DNA from: Candidatus Rubrimentiphilum sp.
GTDB lineage: Bacteria > Vulcanimicrobiota > Vulcanimicrobiia > Vulcanimicrobiales > Vulcanimicrobiaceae
Direction: 5' to 3'
Assembly: GCA_035710515.1 (NCBI GenBank)
Contig: DASTDE010000004.1
Location: 248,001-312,000 of the forward strand
Length of the DNA stretch: 64,000 nt
In this document: piece by piece, positions 1 through 64,000 of the stretch
How the letters are laid out: every line of letters starts with the position of its first letter
Position numbering within the stretch: the first letter of the stretch is position 1
The notes under the pieces: model-generated
What the model saw: only the letters and a program-made list of their open reading frames with translations
Databases searched by the model: none
Told to the model about the DNA's origin: nothing
Position numbers and translations under genes: made by a program

Positions 1-15
1 CAGTCATGAGCCTCC

Positions 16-2985
<2,970 letters not shown>

Positions 2986-3033
2986 GTTCGTTACTTCAAC
3001 ACGCCACCCGGAGTATACGTTGCGGCCCTCTGT

Positions 3034-3801
3034 TTAGTAGGTTGCGGGCGGGCCGGCGCTCGGCGGGGCTGCTACGGCGGCGGGCGGTTTGGAGAGCTTG
3101 ATGTACTCGCCGACGATCACCAGGGAGACGTACACCGCCACTATCTGGTTAATCAGCATCGAAACGATGCCGCCCAAGAGCCGGATGTTGCCGAGAACGG
3201 AGCCGATCCATCCCGCGAAAAAGTAGACGACGCAAATAAGGACCAGCAGCAGCAGCGTCGTGACAAAGTTTCGCGTGGCGATTCGCGCGGAATCCCCCAA
3301 CGCTTCGCTGCCTGACTTTCCGCCGACGATGACGCTCGCGAACGTATACATAAAGAAGATAACGAACGCGATCAGCGCCAAGCCGAACGTGAAGATCGAC
3401 GCAAAAGCTGCGACTGCCGCCAGCAGCACCAGCAGCACGACCGCCACGAGAATCGCGGCGCCGTCCTTACGGAATGCCTCGGCGCCGTCGGCCAGAGTGG
3501 CACGCCCGGTCCGCCACGCAGCCCCCGCCATGCCGGTCGTGTAGGCGATGGTCAGGATGATGGAGATCAGGACGATGATTCCGACGATCAGGCCGGCCAT
3601 CAAGGCAGCCCCAATCCCGGCGCTGCTCGCGCCGGCCGCACTCAGGCCGACGCCGCTGACGAGCCCGGCCCCTACCACAAAGAACACGATGATAGCGGCC
3701 ACGATGCCGATGACTATCCCCGGGACGAGCATGATCCAGTTGCTCGAGAGCAGCTCCCACGAGCGCCCGAACGTGTTGCCTAAATCGCTGGACGACTGCA
3801 C
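3034..3801 (-). CDS. Multi-pass membrane protein, glycerophosphodiester phosphodiesterase-membrane-domain-like
   Basis: Unknown function. The 255-residue protein is almost entirely hydrophobic, with about five to six predicted transmembrane segments rich in Gly, Ala, Val and Ile and a charged loop near residue 100 (TGRATLADGAEAF). The start is GTG, overlapping the stop of the upstream gene (TAGTG), so translation is probably coupled to the small membrane protein before it. The C-terminal tail is Pro/Ala-rich. The hydrophobic layout resembles membrane proteins of the DUF7544/DUF7847 kind, but I cannot name a family with certainty. Confidence 0.75.
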   Translation of the reverse strand: MQSSSDLGNTFGRSWELLSSNWIMLVPGIVIGIVAAIIVFFVVGAGLVSGVGLSAAGASSAGIGAALMAGLIVGIIVLISIILTIAYTTGMAGAAWRTGRATLADGAEAFRKDGAAILVAVVLLVLLAAVAAFASIFTFGLALIAFVIFFMYTFASVIVGGKSGSEALGDSARIATRNFVTTLLLLVLICVVYFFAGWIGSVLGNIRLLGGIVSMLINQIVAVYVSLVIVGEYIKLSKPPAAVAAPPSAGPPATY

Positions 3802-4160
3802 TACGCCGCGCTCTTGAACAGGCTTCGCGTAATACCGGCGATCACAGGAACCTCAACCTCTTTGCCCTGGAAGCCGGAGATGAACGTCCACAGCCAGAGA
3901 ACGAACCAAACGATTTCGATCAGCCAGACCAGCATGCCGATGAACCCGGCCATGTAGCCGAGGAAGTTCAAAGCCACGATCAGCACGATGTAGAGTCCCC
4001 ACATCGTAATTGATTGCGCCGCGGCAAACTTCACCATCTTATTCGTTCCGCCGCCCAGCAGAATGACGATTCCGCCGAGGATTCCGAAAAGATAGGCGAG
4101 TCCCGCCGCGACATTGGGTTTGAGTCCGTATGGGGTATCGGTCGGTGCTTGTAAAGACAT
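3801..4160 (-). CDS. DUF4870/Tic20-like small membrane protein
   Basis: A 119-residue protein with three to four hydrophobic helices. The opening (GLKPNVAAGLAYLFGILGG) and the following FAAAQSI segment are typical of the DUF4870/Tic20-like family, small integral membrane proteins of unknown role found in many bacteria. It overlaps by one base the start of the next membrane-protein gene, so the two probably form a translationally coupled pair. Function is not inferred. Confidence 0.8.
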   Translation of the reverse strand: MSLQAPTDTPYGLKPNVAAGLAYLFGILGGIVILLGGGTNKMVKFAAAQSITMWGLYIVLIVALNFLGYMAGFIGMLVWLIEIVWFVLWLWTFISGFQGKEVEVPVIAGITRSLFKSAA

Positions 4161-4206
4161 GTTGTAGCGCCTTTCGATGCTTGCCGAGTTGTTCGAAGAT
4201 TTTGCG

Positions 4207-4953
4207 CTACCGGGCGCCTGGCTCCTCTGGAGGGCACAGCACGGCGCCCACCTCGCCGATGGTTCCCACCATGGCGTCGGGCGGGGAGGCGCCCTCGGGG
4301 ACCGGTTCGCCCCGCAGATTCATCCAGACGGTGTAGAGTCCAGCCTCGATGGCGCCGGCGATATCGCGCTCGTAGCGGTCCCCCACCATCGCGGCCGCAG
4401 CCGGCTCCACCCCGAGTTTTTCACAGGCATGCGCAAAGAGCCGGGGATCAGGCTTCACCATGCCGACTTCGTCCGCCAAGAAAATCGCATCGAAGTAGTC
4501 GCTGACTTCAAGAAGGGCGATCTTCTCACGGTGCGTCTCCGAGACGCCGTTGGTAACCAGACCGAGTTTGATTCCGGCCGCCCTGAGTTGCTTGAGCAGA
4601 TCGAGCGCGCCCGGAAAGAGCGCGAAGTATTTCGCGCGGTAGCGGTTGTAATTCGTCGCGCTGCGCTCGGCGAGCACAGGATCGTCGAGTCCGACCGAAC
4701 GCAGCGCTGATCCCCAAAGCCGGGAGCGCAGCGAGCTCAACTTGCTAACCAGCAACTCATGAACTTGCTCGGCGGTGAGCTTCTTCCAAAATCCTTCGGC
4801 TTCGGCGATATACGCATCTTTGAGGGCCAGCGCATCGACGCCGTGCTCCGCCGCGATTTCGTGCGCAACCTCATCGGCCGCGCTCGTGAACGCGAGCGTA
4901 TCGTCGTGCAGCGTGTCGTCAAGATCGAAGAGCACGGCCCGCAGCTCACGCAT
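4207..4953 (-). CDS. HAD-superfamily hydrolase (subclass IA)
   Basis: Cytoplasmic phosphatase-like enzyme of 248 residues with all four HAD motifs. Motif I is FDLDDTLHD at residues 9-17, with the nucleophile Asp and the acid/base Asp two residues later. Motif II is the Thr of LVTNG, motif III the Lys of MVKPDPRLF, and motif IV is VGDRYERDI with the magnesium-binding Asp. A helical cap domain lies between motifs I and II. Overall it resembles YjjG/pyrimidine-nucleotidase-like members, but the substrate cannot be read from sequence. It overlaps the 3' end of the alpha-mannosidase gene by eight bases, suggesting co-transcription. Confidence 0.93.
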   Translation of the reverse strand: MRELRAVLFDLDDTLHDDTLAFTSAADEVAHEIAAEHGVDALALKDAYIAEAEGFWKKLTAEQVHELLVSKLSSLRSRLWGSALRSVGLDDPVLAERSATNYNRYRAKYFALFPGALDLLKQLRAAGIKLGLVTNGVSETHREKIALLEVSDYFDAIFLADEVGMVKPDPRLFAHACEKLGVEPAAAAMVGDRYERDIAGAIEAGLYTVWMNLRGEPVPEGASPPDAMVGTIGEVGAVLCPPEEPGAR

Positions 4954-7408
4954 TGCGGAATTTTACGCGGAACGAACGCAATTGATAGGGCGTCAGATCG
5001 AATGCCAAGTGCTCGCCATCGATCGCGACCGGCATGCCGATGGCGCGCTCGAGGCCGTCGACCGAGTGCACCGCCGTCATGCGTGCGCCGCAGCGCAGCC
5101 GAACCGTTCGCGCCGAACCGTCACATTCGCGAACCCGCACGACGGCGCCGTCGCCATCCTCCGCCGGCTTGCATGCCACTACCAGCACGCTTTCGTCCTC
5201 GCACGTAAATAGCCGCACGCGCTGTTCGTGCGCGAACTGCGACCACGTTCGCTCGAGCCGGCCGATCGTAGCGTCCGCGACCGGCGCGAAAGCGTATGAA
5301 ATGAAATGCTCGCCGAGATCGGCGCCGGGATCGGGCCATGTCGTGCCGCGCAGCAGCGAGTGGCCAAGGGCGATCTGCTTCTCGCTCGCCAGCGCGCTCC
5401 AGCCGTACGTGTCCAGCGCAAACATCGCGACGCCGTCACCGTTTGCGTCCTCCGCCAGCGCAAAGCGCTGGCCCGGAACTTCGAACTTCGCGCGTTCCTG
5501 CGGCGTGTTTCGCAGCGCGGTGCGGACGATCGAGCCGTGCGGCGAGCCGTACGTTACGGTCTCTGTCTCGAGCGCGAAGCGGTTCTCTAGTCGGAGCAGC
5601 GTGCGCCGCTCGCGCCAGTCAAGCGCGAGAATCACGCGCAGATACGGCTCGTTCGGGCGCAGTTCAACGCGCATGGTGGCCGGCGACATTCCGATCTCGT
5701 AGTCTATGGACAGCCCACCGCCTTCGACGCGCACGCCGCCGGCGCGATGGATGCGCATCGTGGTTTGATAGCCGTCATCGATGTTCCAGGCTTCCCATTG
5801 GCGCGGCCGGTCGACGTACGTCGCGAGCACGTTAGCTTCAACGCAGACGTTTCGGCGGCCGGCGAGTTTGAGTTCGGTGACGGCGCCGTCCTTTCGCACG
5901 CGCGCCTGCAGCAAGCCGTTGTCGAAAAGATAGTCGCCGCAGCTTTCCACCGGCTCGCACGGTTCCGCCGGCCACGTGCTTGGCGCGCGCGGCAAGATCG
6001 ACTCGGCGGAGCCGATGACGCCCGCCACAAGTTCTTGCGCCTGAATGTACTCGCCGGCAACGTCCGCATAGACCGGCGCGATCGATGTGCCGGGCAAGAC
6101 GTCGTGAAACTGATTGCGCAGTACGATCTCCCACGCCGCGTGCAAACGTTGCCCGAATTGCTGCGTCGCGGCCGCGGGCGCATGTACCGCGTCGCACCAG
6201 ACCACCAGCTCTTCGGCTTCGGAGATCGCACGCTCCAAGAGTGCGTTCTGGAATTTTACGTCGTGATGCGTCGTGTAGACGCCGCGATGGTATTCGAGGT
6301 AGAGTTCATCTTCATGCGCTGGAAGATCGCTGCGCTTCGCTTCCAGCTCGGCGAACCAATCGCGTGGGCGAATCCATCGGCCGAACTCCGGTACCTGTTG
6401 CAACATCTTCGCAGTGACGCCGCCCCCGCCGTCGCCGTAACCGACGATCAGCGGTTCGTGCCGTTCGCGGGCCGTGCCGATGCGCCATGGATACGGCCCG
6501 CCGTCATACGACTGGATCAGCGCGCCGATCACCGCACTGCCGTCGGGTCCTTTCCATAGGAACTGCGGATACGGAAAACGCGTCGTGTCGTTCCACTGCA
6601 GCTTCGTGGTCGCAAAATAGGGGATGCCGGCGTGCGCGAGCAGTTGCGGCAGCGTGTTGGCGAAACCGAACGTGTCCGGCAGCCACGCAATCGACGGCGT
6701 AGTCGCAAAACGTTCCTTGCAATATTCGTTCGCGAACAGCATCTGCCGCAGCAGCGATTCGCCGGAGGGAAGATTGCAGTCGCTTTCGACCCACAGCGCG
6801 GCGATGTCCGGATCGAACCGGCCCGTTCCAACCTCCGTTCGTACGCGAGCAAAGAGTCCGGGATCGCTTTCCTCGACGAAACGATAGAGCTGCGGCTGGC
6901 TCTGGGTAAAAACAAACGCCGGGTCGCGATCGAGCAGATCGCACGCGATTGCGAACGTCCGCTCGGCTTTACGCCGCGTCGCTTCGTACGTCCACAACCA
7001 CGCGACATCGAGATGCGAGTGACCGATGACGGGGAGTGCGTCTTCAGCGCCCCTCGTTACCTCGGGGTCCTTCGATACCTCAGGATGACAATCAACAAAG
7101 CGTTGTGGACGTTGGTGCGAGCTCGCGTTGAGAAACCACCAAATTAGTCCCGGGCCCGAGGGCAAACCGTTGGTCGGCAGCGCCTCGAGTTCGACCTCGA
7201 GCGTCAGCTCGCGCGCGCGATCCGAGGGCGGAAGCAGCACGTCGTGGTGCTCGCGATCGTAAGCGCCGGCGGCAACGCCGTCCACACGCAGCAGCGCGCC
7301 GGTTCGCGTGCGGTACGAGATGGAAGTTGCCTGCGGCTGCGGCGGCAGCAGTGCGCGCAGCTCGGTGATTTCGGGTCCTCGCTTACCTTCTACCAGTCTT
7401 AGGCGCAG
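4946..7408 (-). CDS. GH38 alpha-mannosidase
   Basis: Glycoside hydrolase family 38 enzyme that releases alpha-linked mannose through a zinc-dependent retaining mechanism. The zinc-binding motif HSHLDVAWLW and the nucleophile region (WVESDCNLPSGES, Asp in the middle) are clear, followed by the helical bundle and beta-rich C-terminal domains. The frame stays open upstream to 7597, but that part lies inside uvrB and reads as an overlap shadow. Between the uvrB stop and recognisable N-terminal sequence there is no ATG, GTG or TTG; a CTG at 7408-7406, five bases after a GAGG, is the best start (820 residues). The first canonical codon, a GTG about 36 residues further on, would cut conserved-looking sequence. 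About 110 residues in, just before the zinc motif, an interspersed repeat is read in frame. No signal peptide is seen, so it probably acts in the cytoplasm. Confidence 0.9.
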   Translation of the reverse strand: MRLRLVEGKRGPEITELRALLPPQPQATSISYRTRTGALLRVDGVAAGAYDREHHDVLLPPSDRARELTLEVELEALPTNGLPSGPGLIWWFLNASSHQRPQRFVDCHPEVSKDPEVTRGAEDALPVIGHSHLDVAWLWTYEATRRKAERTFAIACDLLDRDPAFVFTQSQPQLYRFVEESDPGLFARVRTEVGTGRFDPDIAALWVESDCNLPSGESLLRQMLFANEYCKERFATTPSIAWLPDTFGFANTLPQLLAHAGIPYFATTKLQWNDTTRFPYPQFLWKGPDGSAVIGALIQSYDGGPYPWRIGTARERHEPLIVGYGDGGGGVTAKMLQQVPEFGRWIRPRDWFAELEAKRSDLPAHEDELYLEYHRGVYTTHHDVKFQNALLERAISEAEELVVWCDAVHAPAAATQQFGQRLHAAWEIVLRNQFHDVLPGTSIAPVYADVAGEYIQAQELVAGVIGSAESILPRAPSTWPAEPCEPVESCGDYLFDNGLLQARVRKDGAVTELKLAGRRNVCVEANVLATYVDRPRQWEAWNIDDGYQTTMRIHRAGGVRVEGGGLSIDYEIGMSPATMRVELRPNEPYLRVILALDWRERRTLLRLENRFALETETVTYGSPHGSIVRTALRNTPQERAKFEVPGQRFALAEDANGDGVAMFALDTYGWSALASEKQIALGHSLLRGTTWPDPGADLGEHFISYAFAPVADATIGRLERTWSQFAHEQRVRLFTCEDESVLVVACKPAEDGDGAVVRVRECDGSARTVRLRCGARMTAVHSVDGLERAIGMPVAIDGEHLAFDLTPYQLRSFRVKFRNA
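7051..7090 (-). repeat. Interspersed repeat inserted in frame within the alpha-mannosidase gene
   Basis: On the minus strand the segment reads TGTCATCCTGAGGTATCGA and onward, closely matching the copy downstream of the lipoprotein at 36.6 kb (TGTCATCCTGAGCCTGTCGA). Within the mannosidase it encodes CHPEVSKDPEVTRG, placed between the N-terminal domain and the zinc motif HSHLD. It holds two short direct repeats (CGTTACCTC and CGATACCTC on the plus strand) 18 bases apart. The recurrence of an intergenic-type repeat inside a coding frame is what marks it as an insertion. Confidence 0.7.
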
Positions 7409-7415
7409 CGCGGCC

Positions 7416-9452
7416 TCACACGAGTTCTTTGAGCGCGTGCTCGAAAATCTTCGGAGCCTTTCCTTGAAAGAGCATGGACTCGTTTCCGCCGATTTGCCGG
7501 CGCAACTCGATAAGCTCGTCGCGCAGCGCCGCGGCCTTTTCGAATTCCAGATTCGCCGCGAATTCGCGCATCTTCTTGTCCAGATCGGCGGCCACACGAA
7601 TGGCTACGTCGCGCGGCAGTTTTTCCCGCCGCAGTTCGAGCTGGGTCTCCTCGGTCGCGCCGGCCATCGAAAGAATGTCGCGGATCTCTTTGCGTACGGA
7701 CTTCGGTTCGATGCCGTGCGCGAGGTTATGCGCGACCTGCCGTTCGCGCCGCCGCTGCGTCTCGCCGATGGCCCGCGCCATCGACTCGGTGACCGCATCG
7801 GCGTACATGATGACCTTGCCCTCAACGTGGCGGGCGGCGCGCCCGATCGTCTGGATGAGCGAGGTTCCGCTGCGCAAGTAGCCTTCTTTGTCGGCGTCCA
7901 GGATGCCGACCATCGAAACCTCCGGCAGATCGAGTCCTTCGCGCAGCAGATTGATGCCGACAAGCACGTCGAAGGCGCCCAAGCGGAGGTCGCGCAGAAT
8001 CGCTACGCGCTCGAGCGTGTCCACCTCGCTGTGCAAGTAGCGCACCTTGAAACCCATCTCCAGCAAGAAGTCGGTCAAGTCTTCGGCCATCTTCTTGGTG
8101 AGCGTCGTGACCAGCACGCGCTCTTTGCGTTCCACCCGCAGCCGGATCTCTTCCATCAGGTCGTCCACCTGATTGCGCGTCGGGCGAACCTCGACTTCCG
8201 GATCCACCAAGCCCGTCGGTCTGATAATCATCTCGACGACCTGCGAGCTGCGTCCCCGCTCGTACGTTCCGGGCGTCGCCGAAACGTAGATCACCTGATT
8301 GATGTGCTGATCGAACTCTTCATAGGTGAGCGGACGGTTGTCGAGCGCGCTCGGCAATCGAAAGCCGTGTTCCACGAGCGACTCTTTGCGCGAACGGTCG
8401 CCGCCGTGCATGCCGTGCACTTGCGGCAGCGTGACGTGCGATTCGTCTACAAAGAGCAGCCAGTCTTTCGGAAAAAAATCGAGTAGACAGGTCGGCGTCG
8501 ATCCCGGCTCGCGGCCGGAGAGCGGCCGCGAATAATTTTCGATCCCGTTGCAGTAGCCGACCTCACGCAGCATGTCGAGATCGTACCGCGTGCGCATCTC
8601 CAAACGCTGCGCTTCGAGCAGCTTTCCGTTCTCTTTAAAATATTTCAGGCGCTCGGCCAGCTCGTCTTCGATCGAAACGATCGCACGGCGCAATTTTTCG
8701 TCCGGCGTAATGAAATGCTTGGCCGGAAAGATCGTCAGCGAATCCTTGCTCTCAACGTACTCGCCGGTGAGCAGGTTGACCACGTTGATCGCTTCGACCT
8801 GATCGCCGAAGAACTCGAGGCGATGCACCAACTCCTCATCCACGCCAATGAACTCGAGCGTGTCGCCGCGGACGCGGAAGGTGCCGCGCACGAGGTTCAG
8901 GTCGTTGCGGCGGTACTGCATGTCGACCAGCTTACGCAGTAGCGCGTCGCGGTCGAACTCGTCGCCGACGGCGATCTTCTGGGAGAGCTCCATGTAGTCC
9001 GAAGGCGATCCCAAGCCGTAGATGCACGAAACCGAGGCGACGATGAGCGTATCGGGCCGCGTCAGCAGCGACTGCGTGGCCGAATGGCGCAGGCGCTCGA
9101 TCTCGTCGTTGACCGAGCTGTCCTTTTCAATGTACGTGTCGGTGTGCGCGATGTACGCTTCGGGCTGATAATAATCGAAGTACGAGACGAAAAACTCGAC
9201 CGCGTTTTCGGGAAAGAACTCCCGGAACTCCGCGCATAGCTGCGCGGCCAGCGTTTTATTGTGGCAGAGCACCAACGTCGGCTTCTGCGCGATCTCGATC
9301 GTCCGCGCCATCGCCATCGTCTTGCCGCTGCCGGTCACGCCGAGCAGCGTCTGCGTGCGATCGCCGGCGCGAACGCTCGCGCCCAAGGCCTCAGTCGCCG
9401 CCGGCTGGTCGCCCGCAAGGCTGAAGGGTGCGACCAGTTTGAATTTGCCCAC
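7416..9452 (-). CDS. uvrB: Excinuclease ABC subunit B (UvrB)
   Basis: Helicase-like damage-verification subunit of nucleotide excision repair. Walker A is GVTGSGKT, the beta-hairpin region reads [10 protein letters not shown], and the DEAD-box-like motif is DESHVTLPQ. Helicase motif VI (QTIGRAARH) and a C-terminal UVR domain that contacts UvrC and UvrA (residues about 630-665) are present. The frame extends upstream to 9506, but the family normally begins at the FKLVAPF segment, so I place the start at the GTG at 9452 (678 residues). It is divergent from prs, with only about 80 bases between start codons, so the promoters probably overlap. It is the first gene of the minus-strand run ending in uvrA. 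Confidence 0.97.
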
Positions 9453-9533
9453 GCCGCTTAAGGACCGATGCCGGACTCGCCAGGGTTGCGCGCGCCCCTT
9501 CGACAATCAAGACTCTTCCATGGGAGAGACCGT

Positions 9534-10550
9534 TTGAGCCAAAGCCCGCTTCTCTTTAGCGGAAATTCGAATCAAAAGCTGGCCGAAGATATCGCCCGCC
9601 GGTTAAAGCTGCACGTCGGCAAGGCCACGGTTTCGAAATTCAAAAATGAAGAGACGCGCGTGCAAATCGGCGAGAACGTGCGCGGCTCTGAAGTTTTCGT
9701 CATCCAGTCGATCTGCAAAGCGCCCAACGGCAACGGCGTGAACGACGCCCTGATGGAGCTGCTGCTGATGATCGACGCGCTCAAACGCGCCTCGGCGGCG
9801 CGCATCACCGCGGTCGTTCCCTACTACGGCTACGCCAAGCAAGACAAGAAGTCGAGCGGGCGGGAGCCGATCTCCGCCAAGGTCGTCGCCAACATGCTCA
9901 AGACGGCCGGCGCCAAGCGTATGGTCACGATGGACCTGCACGCGGCGCAGATTCAAGGCTTCTTCGACGGCCCGGTGGACAATCTCGAAGCGATTGCCAC
10001 GCTGTGCAACTATTTAAAGAAGGAAGATCTCTGCGACAACCGCGTCGTCGTGGTCTCCCCGGACGCGGGCGGCGTGCACCGCGCGGAACTTTTCGCCAAG
10101 CGATTGCGTACTTCGCTTGCCATCGTCTTCAAGCGGCGGCCCGAGCCGGACGTCTCGGAGGTCACCGACATCGTCGGCGACGTGGACGGCAAGATCGCTC
10201 TGGTGGTCGACGACATGATCTCGACCGGCGGAACGTTGGCCAAGGCGGCGGAAGCGATCCTGGCGCGCGGCGCCACCAAGGTCCACACGCTGGCCACGCA
10301 CGGAATATTTGCCGGCGACGCGATAGCGGTGCTGGAAGCCTCGCCGATAGAGAAAGTAATTGTGACCGATACCATCCCGTTCGCGGACATTCTCGAGCAT
10401 CCAAAGTTCGCGCAGTTATCGATCGCGCAGACATTTGCCGACGCGATCAACCGCATTACCACCAATCGCTCCGTTTCGGAATTATTTACCGAAGACGAGG
10501 AAAAAAAAATGAATGAACTTCGTCCGCCGGAGCCGGTAGCGGTACCATAA
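9534..10550 (+). CDS. prs: Ribose-phosphate pyrophosphokinase (PRPP synthetase)
   Basis: Makes phosphoribosyl pyrophosphate from ribose 5-phosphate and ATP for nucleotide, His and Trp synthesis. Diagnostic segments are VVPYYGYAKQDKK, the MVTMDLHAAQIQGFFD metal-binding stretch, and the PRPP-binding loop VVDDMISTGGT. The start chosen is TTG at 9534, six bases after a GGGAGAG ribosome-binding site, giving 338 residues; an upstream ATG at 9468 lacks such a site and adds residues unlike the family. The C-terminus carries an extra acidic and proline-containing tail of about 20 residues beyond the usual 310-320. Its stop overlaps the ATG of rplY by one base (TAATG). Confidence 0.97.
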   Translation: MSQSPLLFSGNSNQKLAEDIARRLKLHVGKATVSKFKNEETRVQIGENVRGSEVFVIQSICKAPNGNGVNDALMELLLMIDALKRASAARITAVVPYYGYAKQDKKSSGREPISAKVVANMLKTAGAKRMVTMDLHAAQIQGFFDGPVDNLEAIATLCNYLKKEDLCDNRVVVVSPDAGGVHRAELFAKRLRTSLAIVFKRRPEPDVSEVTDIVGDVDGKIALVVDDMISTGGTLAKAAEAILARGATKVHTLATHGIFAGDAIAVLEASPIEKVIVTDTIPFADILEHPKFAQLSIAQTFADAINRITTNRSVSELFTEDEEKKMNELRPPEPVAVP

Positions 10551-11221
10551 TGGCACAAGAGCTGAACCTTACGATCGAACGCCGTGACGGCGTCGGCACC
10601 ACGCACGCCCGCGCCATTCGCAAAGACGGGAAGATTCCGGGCATCTTATACGGACACGGCTCGGATCCGCAAGCGATCGCGTTCGCGCGGCGCGGGCTCG
10701 ATGAAATACTTCATAAAGGCGCCCGCACGTCGCTGATCACGCTGACGATGGACGGCAAGCGCGTCGATACGGCGCTCCTGCGCGAGGTGCAAGTCGATCC
10801 GGTCTCGCGCCGGATCGTGCACGTCGACCTCCAGCGCGTCTCGGCCGATGAGACCGTGCAGACGAGCCTGCCCGTCGTGACGGTCGGTACGCCCATCGGC
10901 GTGCGTGACTTCGGCGGCGTCATGGACGTCGTGCTGCACGAGCTCGAAGTCGAAGGCCCCGCCAACAAGTTGCCGGACCGGATCGAGATCGACGTGGCTG
11001 AGCTGGGCATCCATCAGCACGTCACGGCCGAAGAGATTCGTCTGCCCGAAGGCTTCAAGATGATCACGCCGGCCGACACGACCGTCGTCTCCGTCGAGCC
11101 CTCGAAGACGGAACGGCTGCTCGAAGAAGCCGCCGAAGGCGCGGTGGCCGAACAAGCCGAGCCCGAAGTTATCGGTAAGCCCACCGAAGAAGCGCCGGCG
11201 CCCGAAGGAGCTCCGGAGTAA
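10550..11221 (+). CDS. rplY: 50S ribosomal protein L25 (Ctc/TL5 form)
   Basis: Binds 5S rRNA in the large subunit. The 223-residue protein is the long two-domain form: an N-terminal L25 beta-barrel (about residues 1-95; GKIPGILYGHG is typical) and a C-terminal TL5/Ctc domain (HELEVEGPANKLPDRIE and onward), then an acidic Ala/Glu/Pro tail. It sits between prs and pth with overlapping junctions, the usual prs-rplY-pth order in many bacteria. The stop codon is TAA directly against the pth coding sequence. Confidence 0.97.
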   Translation: MAQELNLTIERRDGVGTTHARAIRKDGKIPGILYGHGSDPQAIAFARRGLDEILHKGARTSLITLTMDGKRVDTALLREVQVDPVSRRIVHVDLQRVSADETVQTSLPVVTVGTPIGVRDFGGVMDVVLHELEVEGPANKLPDRIEIDVAELGIHQHVTAEEIRLPEGFKMITPADTTVVSVEPSKTERLLEEAAEGAVAEQAEPEVIGKPTEEAPAPEGAPE

Positions 11222-11784
11222 AACTCGTCGCCGGACTCGGCAACCCGGGCAAAGAGTACGCAGCGACGCGCCACAACGTCGGCTTCATGGTGGTCGACGA
11301 ATTCGCGCGCCGGCTCGGCATCGATCGCTGGAAAGTCAAAGACGGCGCGCGCCAAGCATACGATTCGGCGCGCGGCCTCGTCTTGGTAGAACCGCAAACG
11401 TTCATGAACAACAGCGGCGTACCGGTGAGGCTGATCGCTTCGTGGTATCGCGTGCCCTCCGAAGCGATGCTGGTCGTCTACGACGACATGGACATTCCGT
11501 TCGGCAAGCTGCGGCTGCGCGCGTCCGGCGGTCACGGCGGCCACAACGGTATGCGTTCGATTATCGCAACGATGGGCGAAGACTTCGCGCGCTTGCGCAT
11601 CGGCCTCGGCCGTCCCGAATATGAAAGCATCGATCACGTGCTGACGCCGTTCACGGCCGAACAGCAGCGGCACGTGCCCGAAATCGTCGCGGCTGCGACC
11701 GACGGCGTCATGTGCTGGTTCGAAAAGGGAATTGAAGCGGCGATGCAGTTCGCCAATACGTGGGAGCAGGAGCCGCCGGCTTAG
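11218..11784 (+). CDS. pth: Peptidyl-tRNA hydrolase, apparent GTA start
   Basis: Recycles peptidyl-tRNA released from stalled ribosomes. The N-terminal GLGNPGKEY, the catalytic His of RHNVGF, the FMNNSG segment and the DDMDIPFGKLRLR stretch are all present. The first ATG (11287) lies downstream of both the GLGNPG motif and the catalytic His, so translation must start earlier. The frame is closed by a TAA at 11176-11178, and no ATG, GTG or TTG lies between. GTA at 11218 is seven bases after GAAGGAG and gives a normal N-terminus (VKLVAGLGNPG). One G-to-A change from a GTGA overlap with the rplY stop would explain this, so either the start is non-canonical or there is a sequence error. Confidence 0.92.
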   Translation, partial: VKLVAGLGNPGKEYAATRHNVGFMVVDEFARRLGIDRWKVKDGARQAYDSARGLVLVEPQTFMNNSGVPVRLIASWYRVPSEAMLVVYDDMDIPFGKLRLRASGGHGGHNGMRSIIATMGEDFARLRIGLGRPEYESIDHVLTPFTAEQQRHVPEIVAAATDGVMCWFEKGIEAAMQFANTWEQEPPA

Positions 11785-12989
11785 CGGCAGGCCGAAGGCC
11801 GGCCCTGCAATCCCGGAATGCGCACACCTGACGGCGGGTGCGTTGCAAAGTACCAGTATCCTAGAAGCGTCGGGCAGATGGGCTGCAGCGCTTGGTCCGC
11901 GCCGCGCACGGCTCCGCGGATCGCGCTGACGCGATCGCCCGTCAGCGTAATTGCATACGCGTCCGCGGCGGTATCCAAACTCCGTTCGTAGCTGTTGTAA
12001 AACGGCAGCGCCACGAGGTAGACGCAGCCGAGCAGCGCGCCCACCAGCGCAAGGCGCGACACCGGATCGTCGTCGCGCCGGAATCCAATCCGGTCCGCCA
12101 GAAAAATCGCCAGCGCCGCGCCAAGCACCAGCATCGCGCCTAGAATCAGCGCCAGGTGCAGCGCGCTATTTGCAACGACCCAGCCGAAGAGCCGCGCGAT
12201 CACAAACCGCAGCTCCGGCTCGCTTTCACCCGCCACCAGCGTGTCCGACACGACGACGCGCTGCGAGCCGCCCCAGCCGGAAACGTACGCGCTTCCCGCG
12301 TGGGTGCGCCGTGCGACAGACTCCACGACAATCGGAACCTGCGTGTTGTCTGCGCGCGCGCGCAGCGATGCGATATCGCTCTGCAGCGCGCCCACGGCCG
12401 TCAACGGTCTGAACGTCGAGAAGAGCGGCGCGATGGCAAAGGGTTGAATGTATGTCATCAGCAGCGTGACGCCGATGATGGCCGCGACCGTATATGCGTA
12501 CCATTGATGCGTACGATCGACCAACCCGAGCACGAGCGCCGCCAGTAAACCGGCAACGATCATCGCGATAACGGTCGTGACGATCCAGCTCGCAAACCAG
12601 TAGCGCGTCAGCACGTCGCTCAGGCCCATGATCCACGTCATGCGGTATTGCAAGAACTGCGGTATGAACGCGGCGCCCCGATCGATCAGTGCTAAGATGG
12701 CGCCGAACCAGAAACGCACCCAAAACTCCGAACCGGCCGACGCGCGCAGCCGGTCGCGAAGGCGCGCCGAACGCCCCGAATTCCAGAACCACGCCAACAC
12801 GGCGATCTGCACGACGACGGTAAAAAGCCACACCGGCACGGTGAACTGTTCGAAATGCTGCGCCGCCGCGGCACGGGCCGGATCGACGAGAGCGTAGGGT
12901 GATTGCGTCAGCAGCGCATGCGCCGGAATCGCGTTAACGACCCGGTCCAGCGCGTTCGGACGCGTCGCGACAACGAGCAGTTGGATCAC
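11781..12989 (-). CDS. Ste24/M48-like membrane protein lacking the HExxH zinc motif
   Basis: A 402-residue multi-pass membrane protein whose layout follows the CAAX prenyl protease Ste24: N-terminal membrane helices, a TYIQPFAIAPLF segment, then SAYVSGWGGSQRVVVSDTL, which corresponds to the Ste24 'NAY..G....KRIVLYDTLL' stretch. Where the family has HELGH, this protein has ARLFG (in FVIARLFGWVV), and the third-ligand region reads YERSLDTAADAYA without the Glu. It therefore probably cannot bind zinc or cleave peptides. The start is GTG at 12989, overlapping the thyX stop (GTGA), so translation is coupled to thyX. The role is unknown; a chaperone, anchor or scaffold role would be guesswork. Confidence 0.82.
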   Translation of the reverse strand: MIQLLVVATRPNALDRVVNAIPAHALLTQSPYALVDPARAAAAQHFEQFTVPVWLFTVVVQIAVLAWFWNSGRSARLRDRLRASAGSEFWVRFWFGAILALIDRGAAFIPQFLQYRMTWIMGLSDVLTRYWFASWIVTTVIAMIVAGLLAALVLGLVDRTHQWYAYTVAAIIGVTLLMTYIQPFAIAPLFSTFRPLTAVGALQSDIASLRARADNTQVPIVVESVARRTHAGSAYVSGWGGSQRVVVSDTLVAGESEPELRFVIARLFGWVVANSALHLALILGAMLVLGAALAIFLADRIGFRRDDDPVSRLALVGALLGCVYLVALPFYNSYERSLDTAADAYAITLTGDRVSAIRGAVRGADQALQPICPTLLGYWYFATHPPSGVRIPGLQGRPSACR

Positions 12990-13627
12990 GCGCGCACGAC
13001 CGCGGCTTCCCATCCGAGCGCTTGAGCGACGATCGGTAACTGATCCACGAAGATGCGGCGGCATTCTTCGGCAATCTCGCGATGCTCCAACTGGGTGGAC
13101 GGATCCGTGCGCAGGTTGATGTAATGGATCCAGTCGCGCACGGTGCCCTTCATATATATCGTGGTCGCCGAGGCGAGCGGCAAAAGAAAACGCGCGGACT
13201 CTTTGGCGATGCCCTTGGCGAGCGCTTCTTCATACAGTCGGTAGGCTTCGCCAAAATGCTCGTCCTGCGCGCGTTCGAACCAAGCCAGCGTTTCCGGCGG
13301 CAGATCGTCGTGCGAGGATTGACGATTCTGCGGATCCTGGCGCCGCGGATGCACGCGCTCGATCTTCTGCAGCTCGGCATAGCGAAGACTGAACTCTTGA
13401 AAATGCATCGATCGATGCCGGATGATCTGCGCGCTGATGCTGCGCGTGGTTTGGATCTCGATGCACAGGTCGGCCATCTCGAAGACGGACCAGTGGCCGT
13501 TCTTGATGCAGTAGCGCAACAGGCCCGCGACGTTGGGATTGTCTTGGTTCGCCGGGTTGCTCACGCGCGCGCAATAGCCCATCAAACGTTCCGCGTCGGG
13601 CGTAATCCAAACGAGCTTGCATGCCAT
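12986..13627 (-). CDS. thyX: Flavin-dependent thymidylate synthase (ThyX)
   Basis: Methylates dUMP to dTMP with methylenetetrahydrofolate and FADH2. The signature RHRSMHFQEFSLRY matches the ThyX motif RHRx7S, and the C-terminal stretch (MKGTVRDWIHYINLRTD) fits the family. The open frame continues upstream to 13954, but that part is a shadow of the diguanylate cyclase gene; the ATG at 13627 (MACKLVW) gives a normal 213-residue enzyme. No thyA is seen in the window. It overlaps the Ste24-like gene by four bases. Confidence 0.97.
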   Translation of the reverse strand: MACKLVWITPDAERLMGYCARVSNPANQDNPNVAGLLRYCIKNGHWSVFEMADLCIEIQTTRSISAQIIRHRSMHFQEFSLRYAELQKIERVHPRRQDPQNRQSSHDDLPPETLAWFERAQDEHFGEAYRLYEEALAKGIAKESARFLLPLASATTIYMKGTVRDWIHYINLRTDPSTQLEHREIAEECRRIFVDQLPIVAQALGWEAAVVRA

Positions 13628-13661
13628 GCCCGGGGGTTCGCGCCCCGTAGTCCGTTTGCTT

Positions 13662-14693
13662 TTAGCGGTGCACGGCGAAGCTGCCGCGTCCGTCCGGAAA
13701 CGCGACGCGGTCCCTTCCTGAGCGTTTGCTGTGATACATCGCCGCATCCGCAATCTCGAGCAGTTCGTTCGCGGAGACCGCGTCGTATGGATAGGCGGCC
13801 ACGCCGATGCTCGCCGTGATCGGCAGAGCGACGCCGAAATCACAGCCGCGCACGGCGTCGCAGAACTGCTGCGCGCGCGCGATCGCGTCGGTCTTATGCG
13901 CGTTGCGAAGGATCGCGCAAAACTCGTCGCCGCCGTTGCGCGCGCCGACGTCAACGCCGGGAATTAAGTGATCGCGCAGCAGCTCCGCCAGCCGCTGCAG
14001 GATCGCGTCGCCTGCCGCATGCCCGTACGTATCGTTTATCCCCTTGAAGCCATCGGTGTCGACGAACCAAAGCGCCAAGCTGGTGTGCGATGCACACGCT
14101 GCGCCGCGAAGATCCTCTTGCAGGACACTCCGGAAAGCGCGCGCGGTATGAAGGCCCGTCAAGCCGTCGTATGTTGCACTCGCGCGATCGGCTTCGCGCT
14201 CAATTGCCAGCGCGTACGGCACCGCGGCATGGGCGATCGTTCTTGCCAGCAGATCGGCGTCCGCAACCGCGCGCCTTGCCGACGCATAGACGATCGCCAG
14301 CAGCGAGCGGCCCGCATACATCGGAACGGCAAGTCCGGCGCGGTCCGTCGGAATGACCGCATCGGCGCCGGGGACCAGCGCAACACGATGTCCGCGCCGG
14401 GCAGCCTGCGCCGGCAGCGTATCGCCGTCGATCCGCAAACGCAGGCCCCCGTAGTATTCAGCGCGCCCGCCGGCTGAAAAAACGCAGCGCAATTCTTCGG
14501 CATCAGGCCGGAACACCAGCATCGCATCGACCGCCGGTTCGAGCGATGACAACGCCGCGGCCAGCACACTCAGCAGCGTTTGCGCCGATTCGAGGGACGC
14601 CGCCGTAATCACACCGGCTGCTTCGAGCAGCGCCCGCTCCGACCGGGCAGCCTCGCAGCAACGCGCGTGCACCCGCACCCAGGGCAATTGCAT
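13662..14693 (-). CDS. GAF-like plus GGDEF diguanylate cyclase
   Basis: Predicted enzyme making cyclic di-GMP from two GTP. The N-terminal half (about residues 20-165) resembles a GAF-type sensor domain, and the C-terminal half is a GGDEF domain with DTDGFKGINDTYGHAAGD and an intact RNGGDEF active site. The position where an inhibitory RxxD I-site would lie reads PGVD, so product inhibition through that site is unlikely. No signal peptide or membrane helix is seen. The start at 14693 lies only 11 bases from the start of the divergent LuxR-type gene, so one of the two starts may be further downstream. Confidence 0.92.
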   Translation of the reverse strand: MQLPWVRVHARCCEAARSERALLEAAGVITAASLESAQTLLSVLAAALSSLEPAVDAMLVFRPDAEELRCVFSAGGRAEYYGGLRLRIDGDTLPAQAARRGHRVALVPGADAVIPTDRAGLAVPMYAGRSLLAIVYASARRAVADADLLARTIAHAAVPYALAIEREADRASATYDGLTGLHTARAFRSVLQEDLRGAACASHTSLALWFVDTDGFKGINDTYGHAAGDAILQRLAELLRDHLIPGVDVGARNGGDEFCAILRNAHKTDAIARAQQFCDAVRGCDFGVALPITASIGVAAYPYDAVSANELLEIADAAMYHSKRSGRDRVAFPDGRGSFAVHR

Positions 14694-14704
14694 ATGGTGA
14701 ACAG

Positions 14705-17320
14705 GTGCCCGTGTCGAACGACGCCGCTGTGCCTACGACACGGCTGATGCGCGCTCGCGTGAACGAGCGCCTGACGCAAGCCGCTCGTTTTCCTGTGACG
14801 CTCATCGTTGCTCCCGCCGGCTTTGGCAAAAGCGTGGCGCTGCGCGATTTTATCGCGAGTGCGCAACTCGACGTGCTTCGTCTCGACCTGCGTCGCGAGG
14901 ACGCGACGTTGCTCGAGTTCGTGCGCCGTTTAAGCGAGTCGATTGCGCCGGTTGCGCCGAGCGCGAGCGCGACCTTTCCGGCCCTGGCCGAACGCATTAT
15001 GGCAACCTCTCAACCCGTGCGCGAACTCTCGGACTGGTTTGTCGTACATCTGAAGGCGGTTTCCGGAACGATCGTCATCGACGATCTGCATTACGCGGCG
15101 GCCGACCTCGCATCGGTCGCGTTCCTCGCCGACGTCGTCGAACGCACCAGCGGCCCGATCTCGTGGATCATCGCCGCGCGCACGGACGTCGGTTTGCCGA
15201 TGGCGAGCTGGATTGCGTATGGACGCATGGACTTTGCGGTCGGCGAAGACGACTTGCGTTTCACGCCCGACGAGGCGTTAGCGGCAGCCGGCGATTCGGC
15301 AGCGCCGATCGAACCGCAAGAAGTCGAAGCCCTTCGCAAGTTTACCGACGGCTGGCCCGTCGCGTTGAGCATTGCGCTACGCACGCGCACTCGGGCCGGC
15401 GACCTGCCCTCGGCAACGAGCGGCACGCGCGATCTGGTCTATCGCTATCTCGCCGAGCAAGTCTTTGGAAGTCTGTCCCCGCTGCAGCGCGCCTTCTTGC
15501 TGGCCAGCAGCGTGTTCTCGTCCTTCGACGCCGCGATCGTCGACAAGCTCGGCGCGACGCCCGAGTTTCTCGCCGACCTGCGCCGCGACGTGACGTTCCT
15601 CGTGCAGACGTCGCAAGGCGACTACCGCTACCACGATCTCTTCCGCGAATTTCTTGAAAGCGAACTGCTGCGCCGCGGGCACCATGAATGGCACGCGGCG
15701 ATTCGCCGCGGCGCCGCGATCATGGAAGCGCAAGGCGACGACGCCGCGGCGCTCCGGCTCTACGCGCGCGCCCGCGACGCCGGCGCGATCGGACGCATCG
15801 TAGAGCGTGCCGGGATCGGACTCTTCGAACGGGGCGAAGGCGAAACGCTGCGGGCCGCGCTCGGCGCGTTGACCGACGATGAATTGCGCGGGCAGGCCAT
15901 GCTCTTGGGAGTCCGCGCCATGCTCGAAGCCGCGCGCGGTCATTTCGAAGCCGCCGAACCGGACTTCATCGCGGCGATCGAGCGTTCTAACGACGTCACG
16001 CTCCGGCTGAACTTGGTGCATCGCTATGCGGTGGAGTTGGTCCGCAACGGCCGCGACTGCGTCGCGCTGTTGGAACCGTACGCGCGCGATGCGAACCTTC
16101 CGGCGGCGTTGCAGCTGCCTATCTTGGGCACGCTGGCAACTGCCTATGCGGGAACGGGAGCCATCGACAACGCGGCGCGCACGATCGAGCGCGCCCTGAA
16201 GCTGCTGAACTCCGAAACGGCGGACGAGACGCGCGCGCGGCTCAATCAGCAGGCGGCTTACATCTATCAATTCAGCGACACGGCGCGCGCGCGCAAATAC
16301 GCCGAGCTTTCGATCGAGATTGCGGTCGCCAAGAATCTGTACGACGTCGCTGCCCGCGCGTGCAGCGTCCTCTTTGCGATTTCATATAACGAAACGCCCG
16401 ACTCAGCCGGGCTGCTGGCGATCTTGGACCGGCTGATCGAATTTGCACGCAAGGGCGGCAGCGAACAGACCCGTCTGTACGGATTGATCGCATCTTACGA
16501 TCTCCACGTTGAGCGCGGTGAGGAAGACGCGCTCGCGCAGATCGAAGGCGAGCTCGAGCAAACTCACGCCGCGCTTCCGCTGGCCAGCACCGAGATGCTC
16601 ATGCCGGCGCGCGCGCTGCGAAGCACGTGGTCCGGAGATTTTGCCGCGGCGTTCGCGCTGCTGAAGGATTCGCCACGCGAGCAGCGCGACGAGGAGCGGC
16701 GCGCACTTGCGGCCGCGCAAGTTGCGCTCTATGCGTTTGCGGCCGGAATGGAGGATGACGGCAACGCCGCGATGTTCGCCGCTTCCGAAGCGCTCGACGA
16801 GAAGGCCGCTACCAGCGTTCAGGTAATTCGCGCGCGGCTTTTTTTAGCGCTGGCCGAACTGCTGCGCGGTCGCTCCGGCGCGGCGCACCGGCACTCCGTT
16901 GCGGCCGAGCGAGCCTGCGCCGCGCACATGCATCAGCTGCGCGCGTTCGCGCACGCAGTTCACGTGGCCGAACGCGTGCAGCTCGGCCAAGCCGAAAGCA
17001 CCGAATGGCAATCGGCGTTGGAACGCTTGGGCGCCGCCGGTTTCGGCGGGATCGCGCGCATGCTGGCCGCCTTGCCACTCGGACGCGAATCCAGCGAGCG
17101 ATACACGTCGCTCACCGCATCCGAGCGTCAGATACTTGCACTGCTGGCGCAGGGAGCCAGCAGTAAGGACGTGGCGGCGAAGACCGGCAGAAGCCCGCAG
17201 ACGGTCGATACGCACATCCGCTCGATCTGCCGAAAACTGGGGTGTAGCGGGCGGCGGGAGGCCGTCGCGTTAGCAACCAGCCGCGGCTGGGTAGAAACCA
17301 GCGCCGGGACGGAGCCTTAG
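14705..17320 (+). CDS. MalT-type LuxR-family transcriptional regulator
   Basis: Large ATP-dependent transcription activator of the LAL/MalT class (871 residues). It has a P-loop near residue 37 (APAGFGKSVALRDF), a Walker B (IVIDDLHYA), an AAA-like lid region, a long helical TPR-like middle, and a C-terminal LuxR HTH from about residue 800 (LTASERQILALLAQGASSK, then RSPQTVDTHIRSICRKLG). Start is GTG. The sedolisin gene begins one base after its stop, so the two are probably co-transcribed and the regulator may act on peptide uptake or degradation; that is inference. The inducer is unknown. Confidence 0.93.
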   Translation: MPVSNDAAVPTTRLMRARVNERLTQAARFPVTLIVAPAGFGKSVALRDFIASAQLDVLRLDLRREDATLLEFVRRLSESIAPVAPSASATFPALAERIMATSQPVRELSDWFVVHLKAVSGTIVIDDLHYAAADLASVAFLADVVERTSGPISWIIAARTDVGLPMASWIAYGRMDFAVGEDDLRFTPDEALAAAGDSAAPIEPQEVEALRKFTDGWPVALSIALRTRTRAGDLPSATSGTRDLVYRYLAEQVFGSLSPLQRAFLLASSVFSSFDAAIVDKLGATPEFLADLRRDVTFLVQTSQGDYRYHDLFREFLESELLRRGHHEWHAAIRRGAAIMEAQGDDAAALRLYARARDAGAIGRIVERAGIGLFERGEGETLRAALGALTDDELRGQAMLLGVRAMLEAARGHFEAAEPDFIAAIERSNDVTLRLNLVHRYAVELVRNGRDCVALLEPYARDANLPAALQLPILGTLATAYAGTGAIDNAARTIERALKLLNSETADETRARLNQQAAYIYQFSDTARARKYAELSIEIAVAKNLYDVAARACSVLFAISYNETPDSAGLLAILDRLIEFARKGGSEQTRLYGLIASYDLHVERGEEDALAQIEGELEQTHAALPLASTEMLMPARALRSTWSGDFAAAFALLKDSPREQRDEERRALAAAQVALYAFAAGMEDDGNAAMFAASEALDEKAATSVQVIRARLFLALAELLRGRSGAAHRHSVAAERACAAHMHQLRAFAHAVHVAERVQLGQAESTEWQSALERLGAAGFGGIARMLAALPLGRESSERYTSLTASERQILALLAQGASSKDVAAKTGRSPQTVDTHIRSICRKLGCSGRREAVALATSRGWVETSAGTEP

Positions 17321-17321
17321 C

Positions 17322-18566
17322 TTGCCTACTCGTTCGCTTTATTTTATCGGATTGGCAGCACTCTTGGCGGCTTGCGGAAGCTCGCACAGCCTCATTCCGC
17401 CTAGCTCCACGTCGCCAATCCACAGCGCGGACGTCACCATGGCCCCCGCGGGGAACGGCGCGACCGGACTGCCGGGCGGTAACGGGGCGACCGGATTGCC
17501 GGGCGGCAACGGCGCGACGGGGCTGCCAGGCGGCAACGGGGCGACCGGACTGCCGGGTGCATTGCTCGCGTGCTCCCCTGTAACGGTTCAAGGGCAAGGC
17601 GCCTGCACGATTGCGATCAACATCAACATTCCGCCGGTCTCCGACGTCACGACTCCGTCGAACTTGTTGCCCGGCCTGCATCCCGGCGATCTGCAGAACG
17701 CTTACGGCTTGCCGGTTCAAAGCGCGGGCGGTACCGTCGCCATCGTCGATGCTTACGACGATCCCGCGGCCGAAGCCGATCTCGCGATCTTTCGCGCGGC
17801 GTACGGCTTGCCGCCGTGCACCACCGACAACGGCTGCTTCCGTAAGGTCAACCAGCAGGGACAAAGCGGATCGTATCCGGCTGCCGACGTGGCGTGGGGC
17901 GAAGAGATCTCACTGGATCTCGACACCGTTTCCGCCGTCTGTCCGAACTGCTCGATCGTTCTCGTGGAAGCCAACTCAGCGCTGATCGACGATCTCGGCG
18001 CCGGCGTAGACAGCGCTGCGAGACTTGGCGCGAAAGCGATTAGCAACAGCTATTACGCGTACGAGTGGTCCGGCGAAACGCAAGAGGACGTTCACTACAA
18101 TCACCCGGGTTCAGCGATTACGGTAAGCGCCGGCGACCAAGCTGCGCCGTTTTATCCGGCGGCTTCGCAGTACGTCACGTCAGTCGGCGGCACGACGCTT
18201 TCGGGAAGCGCCGGATCGTGGAGCGAATCGGCGTGGACGTACGGCGGACAGGGCTGCAGCGCATACGTCGCGCGCCCGTCGTGGCAACCGAAAACCGCTT
18301 GCAAAACGCGCGCGACAGTTGACGTCGCCGCGGTCGCCGATCCGCAGACCGGCGTCTCGATGTATGATTCGCTCGCGGGCGGCTGGCTGGTAGCCGGAGG
18401 CACGAGCATCGGCGCACCGCTCATCGCGGCGGCGTACGCGCTGTCGGGCAATCCCGCCGGGCCCGCGTATTCATACGCGCACCGATCGGCGTTTCACGAC
18501 ATTCCGCCGGCAGGCTACGATCTGCCGACTGGCCTGGGCTCACCGAACGGCACCACCGGTTTCTAA
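17322..18566 (+). CDS. Short sedolisin-type (S53) peptidase lipoprotein with collagen-like repeats
   Basis: Secreted serine-carboxyl peptidase of 414 residues. A lipobox (LAACGS, Cys near residue 18) suggests lipid anchoring. Residues about 44-79 are four 9-residue repeats of the type GNGATGLPG. The S53 core shows the Glu and Asp pair in WGEEISLDLDT, the oxyanion Asp in TVSAGDQ, and the nucleophile Ser in GGTSIGAP, ending with DLPTGLGSPNG. It lacks the long pro-domain of classical sedolisins, so the repeat stalk sits directly before the catalytic domain. Start is TTG, seven bases after a GGACGGAG-type ribosome-binding site and one base after the regulator's stop. Activity is predicted from intact catalytic residues. 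Confidence 0.88.
   Translation: MPTRSLYFIGLAALLAACGSSHSLIPPSSTSPIHSADVTMAPAGNGATGLPGGNGATGLPGGNGATGLPGGNGATGLPGALLACSPVTVQGQGACTIAININIPPVSDVTTPSNLLPGLHPGDLQNAYGLPVQSAGGTVAIVDAYDDPAAEADLAIFRAAYGLPPCTTDNGCFRKVNQQGQSGSYPAADVAWGEEISLDLDTVSAVCPNCSIVLVEANSALIDDLGAGVDSAARLGAKAISNSYYAYEWSGETQEDVHYNHPGSAITVSAGDQAAPFYPAASQYVTSVGGTTLSGSAGSWSESAWTYGGQGCSAYVARPSWQPKTACKTRATVDVAAVADPQTGVSMYDSLAGGWLVAGGTSIGAPLIAAAYALSGNPAGPAYSYAHRSAFHDIPPAGYDLPTGLGSPNGTTGF
17451..17558 (+). repeat. Four 27-bp in-frame tandem repeats
   Basis: Four tandem 27-base units encode four copies of (G)GNGATGLPG within the sedolisin lipoprotein. Units differ only at synonymous third positions, so the protein repeat is exactly kept while the DNA has drifted. 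This is a probable flexible or collagen-like stalk and a candidate for copy-number variation between strains. Confidence 0.9.
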
Positions 18567-18577
18567 CACCTGTCCCC

Positions 18578-18646
18578 AGCGCAGATCAGTTGTTCAGAGC
18601 GCAGATCCGTTGCAGCGCAAATTCTTTGCAGCGCAGATGCGCTTTG
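18578..18646. repeat. Four imperfect short direct repeats (AGCGCAGATC-like)
   Basis: In the 143-base gap between the sedolisin stop and the STAS gene, four direct repeats start at 18578, 18598, 18614 and 18630. The core is AGCGCAGAT followed by C[A/C]GTTG in the first two copies and more divergent sequence in the last two. Spacing is 20, 16 and 16 bases. No hairpin or reading frame explains them; they could be a protein-binding array or a decayed tandem repeat. Confidence 0.6.
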
Positions 18647-18709
18647 CGAAGATGGGGTTGGCTGCGACCGCTAAACATACTCGCGGTCGCGGACAATCCC
18701 ATCGAGCAT

Positions 18710-19006
18710 TCAAGCCGCAGGCGTCAGTAGCTCCACCGAATCGTAGACTCTGAACAGCTGATCGAAGCCCGCTAGCGACAACAGTTTTCGAACGAACGCC
18801 GAGTTCACCAGAATGACGGCGGGTTCGACTTTGTGGTCTTCGCGGTAATGGCGCAGCTCGAGGAGAGCCGCCAGCAGCGTGTCCGTAACGTGCCGAGCGC
18901 CCGAAAGGTTGATGACGATGCGATCCGACGTATAGGCAGGTTCGAGCCTGCGGTGCAGTTCGTCCAGTCTATACGAGTCCCACTCGCCCGGTACTGATAT
19001 CATCAT
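18710..19006 (-). CDS. STAS-domain protein (anti-sigma factor antagonist-like)
   Basis: A single STAS domain of 98 residues, as in SpoIIAA/RsbV-type partner-switching proteins. The core VINLSGARHVTDTLLAALLEL corresponds to the 'DLSGVxxxDSSGLxxL' region, with Thr in place of the usual phosphorylated Ser (VTDTLL). No anti-sigma kinase or phosphatase gene lies nearby, so the partner must be elsewhere. Start is ATGATG. Confidence 0.85.
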   Translation of the reverse strand: MMISVPGEWDSYRLDELHRRLEPAYTSDRIVINLSGARHVTDTLLAALLELRHYREDHKVEPAVILVNSAFVRKLLSLAGFDQLFRVYDSVELLTPAA

Positions 19007-19107
19007 GCTCCGAGCATAGCGGCCCGGTCTGCGCCCGGCTCTACCCGGTTTTCGGTATATTGGCGCCTCCTTGCAATCTGTACGCTTAACGGCAAGGAGG
19101 AGACCCC

Positions 19108-20868
19108 ATGAAGAAATTTGCAGCCCTCGCTGTCGCCGCCGCGTTATTGACGGCGTGCGGGGGACACGGCAACTCTACGATGCCGCCGCTCGGCAACATG
19201 TCGCAGTCCGGAACCGGTTCGACTAAGACCGCGTCGCTGGCCGCGGCCCCGTCCGGCTGGTCGAATACGAACACACAAGCTCTGCCCATCGCGAACGCGA
19301 GCGACCTCGGCGTGGCAAGCGCGACGCAAGCGATCACGGTGCGCGTGGGACTTCAACTGCACAACATGCAGCAGCTGCAACAAGTCATCGCGAGCGGCCA
19401 AGAACTCGACGACGGAGCCTTTATGGCGACGTACGCGCCGACCTCAAGCGACGTTTCCGCGGTGACGGCCTATCTCCAAAGCCAAGGCTTCAGCAATATT
19501 TCCGTTGCGCCGAACAATCTGATCGTCAGCGCCACCGGTTCGATCGGGCAGGCGCAGACCGCATTCAATACTTCGATCCACTCCTTCTCCGGCGGCGGAA
19601 CTTCGTTTATTGCCAACGTGGCGCCGGCATTCGTGCCGCAATCGCTTTCGGGAATCGTCGTAGCGGTTCTCGGACTCAACGACATGCAGGCGTTCAAACC
19701 GACGCCGCAGGTGACGTCGTGCCAAGTCTTCGGCGTCTCCTCGCCTTCGCAACAGTGCCTGCGCTTTTACGATCCGGCGACGTTCCAGAAAGTCTACGAC
19801 GCTGCCGGCGTACCGGCGGCAAACAATACACCTATCGCAATTATGGCCGAGGGTGACGTGAATCAGTCGATCTCGGACCTTCGCTTGAACGAGCAGAAGT
19901 TCGGATTGCCGCAAGTCCCGGTGAACGTGGTACAAGTCGGGCTTGCCAGCCCGGACACCGCGGGTGACGGTGAGTGGACGCTCGACACGGTCTATTCCAG
20001 CGGGATCGCGCAGAACGTAAAAGCGCTCTACATCTACGACACGACCTCGCTCACGAACTCCGACGTCGCCAACGAGTACAACGCGTGGGTCACGCAGCAT
20101 AAGACGAAGATCGGCAACTCATCCTTTGGCGGCTGCGAGTTCTTCCCGTACCTCGACGGATCGATGATCCTCGACGATGAGGTTCTCGCGCAAGGCGCAG
20201 CCGAGGGAATGACGATGTTCGTTTCCACCGGTGACAACGGCGGATACTGCAACAACTTCGTCGACACGAACGGCGCGCCCGGCGGCGCACCCTTCACCGA
20301 GTATCCCGCATCGTCGCCCTACGTCGTCGCAGTCGGCGGAACGGATCTGTTCAGCAAAGCCGACGGCAGCTACCAGGGAGAGAATTCGTGGGAAGCCGGC
20401 GGCGGAGGCCTAAGCCAATTCGAATACCCGCCATACTGGGAGCAGCAGACGCAGACCGTCAACAGTGCGGGAACACTCCTGTTCCGCGGATTGCCGGACG
20501 TCGCGATGGATGCGTCACTTGAAACCGGTGCCGAAACGTGGGGCGGGCAAGCCGCCAACGGTGCGTGCACGCCGTGCGTAACGGGCGGCACGAGTCTGGC
20601 GTCGCCGCTTGCGGCCGGAGTCTGGGCGCGGTTGCAATCCGCGCACGGTAACCGGCTCGGCTTCGCCGCGGTCGCACTGTACCGGAACTTCCAAACGCAC
20701 ACCGCAGGAGCTACGCTCACAGGTCCGCCGCCGACGGCGCCCTACGGCGGATTCCACGACGTGCTAAGCGGCTCGAACGGACTCTACGCAGCCGCGCCGG
20801 GCTATGACTACACGACGGGTCTCGGCAGCTTCGACATCGCCGTGATGAATAGCCAAATCGGCCAGTAA
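19108..20868 (+). CDS. Sedolisin-type (S53) peptidase with pro-domain, lipoprotein
   Basis: A 586-residue exported serine-carboxyl peptidase. The signal peptide ends in a lipobox (LLTACGG). Residues about 75-205 form a pro-kumamolisin activation domain (AITVRVGLQLHN; YLQSQGFSNISVAPNN). The catalytic domain carries Glu and Asp in GDGEWTLDTVYS, Asp in STGDNG and Ser in GGTSLASP, and ends with GYDYTTGLGS. It starts at ATG after a strong AAGGAGG site at 19094. It is unlike the neighbouring short sedolisin in having a full pro-domain. It probably acts outside the membrane on proteins, with self-processing removing the pro-domain as known for the family. Confidence 0.95.
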   Translation: MKKFAALAVAAALLTACGGHGNSTMPPLGNMSQSGTGSTKTASLAAAPSGWSNTNTQALPIANASDLGVASATQAITVRVGLQLHNMQQLQQVIASGQELDDGAFMATYAPTSSDVSAVTAYLQSQGFSNISVAPNNLIVSATGSIGQAQTAFNTSIHSFSGGGTSFIANVAPAFVPQSLSGIVVAVLGLNDMQAFKPTPQVTSCQVFGVSSPSQQCLRFYDPATFQKVYDAAGVPAANNTPIAIMAEGDVNQSISDLRLNEQKFGLPQVPVNVVQVGLASPDTAGDGEWTLDTVYSSGIAQNVKALYIYDTTSLTNSDVANEYNAWVTQHKTKIGNSSFGGCEFFPYLDGSMILDDEVLAQGAAEGMTMFVSTGDNGGYCNNFVDTNGAPGGAPFTEYPASSPYVVAVGGTDLFSKADGSYQGENSWEAGGGGLSQFEYPPYWEQQTQTVNSAGTLLFRGLPDVAMDASLETGAETWGGQAANGACTPCVTGGTSLASPLAAGVWARLQSAHGNRLGFAAVALYRNFQTHTAGATLTGPPPTAPYGGFHDVLSGSNGLYAAAPGYDYTTGLGSFDIAVMNSQIGQ

Positions 20869-20890
20869 CGATCCCCATAGGGGGCTGCAA

Positions 20891-20925
20891 AAGAGGGACG
20901 CCGTCTGGAGAACGGCGTCCCTCTT
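20891..20925. terminator. Strong hairpin terminator, probably bidirectional
   Basis: A perfect 14-bp stem (AAGAGGGACGCCGT pairing with ACGGCGTCCCTCTT) around a 7-base loop, followed by AGTTTTA on the plus strand. It lies between the convergent sedolisin and small secreted-protein genes and can serve both. Confidence 0.85.
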
Positions 20926-20929
20926 AGTT

Positions 20930-21268
20930 TTAGGATCCTAACGTAATGGTCAACGTCTTTCCAAAAGGCTTGGGGCAAGCGCTGCCGATGTTCGTCGGGC
21001 GGCCGCTCCCGTCGTTGCCGTACTCGGCTTTCAAACACGCGCCCGGACGCACTTTGAAAACCGCGCGGCCGGATGCATCGGTCGTGTGCGTCTCCAAACT
21101 GACGATGGAATAGCTCGCTCCCATTGTATACATCCTAACGAATGCGTGCTTGGCGGGCGCGCCGCTGGGAAGCTTGACCGTAACGGTCACCGTGGCCGCA
21201 CTTGCCCCCGCCGGCAGCGCGATGAAAAGAAACGATGTAACAAATACCGCAAGCGCTCTCATCGACAT
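20930..21268 (-). CDS. Small secreted protein with Ig/carboxypeptidase-regulatory-like fold
   Basis: A 112-residue exported protein with a clear Sec signal peptide (MSMRALAVFVTSFLFIALP then AGASA). The mature part reads VTVKLPSGAPAKHAFVRMY and TTDASGRAVFKVRPG, the alternating pattern of a carboxypeptidase-regulatory or Cna-B-like beta sandwich. Two Cys (GACLKAEY and GSACPKPF) could form a disulfide. Function unknown. Confidence 0.7.
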   Translation of the reverse strand: MSMRALAVFVTSFLFIALPAGASAATVTVTVKLPSGAPAKHAFVRMYTMGASYSIVSLETHTTDASGRAVFKVRPGACLKAEYGNDGSGRPTNIGSACPKPFGKTLTITLGS

Positions 21269-21280
21269 GTGAACCTCCTG

Positions 21281-22615
21281 CTATTTTTTGGTAAGCGGTT
21301 TGGCCGGATTGCCGGCAACGCGATCGCCCGGAGCGACGTCCTTTGTAACGACCGAACCTGCGCCGGTCAGCGCTCCGTCGCCGATCGTGACCGGCGCGAT
21401 CAGCGAGGTGTTCGAACCGATCATCACGTCGCGCCCGATAACCGTCTTGTTCTTGCGCTTGCCGTCGTAGTTACACGTGATCGTGCCGGCGCCGATATTG
21501 GTGTTTTCGCCGATCTCCGAATCGCCGATGTAGGTGAGGTGACTGGCTTTGACGCCGCGCGCCAGCCGCGAACCCTTGACCTCGACGAAGTTCCCGATGC
21601 GCACGTCTTCACCGAGTTGCGCTTCGTTGCGGATGTGTGCGAACGGGCCAATGCTCGCGCGGTCTCCGGCACTGGAATCAAACATCGTGCTCTCGCGCAC
21701 CGTGACTTCATCGCCAAGCCGCACGTTCGACAGGCGTGAGTTGGGGCCGATCACGCAGCGCTCGCCGATCTCGCTCAGGCGGCTGACGGTGGTGTTCGGA
21801 TAGATAACTGTATCGGGGCCGATCAGCAGCTCCGGCTCCAAGTACGTGCTGCCCGGGTCGATGATGGTGACCCCGTCGCGCATGTGCTGCGTGCAAATCC
21901 GTTCGTTCATCTCTCTGCGCGCCTGCGCGAGTTCGGCGCGGTCGTTAATCCCAAGCACGTGCAGCGGATCCGCCGCCACGACCGGCGTAACGCGCTTCCC
22001 GGCGCGCACGAAATCCGCAACGGTGTCCGTCAGGTAATATTCCTTTTGCGCGTTGTCGTTGCGCAAACGCGCCACGGACTCTCGCAGGGCAGGCTCCTCG
22101 AAGGCATAGATCCCGGCATTCACTTCGTCGATCGCGAGCTCGTCCACGTTCGCATCGCGTGCCTCGACGATGCGCTCTACGCCGCCGTTCTTGCGCACGA
22201 TGCGGCCGAAGTTCGACGGTAAAGACACCCGCGCCGTGACCAGCGCCAACGCGTTCGAGCCGTCCAGCGCGCCCAGCACGCCGGCAAACAAATCCTCCGG
22301 CACCAGCGGCATGTCGGCATACGCGACCAGCATGCGTCCCGACCCGTCCGCGCGCAGAGCATCCAGCGCGATGCGCACCGCATGACCGGTTCCGAGCTGC
22401 TCTTCTTGCAGCACGCCGGCAACGCCGAATTCACCGATGCGAAGTTGCAACTCGGGATTCGTAACGACGAGGATATCCTCAACGCCGGCCTTGCGAAGCG
22501 CACGTATGACGTACCAAAGCATCGGACGGCCGCACAGTTCGTGCAGCACTTTTGCGGTGGAGCTCTTCATGCGCGTGCCCTTGCCCGCGGCCAGCACGAT
22601 TGCTCGAATGCTCAT
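21281..22615 (-). CDS. glmU: Bifunctional UDP-GlcNAc pyrophosphorylase / GlcN-1-P acetyltransferase (GlmU)
   Basis: Makes UDP-N-acetylglucosamine for peptidoglycan and outer-surface glycans. The N-terminal uridylyltransferase domain begins MSIRAIVLAAGKGTRMKS and the C-terminal left-handed beta helix has hexapeptide repeats with NYDGKRKNKT and GAGTITCNYDG. The ATG at 22615 overlaps the gltX stop (ATGA) and gives 444 residues; the frame extends further upstream only over gltX. It ends the minus-strand run that begins at meaB. Confidence 0.97.
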   Translation of the reverse strand: MSIRAIVLAAGKGTRMKSSTAKVLHELCGRPMLWYVIRALRKAGVEDILVVTNPELQLRIGEFGVAGVLQEEQLGTGHAVRIALDALRADGSGRMLVAYADMPLVPEDLFAGVLGALDGSNALALVTARVSLPSNFGRIVRKNGGVERIVEARDANVDELAIDEVNAGIYAFEEPALRESVARLRNDNAQKEYYLTDTVADFVRAGKRVTPVVAADPLHVLGINDRAELAQARREMNERICTQHMRDGVTIIDPGSTYLEPELLIGPDTVIYPNTTVSRLSEIGERCVIGPNSRLSNVRLGDEVTVRESTMFDSSAGDRASIGPFAHIRNEAQLGEDVRIGNFVEVKGSRLARGVKASHLTYIGDSEIGENTNIGAGTITCNYDGKRKNKTVIGRDVMIGSNTSLIAPVTIGDGALTGAGSVVTKDVAPGDRVAGNPAKPLTKK

Positions 22616-24111
22616 GCGGTCGGCTCGTCTTCGGCGCCGGGCGGCTCGAGTCTCTTCCACTCTTTGAGTTCGGCCGCGGAGACGCCGCCCAGCACTTCGA
22701 GCGCGTGCCGTAACCGTTCGCGCACGATATCGCGGCCCAACAGCTCGACTGCATCATACAACGGCACGGACGTGGTGCTTCCCGTAATCGCAACATAGAA
22801 TGGCCGCGTGGCGTCGCGGAGCTTCACGTCAACGGTAGCCGCGACGCCTTTGAGAACGGCTTCGATTTCGCCGGTCTCCCAGCTGCGCAGCGCGTCGAAC
22901 CCCCACGTTGCCAGCTGCAGCGCTTTGCGCAGCGTCGTGTCGTCCAATTTGCCCGTTCTGAGTTGTTCCGCGGCGACGTCGAGCCGGCCCGAGAAGAAAA
23001 ACGCCAACAGCGGCCCGAGATCGCTCAGTCGTTCGATGCGCGGCTGTGCCAAGGCCGCAATGCGCCGAAGCCTGGCGGCATCAAACCCCCATTCCGTGGT
23101 TTTTGCTAGGAATGCGTCGAGATCGCAGCGCTCGCGAATGTACCGCCCGTTCAACCAATCGAGCTTCGGCACATCGAAGACGGGACCGCCCAACGAAATA
23201 TGTTCGACCGCAAAGCGATCCGTCATCATCGCCAGATCCATTATCTCGTCGCCAGGCGGCGGCAAGACGCAGAGCAGTCCCAAGAAGTTCAGCAGTGCGT
23301 CGGGCAGATAGCCCATCGCTTTGTAGAATAAGATGCTCGTCGGATTCTTGCGTTTGCTCAGTTTGCTCTTGTCGGGATTGCGTAAGAGCGGCAGGTGCAA
23401 AAGTTGCGGCGGCTCCCATCCGAAATACTTGTACAGCAGCAAGTGCTTGGGCGCGGACGACAGCCACTCTTCGCCGCGAAACACGTGCGTAATCTCCATC
23501 AAATGGTCGTCGACGACGTTGGCGAGATGGTAGGTCGGCATGCCGTCGGACTTCATGAGCACTTGCATGTCGACGCTGGACCAATCGATCTCGATCGCGC
23601 CGCGCTTGAGGTCGTTCACGACGCAGACGCCTTCGGCCGGCACGCTCAGACGCACGACGTATGGAATTCCTTGCGCTTCTTTCTTCGCAACATCGTCCTT
23701 GTTGAGACTCGTGCAGAGGCCATCGTAACGTGAAGGCAGCTTCGAGGCGCGCTGCGCGGCGCGCATATCTTCCAGCCGCTGCGGCGTGCAGAAACACTTG
23801 AACGCATTGCCGGCGTCGAGCAGCTTCTGCACGTATTCGCGATAGATCTCCGAGCGTTCGCTCTGCCGGTATGGCCCGTGCGGGCCGCCGACGTCGGGAC
23901 CCTCGTCCCAGCTCAACCCCAGCCAGTGCAACGAATCGAGAATCGCGCGCTCCGATTCGCGCGTGCTGCGCGCGCGATCCGTATCCTCGACGCGCAAGAC
24001 GAACTTGCCGCCGTTCTTTTTTGCGAAGCAATAGTTGATCAGCGCGACGTACGCAGTCCCCACGTGCGGATCGCCGGTGGGCGATGGCGCGATACGCGTT
24101 CTAACGGTCAG
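22612..24111 (-). CDS. gltX: Glutamyl-tRNA synthetase, apparent CTG start
   Basis: Class I aminoacyl-tRNA synthetase charging tRNA-Glu (and tRNA-Gln in organisms using the amidotransferase route). The HIGH-like motif is PSPTGDPHVGTAY and the KMSKS-like motif SKLSKRKNPTS. The first canonical codon, the GTG of HVGTAY, would delete half the HIGH motif. Upstream, the only plausible initiator before an in-frame TGA is CTG at 24111-24109, giving TVRTRIAPSPTGDPH after the initiator Met, a textbook GltX N-terminus (499 residues). A GGGTGA lies three bases upstream. It follows the mutase small subunit with almost no gap and overlaps glmU by four bases. Confidence 0.94.
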   Translation of the reverse strand: MTVRTRIAPSPTGDPHVGTAYVALINYCFAKKNGGKFVLRVEDTDRARSTRESERAILDSLHWLGLSWDEGPDVGGPHGPYRQSERSEIYREYVQKLLDAGNAFKCFCTPQRLEDMRAAQRASKLPSRYDGLCTSLNKDDVAKKEAQGIPYVVRLSVPAEGVCVVNDLKRGAIEIDWSSVDMQVLMKSDGMPTYHLANVVDDHLMEITHVFRGEEWLSSAPKHLLLYKYFGWEPPQLLHLPLLRNPDKSKLSKRKNPTSILFYKAMGYLPDALLNFLGLLCVLPPPGDEIMDLAMMTDRFAVEHISLGGPVFDVPKLDWLNGRYIRERCDLDAFLAKTTEWGFDAARLRRIAALAQPRIERLSDLGPLLAFFFSGRLDVAAEQLRTGKLDDTTLRKALQLATWGFDALRSWETGEIEAVLKGVAATVDVKLRDATRPFYVAITGSTTSVPLYDAVELLGRDIVRERLRHALEVLGGVSAAELKEWKRLEPPGAEDEPTA

Positions 24112-24114
24112 AGG

Positions 24115-24528
24115 TCACCCGACGAGTTCGCGGCGGCTGCCGCACTCGCGCTCGACGAACGAAATGATGTCGGCGAGCGGGGCGCCGGGCGTGAATATCT
24201 CTCTGACGCCAAGCCGCTTCAGCTCCGCGGCGTCTTCGGGCGGAATCGTGCCGCCGCCGAAAAAGACGATGTCTTGCGCGCCTTGCGCCTTGAGCTGCTC
24301 GACGATCAGCGGGAACAGCGTCATGTGGGCGCCGCTGAGGATCGAGAGGCCGATGCCGTCGGCGTCTTCCTGAATTGCGGTCTGTACGATCTGCTCGGGC
24401 GCTTGAAAGAGTCCGGTGTAGATCACTTCCATGCCGGCGTCGCGTAGCGCGCGCGCGATCACTTTCGCGCCGCGATCGTGACCGTCGAGTCCGGCTTTGG
24501 CGATCACGATGCGCAGCGGTCTAGCCAC
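24115..24528 (-). CDS. Methylmalonyl-CoA mutase B12-binding subunit
   Basis: A 137-residue cobalamin-binding subunit of a split, archaeal/actinobacterial-type methylmalonyl-CoA mutase. The B12 base-off motif DGHDRGAK (DxHxxG, His ligating cobalt) is near residue 16, followed by SILSGAHMTLFP and FFGGGTIPPED, typical of the flavodoxin-like fold. It partners with the catalytic subunit encoded just upstream. Start is GTG at 24528, overlapping the stop of a 43-residue ORF. In this pathway the enzyme interconverts succinyl-CoA and methylmalonyl-CoA, as in propionate metabolism. Confidence 0.95.
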   Translation of the reverse strand: MARPLRIVIAKAGLDGHDRGAKVIARALRDAGMEVIYTGLFQAPEQIVQTAIQEDADGIGLSILSGAHMTLFPLIVEQLKAQGAQDIVFFGGGTIPPEDAAELKRLGVREIFTPGAPLADIISFVERECGSRRELVG

Positions 24529-24652
24529 GCTCGGCCGGCTCCCCGGTGCGTTCGAGCTCCAAACTCAAGCGCAAAGCTTCTTCGAGTTTCGCCATCACCT
24601 GTTTAAGCGTTTCAGCTTCAACAAGCTTTTGCTCTTCAGTGAGTGTAGCCAT
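24521..24652 (-). CDS. Small 43-residue ORF between the two mutase subunit genes
   Basis: An ATG one base after the stop of the mutase large-subunit gene opens a 43-codon frame. Its product begins MATLTEEQKLVEAETLKQVM, continues as a charged, Leu-rich helix, and ends TGEPAERG. The stop overlaps the GTG of the B12-subunit gene by eight bases, so the three frames are contiguous. The product has no Cys or signal peptide and reads as one or two amphipathic helices. I recognise no family. It could be a small accessory or bridging peptide for the split mutase, or just a translational coupler. Confidence 0.6.
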   Translation of the reverse strand: MATLTEEQKLVEAETLKQVMAKLEEALRLSLELERTGEPAERG

Positions 24653-24653
24653 G

Positions 24654-26366
24654 CTAGAACGCGACTTTCTCGGTGTAGCGGCCGTACACGCCGGCCATCG
24701 CTTGCACGATCTCGCCTTCGGTCAGATACGCGTTCACGCAGGCGATCAGGTGCGGCATCACGTTGTCGGATGGATCCGCGCAGGCTTGCTTGAGCCGCTC
24801 GAGTGCGGCTTGAGCCGCGGCCTGATCGCGATCTTGGCGCACTTGCGCGACCGAGCGCGCTTGTTCGCGTTCCATCTCTTGGCCGATCCGGAGCAATTCG
24901 AAATCGTACTTCTCTTCAGGTTTTTCGAACGCGTTGACGCCCACCACGATACGATCCTTGGTTTCAAGCGAACGCTGGTAGCGGTAACTGGCGTCGGCGA
25001 TCTCCCGTTGAAAGAAGCCGGCCTCGATCGCTTCCACCACGCCGCCGTATTCTTCGATGCGCTTAAAGTAGTCTTCCGCCTGGCGCTCCAGTTCGGAGGT
25101 GAGCGCTTCGATGAAGTACGAGCCGCCCAGCGGATCGGCGACGTTGCCGACGTTGGTTTCGTAGGCCAGAACTTGTTGCGTGCGCAGCGCGATCTCGGCG
25201 GCCTTCTCGGACGGCAGCGCGAGCACTTCGTCCATCGAATTGGTGTGCAGCGACTGCGTTCCGCCCAGCACCGCGGCCATCGCTTCGAACGCCACACGCA
25301 CGATGTTGTTCTCGGGCTGCTGCGCGGTCGCGCTGCAGCCGGCGGTCTGCGTATGGAAACGCAGCTGCAGCGAGCGCGGATCCTTGGCGCCGTAGCGCTC
25401 GCGCATGTGGCGGGCCCAAATCCGGCGGGCCGCGCGAAACTTACAGATTTCTTCGAAGAAGTCGATGTGCGAATTGAAGAAAAACGAGAGACGCGGCGCA
25501 AACGAATCGACATCCATTCCCGCCGCCATGCACGCTTCCACATATGCGAAACCGTCGGCCAGCGTGAAGGCGAGTTCTTGCGCGGCCGTGGAACCCGCTT
25601 CGCGGATGTGATAGCCGCTGATCGAGATCGTGTTCCAGCGCGGCATCTCGTCGCGGCAGAAGCGGATCATGTCTACGATCAGTCTCATATGCGGACGGGG
25701 CGGAAAGATCCATTCCTTTTGCGCGATGTATTCTTTGAGGATGTCGGCCTGCACGGTGCCGCCGAGTTTGGCGCGCGGGATGCCCTTCTTTTCGGCCGCT
25801 GCAATATAGAGCGCGAGCGCGATGCACGCCGGCCCGTTGATCGTCATCGAGGTCGTGATGTCGCCCATGTCGATGCCGTCGAAGAGCACGTCCATATCGG
25901 CGAGCGAATCGATCGCGACGCCGCACTTGCCCACCTCGCCCAACGCTTGCGGCGCGTCGGAGTCGAATCCCATGAGCGTGGGCATGTCGAACGCAACGGA
26001 AAGCCCGTGCTGACCGTGCGACAGCAAAAAGTGATAGCGCTCGTTGGTCTGCTTGGCGTTGCCGAATCCCGCAAACTGGCGCATCGTCCAAAGACGATCG
26101 CGATACATGTTGGGATGGATGCCGCGCGTGTACGGATATCCCGACGGCCAGCTGAGATCGCGGGCGAGATCGAGATCGACGTCGTCCGGACCGTAGACGG
26201 CCTTTAAAGGAAGATCCGAGATCGTCCGGTCGACTGCGCCCGAACCAGGGCCGGACCGGCCCCTGCCTTTGGCGGAAGCGGCCTGCCAGCGTTCTTTCTG
26301 TTGGGCGAACTCGTCATCCGGAGTCTGCGCGCCCGACCCGTTCGAGCGGTCGATCATTTTAGCCAC
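24654..26366 (-). CDS. Methylmalonyl-CoA mutase large (catalytic) subunit
   Basis: TIM-barrel substrate-binding subunit (570 residues) that isomerises methylmalonyl-CoA and succinyl-CoA with adenosylcobalamin held by the separate small subunit. Family segments include [64 protein letters not shown] and [16 protein letters not shown]. The length is that of the split-type subunit, shorter than the fused 700-residue enzyme. It lies downstream of meaB, its GTPase chaperone, with two unrelated exported-protein genes between. Sequence cannot fully exclude a related acyl-CoA mutase (isobutyryl- or ethylmalonyl-CoA). Confidence 0.95.
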
Positions 26367-26380
26367 TGTTTTGGGCTTCC

Positions 26381-27163
26381 TCAGGAGCCGTCACAATCCC
26401 GGGCGGCGATAAGCGCCTGCTGGATGAGGGGCCTTCCCTGGTTGCGGAGCGCGGCATTCAATTGGCTCAACCGGTAGAATTTTAGCGCGGCCGCGCTGAT
26501 CGGCGCGGGCGGCGTGCTGACGAGCTTCGGATCGTAGTCGGCCACGGCCGGCAGCGGCGTGTAGAACTGCGGCGCCGGCGCGGGTGTCGGGGCCGTTGGC
26601 ATCGTGTCGTATCCGGATGGAGGCCCGAGTTGACTCTGACTGCTGCCGCCGGCGTTGCCGGAGCCAAAAGCGCTGTTCACGGTTTGCAAGACGTCCGTTC
26701 CGTAGTTGTCCACGATCGTGCCGTATATCTCGTTGTAGCGATCCGCCGTCGCGCGTTCGAGATCGATGACGTTCTGCACGCGCTGCCGCATGGCGTCCAC
26801 CTTCGGCACTTTGCCGACGGGATAGGCCGCGTACGATTGCTGCAGCAGGATCTCTACTTGATTGATGGCGGCGATGAGATTGGTGCTGGCCTGATCGATT
26901 TTCGACGCGTAGAGCTGGACGCCGTCCTGCAGTTTCGTTTTCGAATATTTTGCGAGTTGCCGTTCGTCATCTTGAATCTGTGCCGTGAGCGTTCGGTATT
27001 GCGCTTGCATGCGCGCGAGCGGCAGGACGACGTTGTGCAGCGTGCTGCATACCGGGCTGACCTTCTCGTGAATGATGGTCGGCGGCGGCTGAAAGACCGG
27101 CAGCGGCGCGGGCGTCGGCGTGGCCGCGATGACCACGGCAAGCACTATCGGAAGCGTACTCAT
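26381..27163 (-). CDS. Exported protein of unknown function, paralogue 1
   Basis: An exported protein of 260 residues with a short N-terminal hydrophobic segment ([20 protein letters not shown]), probably a signal peptide. It shares with the next gene upstream the motifs [12 protein letters not shown] near the N-terminus, [19 protein letters not shown] in the middle and [11 protein letters not shown] at the C-terminus, so the pair arose by tandem duplication. The two Cys, one in each shared end motif, could pair. The middle is a predicted coiled coil and the linker is Pro-rich. The ATG at 27163 overlaps its paralogue's stop (ATGA); an upstream ATG adds four residues. No family is recognised. 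Confidence 0.75.
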
Positions 27164-27909
27164 ACTCCGTCGCAATCATGCGCGGCGATCAGCGCTTGCG
27201 CTTCGAGCGCGGGCCCTTCGTGGTGAAGCAAATCTTTGAGTTCCCACAGCGCGGACCATTTTAAGGTGCGCATTCTCAGATTGGCAGGCGCGGAGCTCGC
27301 GAGTTTCGGATCGTTGTCGGCGACCGACGCGGGCTTCGGCTGCGCGTCGTTCGGAATCTCCGGCAGTGACGGCGGCGTCAAATCCGTGGGGAATGGTGTT
27401 GGGCTGGCCTGCGGATTAAGATTCGGCGCGCCAACCATTTTATTCAAACTGTTCTCAATGCCGGTGACGCCGTCGTTGTCGACCGCCGCTCCATAAGCGG
27501 CCGAGTAGTTGTTGGCGATCAGGCGCTCGATGTCGACGACGTTCTGAACCCGCTGGCGCAAGGCGTCGACTTTCGCGTTTTTTCCCTGCGGATACGCGCG
27601 GTACGATTTTACGAGTTGCGTTTCCATGTCGGCGATGTTGGCCAGCATATTCGTCGCAATCATGTCGCTCTGCGCTAACCGCAAGAAAACTCCGTCACCT
27701 AATTTCGTGTTCCGGTACTTTTGAATCTCTAAGTAATTGCTCTTGATCTGGTCGGTCAGCGCGCGGTTCTTGATGTTCATTTGGGCGAGCGGAATCACCA
27801 GCTGGTGCAGCGTCGAACAGACCGGGCTCACGCGCTCGTGGAGAATGGTGGGCGGCAGCGGCGACGGCGTGGCAGCTGCAATAACGACGCTCAACAGCCA
27901 TGCGGTCAT
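27160..27909 (-). CDS. Exported protein of unknown function, paralogue 2
   Basis: A 249-residue exported protein with an N-terminal signal-like segment (MTAWLLSVVIAAATPSPLPP), then [19 protein letters not shown], a helical region with VDALRQRVQNVVDIERLIA, a Pro-rich linker and a C-terminal QALIAAHDCDG. It is clearly homologous to the following gene, and the two overlap by four bases. It lies three bases after the meaB stop, so it is almost certainly in the meaB-mutase transcript. Function unknown; nothing in the sequence ties it to B12 chemistry. Confidence 0.75.
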   Translation of the reverse strand: MTAWLLSVVIAAATPSPLPPTILHERVSPVCSTLHQLVIPLAQMNIKNRALTDQIKSNYLEIQKYRNTKLGDGVFLRLAQSDMIATNMLANIADMETQLVKSYRAYPQGKNAKVDALRQRVQNVVDIERLIANNYSAAYGAAVDNDGVTGIENSLNKMVGAPNLNPQASPTPFPTDLTPPSLPEIPNDAQPKPASVADNDPKLASSAPANLRMRTLKWSALWELKDLLHHEGPALEAQALIAAHDCDGV

Positions 27910-27912
27910 AGC

Positions 27913-28893
27913 TTAAAGACCTTTCACCGAGGCGCGCACGTGCGGAACGCGACCCGGCTCGTCGGAAACCTCCGAGGCCATGCCAAATGCATGCAGTACC
28001 CTTTCGGCAGCGGCATAAGGATCGACTCCGGCCGCCAGATCGCTGCTCAGCTGCCGTTCGAGCTTCCGCTGCAGCTGTCCGAGGGCCAGCTGCCGCACTT
28101 GGTGCGTGAACGCCTCGCGCTGCTTCTCGGCGAGCTCGCCCGAGCTGCGCAGGTACGCAACGTGGCGCTCGATTCCGGCCCAGAGCTCGTCGACGCCCTC
28201 TCCGCTGGTCGCCTGCGTCATTATCAACTCCGGAACCCACCCGCTGAAGTCGAGCATCTCCATCATCGAACGAATCTCGTGCTTGAGTTGATTCGCCATC
28301 GGGTGATCCTTTTTGTTCACCACGAAAATGTCGGCGATTTCGAGTATTCCCGCTTTAAGTACTTGAATGCTATCGCCACTGCCCGGCTGGAGCGCAACGA
28401 TCGTCGTCTGCGCGAGCTCTGCGATCTCGATCTCCGACTGGCCGACGCCGACGGTCTCGATCACGATCACGTCCATCCCGAAAGCGTCCATCAGCAGCAC
28501 CGCATCGGCCGTCGCGCCGGCAAGTCCGCCCAAGTGTCCGCGGCTCGCCATCGACCGGATGAAAACCGAACTGTCGGTGAAGTGTTCAGTCAATCGAATG
28601 CGATCGCCTAACAGCGCTCCGTGCGAAAACGGCGAGCTCGGATCGACGGAAATGACGCCGACGCTTTTTCCGAGCGAGCGTGCCTTGCGAACCAATGCGT
28701 TGCCGAGGGTTGACTTGCCGACGCCGGGCGGTCCGGTGAGCCCGATCGTCATTGCGCGTCCGGTCTGCGGAAAGAGATGGCGAATCAGCTCCGCGCCGCG
28801 TCCCGACTCGGCGCGGCTGATCGCGCGAGCCAGCGCGCGCGGGGAATGGGCGCGAAATTGCCGCAAAAGGGTCGAGTGATCGCCGGAACTCAA
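27913..28893 (-). CDS. meaB: MeaB/ArgK-family GTPase, mutase chaperone
   Basis: G3E-type GTPase that protects and reloads adenosylcobalamin in methylmalonyl-CoA mutase. It shows the P-loop GPPGVGKSTL, the VISVDPSSPFS and GALLGDRIRL stretches, MASRGHLGGLA, VIVIETVGVGQSE and the base-recognition NKKDH. The frame stays open to 29121, but that part is a shadow of the divergent GH125 gene. I place the start at TTG 28893 (SSGDHSTLLRQF after the initiator, 326 residues); TTG 28866 is an alternative. It heads the run meaB, two exported proteins, mutase subunits, gltX, glmU. Confidence 0.93.
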   Translation of the reverse strand: MSSGDHSTLLRQFRAHSPRALARAISRAESGRGAELIRHLFPQTGRAMTIGLTGPPGVGKSTLGNALVRKARSLGKSVGVISVDPSSPFSHGALLGDRIRLTEHFTDSSVFIRSMASRGHLGGLAGATADAVLLMDAFGMDVIVIETVGVGQSEIEIAELAQTTIVALQPGSGDSIQVLKAGILEIADIFVVNKKDHPMANQLKHEIRSMMEMLDFSGWVPELIMTQATSGEGVDELWAGIERHVAYLRSSGELAEKQREAFTHQVRQLALGQLQRKLERQLSSDLAAGVDPYAAAERVLHAFGMASEVSDEPGRVPHVRASVKGL

Positions 28894-30339
28894 AGTATCA
28901 GAAGGATTGCGGCAGCCTTGGCGGTTGTCCTTGCCCTGCAGAGCACGCCCGCGCGCGCGCAAAGCCTGATCGTTCCGCTGACGGGCAACCGCTCCCGAAC
29001 CATCGCCCCCGCCTCGCTCTTCCACACGCTTTTTTCGGATTTCTTCAGCGAGCGCGACGGCACGACGTATGTCCAAACCGGCGACATTCCGGCGATGTGG
29101 CTGCGCGATTCTTCCGCGCAAACAATTCCCTACGTCCGCTTCATTTCGGCGTATCCGATCTTGTCCGTACGATTCTTAGGCGTTATCGAACGCAACGCGC
29201 GAAACATCGCCACCGATCCGTACGCCAATGCGTTCACAGCCGATTACCATATTTGGGAGCGCAAGTGGGAGGCCGACTCGCCGGCTTGGCCGGTGCTGCT
29301 GGCGTGGATCTTCCGCCGCCAAAGCTCGACGCGCGCGCTCTTCACGCAAGCGTTCCATCACGCGTTGCGCACTAGCGTCGACACGTGGCGCTGCGAGCAG
29401 CTGCACGCGACTTGCAGCCGCTATCACCTGCACCTGCAAGACGAGCCGTTCAATCGCGACACGGGGATGGTCTGGACCGCGTATCGTCCGTCCGACGACG
29501 AAGTCCGCTATCATTTTAATATTCCGCAAGAAGCGATAGTCGCAATCGCCCTGCAAGCCGTCGCAGCGCTGGCCATCGACGGCTACGGCGACCACAACCT
29601 GGCCAACGAAGCGCGCTCGATGGCCGGCGAGATCGAGCGCGGCATCCAACTCTACGGACGTGTCTGGCGTCCCGAGCTGGGCGGTTGGGTCTATGCGTAT
29701 GAAACCGACGGACTCGGCAATCAACTGCTGGCCGACGATGCGAACCTTCCGAATCTCACGTCGCTGCCGTATCTCGGCTGGTCGTCGGCGACGGATCCGG
29801 TCTATTTGAACACGCGCGGTCTTGCGCTCTCCTCCGCCAACCCGTGGTACTATCGCGGAACCTACGCTTCCGGGCTGGGCAGCGAGCACACGCCGGCGGG
29901 CTACGTCTGGCCGCTTGGAATTATCGCGCGCGCTTTAACGGCGACGTCGTCGCGAGAAACGTCGGCCAGCATCACGACGCTGGCCGAAACGGACAGTCGC
30001 GACGGGCTGATTCACGAAAGTTTCGACGCAAACGCGTATTGGGTTTTTACGCGCGCGGAGTTCGGCTGGGCAAACGCACTTGGCGCCGAGCTGCTCTTTC
30101 GCAGTTTAGCGGGTTTTTCGGCGACGCCGTTCACGACGGACGGCACGATTATCTCGCCGTTCGAACACCTCAGCCCCACGCCCACGCTGGTCTCGCCGAT
30201 GGTTCAGATCTACAACGCGAGCTTATTGTATGGAGCGCTAAATCAGCTGTTGATCGAGGCAAACGGCCGGACGATTCTTCCGGGAGCGCCGGGCATCGTC
30301 ATGAACCAAAGCGCCGGCAGCGTTCGGCATAAACGCTGA
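28876..30339 (+). CDS. GH125 exo-alpha-1,6-mannosidase, secreted
   Basis: Family 125 glycoside hydrolase, known to release alpha-1,6-linked mannose with inversion. Typical segments are QTGDIPAMWLRDSSAQTIPY, DDANLPNLTSLPYLGW, GSEHTPAGYVWPLGI and TRAEFGWANALGAELL. Start is GTG at 28876 after an AAAAGGG site; the N-terminus (residues 1-30, IRRIAAALAVVLALQSTPAR then AQS) is a signal peptide, so the enzyme is exported, unlike the GH38 enzyme at 5-7 kb. Its start region overlaps that of divergent meaB, and its 3' end overlaps convergent uppS by 41 bases. Confidence 0.93.
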   Translation: MIAGTQSIRRIAAALAVVLALQSTPARAQSLIVPLTGNRSRTIAPASLFHTLFSDFFSERDGTTYVQTGDIPAMWLRDSSAQTIPYVRFISAYPILSVRFLGVIERNARNIATDPYANAFTADYHIWERKWEADSPAWPVLLAWIFRRQSSTRALFTQAFHHALRTSVDTWRCEQLHATCSRYHLHLQDEPFNRDTGMVWTAYRPSDDEVRYHFNIPQEAIVAIALQAVAALAIDGYGDHNLANEARSMAGEIERGIQLYGRVWRPELGGWVYAYETDGLGNQLLADDANLPNLTSLPYLGWSSATDPVYLNTRGLALSSANPWYYRGTYASGLGSEHTPAGYVWPLGIIARALTATSSRETSASITTLAETDSRDGLIHESFDANAYWVFTRAEFGWANALGAELLFRSLAGFSATPFTTDGTIISPFEHLSPTPTLVSPMVQIYNASLLYGALNQLLIEANGRTILPGAPGIVMNQSAGSVRHKR

Positions 30340-30982
30340 TCGCATCCGCGAAGTCATTTTCGGTAAAGTCGGGCCACATGACCGGCAGCATCAGCAGTTC
30401 GGTGTAGGCAAGTTGGTACAGCAAAAAGTTTGAAACGCGAAAATCTCCGCCGGTGCGTATAAGAAGATCGGGATCCGGCAGCTGCGGCGCGTACAGATTG
30501 CCGCGCAGCGCCGATTCATCAACCTCGCTCGCGCGCAAATTGCCGGTCTCGATCTTGGCTGCGATTTGCCGGACGGCGCGCAGTATCTCGGCGCGGCCGC
30601 TGTAATTCAACGCGAGGTTCAATCGCAAACCGCTGTTGTGCGCGGTTTCGCGCACGAGCTCGCGTATGGCGCCGCGAGCCGGCGGAGCAAACTGCGCGAG
30701 ATCGCCGACCACGCCCACCGACACGTCCTGCCGCCGCAATTCAGCCAACTCGGTGCGCGCGAAGATCGCACAGAGCTGCATCAAGACGCTCACTTCGGAG
30801 GGATCGCGCTGCCAGTTTTCGGTTGAGAATCCGAAGACCGTCAAAACGTCTACGCCCGCGGCGATCGCGCCGCGCACCGCCGCCCGCAACGAGCCGACGC
30901 CGCGCCGGTACCCCTCGGCCACGGGCAACCCACGACTCTTGGCCCAGCGCCGGTTGCCGTCCATGATAATTGCAACGTGCAC
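30299..30982 (-). CDS. uppS: Isoprenyl transferase (undecaprenyl diphosphate synthase-like)
   Basis: Cis-prenyltransferase that makes the C55 lipid carrier for cell-wall synthesis. The substrate-binding start HVAIIMDGNRRWA, the FGFSTENWQR stretch, NLALNYSGRAEI and the C-terminal DPDLLIRTGGDFRVSNFLLYQ with ELL are all present; 227 residues is normal. Start is GTG at 30982, with a 17-base palindrome immediately upstream. It is convergent with and overlaps the GH125 gene, and divergent from the tricorn protease gene. Confidence 0.97.
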   Translation of the reverse strand: MHVAIIMDGNRRWAKSRGLPVAEGYRRGVGSLRAAVRGAIAAGVDVLTVFGFSTENWQRDPSEVSVLMQLCAIFARTELAELRRQDVSVGVVGDLAQFAPPARGAIRELVRETAHNSGLRLNLALNYSGRAEILRAVRQIAAKIETGNLRASEVDESALRGNLYAPQLPDPDLLIRTGGDFRVSNFLLYQLAYTELLMLPVMWPDFTENDFADAISVYAERCRRFGS

Positions 30983-30998
30983 CGTTACTTTGTATCAC
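30970..30998 (+). promoter_or_regulatory. Predicted sigma-70-type promoter for the tricorn gene
   Basis: TTGCAA at 30970-30975 and TATCAC at 30993-30998 are separated by 17 bases, upstream of the tricorn start at 31066. The -35 part lies inside the first codons of divergent uppS. The -10 lies within a palindrome, which suggests repression. Confidence 0.45.
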
Positions 30999-31003
30999 AA
31001 AGT
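30987..31003. promoter_or_regulatory. Palindromic operator-like site between uppS and tricorn
   Basis: ACTTTGT-ATC-ACAAAGT is a perfect 7-bp inverted repeat around three bases, with GTTA/TAAC arms outside it offset by one base. It is AT-rich in a GC-rich context, overlaps the predicted tricorn -10 and lies five bases from the uppS start. It fits a dimeric repressor site of the TetR, MarR or GntR kind; the regulator is unknown. Confidence 0.5.
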
Positions 31004-31065
31004 TAACATCGCGGCAAGGGCGGCCGCGGGGACCGCGCGCTCCGGACGCCAACCATACCGCCCTC

Positions 31066-34000
31066 ATGAAGCTTGGCTACTACCGCTTCGCGGCCGTTTC
31101 CGGGGACCGCGTGGCCTTCGTCTGCGAGGACGACGTCTGGGTTGCGCCGCTGTCCGGCGGAGACGCCGTGCGCCTCACGGCCACGCCCGGAACCTGCAGC
31201 ACCCCGCGCTTCTCGCCCGACGGCTCGCTGATCGCGTTCGTCGCCACCGACGAGGGCAACGCCGAAGTCTACGTCGTGCCGGCGGCGGGCGGAAAACCGC
31301 GGCGGCTCACTTTCCTGGGCGGAACGATTGCGACCGTCAGCGGCTGGACCGCAGACGGATCCGAGATTCTTTTCATTTCGAATCCGAGCGCTTGGTACGA
31401 GCGCGACACGCGCGGGTTCGCGATCTCACCGGCCGGCGGCGTTCCACGCGCGCTCGGACTCGGACACATGCGCGCGATCGCTCCCGGCCCGGGCAAACGT
31501 TTGGCAATCGGGCGCAACGCGGACGATCCCGCGCGCTGGAAACGCTATCACGGCGGAACGTCGGGTGAAATATGGATCGACGCCGAGGGCGAAGGCGAAT
31601 TTGACCGCCTGCAGCTTCCCGACGGCAACCCGGTTTGGCCGATGTGGATCGGCAACCGCATCTTTTTTGCCGCCGACCATGAAGGCATCGGCAATCTCTA
31701 CTCATGCGCGCTTGACGGCAGCGGCCTGCGGCGGCACACGAATCACAGCGACTATTACGTGCGCTTTCCTTCAACCGACGGATCGCGCATCGTCTATACG
31801 GCCGGCGGTTCGCTGCACTGCTACGATCTGAGCGCGGACGAATCGCGCGAGCTGAACGTCAGCGCCGTCTCGGCAGCTGCGCAAACCGTGCGCAAATTCT
31901 TACCCGGCTCGCACACGCTCGACGAGTTCGCGCCTTCGCCCGACGGAACGACGGTCGCGGCCATCGTCCGCGGCCAGCCGTACACGATGCCGTTTTGGGA
32001 AGAGGCGCCCGTACACCACGGAACCGGCAGCACCGTGCGCTATCGCGCCATCGCCTGGATGCACGACGGATCGCGTTTCGTTACAACCACCGACGTCAAC
32101 GGCTACGAACAGCTGGCGATACATCAAAGCGACGGTTCGAAAGAACCGGTGCTGGTAACGACAAGCGACATCGGCCGGGTCACCGAGCTGGTCTGTTCGC
32201 CGGTCAAAGACCTGATCGCATTTGCCAATCACCGCTACGAACTTGTGGTCGTCGATCCGCGGAACGGTACGCCGCAAGTGCTCGACAAGAGCGTGGGCTT
32301 CCGCATTACCGACCTGGCGTTTTCGCCCGACGGACGCTACTTGGCATACGTGTGGTGGCCGGTGGGCGACGGCGTCTCCGTCGTTCGTATCGTCAAACTC
32401 AAGTCGGGCGAGATCCACGACGTCACGCCGCAGCTCCGCGTCGATCAGAGTCCGGCTTGGGACCCACAAGGGCGCTATCTCTACTTCATCGGGACGCGGG
32501 ACTTCGATCCCGTGTACGACGCACTGCAATTCGACTTAAGTTTTCCGCAAGCGCAGCGGCCGTTTCTTGCGACCTTGCGCGAGGACGTGCCGAATCCGTT
32601 CACGCCCAAACCCAAACCGGTGCATCGCGACCACGATCACGATCGCGACGCGCAAGACAAGAAGAAAGATCCGGGCCCGCCGCGCATCGAGATCGACTTC
32701 GAAGGAATCCAAGGCCGCATCTTAGCTTTCCCGGTGGACGAAGGCGAATACGGCGAGATCGTGGCCGTGCGCAATCGCGTGCTTTTCACGAAGTTCGACG
32801 TGCGCGGCATCAAGCCGCAGGCGCGATCCTGGGACGAAGAGGACACGACCGGGACGCTGCTCGCCTACGACTTCGAACTACAGCGCAGCGCGGTGGTCGC
32901 AACCGAAGTGAACGAAATCGCACTGGCAGCCGACTGCCACACGCTGTTGTACCGGTCGCACGAGCGCCTGCGCGCCATCGACGCGCTCGCCGAGCTCCCG
33001 GAAGAACACGACGATCCGAAACCGCCGGCCGATCCCGGCCGCAAGAGCGGCTGGATCGATCTCGATCGCATCAGCGTCGAGATCGAACCGCGCGACGAGT
33101 GGAAGCAGATGTACCGGGAAGCCTGGCGCCTGCAAACCGAGCACTATTGGCTGGAAGACATGGCGGACATCGACTGGGATCGCGTACGCGATCGCTACGA
33201 AGCGTTGCTGCCGCGCATTCGCACGCGCAACGAGTTGTCCGATCTCATCTGGGAGATGCACGGCGAACTGGGAACGTCGCACGCGTACGAATACGGCGGC
33301 GATCTGCGCGAACCGCCGCAATACCGGCGCGGCTTTTTGGGCGCGGATTACGCCTACGACGAATCGGCCGCCGGTTGGCGCATCGCCGAGATCTTTCGCG
33401 GAGATTCATGGAATCGCGACGGCGACTCGCCTCTGGCGGAGCCGGGATTGGGCGTGCGCGCGGGCGACATGCTCGTCGCCATCGGCGGCAAGACGCTCTC
33501 GCGCGAGTTCGGACCGAATCAAGCGCTCGTGAACGCGGCCGGCCGCGAAGTCAGCGTGGTCGTGAATTCGGGCGGACGCGAGCGCCGCATCACGGTTAAG
33601 GCGCTCGGCAGCGAGCAAAGCCTGCGCTATCGCGCGTGGGTCGACGCGCAGCGCCGCTACGTGCACGAAGCCACCGGCGGGAAAGTGGGCTACGTGCACA
33701 TTCCCGACATGGGTCCGTGGGGGTTCGCCGAGTTTCACCGCGGGTATCTCTCCGAGTTCGATCGCGGCGGGCTGATCGTAGACGTCCGGTACAACCGCGG
33801 TGGTCACGTGTCGCCGCTGCTACTCGAGAAACTCGCGCGCAAGCGCGTGGGATACGATATCGCGCGCTACAGTCAGAAGCCGTTTCCGTATCCGCCCGAA
33901 TCAGTCGGCGGCCCGATGGTGGCGCTTACCAATCAGTTTGCCGGTTCTGACGGCGACATCTTCAGCCACTGTTTCAAGCTCTACAAACTCGGACCGCTGG

Positions 34001-34299
34001 TCGGCAAGCGCACGTGGGGCGGCGTCGTCGGGATCAATCCGTATCACCGGCTGGTTGACGGCACGATCACGACGCAGCCCGAGTTTTCTTTTTGGTTCAA
34101 AGATGTCGGCTGGCGCGTCGAAAACTACGGAACCGATCCCGACTACGACGTCGATATCGCTCCGCACCACTATCGCGAAGGAAAAGATCCGCAGATGGAT
34201 TTTGCCATCCGGCTGGTGCTCTCGGCCGCGGAGAACTTTCACGAAGAGTACCCGGACCTGGCAACCAGGCCGTCACTCCCGTTGCCGAGCTTACCTTAA
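31066..34299 (+). CDS. Tricorn protease homologue (S41)
   Basis: Large cytoplasmic peptidase (1077 residues) that in archaea and actinobacteria cuts proteasome-type peptides further. The order matches tricorn: N-terminal beta-propeller blades (FSPDGSLIAFVATDEGNAEV), a second propeller, a linker rich in His/Asp, the C1 helical domain, a PDZ domain (LGVRAGDMLVAIGGKTLS) and the C2 catalytic domain. Catalytic residues are visible: Ser-His in GTSHAYEYGG near residue 737, and the nucleophile Ser with Asp in QFAGSDGDIFSH near residue 960, followed by GKRTWGGVVGI. No signal peptide. The start is the ATG at 31066 (MKLGYYRFAAVSGD); a longer frame begins at 30970 inside the promoter. Confidence 0.95.
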   Translation: MKLGYYRFAAVSGDRVAFVCEDDVWVAPLSGGDAVRLTATPGTCSTPRFSPDGSLIAFVATDEGNAEVYVVPAAGGKPRRLTFLGGTIATVSGWTADGSEILFISNPSAWYERDTRGFAISPAGGVPRALGLGHMRAIAPGPGKRLAIGRNADDPARWKRYHGGTSGEIWIDAEGEGEFDRLQLPDGNPVWPMWIGNRIFFAADHEGIGNLYSCALDGSGLRRHTNHSDYYVRFPSTDGSRIVYTAGGSLHCYDLSADESRELNVSAVSAAAQTVRKFLPGSHTLDEFAPSPDGTTVAAIVRGQPYTMPFWEEAPVHHGTGSTVRYRAIAWMHDGSRFVTTTDVNGYEQLAIHQSDGSKEPVLVTTSDIGRVTELVCSPVKDLIAFANHRYELVVVDPRNGTPQVLDKSVGFRITDLAFSPDGRYLAYVWWPVGDGVSVVRIVKLKSGEIHDVTPQLRVDQSPAWDPQGRYLYFIGTRDFDPVYDALQFDLSFPQAQRPFLATLREDVPNPFTPKPKPVHRDHDHDRDAQDKKKDPGPPRIEIDFEGIQGRILAFPVDEGEYGEIVAVRNRVLFTKFDVRGIKPQARSWDEEDTTGTLLAYDFELQRSAVVATEVNEIALAADCHTLLYRSHERLRAIDALAELPEEHDDPKPPADPGRKSGWIDLDRISVEIEPRDEWKQMYREAWRLQTEHYWLEDMADIDWDRVRDRYEALLPRIRTRNELSDLIWEMHGELGTSHAYEYGGDLREPPQYRRGFLGADYAYDESAAGWRIAEIFRGDSWNRDGDSPLAEPGLGVRAGDMLVAIGGKTLSREFGPNQALVNAAGREVSVVVNSGGRERRITVKALGSEQSLRYRAWVDAQRRYVHEATGGKVGYVHIPDMGPWGFAEFHRGYLSEFDRGGLIVDVRYNRGGHVSPLLLEKLARKRVGYDIARYSQKPFPYPPESVGGPMVALTNQFAGSDGDIFSHCFKLYKLGPLVGKRTWGGVVGINPYHRLVDGTITTQPEFSFWFKDVGWRVENYGTDPDYDVDIAPHHYREGKDPQMDFAIRLVLSAAENFHEEYPDLATRPSLPLPSLP

Positions 34300-34355
34300 G
34301 CAAACTCTAAGAATCTCCGTATACGGCCGCGCGTTCCTCTGGCATACTAAGCTGA

Positions 34356-34372
34356 CAGCCGCCTAGCGGCTG
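34356..34372. terminator. Short hairpin between tricorn and the lipoprotein gene
   Basis: CAGCCGC-CTA-GCGGCTG is a perfect 7-bp stem with a 3-base loop in the 95-base gap after tricorn. It has no T-run, so it is either a weak or Rho-assisted terminator or a 5'-UTR structure of the following lipoprotein gene. Confidence 0.35.
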
Positions 34373-34394
34373 GCGATGCTTCGGGAAGGGCAGC

Positions 34395-36620
34395 ATGCGT
34401 ACATCGGTGGCGTCTTTATTCTTGTCGCTGGGCTTTCTAACGGCGTGCTCTTCGAGCTTGCCGCATGTCCTCAACCCGGGCAGCGGTGCTGCAGCACTGG
34501 AGCTCTCACCCTCTCCCGTGGAGCTTACGAACGACGCGCCGGTCTCGTCGTTCACGGCACAAAACGACGTTCCCGGTGTTTCATACACGCCGAGCGCGGA
34601 CCCGAGCTGCCAGAACTCAGGCGGCGGCATCTTCGTCGCGGGCGACGGCCAGGCGCAGGTTGACGTGGCGGGCTCGCCGCTCATGTTCGCCGTGTTTGGC
34701 GCCGGAACACCGCCGGCGACGTGCACGATCACCGTGCGCTCGTCAACCGGAGAGTCGGCGGCGGTGGACGTGACGTATCAAGTGATGACGGTGCAATCGG
34801 TCGGCGTTCGATCCGAAGCGATTACCATGACGGTCTCGCCGGGCGTCAACCCCAGTGCGAGCAAGATCACGAAACTCACGCAGAGCATCTCGCTTGTCGC
34901 CAGCGGATTCACCGGAACGATGACGGCTACGACGAGCGGCTGTCCCGCATCGGGAAGCGGCCTTCAGGTCAGCCCGAAGCAAATCACCGGCGGCAGCGGG
35001 ACGTTTCTCGTCGTCGCGTTCGGACAAGGCAACGTGTCGTTCGCGTGCAACGCGATTATTACCGACACCGCCAATAACAGCGTCACCGTTCCGATAACGG
35101 TTGAGATCGGAGCGCTGAACAAGTTCACGGTCACGCAATCGGGCAAGCTCCAATTTGCGTGTGCCGGGAGCACACTGCCCAAACACTGTCAAACGATTCA
35201 AACGATTACGATGCAAGAGACCGGCGCTACGAGCTTCGCGATTGCCGATAAACCCGCGCTCATACATACGTGCGCGAACTCGTTCAACGGTCCGCTCAAA
35301 ATGGTCACCACGCCGGCAGGCGCGCCCACCAACACCGTCCCCGGACCGTCGGCGACGGTTTCATTCGATGGATTGTTGCCGACCGCAACGCTCGGATGTT
35401 CGCGGGTCGTCGTGACCGATGGCCGCTCACCGGAGCAAACGGTCAACGTTCAGGTCGACGGTACTCTGGCCGCTGCGCCGCCACCGGCGATTACGACAGC
35501 ATCCGCGCCGTCATGTAAAGGTAACGATCCCTTCGTCGCGGTACCCGGCGCGCCGCACGGCATGTACGTCTGGAATCCGAACGCGTTTCCAAAATATCTC
35601 ACGCCGCTCGCCAATGACGTCATCGGGATCGACCACACGCTGTGCGGGGCGAGCTTGGTGATTTCGTGGGCCGACTTGGAGCCGACGAAGGGGAATTTTC
35701 AATGGCAGTTCGTGGCCGACGAAGCTAAGCCGTATACGGACAAAGGCTTGACGGTCAATCTACTCTTTTCCGATTCAACTGAAGGCCCGGTCAACAATAT
35801 CACGCCGTCGTGGGTGACCGATCCGGTAAGCGCCGGAGGCGATGGAGCGCCGACCGTCACATGCGCCGGCCAGCCGACCATTCCGGTGTTTTTCAACCAA
35901 ATTTTCGAGAGCGATTGGGAAGCGTTCATCGCCGCGGTTATCCACGAGTACAGTTTTAACAACTCGGCGCTCGCGCCGAGCGTCGGCTACATGCGTTTCG
36001 CTACTGCCGGCGGCGCGGAAGCGCTGCCGCCTCCGGGTTACAACGACGGCGGGGCATGTCAGGCGCTGTGGTCTGCGCAAGGCATGACGTATCCGGTTTG
36101 GAAGCAGCACGAAATCAACATCGTCAATACGATGGCCGCGCAGTCAACCGACAAACAGCTGATCGTTTCACTGCCCAACCTTTCGGGCGGACCAAATAAG
36201 CCGGGAACCACGACCGTGGACGTTTACGACATGTCAAACGCGGTCGCAGCGGTCGCTGCGTCCAAACACATCGGCTTCTCGTTTGAAAACCTCGGCCTGA
36301 AGCCCGTATCGCCGCCGGCGCCGTGCAATCCGGCCGCCAACATCATCGACCTGCACTGGTGCCAGGCGTACCATGCGTACGCGGGCGTCGTTCCGCTGAA
36401 CATGCAGCCGATCACCGCAACGAGCAACCACAACGACGCGACATTCGATATCGCGGATCTCTTGCCGTACGCGCTCGACAACAACATCCAAGTCTTCGAG
36501 CTCTATCCCGACGAGTGGATCCAAGCCGACTCACCGGAGTTCAGCGGTTTCCTCGGACAAGCCGCGCACTATAAAGCCGCGCTCAACAACGCATCGCTTG
36601 TATTAGGCGTTTCGCCTTAG
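34395..36620 (+). CDS. Large lipoprotein with Ig-like repeats and a glycosidase-like C-terminal domain
   Basis: A 741-residue lipoprotein with a lipobox signal peptide (LSLGFLTACSSS, Cys near residue 18). Residues about 35-370 are beta-rich repeated segments with paired Cys, probably Ig-like domains. From about residue 375 (SCKGNDPFVAVPGAPHGMYV) the sequence resembles a (beta/alpha)8 glycoside hydrolase: ISWADLEPTKGNFQWQF is the 'W..lEp..G.f.W' element of GH-A families, and FELYPDEW near the end could hold a catalytic Glu. The GH family is not identifiable by eye. A role in extracellular polysaccharide binding or cleavage is inference. Confidence 0.75.
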   Translation: MRTSVASLFLSLGFLTACSSSLPHVLNPGSGAAALELSPSPVELTNDAPVSSFTAQNDVPGVSYTPSADPSCQNSGGGIFVAGDGQAQVDVAGSPLMFAVFGAGTPPATCTITVRSSTGESAAVDVTYQVMTVQSVGVRSEAITMTVSPGVNPSASKITKLTQSISLVASGFTGTMTATTSGCPASGSGLQVSPKQITGGSGTFLVVAFGQGNVSFACNAIITDTANNSVTVPITVEIGALNKFTVTQSGKLQFACAGSTLPKHCQTIQTITMQETGATSFAIADKPALIHTCANSFNGPLKMVTTPAGAPTNTVPGPSATVSFDGLLPTATLGCSRVVVTDGRSPEQTVNVQVDGTLAAAPPPAITTASAPSCKGNDPFVAVPGAPHGMYVWNPNAFPKYLTPLANDVIGIDHTLCGASLVISWADLEPTKGNFQWQFVADEAKPYTDKGLTVNLLFSDSTEGPVNNITPSWVTDPVSAGGDGAPTVTCAGQPTIPVFFNQIFESDWEAFIAAVIHEYSFNNSALAPSVGYMRFATAGGAEALPPPGYNDGGACQALWSAQGMTYPVWKQHEINIVNTMAAQSTDKQLIVSLPNLSGGPNKPGTTTVDVYDMSNAVAAVAASKHIGFSFENLGLKPVSPPAPCNPAANIIDLHWCQAYHAYAGVVPLNMQPITATSNHNDATFDIADLLPYALDNNIQVFELYPDEWIQADSPEFSGFLGQAAHYKAALNNASLVLGVSP

Positions 36621-36655
36621 CTCGATAGCGTGCGGGCCTCGGCAAGCTCGGCCGC

Positions 36656-36725
36656 CCTTCGTCCTTCGACAGGCTCAGGATGACATGGCGTTTCGCTAAA
36701 GGCGAAACGCTAGGCTCAGGATGAC
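36656..36725. repeat. Interspersed repeat with hairpin and partial second copy
   Basis: GTCCTTCGACAGGCTCAGGATGAC (36661-36684, quoted as two parts: GTCCTTCGACAGG then CTCAGGATGAC) is followed by a perfect hairpin GCGTTTCGC-TAAAG-GCGAAACGC and a second partial copy ending CTCAGGATGACA. A related copy lies inside the GH38 gene. The second partial copy supplies the last codons and TGA stop of the PstS-like gene on the minus strand. Confidence 0.75.
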
Positions 36726-37537
36726 ACGTCCCCGACCGGGATGAACTTTAGCCGCCGCAAGAGCGCGCGGTCGTTCTTCACGTAATCGATGAATCCAGCC
36801 ACCTTCGCGCCCGGCTGTCCGTTCGTGAACATGTGCTCGTACGACCAGTACGGGTACTTGTTGCTCTCGACGTTTGCGTCGGTGGGTGCGACCCCGTCAA
36901 TTGACACGGCTATCTGCCTGCCCGGCGTAACATAAGCCGTTCCAACGTAGGAGATAGCGCCCGGCGTTTGCGCAACCATCGTCGCGACCGTGCCCGACGA
37001 ATCTTGCGTCATGCCGCTCTCCGACGGCTCCCGGCCCCCAAGAACTTTTTGCACAAGGACTGCCCGCGTTCCCGAACTGCGCGGCCGGTTGATGATCGTG
37101 ATCGCGGCGTCGCGGCCGCCGGCCTGACGCCAATTCGTCATCTTGCCGCTGAAGATCGCGCGAATCTGCGCGCTGGTGAGATTCTTCACTCCGGTCTGCG
37201 GATTCACGACGATCCCGAACGTAACGACGGCGACCTGATGATCGACCAGACTCGGCTGATCGGGCGCGGCAATATCCGAATCGCCGATATCGACCGCTCG
37301 CTGCGTCACCTGCGTGATGCCGACGCGCGAGCCGCCGCCCGCGACGCTGATTTTCACGTCCGGCCGGGCGTTTTGATAGTCAACCGCGGCCTGTTTGACC
37401 AGCGGCAACAACGCGGTCGAACCGGCGATGACGATTGAGCTGGTGTTCGTCTGGGCTGAACAGCCCGCAATTGCGAGCGCCGCCAAAAGCATAACGGTCT
37501 TCGAAAACATGGAGCGAGAGTACCGGATTGGGGTCAC
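36716..37537 (-). CDS. PstS-like phosphate-binding lipoprotein
   Basis: Periplasmic substrate-binding protein of the phosphate ABC transporter type (273 residues). The lipobox is LAIAGCSAQ. The mature N-terminus SSIVIAGSTALLPL, AGGGSRVGITQV, the DIGDSDI segment and RPRSSGTRAVLVQKVLGG are characteristic of PstS/PBP-like-2 proteins that bind phosphate. Start is GTG at 37537, which overlaps the upstream hydrolase stop (GTGA) and follows a GGAGG site; an internal ATG at 37510 is possible. No pstCAB genes are in the window, so it is an orphan here and could act in signalling. Its stop lies in a repeat element. Confidence 0.88.
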   Translation of the reverse strand: MTPIRYSRSMFSKTVMLLAALAIAGCSAQTNTSSIVIAGSTALLPLVKQAAVDYQNARPDVKISVAGGGSRVGITQVTQRAVDIGDSDIAAPDQPSLVDHQVAVVTFGIVVNPQTGVKNLTSAQIRAIFSGKMTNWRQAGGRDAAITIINRPRSSGTRAVLVQKVLGGREPSESGMTQDSSGTVATMVAQTPGAISYVGTAYVTPGRQIAVSIDGVAPTDANVESNKYPYWSYEHMFTNGQPGAKVAGFIDYVKNDRALLRRLKFIPVGDVSS

Positions 37538-38448
37538 GGAACCTCCATCGTGCCGCGCACGTGCTGCAGCAGGACGGGATAGACGATGTCCGTTCGCGGT
37601 ACGGCGTTCTGCGGATCGATGATGTCGTGGTTCACCGGCAAGTCCGTGAACTGATAGTCAGCGATCGCTTTTGGATCGCGCTTGCGCCATGCCTCGACGA
37701 CCGCTGCGGTGACCCGGTTGTTGACCGCCGGATCGCGCATGTTCGTGACGACCGTCACCCGCGAGGCGACCGGCGAACGCCGCGATGCCGCATAGACGTC
37801 GTCGCCGATGCGCAGACACTGGCCCAACGCATGCGTCGAAAAGCGCGGGTAACCCGTGAGCGGCAACTCTTTCAGTTTGTTGCGCGGATCCCACCAGACG
37901 AAGAAATTCGGCAACGTGCGCATGCCGCCCGCCACGATGCGGCTCTCCCAGTAGGCGAGATTGAGCAGCGCGAAGACGGGGCTCACGACGATAGAATGGG
38001 CCACATCCGCGCGATGCTGCGCAAAGAATGCGCACAGCAGTCCGCTTGTGGAGATCCCCAGCACGCAGACGCGTTCGCCCAAACCGCAGGCGATGTCGAC
38101 GGCTTCGGTGGCCGCGGCGAGCAGCATTTCGGCGGTGAGTTTCGCCAGACGCGTGGTCATGCGGTCGCGGTCGCCTTGCTCCGGAAGGCGCGGCACGAAC
38201 ACATTCGCGCCCAGGTCGCGGACGAGCGGCGCAAATTGCACGTACTGTCCCGGATGATTGGTCAAACCGTGAAGCAGCACGACCGCGAGCTTCGTTCGCT
38301 GCCCGCAGTCGTAAAATTTCGTATACGCATCGGGAATGATGCTCGCGTCGTCGAGCGCCTGATACGCCTCGATGCGGCGTTTGGCTTCGTCATACGACTT
38401 CGCCGGCGTGCCGGCGGCGTTCAACGGCATGCCGAATACCGGAAGCAT
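37534..38448 (-). CDS. Alpha/beta hydrolase, paralogue A
   Basis: Serine hydrolase fold of about 304 residues. The strand and oxyanion segment VVLLHGLTNHPGQYV, the nucleophile elbow GISTSG and the C-terminal His region LPVNHDIIDP are present. It is a paralogue of the hydrolase two genes upstream: both share a WWDP segment and the GYPR-STHAL / GYPRYATHAL element. The frame runs on to 38634 over the tag gene; the ATG at 38448 or 38430 is the likely start, overlapping tag by 28 or 10 bases. Substrate unknown; the family includes carboxylesterases and monoacylglycerol lipases. Confidence 0.85.
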   Translation of the reverse strand: MLPVFGMPLNAAGTPAKSYDEAKRRIEAYQALDDASIIPDAYTKFYDCGQRTKLAVVLLHGLTNHPGQYVQFAPLVRDLGANVFVPRLPEQGDRDRMTTRLAKLTAEMLLAAATEAVDIACGLGERVCVLGISTSGLLCAFFAQHRADVAHSIVVSPVFALLNLAYWESRIVAGGMRTLPNFFVWWDPRNKLKELPLTGYPRFSTHALGQCLRIGDDVYAASRRSPVASRVTVVTNMRDPAVNNRVTAAVVEAWRKRDPKAIADYQFTDLPVNHDIIDPQNAVPRTDIVYPVLLQHVRGTMEVP

Positions 38449-38990
38449 TTCGTCCAATGATCGTTGACCATACCGACGGCCTGCATGAAAGCGTAGCAGA
38501 TCGTCGAGCCGACGAACGTGAAGCCGCGCCGCCGCAGATCGTTGCTGAGCACATCCGAACGTTCCGTGCGCGCGGGTACCTGTGAGGCGCGCGGCCGGTG
38601 GTTTTGGATCGGCTTGCCGTCGACGAACGCCCATACGTAGGCGTCGAAACTGCCGAACTCTTTCTGCACGCGCAGGAACGCCTTCGCATTCCGCACCGCA
38701 CCGTACACCTTGAGCCGGTTGCGAACGATGCCCGGGTCCTTCAGGATGCGCTCGAGCTTCGGGATTCCGAATCGAGCCACGCGCTTGGGATCGAAATTCG
38801 CGAACAGTTTCCGGTAGTGCTCACGCTTGCCCAAAATTGTGCTCCAGCTCAAGCCGGCTTGCGCGCCTTCGAGGATCAAGAATTCGAAGAGCACGCGGTC
38901 GTCGTGCGACGGAACGCCCCACTCCTTGTCATGATACGCCATCATCGCCTCGCCGCTCGCCCAGGCGCAGCGCTTCCTCACTTTAGCCAT
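38421..38990 (-). CDS. tag: DNA-3-methyladenine glycosylase I
   Basis: Base-excision repair glycosylase removing 3-methyladenine. The 189-residue protein shows RCAWASGEAMMAYHDKEWGVP at the N-terminus (Cys and the Glu-Trp element of the family) and an HhH-type core (FEFLILEGAQAGLSWSTIL). The C-terminal zinc-site Cys/His residues seen in E. coli Tag (a Cx(n)H pattern) are partly matched by CYAFMQAVGMVNDH and TKCFRY. It overlaps hydrolases on both sides, suggesting one transcript of hydrolase B, tag, hydrolase A and the PstS-like gene. Confidence 0.95.
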   Translation of the reverse strand: MAKVRKRCAWASGEAMMAYHDKEWGVPSHDDRVLFEFLILEGAQAGLSWSTILGKREHYRKLFANFDPKRVARFGIPKLERILKDPGIVRNRLKVYGAVRNAKAFLRVQKEFGSFDAYVWAFVDGKPIQNHRPRASQVPARTERSDVLSNDLRRRGFTFVGSTICYAFMQAVGMVNDHWTKCFRYSACR

Positions 38991-39840
38991 CGATCAGATC
39001 CACCAGCCGCGGCAGCACGCGCTGCGCGATGTCCGGATAGCGCTTGGGTTCGATGATGTCGTGCGCGAACGGCAGATCGCGCAGCCGTTCGACGGTAACG
39101 GCGGCGCCGTGCTCCTGCCACAAGCGCGCGAGTTTGACGGCCGCGCGATTGTTTACCGCCGGTTCGCGCGTATTGATTGCGACGATCATGTGTTTCGTCG
39201 CGGGCGGCGCCGTGCGCGCCGCAGCCATCAGCTCGTTCGCGAGATTCAAACCTTGCGCCAGCGCATGCGTCGCATATCGCGGATATCCGTGGACCGGAAG
39301 CTGCCGTTCGCGCAGCCACGGATCCCACCAAAAGAAGCGGTTGGGAAAGTGCAGCACCCAGCGCGCGACACGCTCGCCGAATCTCGACGGCAGCCAGACG
39401 AGCCCCAAGTACGGTACGATTGCCACAGCTTTGTGCAGCTCGCCGAACTGCGCCGCATACGCCGCCAGCAATCCGCCAAGCGAGAACCCCGCGACGCTTA
39501 CTTCGTCGCCCAGTCCGCGTGCAAGTTCGATCGAATCGCGCAGACATGCCTTCAGCTGATTGACCGTCATCTGCGCCAGCGCCGGCGACATGCGATCCTC
39601 GCGACCGTGTTGCGGAAGGCGTGGAACGAAAACGTTGTGGCCGCGCTCATGCAGCGCGCCGGCGATGGCTACAAACTGCGCGGGGCTGGCGCTTAGGCCG
39701 TGAAACAACACGATCGAGCGCGGCGTCCGCCTTCCATGAAGGAATGCCAGCGAACGCCCCAGTTCGCCGATCTCCGCGCGATCGCGTGCCTGAAATTGCG
39801 CAAGCCCGTCTTGCGCCGCCGTGTAGCCTGCATCATTCAT
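38983..39840 (-). CDS. Alpha/beta hydrolase, paralogue B
   Basis: A 285-residue serine hydrolase with IVLFHGLSASPAQFVAIA, nucleophile elbow VAGFSLGGLLAAYAA and catalytic-His region LPFAHDIIEP. It is homologous to the hydrolase downstream of tag. No signal peptide. Its ATG (39840-39838) shares the tetranucleotide CATG with a plus-strand ATG of rocD, so the true start of one of the two genes is probably further in. Likely a carboxylesterase or lysophospholipase-type enzyme; substrate unknown. Confidence 0.88.
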   Translation of the reverse strand: MNDAGYTAAQDGLAQFQARDRAEIGELGRSLAFLHGRRTPRSIVLFHGLSASPAQFVAIAGALHERGHNVFVPRLPQHGREDRMSPALAQMTVNQLKACLRDSIELARGLGDEVSVAGFSLGGLLAAYAAQFGELHKAVAIVPYLGLVWLPSRFGERVARWVLHFPNRFFWWDPWLRERQLPVHGYPRYATHALAQGLNLANELMAAARTAPPATKHMIVAINTREPAVNNRAAVKLARLWQEHGAAVTVERLRDLPFAHDIIEPKRYPDIAQRVLPRLVDLIDG

Positions 39841-39886
39841 GACGAAAGAGGGAACGCTCTTAAAGCGGACGGAACCGCATTCCTGG

Positions 39887-41098
39887 ATGCACGAACTTCA
39901 TCGTAATGCCGAAACGTTCATCGAACTCGAAGAACGGTATGGCGCGCACAACTATCAGCCCTTGGATCTTGTGGTCGAAAGGGCGGAGGGCGTTTGGCTT
40001 TACGGCGTTGACGGAAAGCGCTATCTCGACTGCGTCAGCGCCTATTCGGCCGTCAATCAAGGGCACTGTCATCCGCACATTCGCGCGGCGTTGATCGAGC
40101 AGGCGAAAAAAGTTTCCTTAACGTCGCGCGCAATGCGCAACGACCAACTCGGACCATTCTTGCAGCGCCTCACGCAACTCTGCGGCTTCGAATCGGCGCT
40201 GCCGATGAATACCGGCGTCGAAGCCGTAGAAACCGCAATCAAGCTCGCGCGGCGGTATGCGTACGAACGCAAGAACGTCGCACCCGATTCGGCTGAGATC
40301 GTCGTCTTCGCAAACAACTTTCACGGCCGCACGACCACGGCCATCAGCGCCAGCACCACGGAACGTTACCGCCACGACTTCGGTCCGTTCATGCCCGGCT
40401 TCGTCCCGGTTCCATACGGCGATTATGATGCGCTCGCGGCGGCGCTCAACGACCGCACGTGCGCGATCCTCATCGAGCCGATTCAAGGCGAAGGCGGCGT
40501 CATCGTTCCGCCTGACGGCTTTTTGAAGCGCGCCTGGGGACTCTGCCGCGAACATCGCGTCCTGTTTATGGCCGACGAAATTCAAACGGGACTCGGACGC
40601 ACCGGCGACATGTTCGCATGCGATCACGACGGCGTGAAACCGGACGTGCTAATCGTCGGAAAGGCGCTGGGCGGCGGATACTATCCCGTCTCGGCGATCT
40701 TGGCAAGCCGCGACCTGATGGCGCTGTTCGGTCCGGGCGATCACGGCAGCACGTTCGGCGGCAATCCGCTGGGATGCGCCGTTGCGATGGCGGCACTGGA
40801 CGTCATCGTCGAAGAGAACCTTCCCGCGCGAGCTCGTTACGCGGGCGCTAAGCTGATGCGCGGATTGCGCGACCTCAATTCACCCGCCGTGAAAGACGTG
40901 CGCGGCCGCGGTTTGCTGATCGGCCTGGAGCTGAATGTCTCCGCCCGCCGCGTTGCCGAACTCTTATTGGAACGCGGCGTTGCCGCGAAAGATACGCACG
41001 ACGCAGTCTTGCGCCTGGCGCCGCCGCTCATCATCGACGACGCACAGATCGATTTGGTGTTGGGAGCGTTGCGCGACGCCCTTACGGCAGCTCTTTAA
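39887..41098 (+). CDS. rocD: Ornithine--oxo-acid aminotransferase
   Basis: PLP-dependent class III aminotransferase converting ornithine and 2-oxoglutarate to glutamate semialdehyde and glutamate. Family marks include EERYGAHNYQPLDLVVERAEG, SAVNQGHCHPHI, LPMNTGVEAVETAIKLAR, FHGRTTTAISAST and the PLP-lysine stretch VLIVGKALGGGYYPVSA. The frame begins at an ATG at 39839 that overlaps the divergent hydrolase start codon; the ATG at 39887 (MHELHRNAETFIE) leaves room for a promoter and still covers the whole family domain. Both starts remain possible. The 3' end overlaps the convergent thioredoxin-like gene by 17 bases. Confidence 0.95.
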   Translation: MHELHRNAETFIELEERYGAHNYQPLDLVVERAEGVWLYGVDGKRYLDCVSAYSAVNQGHCHPHIRAALIEQAKKVSLTSRAMRNDQLGPFLQRLTQLCGFESALPMNTGVEAVETAIKLARRYAYERKNVAPDSAEIVVFANNFHGRTTTAISASTTERYRHDFGPFMPGFVPVPYGDYDALAAALNDRTCAILIEPIQGEGGVIVPPDGFLKRAWGLCREHRVLFMADEIQTGLGRTGDMFACDHDGVKPDVLIVGKALGGGYYPVSAILASRDLMALFGPGDHGSTFGGNPLGCAVAMAALDVIVEENLPARARYAGAKLMRGLRDLNSPAVKDVRGRGLLIGLELNVSARRVAELLLERGVAAKDTHDAVLRLAPPLIIDDAQIDLVLGALRDALTAAL

Positions 41099-41648
41099 AC
41101 GACTGCTTTAGCCGGAATTCGCTGTCGGGATACTTGGCGCGCAGCATCGCCCACTGGTGCAGCAGTTCGTTGCCCTCGGGATCGCGCCGGTATCGCGTGA
41201 CTCCCAAGTAATACTGGGCCTCGGGCGCGGCTTGCGCCGTGGGAAAACGTTTGAGCAGCTCGACATAATGCGCTTCGGCTTGATCCCAGTTTCGCAGCCG
41301 CAGATGCGCCTGCCCTAAACCGGCCAGCGCGCGCGCTGCGAATTCGGCGGGCGGCAAGTATCCTTGCCAACTGTAGAGTTCGTCGCCGTCTTCAGTCAGC
41401 AAGCGAATGTCCGGCGTCCAAATGTGATGGTAGCGCTTGAGAACGGCCTCGTTCTCCGGCTTTGTGTTGTCGAGCTGTACGGGAATCGTCCGGTTGACGA
41501 TTTCGGCGACTGCAGTTTCAGGATACGTCACGGCATCCAGCGCTTGGCAGCCCCCTCAACCAGGGTTGAAAACGTCGAAAAAAACGATCTTGGATTCGCG
41601 CTTCGCCTCTTGCAGCGCTTGGTCCAAGTTGTGGCGCCAGGAAATCAT
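41082..41648 (-). CDS. Candidate selenoprotein: thioredoxin-like UxxC protein with C-terminal TPRs
   Basis: Read from the ATG at 41648 (eight bases after an AAGG site) the frame encodes MISWRHNLDQALQEAKRES, then KIVFFDVFNPG, a TGA at 41558-41556, then GGCQALDAVTYPETAV and on to a TAA at 41082. If the UGA is read as selenocysteine the active site is U31-G-G-C34, exactly where thioredoxins have CxxC, after the usual hydrophobic strand and before a cis-Pro element (WTPDIRLL). Residues about 95-188 form TPR-like helices (LAGLGQAHLRLRNWDQAEAH). Total 188 residues. Stop-to-stop calling would report only the last 149 residues, starting at a GTG after the UGA. Alternatives are a nonsense-mutated gene or a sequence error. 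No sel genes lie in the window. Confidence 0.75.
41521..41555 (-). promoter_or_regulatory. Candidate bacterial SECIS stem-loop downstream of the in-frame UGA
   Basis: Counting from the base after UGA, nucleotides 18-23 (GGAUGC) pair with 30-35 (GUAUCC), including one G-U pair, closing a 6-base loop CGUGAC with G at 25 and U at 26. Distance and the GU in the apical loop fit the known bacterial SECIS pattern. A second possible hairpin, bases 4-11 with 17-24, has six pairs and two mismatches; the two are mutually exclusive. Confidence 0.5.
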
Positions 41649-41717
41649 AGTCTTTACCTTTTCCCCCTAGGAGCAGGGCTACGCCTTGCGAACGGGATGC
41701 CCTGTTAGAGGTGTACC

Positions 41718-42050
41718 ATGATGACTTCCGTCGCTCTTCTGCTCGCGCTGCACACGCCGGCGCCCGCCAATTGCAACCGCGACGCAACCGTAACGGCTCA
41801 AGTGGCGCCCGACTTTCCGGACAAGGCCCGGGGAGTCGTCGTTGGCCCGGCCACCGTTTTTATTAGCGTCTCCATCAGCCCACAGGGAAAGATCGCGCGG
41901 TTGCGCGTCTTCAAATCGAGCGGCAACGGCGACCTGGATCAAGCCGCCATTCATGCTGCGCAGCAATCCACGTACTCGCCGCGCGTCAGAAACTGCAAAC
42001 CGGCATCCGGTAATTATCTTTTTAAGGTCACGTTCGATCCAGCCCACTGA
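41718..42050 (+). CDS. TonB C-terminal-domain-like secreted protein
   Basis: A 110-residue protein with a short signal-like N-terminus (MMTSVALLLALHTPAPANC) followed by a TonB-C-like fold: APDFPDKARGVVVGPATVFI, ISPQGKIARLRVFKSSGNGDLDQAAIHA and a YSPRVRNCKPASGNYLFKV ending. It lacks the membrane anchor plus proline-rich spacer of true TonB, so it is a stand-alone domain of unknown role. The two Cys (NCN and RNCK) may form a disulfide. Confidence 0.8.
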   Translation: MMTSVALLLALHTPAPANCNRDATVTAQVAPDFPDKARGVVVGPATVFISVSISPQGKIARLRVFKSSGNGDLDQAAIHAAQQSTYSPRVRNCKPASGNYLFKVTFDPAH

Positions 42051-42093
42051 CCGGCCGTCTGTAACTGACGCGGATTCCGGGTACACCCTCGTT

Positions 42094-42402
42094 ATGGAAC
42101 AAGGTGCTCTACCCACGCTGCCTGCCTACCCGGTAAAGCAACGCCTCGAGATCGACGGCGTAAACGTGCTATTGCTGAACGTGCCTCCCGATCAATCCTA
42201 TCCGCAAAACCTTTTCGGCGTCAGTGAAACAGGCGACGTGCTGTGGCAGGTCGAGCCGCGCCCCTCGCAAGGCCCAAGCGGCAGCTACAGCTCGATTCGC
42301 GATGAGGTCGGCGTCGTCGTGGCGCGAACCGAAGATCGCGTCCAGCGGAAGGTCGATCCCAAGACTGGCAAGGTCTTAACGGAAGAGCCAGCTCCAGACT
42401 AG
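42094..42402 (+). CDS. Small conserved-looking hypothetical protein
   Basis: A 102-residue protein starting at ATG 42094 (MEQGALPTLPAYPVKQRLEI). It is beta-rich, has no signal peptide or membrane segment, and ends in a charged tail. Segments NVLLLNVPPDQSYPQNLFGV and GDVLWQVEP suggest a small globular domain. The open frame extends upstream within the TonB-C gene but only as a shadow. No family is recognised. Confidence 0.6.
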   Translation: MEQGALPTLPAYPVKQRLEIDGVNVLLLNVPPDQSYPQNLFGVSETGDVLWQVEPRPSQGPSGSYSSIRDEVGVVVARTEDRVQRKVDPKTGKVLTEEPAPD

Positions 42403-42435
42403 CAGCCCGAATCCCAGGTGTGCTATGGTCGGCAA

Positions 42436-43938
42436 ATGCCGGCTTACAGACGCCTGCCCATTTTCTTGTTGGCCGCGTTTGCGTCCATTGCGGCGGCTTG
42501 CGGCGGAAACACAACGACGCTGCTGCAGCCGGTGACGGTGCTCGTGACGCCCGTTCCGGCGCCCGCCGTGACATCGCAGTCGGCATTCACCGTGCAACAG
42601 ACCGTCGACCTGAATGCGCTGACGAATCTCCCGGTCGCCGGAGGATACAGCGGTACACTGCAGCTCGGCGGCGCCATCCAGCAATACGCCCAAGTGACGC
42701 AGACACTGCAGAACGCAACGCCTTCGGGCATCGCTCCCCTCGCGATAACATTTAAACCGGCCGACACCGGCCGAAGCACGCTTGACGTTAGCCCGGCGCA
42801 GGTTCTGTTCTATTACGGCTTGCTGTTTGACGCGCGCATGCCGGCATACGTATCGCCGCTGCCCTCGCCGACCGATCCGCCGCCGTCGTCGATCACATTA
42901 ACGGTACAAGTTCCGGCCGCCGTGTTTCTTAGCGGCGTCAAATATTATCTGGCGCTGTACGATCCGCAACGCCCGGGACTCGGATGGCAGCAAGGCTTCG
43001 CGGGCCCCGCCGCGATATCGGGATCGACGCTGACCTTTACCGGCAGCGCGCAAACGTTCAATCGTTACGAACAATACTGGCTGGCCGTGTACGCGGTGAA
43101 TCAAAGCGCGGCGGCTCCCACACCGGCGCCGTCGACATCGCCGGTCGTCACGCCCTCGCCGGCGCCGATCTCGATCGTCGCGATTCAAAGTTTGATGAGC
43201 AGCGCATTCGTGTGTTCCGGAACGCCGTGCGCGACCGGGCCGATCACGCCGCCGCAGCCGCCGTCGATGTGGGACATCACCACGGGCGTAAAACCGCCGC
43301 TGCCTTCAATCAGCGGCAACTCCACGCAATTGACGCTCTTCCCGTCAACCCCGCCGCCGCACGAGAGCGACGTATTGTACCAATCGCCGCCGCTCGTCTC
43401 CGCGCCGCTGACCACCAATGCGATTTGGGATTTCTACTATTATATAGACCAGCCGGTTTGGGCCGTTCCGAGCGCGCATCCGACGGCGACGCCCGGGCCG
43501 ACGACGATGACGGCGCTTGAATTCGATTTCAACATGGGAATGCCGAATTATCGCTACAACTTTTCTTCGCAATGCCTGATTCTGGATAACGTCAACGGCG
43601 GACCGAAGTGGCAGATATGGGGCGGCGGCAGCTTAGGCTGGATCGATTCAGGGTTTGCCTGCGACACCAACAACTTCATGCCGAACGTTTGGCACCACCT
43701 CACCTGGGTGTATCGCATCCATCCCGATACGCAACAAACTGAATACGTCAGCCTTACGATCGACGGCGTTACCACAACGCCGCCGCCGAACAACGCATTT
43801 CACCCGGTGCAGCAACACGTCGAAGACAAGACGTTCCTCGAAGTGCAGTTCCAGCAAGACATGCACCAGCCCGGACCTACGGATACGCCGCCGCCGTTCA
43901 AAGAATGGGTTGACAACGTCACCCTGACGTATTGGTGA
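42436..43938 (+). CDS. Large lipoprotein with Pro/Thr-rich linkers
   Basis: A 500-residue lipoprotein with an N-terminal signal and lipobox (ASIAAACGG). Two beta-rich regions are separated by a Thr/Pro/Ser-rich linker (AAPTPAPSTSPVVTPSPAP). The second half, from about residue 255, has many aromatic residues (IWDFYYYIDQPVW, GMPNYRYNFSSQC, NVWHHLTWVYRIHPD) like a concanavalin/lectin-type sandwich. The function is not identifiable. The start at ATG 42436 gives the best signal peptide. It overlaps the next lipoprotein gene by four bases (GTGA). Confidence 0.75.
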   Translation: MPAYRRLPIFLLAAFASIAAACGGNTTTLLQPVTVLVTPVPAPAVTSQSAFTVQQTVDLNALTNLPVAGGYSGTLQLGGAIQQYAQVTQTLQNATPSGIAPLAITFKPADTGRSTLDVSPAQVLFYYGLLFDARMPAYVSPLPSPTDPPPSSITLTVQVPAAVFLSGVKYYLALYDPQRPGLGWQQGFAGPAAISGSTLTFTGSAQTFNRYEQYWLAVYAVNQSAAAPTPAPSTSPVVTPSPAPISIVAIQSLMSSAFVCSGTPCATGPITPPQPPSMWDITTGVKPPLPSISGNSTQLTLFPSTPPPHESDVLYQSPPLVSAPLTTNAIWDFYYYIDQPVWAVPSAHPTATPGPTTMTALEFDFNMGMPNYRYNFSSQCLILDNVNGGPKWQIWGGGSLGWIDSGFACDTNNFMPNVWHHLTWVYRIHPDTQQTEYVSLTIDGVTTTPPPNNAFHPVQQHVEDKTFLEVQFQQDMHQPGPTDTPPPFKEWVDNVTLTYW

Positions 43939-45914
43939 TCGCCGCGCGCGCGCTCGCGAGTCTAGTTCCGGCGGCTTGCCTGTTAACGGCATGCGGCGGC
44001 GGCAGCGCAGGCAGCGTCACGCCGCCAAGCGTTCCGGTGAGCGGTGGAACATCCGCGGTTTACGTCGCCAACGTACGCCTGGCAAACGTTATGCGCTTCG
44101 CTGCCGATGCAAACGGCTCGCCCACCCCGACGGTAATCGTACAAGGCGGTTTAACGCCCAACGCGATGGCCTTTGACACCGCGGGAAATTTGTACGTCGC
44201 CGGTACCAACAACGCGATCACGGTCTATAAACCGTTTACGTCAACCGCATCCGCAACGATCGCGAATTCGCAAATCTGCAAGCTCGGCGGAATTGCAATT
44301 GATGCTTCCGGTGCAGTCTATATCTCGGATCCGATCTGCGATCAGATCCTCAAGCTCGTGCCGCAGTCCGGCGGCGCCTATGCGCTCGCGTGGTCCATCG
44401 CAGGAACGCGCACCGCGCTCTCGGGCCCTTCCGGCGTCGCCGTCGACTCGAGCGGCGACGTCTTTGCACTCAATCAGCCGGACTCGGTTCACAGCGCGCC
44501 CGCGGCGGTCACGGAGTACAGTCCGGTGGGCGCCTCGGGCCCGAGCAACCTTACGCCTATAGCGACGATCACCGGCGGAAGCTTCCCCACCGACGTTCGC
44601 GGTTTCGGTGCGGATGCCGACGGCGACGTGTTCGTCGCATCGCCGGCACAGATCGGGGAATACGTTCACGACGCTAGCGGATATCATCTCGCCGGCACGA
44701 TCGCCGACACCAATCTGTGCGGAATAGAATCCATTGCAACCGCGCAAACGGGCAGCGGCTCGACGCTCGCGCGTTACGTCATCGCGGCAAACAGCTGCGG
44801 GCCGCGCAGCACCGGCAACGGAACGCTGACAACATTCGACGTCACCACGCCGCTCTCGGGCACACAGGATCCCACGCCGCTCGTCGTCGCAGGAAGTGCG
44901 ACGTCGATGTTCGTCTCGACCGGATCGGCGCTCGCCTTTGACGGCACGGGCAGCTCCGGCGCGAGCACCTACGTCGGAAATCCGCTGCTGGACACGGTTA
45001 CAGGCTACTGTTTGTGCAGCAGCGGCGGTCCGCCGCAATACCAACTTGCTTTGGGTTATCCGGGCTTGGACGGCGTTCAAGCAATCTGGTTCGCGGGCGG
45101 AAGAATGTATTCGAGCGACGGCAGCACGCCGGCGATATCAGTGTACGCGCAGCCGCCGGACGGCGCGCCCGCTCCGCTTTCGCCCGCGCCATTGCTTCGT
45201 ATTCAAGGAAGCAACACGCGTTTCTGCGGGACGGCCAGCGTCGTGACCGATCGTTCACAAAACGTGTACGTCAGCAACGATTGCAGTACCAGCGGCGGAG
45301 GCGCTAACTCGAATACGCTCGAGCGGTTCGATGCGCCGTCGCTCAGCGCCGGCGGAAATCAGAATCTTACTCCGGCGTGGATTACGACAGGTGGTCCCTG
45401 TCCGGGCACGCCCAGCGCGAGTACGCTTTGCAATCCGCAGCAACTTGCGATCGATCCTCTCGGCAACATCTACGTGACGAACTACGGCGGAAACTCGATC
45501 GTCGAATACTCGTCTTCGGGCACTCTTCTGTCGGTGATGACCGCCAATCCGCTGCTGTTGCACCGCCCGAGCGGCATCGCGATCGATAGCACCGGAAATC
45601 TGATCGTCTACAGCGACGCCGAAGCCGACGCGTTTGGAAACTATCCGGGACTCGTGGAGTACTTTGCCCGGCCAACCGGCAGCGGCACAGTGACCCTTAG
45701 CGCGATCAAGACCCTGAGCGGCAGCGGCACGACGCTCCCGAGCAGCCAGTTCGGCCAAATCGCCCTCGACCCGCAAGGCAACCTCTTCATCAACCTCTTC
45801 AAGACGATCGTCGTCTACGCGCCGGCGGCTTCCGGCGACACCGCGCCCATACGGACCATCACGCTTCCCAGCGGCGCCGGCGGCACGGGGTTGGCAATCT
45901 CGCCCGCGCCTTGA
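43935..45914 (+). CDS. NHL-repeat beta-propeller lipoprotein
   Basis: A 659-residue lipoprotein (LVPAACLLTACGGG lipobox) built of repeated blades of the NHL/SMP-30 type: NAMAFDTAGNLYVAGTNNAI, GIAIDASGAVYISD, GVAVDSSGDVFALNQ, LAIDPLGNIYVTNYG and GIAIDSTGNLIVYSD. Such propellers bind ligands or proteins outside the cell; no enzymatic motif is seen. Start is GTG at 43935, overlapping the previous stop, so the two lipoproteins are probably co-expressed. Its stop overlaps the -35 of the infC promoter. Confidence 0.85.
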   Translation: MIAARALASLVPAACLLTACGGGSAGSVTPPSVPVSGGTSAVYVANVRLANVMRFAADANGSPTPTVIVQGGLTPNAMAFDTAGNLYVAGTNNAITVYKPFTSTASATIANSQICKLGGIAIDASGAVYISDPICDQILKLVPQSGGAYALAWSIAGTRTALSGPSGVAVDSSGDVFALNQPDSVHSAPAAVTEYSPVGASGPSNLTPIATITGGSFPTDVRGFGADADGDVFVASPAQIGEYVHDASGYHLAGTIADTNLCGIESIATAQTGSGSTLARYVIAANSCGPRSTGNGTLTTFDVTTPLSGTQDPTPLVVAGSATSMFVSTGSALAFDGTGSSGASTYVGNPLLDTVTGYCLCSSGGPPQYQLALGYPGLDGVQAIWFAGGRMYSSDGSTPAISVYAQPPDGAPAPLSPAPLLRIQGSNTRFCGTASVVTDRSQNVYVSNDCSTSGGGANSNTLERFDAPSLSAGGNQNLTPAWITTGGPCPGTPSASTLCNPQQLAIDPLGNIYVTNYGGNSIVEYSSSGTLLSVMTANPLLLHRPSGIAIDSTGNLIVYSDAEADAFGNYPGLVEYFARPTGSGTVTLSAIKTLSGSGTTLPSSQFGQIALDPQGNLFINLFKTIVVYAPAASGDTAPIRTITLPSGAGGTGLAISPAP

Positions 45915-45941
45915 CGCTCCCCCGTCAGGCTGTGGTATGCT
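45911..45941 (+). promoter_or_regulatory. Promoter of the infC-rpmI-rplT operon
   Basis: TTGACG (45911-45916) and TATGCT (45936-45941) are separated by 19 bases, somewhat long for sigma-70. Transcription from here would give a leader of about 145 bases before infC. The leader contains a hairpin CCGGAT...ATCCGG near 45973-45995. Confidence 0.55.
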
Positions 45942-46040
45942 CCGTAAGCCGAAGTGGGGCTTGCGCCCTCACCGGATGCCTTGCGGCGATCCGGTCTTCA
46001 TCGAAGGAGCCGCCGGCCGGTTCCACAAGATGGGGTCGCT

Positions 46041-46069
46041 TGCTTGACGTTCGGCAACGCCCTTTTTTA
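46041..46069 (+). terminator. Possible attenuator in the infC leader
   Basis: A short stem (CGTT-CGGC-AACG), possibly extended by upstream GGG pairing with CCC, is followed directly by TTTTTT, 12 bases before the infC ribosome-binding site. The placement fits premature termination control of the operon, which in other bacteria responds to L20. The hairpin itself is weak. Confidence 0.4.
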
Positions 46070-46092
46070 TTTGTCCAAACAGGAGTAACGCA

Positions 46093-46665
46093 ATAGCTCG
46101 ACCGCTCAGAGTAAACGACCAAATTCGCATCCGCCAGGTTCGCGTCATCGACGAAGACGGCGCACAACTTGGGATCCTGCCCACGGAGGAAGCTCTGGCG
46201 CGTGCACGCACCGCCGGGCTCGACCTCATCGAAGTCTCGCCCACGGCCTCACCGCCGGTGTGCAAGATCGGCGACTACGGACGTTTGAAGTACGAGCAGG
46301 CGAAAAAAGACAAAGACGCCCGCAAGAAACAGAAGAGCTTCGAACTCAAGGAAGTGAAGCTCAGACCGAAGATCGAGACGCACGATTACGAGACGAAGGC
46401 CCGCATGGCCGAGCGTCTGCTGCTCGACGGCAGCAAGATAAAAGTCACGATCATGTTTCGCGGACGAGAAATCACGTATACGTCCTTCGGGAAGAAATTG
46501 CTCGATCGTATGGCTGAGGATATGACGCCGATTGCCACGATCGAACGCGACGCCAAACTCGAAGGCAAGAACATGTTCATGATCCTCGCGCCTCGCGCGG
46601 TGCCTACCGGTCCGCCGAAGTTCACCAGCCTGGCAGCGAAGTCCAAGGAGAAAAAAAGTGCCTAA
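46093..46665 (+). CDS. infC: Translation initiation factor IF-3, ATA start
   Basis: IF-3 binds the 30S subunit, blocks premature 50S joining and rejects non-canonical start codons. The sequence from 46093 reads ARPLRVNDQIRIRQVRVID after the initiator Met, then GLDLIEVSPTASPPVCKIGDYGR, the linker rich in Lys, and the C-domain FRGREITYTSFGKKLLDRM. The start must be ATA: it lies seven bases after AGGAG, and no ATG/GTG/TTG precedes the conserved N-terminus. A start at the later GTG (46258) would remove most of the N-domain. A rare AUA start fits autoregulation, because IF-3 itself discriminates against such codons (AUU in E. coli infC). Overlaps rpmI by eight bases. Confidence 0.95.
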   Translation: MARPLRVNDQIRIRQVRVIDEDGAQLGILPTEEALARARTAGLDLIEVSPTASPPVCKIGDYGRLKYEQAKKDKDARKKQKSFELKEVKLRPKIETHDYETKARMAERLLLDGSKIKVTIMFRGREITYTSFGKKLLDRMAEDMTPIATIERDAKLEGKNMFMILAPRAVPTGPPKFTSLAAKSKEKKSA

Positions 46666-46864
46666 GATTCGTACCCACCGCGGTACAGCAAAACGCGTGA
46701 AGGTGAGCGCTAATGGAAAGGTGACGCACCGTCACCAATTCAGCGGCTGCGGCCACATCATGAGCAAGCGGTCGCGCAAGCGCAAACGCAAGTTCCGCAA
46801 GGATCAGTCCGTCTTTCCAGGCGATCTCAAGCGCTTGGCGCCGACGATCCCGTACTTGGTGTAA
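46658..46864 (+). CDS. rpmI: 50S ribosomal protein L35
   Basis: A 68-residue basic protein matching L35 throughout: MPKIRTHRGTAKRVKVSANG, RHQFSGCGHIMSKRSRKRKR and the ending LAPTIPYLV. Start is GTG at 46658, inside the end of infC, so translation is coupled. Second gene of the conserved infC-rpmI-rplT operon. Confidence 0.98.
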   Translation: MPKIRTHRGTAKRVKVSANGKVTHRHQFSGCGHIMSKRSRKRKRKFRKDQSVFPGDLKRLAPTIPYLV

Positions 46865-46865
46865 C

Positions 46866-47225
46866 ATGGCACGAATCAAACGCGGCGTACACGGCCTCAA
46901 ACACCGGCGCAAAGTCATGAAGCTCGTCAAGGGCTTCCGCGCTGCCCGCCGGCGCAATTACCGGGTTGCGAATGAAGCGCTGCTTCACTCGCTGTCCTAT
47001 GCCTATCGCGACCGGCGCGTGCGCAAGCGCGATTTCCGCTCGCTCTGGATCAGCCGCATCAACGCGGCGGCGCGCAAAGAGGGCTTGAGTTATTCGGTCT
47101 TCATGAACGGCTTGAAGAAGTCGGGCATCACGCTCAACCGCAAGACGCTGGCGGAGTTGGCGGTCTCGGACGCCTCGGCGTTCGGATCGCTCCTCAAGAC
47201 AGCGAAAAAAGCTGTAGGCCTTTAG
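46866..47225 (+). CDS. rplT: 50S ribosomal protein L20
   Basis: A 119-residue protein (MARIKRGVHGLKHRRKVMKL; NYRVANEALLHSLSYAYRDRR; FMNGLKKSGITLNRK) needed for early 50S assembly; in several bacteria it represses its own operon by binding the leader or inter-gene RNA. It begins one base after rpmI. Its stop overlaps the stop of the convergent small gene (TTTAG shared). Confidence 0.98.
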   Translation: MARIKRGVHGLKHRRKVMKLVKGFRAARRRNYRVANEALLHSLSYAYRDRRVRKRDFRSLWISRINAAARKEGLSYSVFMNGLKKSGITLNRKTLAELAVSDASAFGSLLKTAKKAVGL

Positions 47226-47500
47226 TCGTCGCCGTTGGCTAACCGGCGGCCCGTCGCTTCGATCACTTTGCCGAGCATGCTCACGGCTTCCGCGCGAGAC
47301 GCATTGCTGAACATGTACTTCAGTTTGTCGTCCGAGTCTTCGACGATCAGGACGGCGCGTTTTCCCGAGCGGACGGCCGCGATGAGTTTGTTGAGGTAGG
47401 CTTCATCTTCGGGCGCCAAAACGGACGCGGCAATATGCTCGCGATTCCCTTCGCTCAAAAGATATTTCAGGACCGCATTAACGTCCCGTGGAGTGTCCAC
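47222..47500 (-). CDS. Small hypothetical protein
   Basis: A 92-residue soluble, acidic protein starting at GTG (MDTPRDVNAVLKYLLSEGN). It looks alpha/beta with a hydrophobic strand RAVLIVEDSDDKLKYMFSNAS and a helical end SMLGKVIEATGRRL. No motif or family is recognised. It is convergent with rplT and shares bases of its stop codon. Confidence 0.6.
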   Translation of the reverse strand: MDTPRDVNAVLKYLLSEGNREHIAASVLAPEDEAYLNKLIAAVRSGKRAVLIVEDSDDKLKYMFSNASRAEAVSMLGKVIEATGRRLANGDD

Positions 47501-47594
47501 CGCCTAGCCTCCCATGACAAGAACCCGCCGCCTCTATTAAAACCCATTCGGCGGACGGTTTGTACCTAGTTTATCGACTCTTGACGAAATCTAG

Positions 47595-48134
47595 TTAAGC
47601 GGGTCGCTTGCTCAACCATAGGAGCGCGACCATCGTCTTCATATCCACGATCTCGCCGCTTGCTTGCATTCGCCAAGCGTCTTGAAACGATACCTGCCGC
47701 ACCTCGATGTTTTCATCCTGCTCGAGTTGTTGAGGGCCCGCTTGCAGCTCGCGCGCCGCGTACAAGTGCACGCATTCCGTGCAAAACCCGGGGGTCGGAT
47801 AGAGAGTGCCTAGCAGTTCCCAGGAAGCAGCCGAGTAGCCGGTCTCTTCCTTTAGTTCGCGTTTCGCGTCGGCCAGCGGATCTTCGTCAGGCTCAGCGGT
47901 GCCCGCCGGAATCTCCCATAAGCTCCGGCCCGCCGGGTGCCGGTATTGGCGGATCAGGATGATTCCGCCATCGCTTGGCAAGGCAGCGATGGCGATAGAG
48001 CCCGGATGCTCAACGAGTTCGACCTCGTGTCGCTTCCCCTCAAGTTCCACGGTGTCGACCCGCACGCGAAAGATGCGTCCGGCGTAGATTTCCTTACTAG
48101 CGATGACTTTGGGCGCGTCCGGCACTGTGCTCAT
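47595..48134 (-). CDS. NUDIX hydrolase, ADP-ribose pyrophosphatase-like
   Basis: A 179-residue enzyme predicted to hydrolyse ADP-ribose or related nucleoside diphosphates. The Nudix box is intact (GTAEPDEDPLADAKRELKEE then TGY), preceded by LIRQYRHPAGRSLWEIPAG, typical of the NudF/ADPRase group, and followed by YPTPGFCTE. The start at ATG 48134 (MSTVPDAPKVIASKEIYAG) fits family length; the frame runs 11 codons further upstream. Divergent from the small membrane-protein gene. Confidence 0.93.
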   Translation of the reverse strand: MSTVPDAPKVIASKEIYAGRIFRVRVDTVELEGKRHEVELVEHPGSIAIAALPSDGGIILIRQYRHPAGRSLWEIPAGTAEPDEDPLADAKRELKEETGYSAASWELLGTLYPTPGFCTECVHLYAARELQAGPQQLEQDENIEVRQVSFQDAWRMQASGEIVDMKTMVALLWLSKRPA

Positions 48135-48183
48135 CCATACCCATTGACGGGGAACGCCGCGCACGCCTCGTACAGGTGCAAGC

Positions 48184-48396
48184 GTGCGCCGCCGTCAGAC
48201 CTCCATCGGGCAAGAACTCGTCTGGCTCTTGATCTTTTGCGCGATCTTTGGCGTGGTTACGGCGATCGTCTTGAGATTGGCCGCGTCCGCGCACTTCAAC
48301 GATCGCATCGCCATCACGCTTGCGGCGATCGTCGTGGGCCTCATCGTCATTGCGTTGCGCGCCCGTTTCATAGGCCGGGATGCTCGGATCTCATAA
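48184..48396 (+). CDS. Small membrane protein with two transmembrane segments
   Basis: A 70-residue protein with a basic N-terminus and two hydrophobic helices (LVWLLIFCAIFGVVTAIVL and ITLAAIVVGLIVIALRA) joined by a short loop. Start GTG. It overlaps the methyltransferase gene by 17 bases. No family is recognised. Confidence 0.55.
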   Translation: MRRRQTSIGQELVWLLIFCAIFGVVTAIVLRLAASAHFNDRIAITLAAIVVGLIVIALRARFIGRDARIS

Positions 48397-49141
48397 TCCG
48401 CGGCTGGACCGTGTGCGCGCGTTGCGCACGAAAAAGGGGCGCCGCGAGCAGGGACGGTTTGCTATCGAGGGAGCGACGCTCTTGCACGAGGCCGTGCGGA
48501 GCAGCGTCCGGATCGAGGAGCTCTTCGGCACCCCCGCGGCTCTAGAATCATCGCAGACTGCGCGTGACCTGGAGGCGGCCGGCGTTCCGGCCTACCGCGT
48601 GGACGAGCGGACGATGCGCCGCATCTCGGACTTGGAGACCGCCCCCGGCTTGGTCGCGGTCGCTCCGATCGCGTTCCACTCTTTGAGCGAGGTCTTCGCG
48701 CAGCCAGGGCTCGTGCTCGCCCTGGCCGGCCTCAGCGACCCGGGCAACGCCGGGACGCTGCTGCGCGCGGCCGAGGCCTTCGGCGTATCGGGCGTCGTCT
48801 TCGGCTCGCATTCCGTCGAGCCGTACGCTCCCAAGGTCGTCCGCGGCTCCATGGGCTCGCTCTTCCGGCTCCGCCTGGCCGTGGCGTCCCCGGCGGAGAC
48901 CGCGGCCGCGGCAGAGGGCTGGGACGTGACCGGCTTGGACTCGGCCGGAGCGCCCATCGAGGCCCTCGAGTGGGCCTCCAAAACGCTGCTGGTCGTAGGC
49001 CAAGAGCGGCACGGTCTGGGGGAGTGGGAGCCCGTCTGCACACGCTTGGCGGCCATCAGCATGAAGGGCCGGCTTGAGAGTTTGAACGCGGCCTTGGCAG
49101 GCGGAATCGCCCTCTACGAGGCGGCCAAGCGCGTCCCGTAA
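48380..49141 (+). CDS. TrmH/SpoU-family RNA 2'-O-methyltransferase
   Basis: SPOUT-class methyltransferase (253 residues) for rRNA or tRNA ribose. An N-terminal SpoU substrate-binding domain (GRREQGRFAIEGATLLHEA) precedes the knotted catalytic domain with motif 1 LSDPGNAGTLLRAAEAFG, motif 2 VVGQERHGL and motif 3 ISMKGRLESLNAALAGGIAL. The order resembles RlmB/TsnR-like enzymes, but the target nucleotide cannot be assigned. Confidence 0.93.
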   Translation: MLGSHNPRLDRVRALRTKKGRREQGRFAIEGATLLHEAVRSSVRIEELFGTPAALESSQTARDLEAAGVPAYRVDERTMRRISDLETAPGLVAVAPIAFHSLSEVFAQPGLVLALAGLSDPGNAGTLLRAAEAFGVSGVVFGSHSVEPYAPKVVRGSMGSLFRLRLAVASPAETAAAAEGWDVTGLDSAGAPIEALEWASKTLLVVGQERHGLGEWEPVCTRLAAISMKGRLESLNAALAGGIALYEAAKRVP

Positions 49142-49203
49142 CGAGTCTGTCAAGAGAGTCTAGACAGGCCAAAAAGTCAAGACTACCCTGTGGAAAAGTC
49201 GCA

Positions 49204-49212
49204 TGCTATACT
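49204..49212 (+). promoter_or_regulatory. Extended -10 promoter element upstream of the short ORF and pheS
   Basis: TGCTATACT has an extended -10 TG and the hexamer TATACT. The -35 is poor. It would give a transcript with a short leader for the 33-residue ORF, then the terminator and pheST. Confidence 0.5.
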
Positions 49213-49263
49213 GCTTGCATTCGCATGGGGGACGGGCCACCAAGCCCGCCCAGAAGGAGACCG

Positions 49264-49365
49264 ATGGCCACGTCCGAGTTCTTCTGGAAACTCTTCAAAT
49301 CGACGGGATCGATCAACGCGTATCTGATTTATCGGCAACTGCACCCAACGTCGGTACCCACCTGA
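49264..49365 (+). CDS. Short YqzL-like ORF upstream of pheS
   Basis: A 33-codon ORF (ATG 49264, TGA 49363-49365) begins six bases after AGAAGGAGA. The product starts MATSEFFWKLFKSTGSINAY, continues LIYRQLHP and ends SVPT. The pattern FxWK-F-TG-AYL-Y-L resembles YqzL-like micro-proteins of unknown role. The alternative is a leader peptide: it is followed by a terminator in front of pheS, and it has two consecutive Phe codons, but not the Phe-dense run of classical pheST attenuation leaders. Confidence 0.65.
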   Translation: MATSEFFWKLFKSTGSINAYLIYRQLHPTSVPT

Positions 49366-49390
49366 CCAAAAGCGAAAGGCAGACTCCAAA

Positions 49391-49419
49391 GCGCCCGGAA
49401 ATAAGCCCCGGGCGTTTTT
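49391..49419 (+). terminator. Rho-independent terminator/attenuator before pheS
   Basis: Stem CGCCCGG (49392-49398) with CCGGGCG (49408-49414), loop of nine bases, then TTTTT. It ends 13 bases before the pheS ATG, so most transcripts from the upstream promoter should stop here unless read-through is regulated. Confidence 0.8.
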
Positions 49420-49432
49420 ATTTCTCAACAGA

Positions 49433-50464
49433 ATGACATTAAACGAAAGCCTCGAGCAACTGCGCGCCCGATTCGAAGCTGCGCTGCGCGAAGCGGGAGA
49501 CGCGCACTCGCTCGATTCGGTGCGCGTCGCGTTTTTGGGCCGCAGCGGCGAAGTGACCGCGCTGCGCCGCAGCATCGGCAAGCTTCCGCCTGCGGAGCGT
49601 CCCGGCGCGGGCGCTGCGATCAACGAGGCGGTCGACGCCATGGAGAGCGCGCTGCGCATCGCGCAGGATGCCGTCGACTCGCGGGACGTCGGCGCGAAGC
49701 TCTCCGAGCGCATAGACGTCAGCTATCCGGCGGTTGCACCGCCTCGCGGATCGATCCATCCGATGCGCCGCGTCATGCACGATGTCTGTGCCTACTTCGA
49801 GCGCCACGGCTTCGCGGTTGTCGTCGGTCCTGAGATCGAACCGGACTATTACAATTTCGATGCGCTGAACATTCCGCCGGATCATCCGGCGCGCGAAGGC
49901 TTCGATTCGTTTTTCGTGACGCCCAATCTGTTGCTGCGGCCGCACACCTCGCCGATGCAGATCCGCACGATGCAGCAGCACCGTCCGCCCATCGCGGTCG
50001 TGGTCCCCGGCACGTGCTACCGGCGCGACGCGGTCGACGCGCGCCACCTGTATCAATTCAATCAGTGCGAAGGGCTGCTGGTGGACGAGGGCGTGCACAT
50101 GGGACATCTGAAGGGCATGCTCACCGGGATGTGCCGCGAGCTGTACGGTTCGGAGCAGCAATTGCGTTTCCGGCCATCGTACTTTCCGTTCACCGAGCCG
50201 AGCGCGGAGGTCGATACGACGTGCCCGCTCTGCCGCGGCGCGGGCGGCGTCTGCCGCATGTGCGGCGGCTCGGGATGGATCGAGCTGGGCGGCGCGGGCA
50301 TGGTGCATCCGAACGTGCTCCGCAACGTCGGCTACGATCCGGATATCTACTCCGGATGGGCGTTCGGATTCGGCGTCGAGCGGATGGCGCTCGTGCGCTA
50401 TGACGTCGACGACATCCGCCGCTTCTTCGAAAACGACCCCGCGTTCTTGGAACAGCTCGCTTAA
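49433..50464 (+). CDS. pheS: Phenylalanyl-tRNA synthetase alpha subunit
   Basis: Catalytic subunit (343 residues) of the alpha2-beta2 synthetase. The N-terminal coiled coil is followed by class II motifs: HPMRRVMHDVCAYFERHGF, PHTSPMQIRTMQQHRPP, motif 2 PGTCYRRDAVDARHLYQFNQ and motif 3 WAFGFGVERMAL. Between motifs 2 and 3 lies a four-Cys cluster (CPLC then CRMCGGSGW), a zinc-ribbon-like insert found in some PheS lineages. The ATG has no obvious ribosome-binding site and follows a terminator. Its stop overlaps pheT (TAATG). Confidence 0.98.
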   Translation: MTLNESLEQLRARFEAALREAGDAHSLDSVRVAFLGRSGEVTALRRSIGKLPPAERPGAGAAINEAVDAMESALRIAQDAVDSRDVGAKLSERIDVSYPAVAPPRGSIHPMRRVMHDVCAYFERHGFAVVVGPEIEPDYYNFDALNIPPDHPAREGFDSFFVTPNLLLRPHTSPMQIRTMQQHRPPIAVVVPGTCYRRDAVDARHLYQFNQCEGLLVDEGVHMGHLKGMLTGMCRELYGSEQQLRFRPSYFPFTEPSAEVDTTCPLCRGAGGVCRMCGGSGWIELGGAGMVHPNVLRNVGYDPDIYSGWAFGFGVERMALVRYDVDDIRRFFENDPAFLEQLA

Positions 50465-52824
50465 TGCGCGTACCTTTAGGCTGGCTGCGGGAGTACGTCG
50501 AGCTTCCGGCCGACCCGCACGCAGTCGTCAAAATGCTCGCCGAACTCGGCTTTCCGGTCGCGGGCATCGAGATGCGTCCCGTCATCACGGGCGTCGTTGC
50601 CGGCCGGATCGCGGAGCTTGGTAAACACCCAAACGCCGATCGTTTGCAGGTCGGCCAGATTGAGATCGGCGATGGCAAGCCGCTGACCATCGCCACTGCG
50701 GCAACCAACGTCGAAGCCGGACAAACGATCGCGGTCGCGACCATCGGCGCGCGCTTGCCGCAGCTGACGATCGAACGCCGCAAGATGCGCGGTCTCGAGT
50801 CGGAAGGGATGATGATCTCCGCCGACGAGCTCGCCCTGCCGGCGGAATGGTTCGAAGACGGCATTTTGCAGTTTGAAAAAACGCTGCAGCCCGGAACGGA
50901 CGTCGTGGAATATTACCGGCTCGGCGAGGCCGTGCTCGACGTTGAGGTGACGAGCAACCGCGTGGACGCGATGTCCGTTATCGGCTTGGCGCGCGAGCTC
51001 GCGGCATTCCAAGGTTTACCGCTGCGGCTTCCCAACTTCGACAACCCGGGAGCGAAGGCGGGCGGACCAAAGCCGGACGTTACACTCGAATCGCCCGACT
51101 GCCGGCGGTTCGTCGCACAGCTCTTCGGCAACGTGCACGCCGGAATCTCGCCGGCCTGGATGCGCATCCGGCTGGCACTCGCGGGACAACGGCCCATCAA
51201 CCAGCTCGTGGACGTCTCCAACTACGTGATGCTGGAGACCGGACAGCCGCTGCACTTTTACGACGCCGCGAAGATCCCGCACCATCATTTGATCGTGCGC
51301 GACGCGCGCGCGGGCGAACCGTTCACGGCCCTGGACGGATCGCAACACGAGCTCAGCCCGCAAGCGCTGGTCATCGCAAGCGAAACGGGGCCCGAATGTT
51401 TGGCCGGCCTGATGGGCGCGAAAAGCAGCGAGGTCACCGGTTCCACGCGCGAGCTGCTGCTCGAATCGGCAAATTTTAACGGCGCCCGCATTCGCCGCAC
51501 GGCCGTGCAGCTGGGTTTTCGGACGGAAGCCGGCTCGCGCCATGAAAAGTCGCTCGCACCGATGCTCACCGAGCTCGGCGCAGCCCGCGCCGCGCAACTG
51601 CTGACGGAATTCGGCGCGCAAGCGCACCAGCCGGTTGCCTTCGGCGAACAACTCTCTCCCGCGCCGCCCATCGACGTCGAGCAGCGCGACATAAAACGTT
51701 TGCTCGGTTTCGAACTCACGGCGCAGGAGATTCGCGAGTACCTCGACCGCCTCGGATTCGAGGTACAACTTCAGGGCGAGAGCAAACTCCGTGTCATTCC
51801 GCCGCCGTGGCGGAAGGACGTCTCGGTCAGCGCCGACGTGATCGAGGAGGTCGCGCGCATAGCGGGCTACGAGCGGATCGTCGCCGAGATTCCGCCCGTG
51901 CGTTCGCACGAGATCGCCAGCACCGACTATCTGCGCGAGCGTGAGATCGGCGCCACGCTCGCCGATCTGGGATATCGCGAAATCGTCACGTACTCGCTGC
52001 ACGGTCCGCAGGTCTTCGAAAAACTGCGGCGCGCGGGCGTCGAACCGCCGGCGCCGGTGGAAGTCCTCAATCCACTGAGCGAAGAGCAGCGCTACCTGCG
52101 CAACTCGCTCGAGCCGGCGATGCTGTCGTATCTGGCGCGCATAGACGCGCCGATGCGCGTTTTCGAGGTCGGCCGGCTGTTCTACGCCGAGGATCGTCAG
52201 CCACTGGAAACCCCCGCCGTTCTCTTCGGATTTAGCGCCGAACCGCTCGACGAACCGGCTTGGCGCGACACGCACTTTCTGCAAGCCAAAGGCGATTGCG
52301 AAGAATTTTTGCGTACTTTAACCGGACGCGAGCGCTTTGAGACCGCCGCCGACGAGCGCCCCGGCTATCATCCCGGCAAGACCGGCGCCATTCTGTTGGA
52401 TGGTAAGGAGGTAGCCGTCGTCGGACAGGTCGATCCGCGTATGCAACGCGCGTTCGGCGTGCGTTTACCCGTCTATTTGTGCTGCGTCCATATAAACGAC
52501 GTCCCGGCGTACGACATCCCGCAGTTCAAGCCGCCCTCGAAGTTTCCGTCCACGTATCGCGATCTCGCGCTGGTGTGCGAGCTCGATCTTCCGGCGCAGC
52601 GGCTCGAGGCCGCGCTTCGCACCGCGACCGGCCCGCTGTGCACGTCGGTGAAAACATTTGACGAATACCGTGGACCGCAGATCGCCCAGGATAAGAAGAG
52701 TCTGGCGATCAGGGTTACGCTGCAAAAATCCGACGCGACCATCACGGATGCGGAAGCAGACGCCGCCGTCGGCCAAGCCGTAACGGCCTTGCAGCGCGAG
52801 TTCGGCGTCACCGTACGGCAATGA
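50464..52824 (+). CDS. pheT: Phenylalanyl-tRNA synthetase beta subunit
   Basis: A 786-residue subunit involved in tRNA recognition and editing of mis-charged Tyr. Domains in order: EMAP/B1 region (MRVPLGWLREYVELPADPHA), tRNA-binding fold (KHPNADRLQVGQIEIGDGKP), B3/4 editing domain, B5 (RDIKRLLGFELTAQEI; IPPPWRKDVSVSADVIEEVA), B6-B7 and the C-terminal ferredoxin-like anticodon-binding domain (FPSTYRDLALVCE). Overlaps pheS by one base and cvpA by four. Confidence 0.98.
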   Translation: MRVPLGWLREYVELPADPHAVVKMLAELGFPVAGIEMRPVITGVVAGRIAELGKHPNADRLQVGQIEIGDGKPLTIATAATNVEAGQTIAVATIGARLPQLTIERRKMRGLESEGMMISADELALPAEWFEDGILQFEKTLQPGTDVVEYYRLGEAVLDVEVTSNRVDAMSVIGLARELAAFQGLPLRLPNFDNPGAKAGGPKPDVTLESPDCRRFVAQLFGNVHAGISPAWMRIRLALAGQRPINQLVDVSNYVMLETGQPLHFYDAAKIPHHHLIVRDARAGEPFTALDGSQHELSPQALVIASETGPECLAGLMGAKSSEVTGSTRELLLESANFNGARIRRTAVQLGFRTEAGSRHEKSLAPMLTELGAARAAQLLTEFGAQAHQPVAFGEQLSPAPPIDVEQRDIKRLLGFELTAQEIREYLDRLGFEVQLQGESKLRVIPPPWRKDVSVSADVIEEVARIAGYERIVAEIPPVRSHEIASTDYLREREIGATLADLGYREIVTYSLHGPQVFEKLRRAGVEPPAPVEVLNPLSEEQRYLRNSLEPAMLSYLARIDAPMRVFEVGRLFYAEDRQPLETPAVLFGFSAEPLDEPAWRDTHFLQAKGDCEEFLRTLTGRERFETAADERPGYHPGKTGAILLDGKEVAVVGQVDPRMQRAFGVRLPVYLCCVHINDVPAYDIPQFKPPSKFPSTYRDLALVCELDLPAQRLEAALRTATGPLCTSVKTFDEYRGPQIAQDKKSLAIRVTLQKSDATITDAEADAAVGQAVTALQREFGVTVRQ

Positions 52825-53351
52825 GCTGGCCGGATATTCTGATCGCCGCAATCGTGCTGATCGCGGCGCTCAAAGGCTACAAGCGCGGATTCATCTTAGA
52901 GTTGAGCGGTGCGATCGCGCTGGCCGCCGCGCTGATCGTTCCGTGGTTCTATCGCGGTGCGCTGGACCCGTTCTTGGAAAACGTCGTGCACTTGGGTCCC
53001 GGCTCGGCGCACGTCGTGGCGATGTTTCTGGTCGGCCTGGCGACGTACGTCGCCATTCTCTTGGTCGCGCGCGCGCTCAACAACATCACGAAGCTGCCCT
53101 TCCTGGGCCTCGGCAATGCCATCGCCGGCGCGCTGGTCGGCGTCGTGAAAGCGGTGGTGCTGGTGTGGCTGCTGCTCTACGTCGCGCTCTTCTTTCCGCT
53201 ATCTCCGGACATTCGCGCGGATTTACACCGTTCGGTGCTGGTCGGTTATGAAACGCAGCCGAACGATCGTATCGACGGCGCGATCATCGGGACGTTCCCG
53301 TGGTTTGCGCGTCCGTTCGTGCATTACGTTTTTGCGCACCATCGGGTATAG
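52821..53351 (+). CDS. CvpA-family membrane protein
   Basis: A 176-residue protein with four hydrophobic helices and the family start (WPDILIAAIVLIAALKGYKR, then GFILELSG). CvpA proteins are needed for colicin V production in E. coli and affect envelope stress elsewhere; the molecular function is unclear. ATG overlaps the pheT stop. The 3' end overlaps the convergent aminotransferase gene by 68 bases. Confidence 0.88.
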   Translation: MSWPDILIAAIVLIAALKGYKRGFILELSGAIALAAALIVPWFYRGALDPFLENVVHLGPGSAHVVAMFLVGLATYVAILLVARALNNITKLPFLGLGNAIAGALVGVVKAVVLVWLLLYVALFFPLSPDIRADLHRSVLVGYETQPNDRIDGAIIGTFPWFARPFVHYVFAHHRV

Positions 53352-54504
53352 ACTCTCCTAAGTCCAGGAAAACGCTCAATGCGGCTTTTCCGGCCGCGCC
53401 CATCTGCACGGGCACGTCGTAATCCAGCAGCGCGATCTCCAGCGATTCGATCGCGCCCAGCACGTCGGTTTGCGAGATGTCGCCCATCGTTCCCATCCGG
53501 ATGATCTTGCCTTTGAGATCGAGCTGACCGCCGGCGAGCGTCACGCCGCGATTCTCCCGCAATCCGCGCAACAGCCCCGCGGCGTCAACGCCGGATGGAA
53601 CCTTGACGGTGACAACGGTGTCCGAGTGGGCGCCGGGCTGCGAAAAAATATCCAAACCCAACGCATCGAACGCGGCGCGAATGGCGCGGGCGTACGTCGA
53701 CAAGCGGCGCCATACCGCCGGCGCTCCTTCGCGATGGTACTGCGCGAGCGCGACGTCGAGTGCGAACAGCGTGCTCACCGGCGCCGTCCACGGCATCTGA
53801 CCTTGGCTTGCGAACTCGCGAGCTTTGCGCAAGTCGAAGTAAAAACGCGGTGCCGTCGAAGCGTCGATGGCTTTCCATGCGCGGGGACTGACGGCCAAGA
53901 CCGCCGCTCCCGGCGGCGCGGCCAGCACCTTTTGCGAGGCGCTGACGACGATGTCGTAACCCCAGTCATCCATGCGAAAATCCGACGCGCCCAAACCGCT
54001 GACTGAATCTACGATCGACAGCGCGCCGTGCTGCTGCACGATGCCGGCCAGTTCCGCCATCTCGCTCTGCACGCCGGTCGACGTTTCATTGTGCGTCAAC
54101 AACACGCCGGCGTAGCGGCGCTTGGTATCGCCGGCCAACTTCTCGGCCAACGCATTTGGATCGAGCGCATAGCCCGGCGCCGTTTCGATCGTTTCGACCG
54201 TGATGCCGTACCTGCGCGCGATCGCGATCATGCGTTCGCCGAATACTCCCATCGGCGCCGCGAGAATCGTTTCGCCTGGAGAAAACGCGTTAACGATCGC
54301 CGCTTCGAGACCGCCGGTTCCCGACGAGCCCAACAAAATGATCTCGCCGCGCTGCGTTCCGAAGAGCGGACGCAAGCCCGCGTAAATCCGCTGGACGAGT
54401 TCGCTGAACTCCGGGCCGCGATGATCGATCAGCGGCTGCTTCATCGCGTCGAGGACGCGCTGCGATACGGTGACCGGCCCTGGAATGAAGAGCAGGTTGC
54501 GCAC
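53284..54504 (-). CDS. Class V aminotransferase (alanine-glyoxylate/serine-pyruvate type)
   Basis: PLP enzyme of 406 residues. Typical segments are LFIPGPVTVSQRVLDAM, LLGSSGTGGLEAAIVNAFSP, LLTHNETSTGVQ, the Asp of IVDSVSGLGASDFRMDDWG and the PLP lysine in VSASQKVLAAPPGAA. These fit alanine-glyoxylate, serine-glyoxylate or serine-pyruvate transaminases, or a phosphonate-related relative. The C-terminal 25 residues (DGAQKRNARTDAQTTGTSR) look like low-conservation tail and run into cvpA on the other strand. Start GTG, two bases after lon's stop. Confidence 0.93.
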   Translation of the reverse strand: MRNLLFIPGPVTVSQRVLDAMKQPLIDHRGPEFSELVQRIYAGLRPLFGTQRGEIILLGSSGTGGLEAAIVNAFSPGETILAAPMGVFGERMIAIARRYGITVETIETAPGYALDPNALAEKLAGDTKRRYAGVLLTHNETSTGVQSEMAELAGIVQQHGALSIVDSVSGLGASDFRMDDWGYDIVVSASQKVLAAPPGAAVLAVSPRAWKAIDASTAPRFYFDLRKAREFASQGQMPWTAPVSTLFALDVALAQYHREGAPAVWRRLSTYARAIRAAFDALGLDIFSQPGAHSDTVVTVKVPSGVDAAGLLRGLRENRGVTLAGGQLDLKGKIIRMGTMGDISQTDVLGAIESLEIALLDYDVPVQMGAAGKAALSVFLDLGESIPDGAQKRNARTDAQTTGTSR

Positions 54505-54506
54505 GC

Positions 54507-56951
54507 TTAACGCCGCGTACGCGACCGCTTGCGTTCGGGTGCGCGCACGCGCTTGAGCGCGCTGCGGCGCATAGGCACGACGTTGCTCGCGCGCTGCGGC
54601 GAAATGCCCAGTTCGACCGGCGTGATGATGCGTTTGCCGAGCGCGTTTTGCAGCACTTCGGAGAGCTCTTCGACCGAAACGAACGACATCGTGTCGCGCA
54701 CTTCCTTCGGAATGTCGTCGAGATCGATCTCGTTGCGTTTCGGCATGATGATCTTCCGGATGCCGGCCCGCTTGGCGCCAAGCACTTTCTCTTTCAAACC
54801 GCCGATAGGCAGCACTTGCCCGGTCAGTGTTATTTCGCCGGTCATCGCGACGTCCGGATCCACTTTGAGTCCGGTCAGCAGCGACGCGATGGCGGTCGCC
54901 AGCGCCACGCCCGCCGACGGGCCGTCCTTCGGCGTCGCGCCGGTCGGCACGTGAATGTGCAGATCGTGTTTGGCAAAGTAGTCGTCGGCCAAACCGAGCT
55001 CGGCGGAGCGCGACCGCAAAAACGAAACCGCCGCTTGCGCGCTTTCCTTCATGACGTCGCCGAGCTGCCCCGTCAGCACCAGCTTGCCGGTGCCGGGCAT
55101 CGTGGTCGTTTCAATGAAGAGAATATCGCCGCCGTACGGCGTGTAGAACATGCCGGTTGCGACGCCGACGGACGCGACGCGTTTCTTGACCTCGCTGTAG
55201 AACAGCGGCTTGTTCAAGTATTCCGCCAAGGAATCGGCTTTTATCCGGCCCTTGAAACGCGGCGCCTCGGCAATCTTGCGCGCGATCTTGCGGAAGATCG
55301 TTCCGATCTCGCGCTCCAAGTTTCGCACGCCCGCCTCGCGGGTGTAATCCACGATGATCGAGCGGAGCGCCGCATCGTTAATCTGCGCTTGCGAATCTTT
55401 TAGTCCGTTGGCCTTGCGCTGTTTTGGGACGAGATAGCGTTTGGCAATCTGCAGCTTCTCCAGCTCGGTATACCCCGCCAGCTGGATGATCTCCATGCGG
55501 TCGCGCAACGGCGGGCTGATCGTGTCCAAACTGTTGGCGGTACAGACGAAGAGCACTTGCGACAGATCGAAAGGCAGATCGAGATAGTGATCGCGGAACG
55601 TGTTGTTTTGTTCCGGATCCAAGACTTCCAGCAGCGCAGACTGCGGATCGCCGCGGAAATCGGCGCCGACTTTATCGATCTCGTCGATCATCATGACGGG
55701 ATTGCGCGTCCCCGCGTCTCGAATCGCGCGCACGATTGTGCCCGGCATCGCGCCGATGTACGTGCGCCGGTGTCCGCGGATCTCGGCTTCATCGCGTACG
55801 CCGCCGACCGAGAGCCGCGCGAACTTGCGCCCCATCGCCCGCGCGATCGACTGTCCGAGCGACGTCTTGCCCGTACCGGGCGGTCCAACGAAGCACAGAA
55901 TTGGCCCGGTCAGACGTTTCTTGAGTTTGCCGACCGCCAAATACTCGATGATGCGGTCCTTGATCTTCTCCAGATCGTAGTGATCCTCGTCGAGAATCGT
56001 TCGCGCACGCTTGATATCGAAGTGGTCCGTGGTCTCTTGACCCCACGGGAGCTGGACGAGCCAATCCAAGTACGTCCGAATGACGCTGTACTCCGGCGAG
56101 GCCTGCGGCACTTTCGAAAGCCGGTCGAGCTCGCGATCCGCCGCCTTACGCGCGTCTTCGGGCATCTTGGCTTCTTCGATCTTCTGGCGCAACTCATTGG
56201 CTTCGGCCTGCTGCGGATCGACTTCGCCCAACTCTTCCTGAATGGCACGCAGCTGTTGGCGCAGATAAAACTCGCGCTGGTTTTTCTCCATCTCGCGCTG
56301 GATGTCGGATTGGATCTTGTGTCCGAGTTCGACAACCTCGAGCTCCTTGGTCAGGAGCATCGTCAGTTTGCGCATCCGCTTCTCGGTGTTGCGCTCCTCG
56401 AGCACCGCTTGGCGGTCGGCCGTGTCCAGCCGCATGGTGGACGCGACAAAGTACGTCAGCAAATTGGGATCGGAGATGTTTTGAACTTCCATCTCCATCT
56501 CGCGCGGCGCTTGCGGCAAGTATCCGAGCAGTTTCTGAAAGAGGCCGCCCAGATTGCGCTGCATCGCGACCAGCTCTTCGGAAGAGACGGTAACGTCGGG
56601 CAGCTCTTCGTATTCCGCCACGAGATACGGTTCGGTCGCGGTGAACTGTTCGATCTTGAAGACAGTTTGGCCGGCGACGATGCAACGCAGCGTTCCGTCC
56701 GGAACCTTCAGCATTTTTTGCACGGTACCGATCGTGCCGATGCGGTGCACGTCGTTGGGTCCGGGATTCTCGATGTCGCGATTGTTGAGCAGCGTCAAGC
56801 CGATCGGCTTGCCCTCGCGCAGCGCTTCCTCAACGAGCTGAATGCCCGGACGCTTCACAACTGCCAGCGGAATGACCGTGTTTGGAAAGAGTACGGCGTC
56901 TTGCAGCGGCAAAAGACCGATGGTTTTGGTCACTACTTCAACCGCGGCCAT
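54507..56951 (-). CDS. lon: ATP-dependent protease Lon
   Basis: Cytosolic AAA+ serine protease (814 residues) for damaged and regulatory proteins. Domains: N-terminal LON substrate domain (GLLPLQDAVLFPNTVIPLAV), coiled coil (QREFYLRQQLRAIQEELGE), AAA+ with Walker A GPPGTGKTS and Walker B MIDEIDKVG, and the protease domain with the Ser-Lys dyad (DGPSAGVA, Ser 679; GGLKEK, Lys 722, the same numbers as in E. coli). The tail is unusually basic (RRSALKRVRAPERKRSRTRR), which might help DNA binding. It begins one base inside the hsp20 stop, so the two heat-shock genes are coupled. Confidence 0.98.
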   Translation of the reverse strand: MAAVEVVTKTIGLLPLQDAVLFPNTVIPLAVVKRPGIQLVEEALREGKPIGLTLLNNRDIENPGPNDVHRIGTIGTVQKMLKVPDGTLRCIVAGQTVFKIEQFTATEPYLVAEYEELPDVTVSSEELVAMQRNLGGLFQKLLGYLPQAPREMEMEVQNISDPNLLTYFVASTMRLDTADRQAVLEERNTEKRMRKLTMLLTKELEVVELGHKIQSDIQREMEKNQREFYLRQQLRAIQEELGEVDPQQAEANELRQKIEEAKMPEDARKAADRELDRLSKVPQASPEYSVIRTYLDWLVQLPWGQETTDHFDIKRARTILDEDHYDLEKIKDRIIEYLAVGKLKKRLTGPILCFVGPPGTGKTSLGQSIARAMGRKFARLSVGGVRDEAEIRGHRRTYIGAMPGTIVRAIRDAGTRNPVMMIDEIDKVGADFRGDPQSALLEVLDPEQNNTFRDHYLDLPFDLSQVLFVCTANSLDTISPPLRDRMEIIQLAGYTELEKLQIAKRYLVPKQRKANGLKDSQAQINDAALRSIIVDYTREAGVRNLEREIGTIFRKIARKIAEAPRFKGRIKADSLAEYLNKPLFYSEVKKRVASVGVATGMFYTPYGGDILFIETTTMPGTGKLVLTGQLGDVMKESAQAAVSFLRSRSAELGLADDYFAKHDLHIHVPTGATPKDGPSAGVALATAIASLLTGLKVDPDVAMTGEITLTGQVLPIGGLKEKVLGAKRAGIRKIIMPKRNEIDLDDIPKEVRDTMSFVSVEELSEVLQNALGKRIITPVELGISPQRASNVVPMRRSALKRVRAPERKRSRTRR

Positions 56952-57325
56952 TATGCCAGCACCCGTTTGACAATCATGCGAATCTCCGTGCGCGCTGCGG
57001 GAATATATTCGTACGGCGAAATCGGCAGCGCGATCGTGAGCAGCCCATCTTCGTAAGTGGCGGTGATCTCCTCTTGCGCTACGGCTACAGGCAAGCGAAT
57101 GCTCTTCACGAAGTCGCCGTCCGCGATCTCTTTCTGCACGAACGATCCGCCGCGCAGACGCGCGGCTTTGGCGCGCCGGCCGGAGATGTAGAGGCGCTGG
57201 TCGTCCAGGAAAACACGCAGGCTATCACTGTCGGCTCCGGCCAACTCGGCGCGCACGACAAGCGTGCGCGAGCCTTCATCGATCACCACGTCCACGTTGG
57301 GCTGCCAGCCGCACATCCAATCCAT
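56951..57325 (-). CDS. Hsp20-family small heat shock protein
   Basis: A 124-residue ATP-independent holdase with an alpha-crystallin domain: WQPNVDVVIDEGSRTLVVRA, the GADSDSLRVFLDDQRLYISG strands, and ADGDFVKSIRLPVAVAQEEI with YEDGLLTIALP. The C-terminal extension has no clear IxI motif. It overlaps lon by one base; upstream is divergent from the permease, with AT-rich TTATAA-containing sequence in the gap. Start at ATG 57325; an ATG three codons later is possible. Confidence 0.92.
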   Translation of the reverse strand: MDWMCGWQPNVDVVIDEGSRTLVVRAELAGADSDSLRVFLDDQRLYISGRRAKAARLRGGSFVQKEIADGDFVKSIRLPVAVAQEEITATYEDGLLTIALPISPYEYIPAARTEIRMIVKRVLA

Positions 57326-57378
57326 CAGGGCTTATAAACCTCTAGGTACTCCTTCGGTTTCCCGCCAAACACCCTTGC

Positions 57379-58713
57379 CTGACCAAACTCGCGCGCCGCT
57401 TAGGCCCGTTCGATGCCGCCTTGATCGTGATGGGCGGCATTATCGGTTCGGGCATTTTCCGCAATCCCTCGGTCGTCGCCAAAATCGTGTGGGTGCCGGC
57501 GGCGATTGCCGGCGTGTGGATTGCGGGCGGAATCATTTCGGTCCTCGGCGCCTTCGTGATCGCCGAACTGGCCGCGCGCCGCCCCCAGGACGGCGGATTT
57601 TACGCGTACCTGCGCGACGCGTTTCATCCGATGGTTGCGTTCATGTACGGCTGGACGCTGCTGCTGGTCTCGCAGAGCGGCGGCATGGCCGCGGCCGCGC
57701 TCACGTTTGCGGGATACTATCCGGCGCTCACCGGACAGAACGTCAGTCAGCCGCTGCTGGCATTTTTTGTTTTGGCCGTTTTTACGATCGTCAATTGTCT
57801 GGGCGTGCGGCAAGGCGGAAACGTCCAGAACGGTTTCATGGTGCTGAAGATCGGCGCGATAGTCGTGTTGATCGTCGCCGGTTTCTTGACGCATCCATCC
57901 GCTGCTGCCGCCGCCGCCACGCCGAGCACCGGAACGACGCTCGGCTTACTCGGTGCAATGGTCGCGTCGATGGTCGCGGTGATGTTCGCGTACAGCGGCT
58001 GGCAGACCGCGAGTTTTATGAGCGGCGAATTGAAGGACCCGAAGCGGTCGTTACCCATCGGTCTGCTGTGGGGCGTCGCCGGCGTCATCGTTCTCTATCT
58101 GCTCGTCAACGTCGTGTGCTTGCGCGTCCTAGGTGTGAGCGGACTCATGCACACCGATGCGCCGGCATCCGAAGTGGCGCGCGCTTTTATGGGCGCGCGC
58201 GGCGCTCAATTCATGGCCGCCATCATTTCACTTTCGACGCTCGGGTTCCTGAGCAATCAGATCCTGACGTCGCCGCGCGTCTACCACGCGATGGCTGAAG
58301 ACGGGCTGTTCTTCAAGTCGATAGCCTGGGTCCATCCGAAGACGCGCGTGCCGGTAGTCGCCATTGCACTCCAAGGCGTCGTCGCGATTGTCATCACATT
58401 CTGGAAAGGCTATGCGTCTATTTTGAATTACGTGATCGGCGTGGACTTTCTGTTCTTTACGCTCGCCGCGATCGCCGTGTTCGTGTTTCGCGCGCGCGAC
58501 CGGGACAAACCGGCGGACAATGGATTTTCGGTGCCGTTCCACCCGTATACGACGGCGCTCTTTATGCTGATCGCCTTTGGGATCACCCTGACGAGTTATA
58601 TCACCTCATGGCAAGGAGCCGCCGCCACGTTCGCGCTCTTTGCACTTGCGGTGCCGTTTTATTACCTGTTTCTTTTCCTTCGCGCCCGCGTACCTACTGG
58701 TAGAACACTGTAA
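57379..58713 (+). CDS. APC-family amino acid permease, apparent CTG start
   Basis: Membrane transporter of the amino acid-polyamine-organocation family, with about 12 hydrophobic segments. The signature of helix 1 is IVMGGIIGSGIFRNPSVVAK. Upstream of the first canonical codon (TTG 57421) the frame still encodes family sequence (TKLARRLGPFDAALIVMGG), so I place the start at CTG 57379; the only in-frame stop lies at 57343. There is no clear ribosome-binding site, so a leaderless message is possible. This gives 444 residues. Substrate is unknown; the sequence resembles the serine/threonine-exchanger and basic-amino-acid subgroups. Confidence 0.92.
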   Translation: MTKLARRLGPFDAALIVMGGIIGSGIFRNPSVVAKIVWVPAAIAGVWIAGGIISVLGAFVIAELAARRPQDGGFYAYLRDAFHPMVAFMYGWTLLLVSQSGGMAAAALTFAGYYPALTGQNVSQPLLAFFVLAVFTIVNCLGVRQGGNVQNGFMVLKIGAIVVLIVAGFLTHPSAAAAAATPSTGTTLGLLGAMVASMVAVMFAYSGWQTASFMSGELKDPKRSLPIGLLWGVAGVIVLYLLVNVVCLRVLGVSGLMHTDAPASEVARAFMGARGAQFMAAIISLSTLGFLSNQILTSPRVYHAMAEDGLFFKSIAWVHPKTRVPVVAIALQGVVAIVITFWKGYASILNYVIGVDFLFFTLAAIAVFVFRARDRDKPADNGFSVPFHPYTTALFMLIAFGITLTSYITSWQGAAATFALFALAVPFYYLFLFLRARVPTGRTL

Positions 58714-59083
58714 TCTGAGTTCCGCCGACGTAGATCGCGACGATCTGATCGAGCGTCAGGTTCTTGCTCACCAGCACTTTTTTCATCGTCGTCACCACGC
58801 CGTCATTGTCGGTGAGCGTTGCGTGGCTGAGCGTATCGCGGAGATCCGCGATAGCGGCCGCATTCTTGTGCAGCGTGGCGGCGTCTACCTCACCGCCGGC
58901 GTTGACGAAATGGAACTGCGAGACGCTTAAGTTGCTCATCAACGCTCGGAGCTTGTCCGACTGAGCCGGCATGTTCTTGATCGCGGCAGTCAGATCGGCC
59001 GAACTCGCGGCCTGAGCGGGCACAGAAAAAATCGCTGCCGGCAAAAGGATCGCAGCCAGCGCGAGAGCACATCGGATCGCCAT
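58694..59083 (-). CDS. Small secreted hypothetical protein
   Basis: A 129-residue exported protein with signal peptide (MAIRCALALAAILLPAAIFS then VPAQA). The mature part has two repeats of a helical kind (LTAAIKNMPAQSDKLRALMS; LHKNAAAIADLRDTLSHAT) and ends KNLTLDQIVAIYVGGTQITV. No family recognised; the 3' end overlaps the permease gene. Confidence 0.65.
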   Translation of the reverse strand: MAIRCALALAAILLPAAIFSVPAQAASSADLTAAIKNMPAQSDKLRALMSNLSVSQFHFVNAGGEVDAATLHKNAAAIADLRDTLSHATLTDNDGVVTTMKKVLVSKNLTLDQIVAIYVGGTQITVFYQ

Positions 59084-59169
59084 AGGCGTTCGTCCTCCCG
59101 CTCTTATTATAGCGCGGAGGCGGGCGGAATGCAGGAGGGCGGTGCGCTCGCCCTCCGCGAGTTTGGTGT

Positions 59170-59691
59170 CTAGAGGTTACCGCAGGAGACGTACACGCTG
59201 AGCTGCTTCAGGCTCTTGTGCAGGTTGATGGCGTACGGCCCTTTCTTGAGCTGCGCCACCGTGAGGCCGGGGACCAGCGTTGACGACTTGCCGTTCACGG
59301 TGTTGGCCAACACTTTCCACGGAGCGGGGTTGAGCTTCGCGCAGGTTCCCTGGTGAATGTGCGTGGGCTCCGAAGCGCCCTTGGGTTCGTTCGTCACTGT
59401 GAGCGTCACCCACACGCCGCCGCTCTTGTTCGTGACCGAACCGGAGCCGCTTTGCTTCGAGCCGTTTTGCGGGGCGAAGGTAACGCTAATACCGGAAGCC
59501 ATCATCGCGCCTCCGGCCGACGCCTTCATAGCGCCTCCGGCGGGCGCCTTCGAGGCTCCGCCGTATTCGCCGGGGGCTTCGCTAGCTGCGGTGCTGGTCG
59601 AGGTGGTCGTCGTTGAGCCGCCGCACGCGCTTAGAGCCGCCGCCGCGCTCAGTGCGATGCCCGAGGCCAGAATCGTCCGAAAGAGTTTCAT
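59170..59691 (-). CDS. Lipoprotein with CHRD-like beta domain
   Basis: A 173-residue lipoprotein starting MKLFRTILASGIALSAAAAL then SACGG (lipobox). A low-complexity Thr/Ala/Gly region (GGSTTTTSTSTAAS) precedes a domain GISVTFAPQNGSKQSGSGSV and PTHIHQGTCAKLNPAPW, which resembles CHRD or superoxide-dismutase-like beta barrels with a His-x-His. The frame has an upstream TTG 18 bases earlier that contains the GGAGG ribosome-binding site, so the ATG at 59691 is the start. The function is unknown. Confidence 0.7.
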   Translation of the reverse strand: MKLFRTILASGIALSAAAALSACGGSTTTTSTSTAASEAPGEYGGASKAPAGGAMKASAGGAMMASGISVTFAPQNGSKQSGSGSVTNKSGGVWVTLTVTNEPKGASEPTHIHQGTCAKLNPAPWKVLANTVNGKSSTLVPGLTVAQLKKGPYAINLHKSLKQLSVYVSCGNL

Positions 59692-59824
59692 TGCTTGCTT
59701 GTCCTCCAAAAAAGGCAGGTCCCATGCTTTAGTAAGTCCCTATGCTCTTTCCCTCATTGGGGCAGGGCGCCTGACCAAGCAAGCGAAGGGGAGCTGCAAT
59801 CGCTCACTGCCTTTAGGAGGCGTA

Positions 59825-60259
59825 ATGAGTCCAAAAATCAATCACGTGGCCGTCTTCGTTTCGGCGATCATTTTCTTCGTACTCAGTTTTCTCTGGTACT
59901 CGTTCATCTTTGGAAAGATGTACATGGCACAGATCGCCGCGATGACCGGCAAAGCCCCGGGGATGCCTGCGAGCATGACCGTGCCCTTGATCGAAACATT
60001 CTTATTGGGCTGGTTCCTTAGCTACGTCATTGCGATAGCGCTCGCAATGCGTCCCGATCCGAATCCGGCTGCTCGCGGTTTCGGCTTCGGCCTGTTCATC
60101 GGGATCGGTGTGTTCGCATCCATGTCGTTCCTGGGCGTCATCTGGGGCAGCCTCCCGGTTGGCCTTTGGGCAATCAACGCCGGTTTCGTAACCCTAGCGA
60201 TGGCAATCATGGGCTACATCATGGGCGCGTGGAGCAAGCCCGGCACGACAGCGGTCTAA
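59825..60259 (+). CDS. DUF1761-like integral membrane protein
   Basis: A 144-residue protein with four transmembrane helices, beginning MSPKINHVAVFVSAIIFFVL and continuing SFLWYSFIFGKMYMAQIAAM. These elements match the DUF1761 family. The ATG at 59825 follows TTAGGAGGCG, an excellent ribosome-binding site. A long upstream frame is antisense to the lipoprotein gene and is not part of it. Followed by a strong terminator. Confidence 0.85.
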   Translation: MSPKINHVAVFVSAIIFFVLSFLWYSFIFGKMYMAQIAAMTGKAPGMPASMTVPLIETFLLGWFLSYVIAIALAMRPDPNPAARGFGFGLFIGIGVFASMSFLGVIWGSLPVGLWAINAGFVTLAMAIMGYIMGAWSKPGTTAV

Positions 60260-60275
60260 CAGTCTCCAATGATAC

Positions 60276-60307
60276 AAAAAGGCCTCGCAATCTTGCGGGG
60301 CCTTTTT
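60276..60307. terminator. Bidirectional terminator
   Basis: A 15-bp stem, AAAAAGGCCTCGCAA with TTGCGGGGCCTTTTT (one wobble pair), with A and T runs on both sides. It serves the DUF1761 gene and the convergent secreted-protein gene. It resembles the terminator after groEL at 61297-61324. Confidence 0.85.
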
Positions 60308-60310
60308 AAT

Positions 60311-61270
60311 TTAGCGCGCGCATAAAGAATTCATCGCCGCGCGTGCAGCCGGATTCTCGGCCGTTCCGCGCCGGCGGTTGTACGTGAGAATGTACGAAGC
60401 AGCAGCTCCATACGCATACATTCGTTCTACATCGAATGTGCCGCTCGTGTACGTCAGCAGCCATCCGTCCGACGATCCCCCGCACAGTTTTTGAACAGTC
60501 TGCGTAACCTGCACGCCCGGGATCTGCTCCTTCAAGTTCTCGACCTGGTGCTCGGTTTCGTCTTGCGCGAGCATAGACTGCGGCAGCGCCGGAGCCTTCA
60601 CGAGGAAGAGCGATTCGAGTGAGGCCTTTGCGCTGTTTGTAACGTGTAGCCAAACTCCGGCCGTCTGAAATGTCGCGGTGGTTGGCGCAGACGCAACATT
60701 CCCGCGTTGCCAACCCGCCGGCGGAGTAAACGGCAAAGGACCTTGCATCCCTTGGGTTTGTGAGACGGCAGGTTCGGGTGGACAAAGCGTGTAGAGCGAG
60801 CGAAGCACGCCAAACGAATCGGCAACGGATTTCGGAAGGCTCAGCTGTGCGACGTACATCGTCTCTCCCGACGCTGCGAAGAGCGTCGTAACGGGGGTGT
60901 CACTGCCGGGCTGTGAAAGCGTGGTCAGCCACCCTGTTTGTCCGCGGCACAATCTTGCGGCACTGCTGGCGATCGTTTTTAGCCCGTGCCGGTTCGCCAG
61001 CATCAAGCGAGCTTGGGCGTATCCTTGCGCGTCGAAGCCATCCGACGGGGCGGTTGCAATAACGATGAGAATCGAGCGCGGGATGATGGCGCTCCCGATG
61101 CGTTGATGAATCGTCTTGCGATATTCCGTTACGAACGTATAACCTCCGCGCCGCATGTAATCAGCCGTCCCCGGATCGCGCTTCAACTCGTGCAGCGCTG
61201 CGGGCGGAACGAATAGCGGCGTAGCCGACGAGGCCAGAACAACCGAGGCGATCCATGCGATGACGAACAT
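60311..61270 (-). CDS. Secreted hypothetical protein
   Basis: A 319-residue exported protein with a signal-like start (MFVIAWIASVVLASSATPL). The rest contains two similar halves, each with a short strand and a GW or GG-W element (CRGQTGWLTTLSQP; CGGSSDGWLLTYTSG) and conserved Cys, suggesting an internal duplication. The longer frame to 61309 runs into the groEL terminator, so ATG 61270 is preferred. No family recognised. Confidence 0.7.
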   Translation of the reverse strand: MFVIAWIASVVLASSATPLFVPPAALHELKRDPGTADYMRRGGYTFVTEYRKTIHQRIGSAIIPRSILIVIATAPSDGFDAQGYAQARLMLANRHGLKTIASSAARLCRGQTGWLTTLSQPGSDTPVTTLFAASGETMYVAQLSLPKSVADSFGVLRSLYTLCPPEPAVSQTQGMQGPLPFTPPAGWQRGNVASAPTTATFQTAGVWLHVTNSAKASLESLFLVKAPALPQSMLAQDETEHQVENLKEQIPGVQVTQTVQKLCGGSSDGWLLTYTSGTFDVERMYAYGAAASYILTYNRRRGTAENPAARAAMNSLCAR

Positions 61271-61296
61271 TTTAGCCAATATTAGCGACCAAAGAA

Positions 61297-61324
61297 AAAG
61301 GCCCCGCAATTATGCGGGGCCTTT
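61297..61324 (-). terminator. groEL terminator
   Basis: A perfect 12-bp stem (AAAGGCCCCGCA with TGCGGGGCCTTT) around ATTA, followed on the minus strand by TTTTTCTTT. It lies just after the groEL stop. Confidence 0.88.
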
Positions 61325-61341
61325 CAGTAGCGAAGATGCTT

Positions 61342-63347
<2,006 letters not shown>

Positions 63348-63390
63348 AAAACCTCCACGATTTTTCGGTCAGAATGCGCAATTTTTGGGA

Positions 63391-63417
63391 CTAGCACTCT
63401 CAAATGGAGACTGCCAG
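63391..63417. promoter_or_regulatory. CIRCE-like HrcA operator
   Basis: CTAGCACTC, a 9-base spacer, then GACTGCCAG. Against the CIRCE consensus TTAGCACTC-N9-GAGTGCTAA the left arm matches 8 of 9 and the right arm 6 of 9. It lies at the expected transcription start of groES-groEL, as in HrcA-regulated operons. hrcA is not in the window. Confidence 0.75.
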
Positions 63418-63424
63418 CCCCGAA

Positions 63425-63453
63425 ATCTTAGCAGAGTGGGGTGGAGACTGCAA
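63425..63453 (-). promoter_or_regulatory. groES-groEL promoter
   Basis: On the minus strand TTGCAG (63453-63448) and TAAGAT (63430-63425) are separated by 17 bases, a good vegetative promoter. The start of transcription would fall at about 63418, next to the CIRCE-like site. The 10-base TGGAGACTGC occurs in the -35 region and again in the operator. Confidence 0.75.
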
Positions 63454-63513
63454 GGGCTTTGTGTGAGGGCGTGCCGACGCTCGCTTCGGCCCAAGGGGAC
63501 GAGTTGGTTCGGG

Positions 63514-64000
63514 CTAGTTGCCCCTGTAGATGCTGACGACGCGGGGGGTCGTCGAGGGCGGCTGCTGCATCTCTTGTTCGGCGATTCGGGCCATGAGGTC
63601 GCCGCGCGCCAGCGGCCGGTGGAAGAGAAATCCTTGGGCCTGATCGCAATTCAGCGACCGGACGAACTCCCATTGGGCGTCGGTCTCGATGCCCTCGGCG
63701 ATGACGCGGAGTCCCAAGGTCTGCGCGAGGGTCGCGATGGCTTTGACGATGCCTTGGTCGTACGGGTCGCGCGTGACGTCGTCGATGAAGCCCTTGTCGA
63801 TCTTGATGGCGTGCACCGGCAGGCGTTTGATGTAGTTGAGCGAGCTGTAGCCGGTGCCAAAGTCGTCGACGACGATCTGCACGCCCATCGCGTGGATCCG
63901 CAGCAACGTCGCGACGGCCAGATCGTTCAGCACGATGTTTTCGGTCACTTCGAGCTCGAGCGCGCTGGCGGGCAGGCCGGTTTCGGCCAACACCGCGCCG
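63514..64000 (-). CDS. EAL-domain phosphodiesterase (C-terminal part, runs off the window)
   Basis: The C-terminal 162 residues of an EAL-domain protein that degrades cyclic di-GMP. Visible catalytic and structural elements are ELEVTENIVLND, VDDFGTGYSSLNYIKRLPV, IKIDKGFIDDV, VIAEGIET and DQAQGFLFHRPL. The EAL motif itself and any GGDEF or sensor domains lie beyond 64000. The intact metal- and substrate-binding Asp and Glu residues suggest an active enzyme. The gene is incomplete at the right edge. Confidence 0.92.
   Translation of the reverse strand, partial: GAVLAETGLPASALELEVTENIVLNDLAVATLLRIHAMGVQIVVDDFGTGYSSLNYIKRLPVHAIKIDKGFIDDVTRDPYDQGIVKAIATLAQTLGLRVIAEGIETDAQWEFVRSLNCDQAQGFLFHRPLARGDLMARIAEQEMQQPPSTTPRVVSIYRGN

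What the first reader, a model, noticed from the sequence alone, without database searches (positions are those of the whole stretch)
7051..7090. Interspersed repeat read in frame inside the GH38 gene
The nucleotide motif TGTCATCCTGAG-TCGAAGGA found in an intergenic repeat at 36.6 kb is also present within the mannosidase, coding for CHPEVSKDPEVTRG just before the zinc motif. This parallels Rickettsia palindromic elements, which insert in frame in genes.
Basis: partly seen in the sequence, partly recalled or inferred. Interest (0 to 1): 0.55.

Follow-up and report, generated by a model that had tools for sequence, protein, structure and literature searches.

The report
Hairpin DNA repeats inside protein genes
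A short hairpin-forming DNA repeat, present in more than a hundred copies in this bacterium, sits in reading frame inside about two dozen of its protein genes, including essential ones, where it is read as an extra loop; such repeats are known in Rickettsia, but this is an unrelated, poorly known phylum.

Summary
Window 7049-7090 (minus strand) is a 42-nt copy of a genome-wide repeat, read as CHPEVSKDPEVTRG 8 residues before the GH38 motif GHSHLD. The genome holds 113 exact TGTCATCCTGAG against 0 for the reversed control. Homologues of other genera lack these residues (13 of 13); all 7 genus genomes carry repeat material there, each different. The repeat is two successive hairpins with strong covariation (107 of 116 complementary, shuffles at most 84). 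Of 114 copy clusters, 26 lie in frame inside genes, among them ValRS, DNA polymerase III alpha, LigA, UvrC, MutS2, RadA, Dxr, RF3, NuoG. The phylum is Candidatus Eremiobacterota. The comparison with Rickettsia palindromic elements is sound: RPE-4 and RPE-6 are CGTC-tagged REPs (PMC3733652), which this element resembles (TGTC tag, no Y1 transposase), though it fails three described features of that class. Best reading: a REP-like non-autonomous hairpin element, tolerated in genes only where it is in frame, stop-free and in a loop. How it spreads is unknown: no Y1 transposase in any of 7 genus genomes. New variant of a known kind.

The parts
7049..7090 (-). Intragenic repeat copy (42 nt = 14 codons), read CHPEVSKDPEVTRG inside the GH38 gene
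   Evidence: Sequence; genome-wide copies; absent from 13 of 13 homologues of other genera
7068..7085 (-). First hairpin: TCCT-GA-G-GTAT-C-GA-AGGA (4-bp stem, facing GA steps, inner G-C, 4-nt loop)
   Evidence: Pattern list; stem covariation across 116 copies of the genome, 107 complementary
7050..7067 (-). Second hairpin: CCCC-GA-G-GTAA-C-GA-GGGG
   Evidence: Pattern list; T-A 35, C-G 21, others 2 of 58 copies
4946..7447 (-). GH38 alpha-mannosidase gene that carries the insert (start codon not settled; the UvrB ORF upstream ends at 7416)
   Evidence: Pfam; orthologues in relatives; ORF list
7007..7024 (-). GHSHLD motif, 8 residues downstream of the insert
   Evidence: H143, H145, D147 invariant in alignment A1; translation. 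That it binds zinc is recalled GH38 knowledge
36635..36726 (-). Copy at 36.7 kb: half unit TGTCATCCTGAG with a spacer, then TCCTGAGCCTGTCGAAGGA and GGCCGAGCTTGCCGAGGCC; its first TGA ends the neighbouring minus-strand ORF
   Evidence: Sequence; stop-codon scan

Best explanation
It is one copy of a short, non-autonomous, hairpin-forming interspersed repeat of the REP kind (TGTC/CGTC-tagged) that has multiplied in one genus of Candidatus Eremiobacterota. Copies lie mostly between genes; those that land in genes survive only when the total length keeps the frame, the frame has no stop and the site is a loop or linker, so that the DNA hairpin becomes a tolerated hydrophilic peptide. In GH38 the repeat occupies the linker just before the catalytic motif in the whole genus, and its contents have since been exchanged, multiplied in tandem or trimmed in each species. 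Shown: the repeat, its covariation, the in-frame insertions, the empty sites in relatives. Inferred: neutrality of the peptides, loop location beyond GH38 and the three proteins aligned to solved structures, and spread as a single-stranded hairpin by an enzyme or process not identified here.
For: 113 exact copies, control 0; 75-209 copies of TGTCATSSTGAG in each of the 7 genus genomes, controls 0-1. Stem covariation 107 of 116 against a shuffle mean of 69 and maximum of 84 in 10,000; second hairpin 56 of 58 paired. 26 of 114 clusters in frame inside genes, with Pfam families around or on both sides of the insert in most. Unit spacings inside genes are multiples of three in 9 of 9 cases, elsewhere in 17 of 38 (Fisher 0.0025). 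Inserts seen against solved homologues for ValRS (1gax), a glutamate-semialdehyde-aminomutase-like protein (3k28) and RadA (5lkm), and against empty orthologous sites in the genus for the HemL-like protein, LigA, RadA and UvrC. The GH38 insert is a low-confidence coil in the model.
Against: Single-strand folding energies are no better than shuffles for four of five copies (z 0.31, 0.29, -0.71, -0.03; the fifth -2.10), so pairing rests on covariation. In GH38 of this genome the net length gain over other genera is only 0-3 residues, so the copy took the place of linker residues instead of being simply added. No expression data. Three described features of CGTC REPs are not met.
Confidence: 0.82

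Rival explanations
1. The residues are an ordinary, conserved part of the GH38 linker and the DNA likeness to the other repeat is chance.
For: With 2 mismatches the motif is not beyond chance within the window; the linker in this genome (28 residues) is about as long as in other genera (25-28).
Against: 113 exact 12-mers against 0 control in the genome; the copy is 42 nt with both hairpins perfect; 13 of 13 homologues of other genera lack it.
Confidence: 0.02
2. The repeats are REP elements moved by a Y1/HUH transposase of the RAYT kind, as GTAG REPs are.
For: Hairpin with a 5' tag, many interspersed copies, orientation correlated with local GC skew (97 of 150 copies on the G-rich strand, Fisher 0.00013), as a replication-linked single-stranded mechanism would give. 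One relative, G042, has both 21 copies and 3 PF01797 matches.
Against: PF01797 found in 0 of 7 genus genomes and in none of the other copy-rich genera G015, G016, G043, G051; other relatives that have it carry few repeats, e.g. G048 2 copies, G057 1. Tag is TGTC, not GTAG. Of ten genes lying between copies, eight have ordinary Pfam families and two none.
Confidence: 0.1
3. The intragenic copies were selected for a function, for example tuning repair enzymes, as was suggested for REP-carrying repair genes.
For: 6 of 24 hit genes are replication or repair genes (UvrC, MutS2, RadA, LigA, ATP-dependent ligase, DnaE) against 0 of 50 control genes (Fisher 0.0007); the same bias was reported in PMC3733652.
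Against: Contents of a site differ between species and are absent in some, which argues against a conserved function; the rest of the list is general housekeeping; the control is small and was drawn after the list was known.
Confidence: 0.08

Closest known systems
Rickettsia palindromic elements (RPE), especially RPE-4 and RPE-6 of R. conorii
   Same: Short palindromic repeats inserted in frame in unrelated protein genes, DnaE and Uvr genes among them (PMC3733652, sections read; PMC10969869, passages). RPE-4 and RPE-6 are CGTC-tagged, this one TGTC/CGTC.
   Different: Here 42-81 nt instead of about 150 bp; several open frames and both orientations are used; host is Eremiobacterota; different contents at the same site across a genus.
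CGTC-tagged REP super-family (Di Nocera, De Gregorio and Rocco 2013, PMC3733652)
   Same: Tag CGTC or TGTC next to a stem-loop; complementary stem changes; no dedicated transposase; intragenic copies with a bias to repair genes.
   Different: Outer A-T pair mostly missing, no CCA tail, head-to-tail neighbours predominate instead of head-to-head dimers; a second hairpin follows directly; phylum not among the five listed in the paper.
GTAG REPs with RAYT transposases
   Same: Hairpin interspersed repeats, sometimes intragenic (PMC3733652).
   Different: No GTAG tag and no Y1 transposase in the genus.

Membership tests
CGTC-tagged REP super-family | Unpaired tag CGTC (TGTC or CCTC in many) at one end | tested here: met
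   TGTC 49, CGTC 2, AGTC 2 of 53 intact first hairpins
CGTC-tagged REP super-family | Stem of 8-9 bp whose first two positions are complementary A-T pairs | tested here: not met
   Outer A faces C in 48, T in 4, G in 1 of 53; the paired part is 4 bp, then facing GA steps and an inner G-C. The paper's figure of consensus sequences was not visible
CGTC-tagged REP super-family | Short unpaired tail, mostly CCA | tested here: not met
   No CCA among the 8 commonest next three bases, which cover 52 of 53; a second GAG follows within 2-8 nt in 57 of 68
CGTC-tagged REP super-family | Head-to-head dimers predominate, head-to-tail negligible | tested here: not met
   Neighbours within 120 bp: 49 same orientation, 4 inverted with tags outside, 0 with tags inside
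CGTC-tagged REP super-family | No associated transposase gene | tested here: met
   PF01797 in 0 of 7 genus genomes; no transposase family among 10 flanked genes, two of which have no Pfam match. Other transposase families were not searched
Rickettsia palindromic elements | In-frame insertion into many unrelated protein genes | tested here: met
   26 of 114 clusters, 24 genes
Rickettsia palindromic elements | About 150 bp palindrome coding a conserved peptide (as described in PMC10969869) | tested here: not met
   42-81 nt in the copies measured; several peptides by frame and orientation
GTAG REP / RAYT | GTAG tag and a Y1 transposase in the lineage | tested here: not met
   Tag TGTC; 0 of 7 genus genomes with PF01797

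The most novel reading that the evidence does not exclude
These hairpins spread without any transposase, as patch DNA copied from elsewhere in the genome when breaks or gaps are repaired. That would explain why some gene copies take the place of native codons instead of adding to them (81 nt for about 30 in the HemL-like gene; net gains smaller than the element in RadA and GH38), why there is no Y1 enzyme in the genus, why half units stack head to tail, why orientation follows GC skew, and why the same permissive loops hold different repeats in sister species.
Probability: 0.15. Interest if true: 0.75.

Novelty: new variant of a known kind. Interest (0 to 1): 0.52.

Why it matters
It shows that in-frame hairpin repeats are not confined to Rickettsia and the other lineages described: a genus of Eremiobacterota has them in about two dozen mostly housekeeping genes, with sister species showing empty, filled and differently filled versions of the same site. 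That makes two open questions testable: how transposase-less CGTC-type REPs spread, and whether the reported excess in replication and repair genes is real. It also warns annotators that CHPEVSKDPE, VMVSLSNHPEQR and PSIPQDD segments in predicted proteins are repeat-derived.

Tried and rejected
Chance likeness in the window: rejected by whole-genome counts. RAYT-driven spread: PF01797 absent from own genome and genus. A flanking mobiliser gene: ten genes between neighbouring copies gave ordinary families (8) or none (2). Rfam: no match in the window. Unusual folding energy: not seen in four of five copies. Two automatic in-gene hits were dropped as native sequence (L052:7209, DUF1501; L085:12855, TonB-type) before the count of 26; L086 (ORF 4352-5236) is kept but doubtful, being only weakly PurS. 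Two ORF frames that mirror a real gene on the other strand (L049 minus, L104 plus) are not counted. My first gene caller misplaced the GH38 copy as intergenic because it picked too long a start; counts come. Literature: exact-sequence searches listed papers on other subjects only, by their titles; 'Eremiobacterota' with 'repetitive' and 'palindromic' and with 'interspersed repeats' gave 0 papers; the 8 papers holding the title of the CGTC paper were listed, and in RepRanger (PMC12306157, passages) 'Eremiobacter', 'intragenic' and 'GTCAT' have 0 occurrences. PMC6006769 and PMC10969869: passages only.

Full report
What is there. The minus strand of window 7049-7090 reads TGTCATCCTGAGGTATCGAAGGACCCCGAGGTAACGAGGGGC. 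It lies in the GH38 alpha-mannosidase gene (Pfam PF01074 5.5e-59 and three further GH38 domains) and is translated CHPEVSKDPEVTRG, then AEDALPVIGHSHLDVAW. The same motif stands twice at 36.7 kb. In the whole genome (2,541,139 bases, 5 contigs) there are 113 exact TGTCATCCTGAG and 0 of the reversed pattern, and 55 copies of TCATCCTGAG-N0-14-TCGAAGGA against 0. The window on its own, with two mismatches allowed, would not have shown this (4 against 2.63 expected).

Which organism. A locus of palsa_1523 (L150) aligns to this genome at 84% over 4.2 kb.

Anatomy. I took 58 stretches around listed copies; with the window they hold 106 of the 113 exact copies in 519,150 bases. A full copy is TGTCAT plus two consecutive hairpins: TCCT-GAG-loop-CGA-AGGA and CCCY-GAG-loop-CGA-RGGG (or GGCC, GCCC, CCGC versions). 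The stem bases covary: CC with GG, CG with CG, GG with CC; 107 of 116 are complementary, against a shuffle mean of 69.2 and a maximum of 84 in 10,000. In the second hairpin T-A occurs 35 times, C-G 21 times, others 2. Four-base stems around GAG...CGA number 275 against 26-81 for 12 of 13 control triplet pairs; one control, GCG...CGA, gave 236, perhaps from nested hairpins, which I did not test. Loops are mostly 3-5 nt or 21-30 nt, the long ones with an inner hairpin. Folding energies are ordinary in four of five copies; the case for pairing is the covariation. The facing GA steps, each between a pyrimidine and a purine, suggest sheared tandem G-A pairs; this is inference from recalled DNA-structure knowledge. 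Half units (TGTCATNNTGAG plus a few bases) are often stacked head to tail, mostly 15-23 nt apart.

In genes. I grouped sites into 114 clusters and asked which lie in an open frame with coding signal on both sides. After dropping two native look-alikes and counting mirror frames once, 26 clusters in 24 genes remain: GH38, RF3, UvrC, DUF993, ATP-dependent DNA ligase, a HemL-like aminomutase, a NUDIX protein, MutS2, DNA polymerase III alpha, a protein without Pfam match, hydantoinase A, RadA, FadB (two inserts), methionine gamma-lyase, LigA, PurL, a doubtful PurS-region ORF, a CO-dehydrogenase flavoprotein, QueG, Dxr, LuxE, ValRS, an S9 peptidase and NuoG (two inserts) (some short names are mine from the Pfam families). 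By my own count of the peptides, forward frames give 11 CHPE-type and 5 VILS/VMVS-type, reverse frames 9 PSIPQDD-type and 1 LRMT-type; the reverse frame that is least hydrophilic for the commonest loop is rare (9:1, p 0.02). Spacing between stacked units is a multiple of three in 9 of 9 gene cases and 17 of 38 others (p 0.0025). Twelve copies supply the TGA stop of a same-strand ORF.

Comparison with relatives. GH38: 13 of 13 homologues of other genera have a short unrelated linker; 7 of 7 genus genomes, this one included, have repeat-derived DNA there by my reading, but with different stems, frames and unit numbers, e.g. VMVSPSN-VIVSPSN-VMVSLSNHPEQR in G006. The net gain in this genome is only 0-3 residues. 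LigA: filled differently in G000, G004, G005, G006; empty in G001, G002 and in 10 of 10 homologues of other genera; not found in G003. ValRS: repeat in G000, G002, G005; other or short contents in G001, G004, G006. HemL-like: repeat only in G000, where 81 nt stand in place of about 30 nt that six relatives keep as GxGGxQ. RadA: only G000 of 6 genomes with a match. UvrC: G000 and G004 of 6, in different versions. Solved homologues lack the inserts: 1gax, 3k28, 5lkm. An AlphaFold2 model of GH38 (13 sequences, mean pLDDT 83.4, pTM 0.84) puts the insert (residues 120-133) at the end of strand 117-122 and in the coil before strand 138-143, with residues 125-133 under pLDDT 50. Surface exposure was not measured.

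Mechanism. Shown: repeat, pairing by covariation, frame-keeping insertions, empty and differently filled sites. Not shown: how it moves. Y1 transposases (PF01797) are in 0 of 7 genus genomes and 15 of 60 relatives; the copy-rich G015, G016, G043 and G051 have none, while G042 has 21 copies and 3 matches. Orientation follows local GC skew (52:36 in loci with positive skew, 17:45 in the others, p 0.00013); copies in clusters are not independent and the replication origin is unknown, so this is a lead. Ten genes between neighbouring copies are ordinary (8) or without Pfam match (2).

Repair genes. Six of 24 hit genes act in replication or repair. Fifty genes drawn by position from 20 other stretches of the genome contained none by Pfam, five of them having no match at all at the threshold used; Fisher p 0.0007. 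PMC3733652 reported the same excess in other phyla. My list was known before I read that paper and before the control was drawn, the control is small, and hit genes look generally housekeeping, so this is suggestive only.

Known or new. PMC3733652 (text up to the methods and conclusions read; figures not held) defines CGTC-tagged REPs, places RPE-4 and RPE-6 among them, finds no transposase, and lists intragenic copies. Ours has the tag but not the outer A-T pair (4 of 53), the CCA tail or the head-to-head dimers, and comes from a phylum not on its list. So it works like a CGTC REP or RPE, but I do not file it as a member of one of the four published families. In the collection sample intragenic copies are rarer: of 142 matches in 119 stretches, 10 frame cases in 8 loci lie deep in long open frames, 5 of the 8 loci not titled Eremiobacterota.

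Noticed in passing
G015:C1:68592-69634 (relative): Array of 8 TGTCATCCTGAG copies spaced 57-59 bp on one strand followed by 4 copies spaced about 60 bp on the other; a regular inverted array of the repeat.
   Followed up: no
L070:2432-3766 (minus): HemL-like protein of this genome lacks the GxGGxQ segment that all compared orthologues of the genus keep; the repeat stands in its place, so this paralogue may be altered in function.
   Followed up: partly
L082:3074-5191 (minus): LigA carries an internal repeat insert and its stop codon is supplied by a second copy.
   Followed up: partly
L171, L183 (CAMDMO records titled Rickettsia typhi): A MAG named Rickettsia typhi carries the 24-mer pattern, while PMC3733652 found no CGTC repeats in R. 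typhi; the name may be wrong.
   Followed up: no
L059:10703-10780 and L060:2906-2990 (positions on the copy's strand): Stacks of three to four half units TGT(C/G)AT-NN-TGAG with near-identical spacers before one full hairpin; the first units have no partner half.
   Followed up: partly
own-genome stretches L047-L104: Orientation of copies correlates with local GC skew (52:36 against 17:45).
   Followed up: partly
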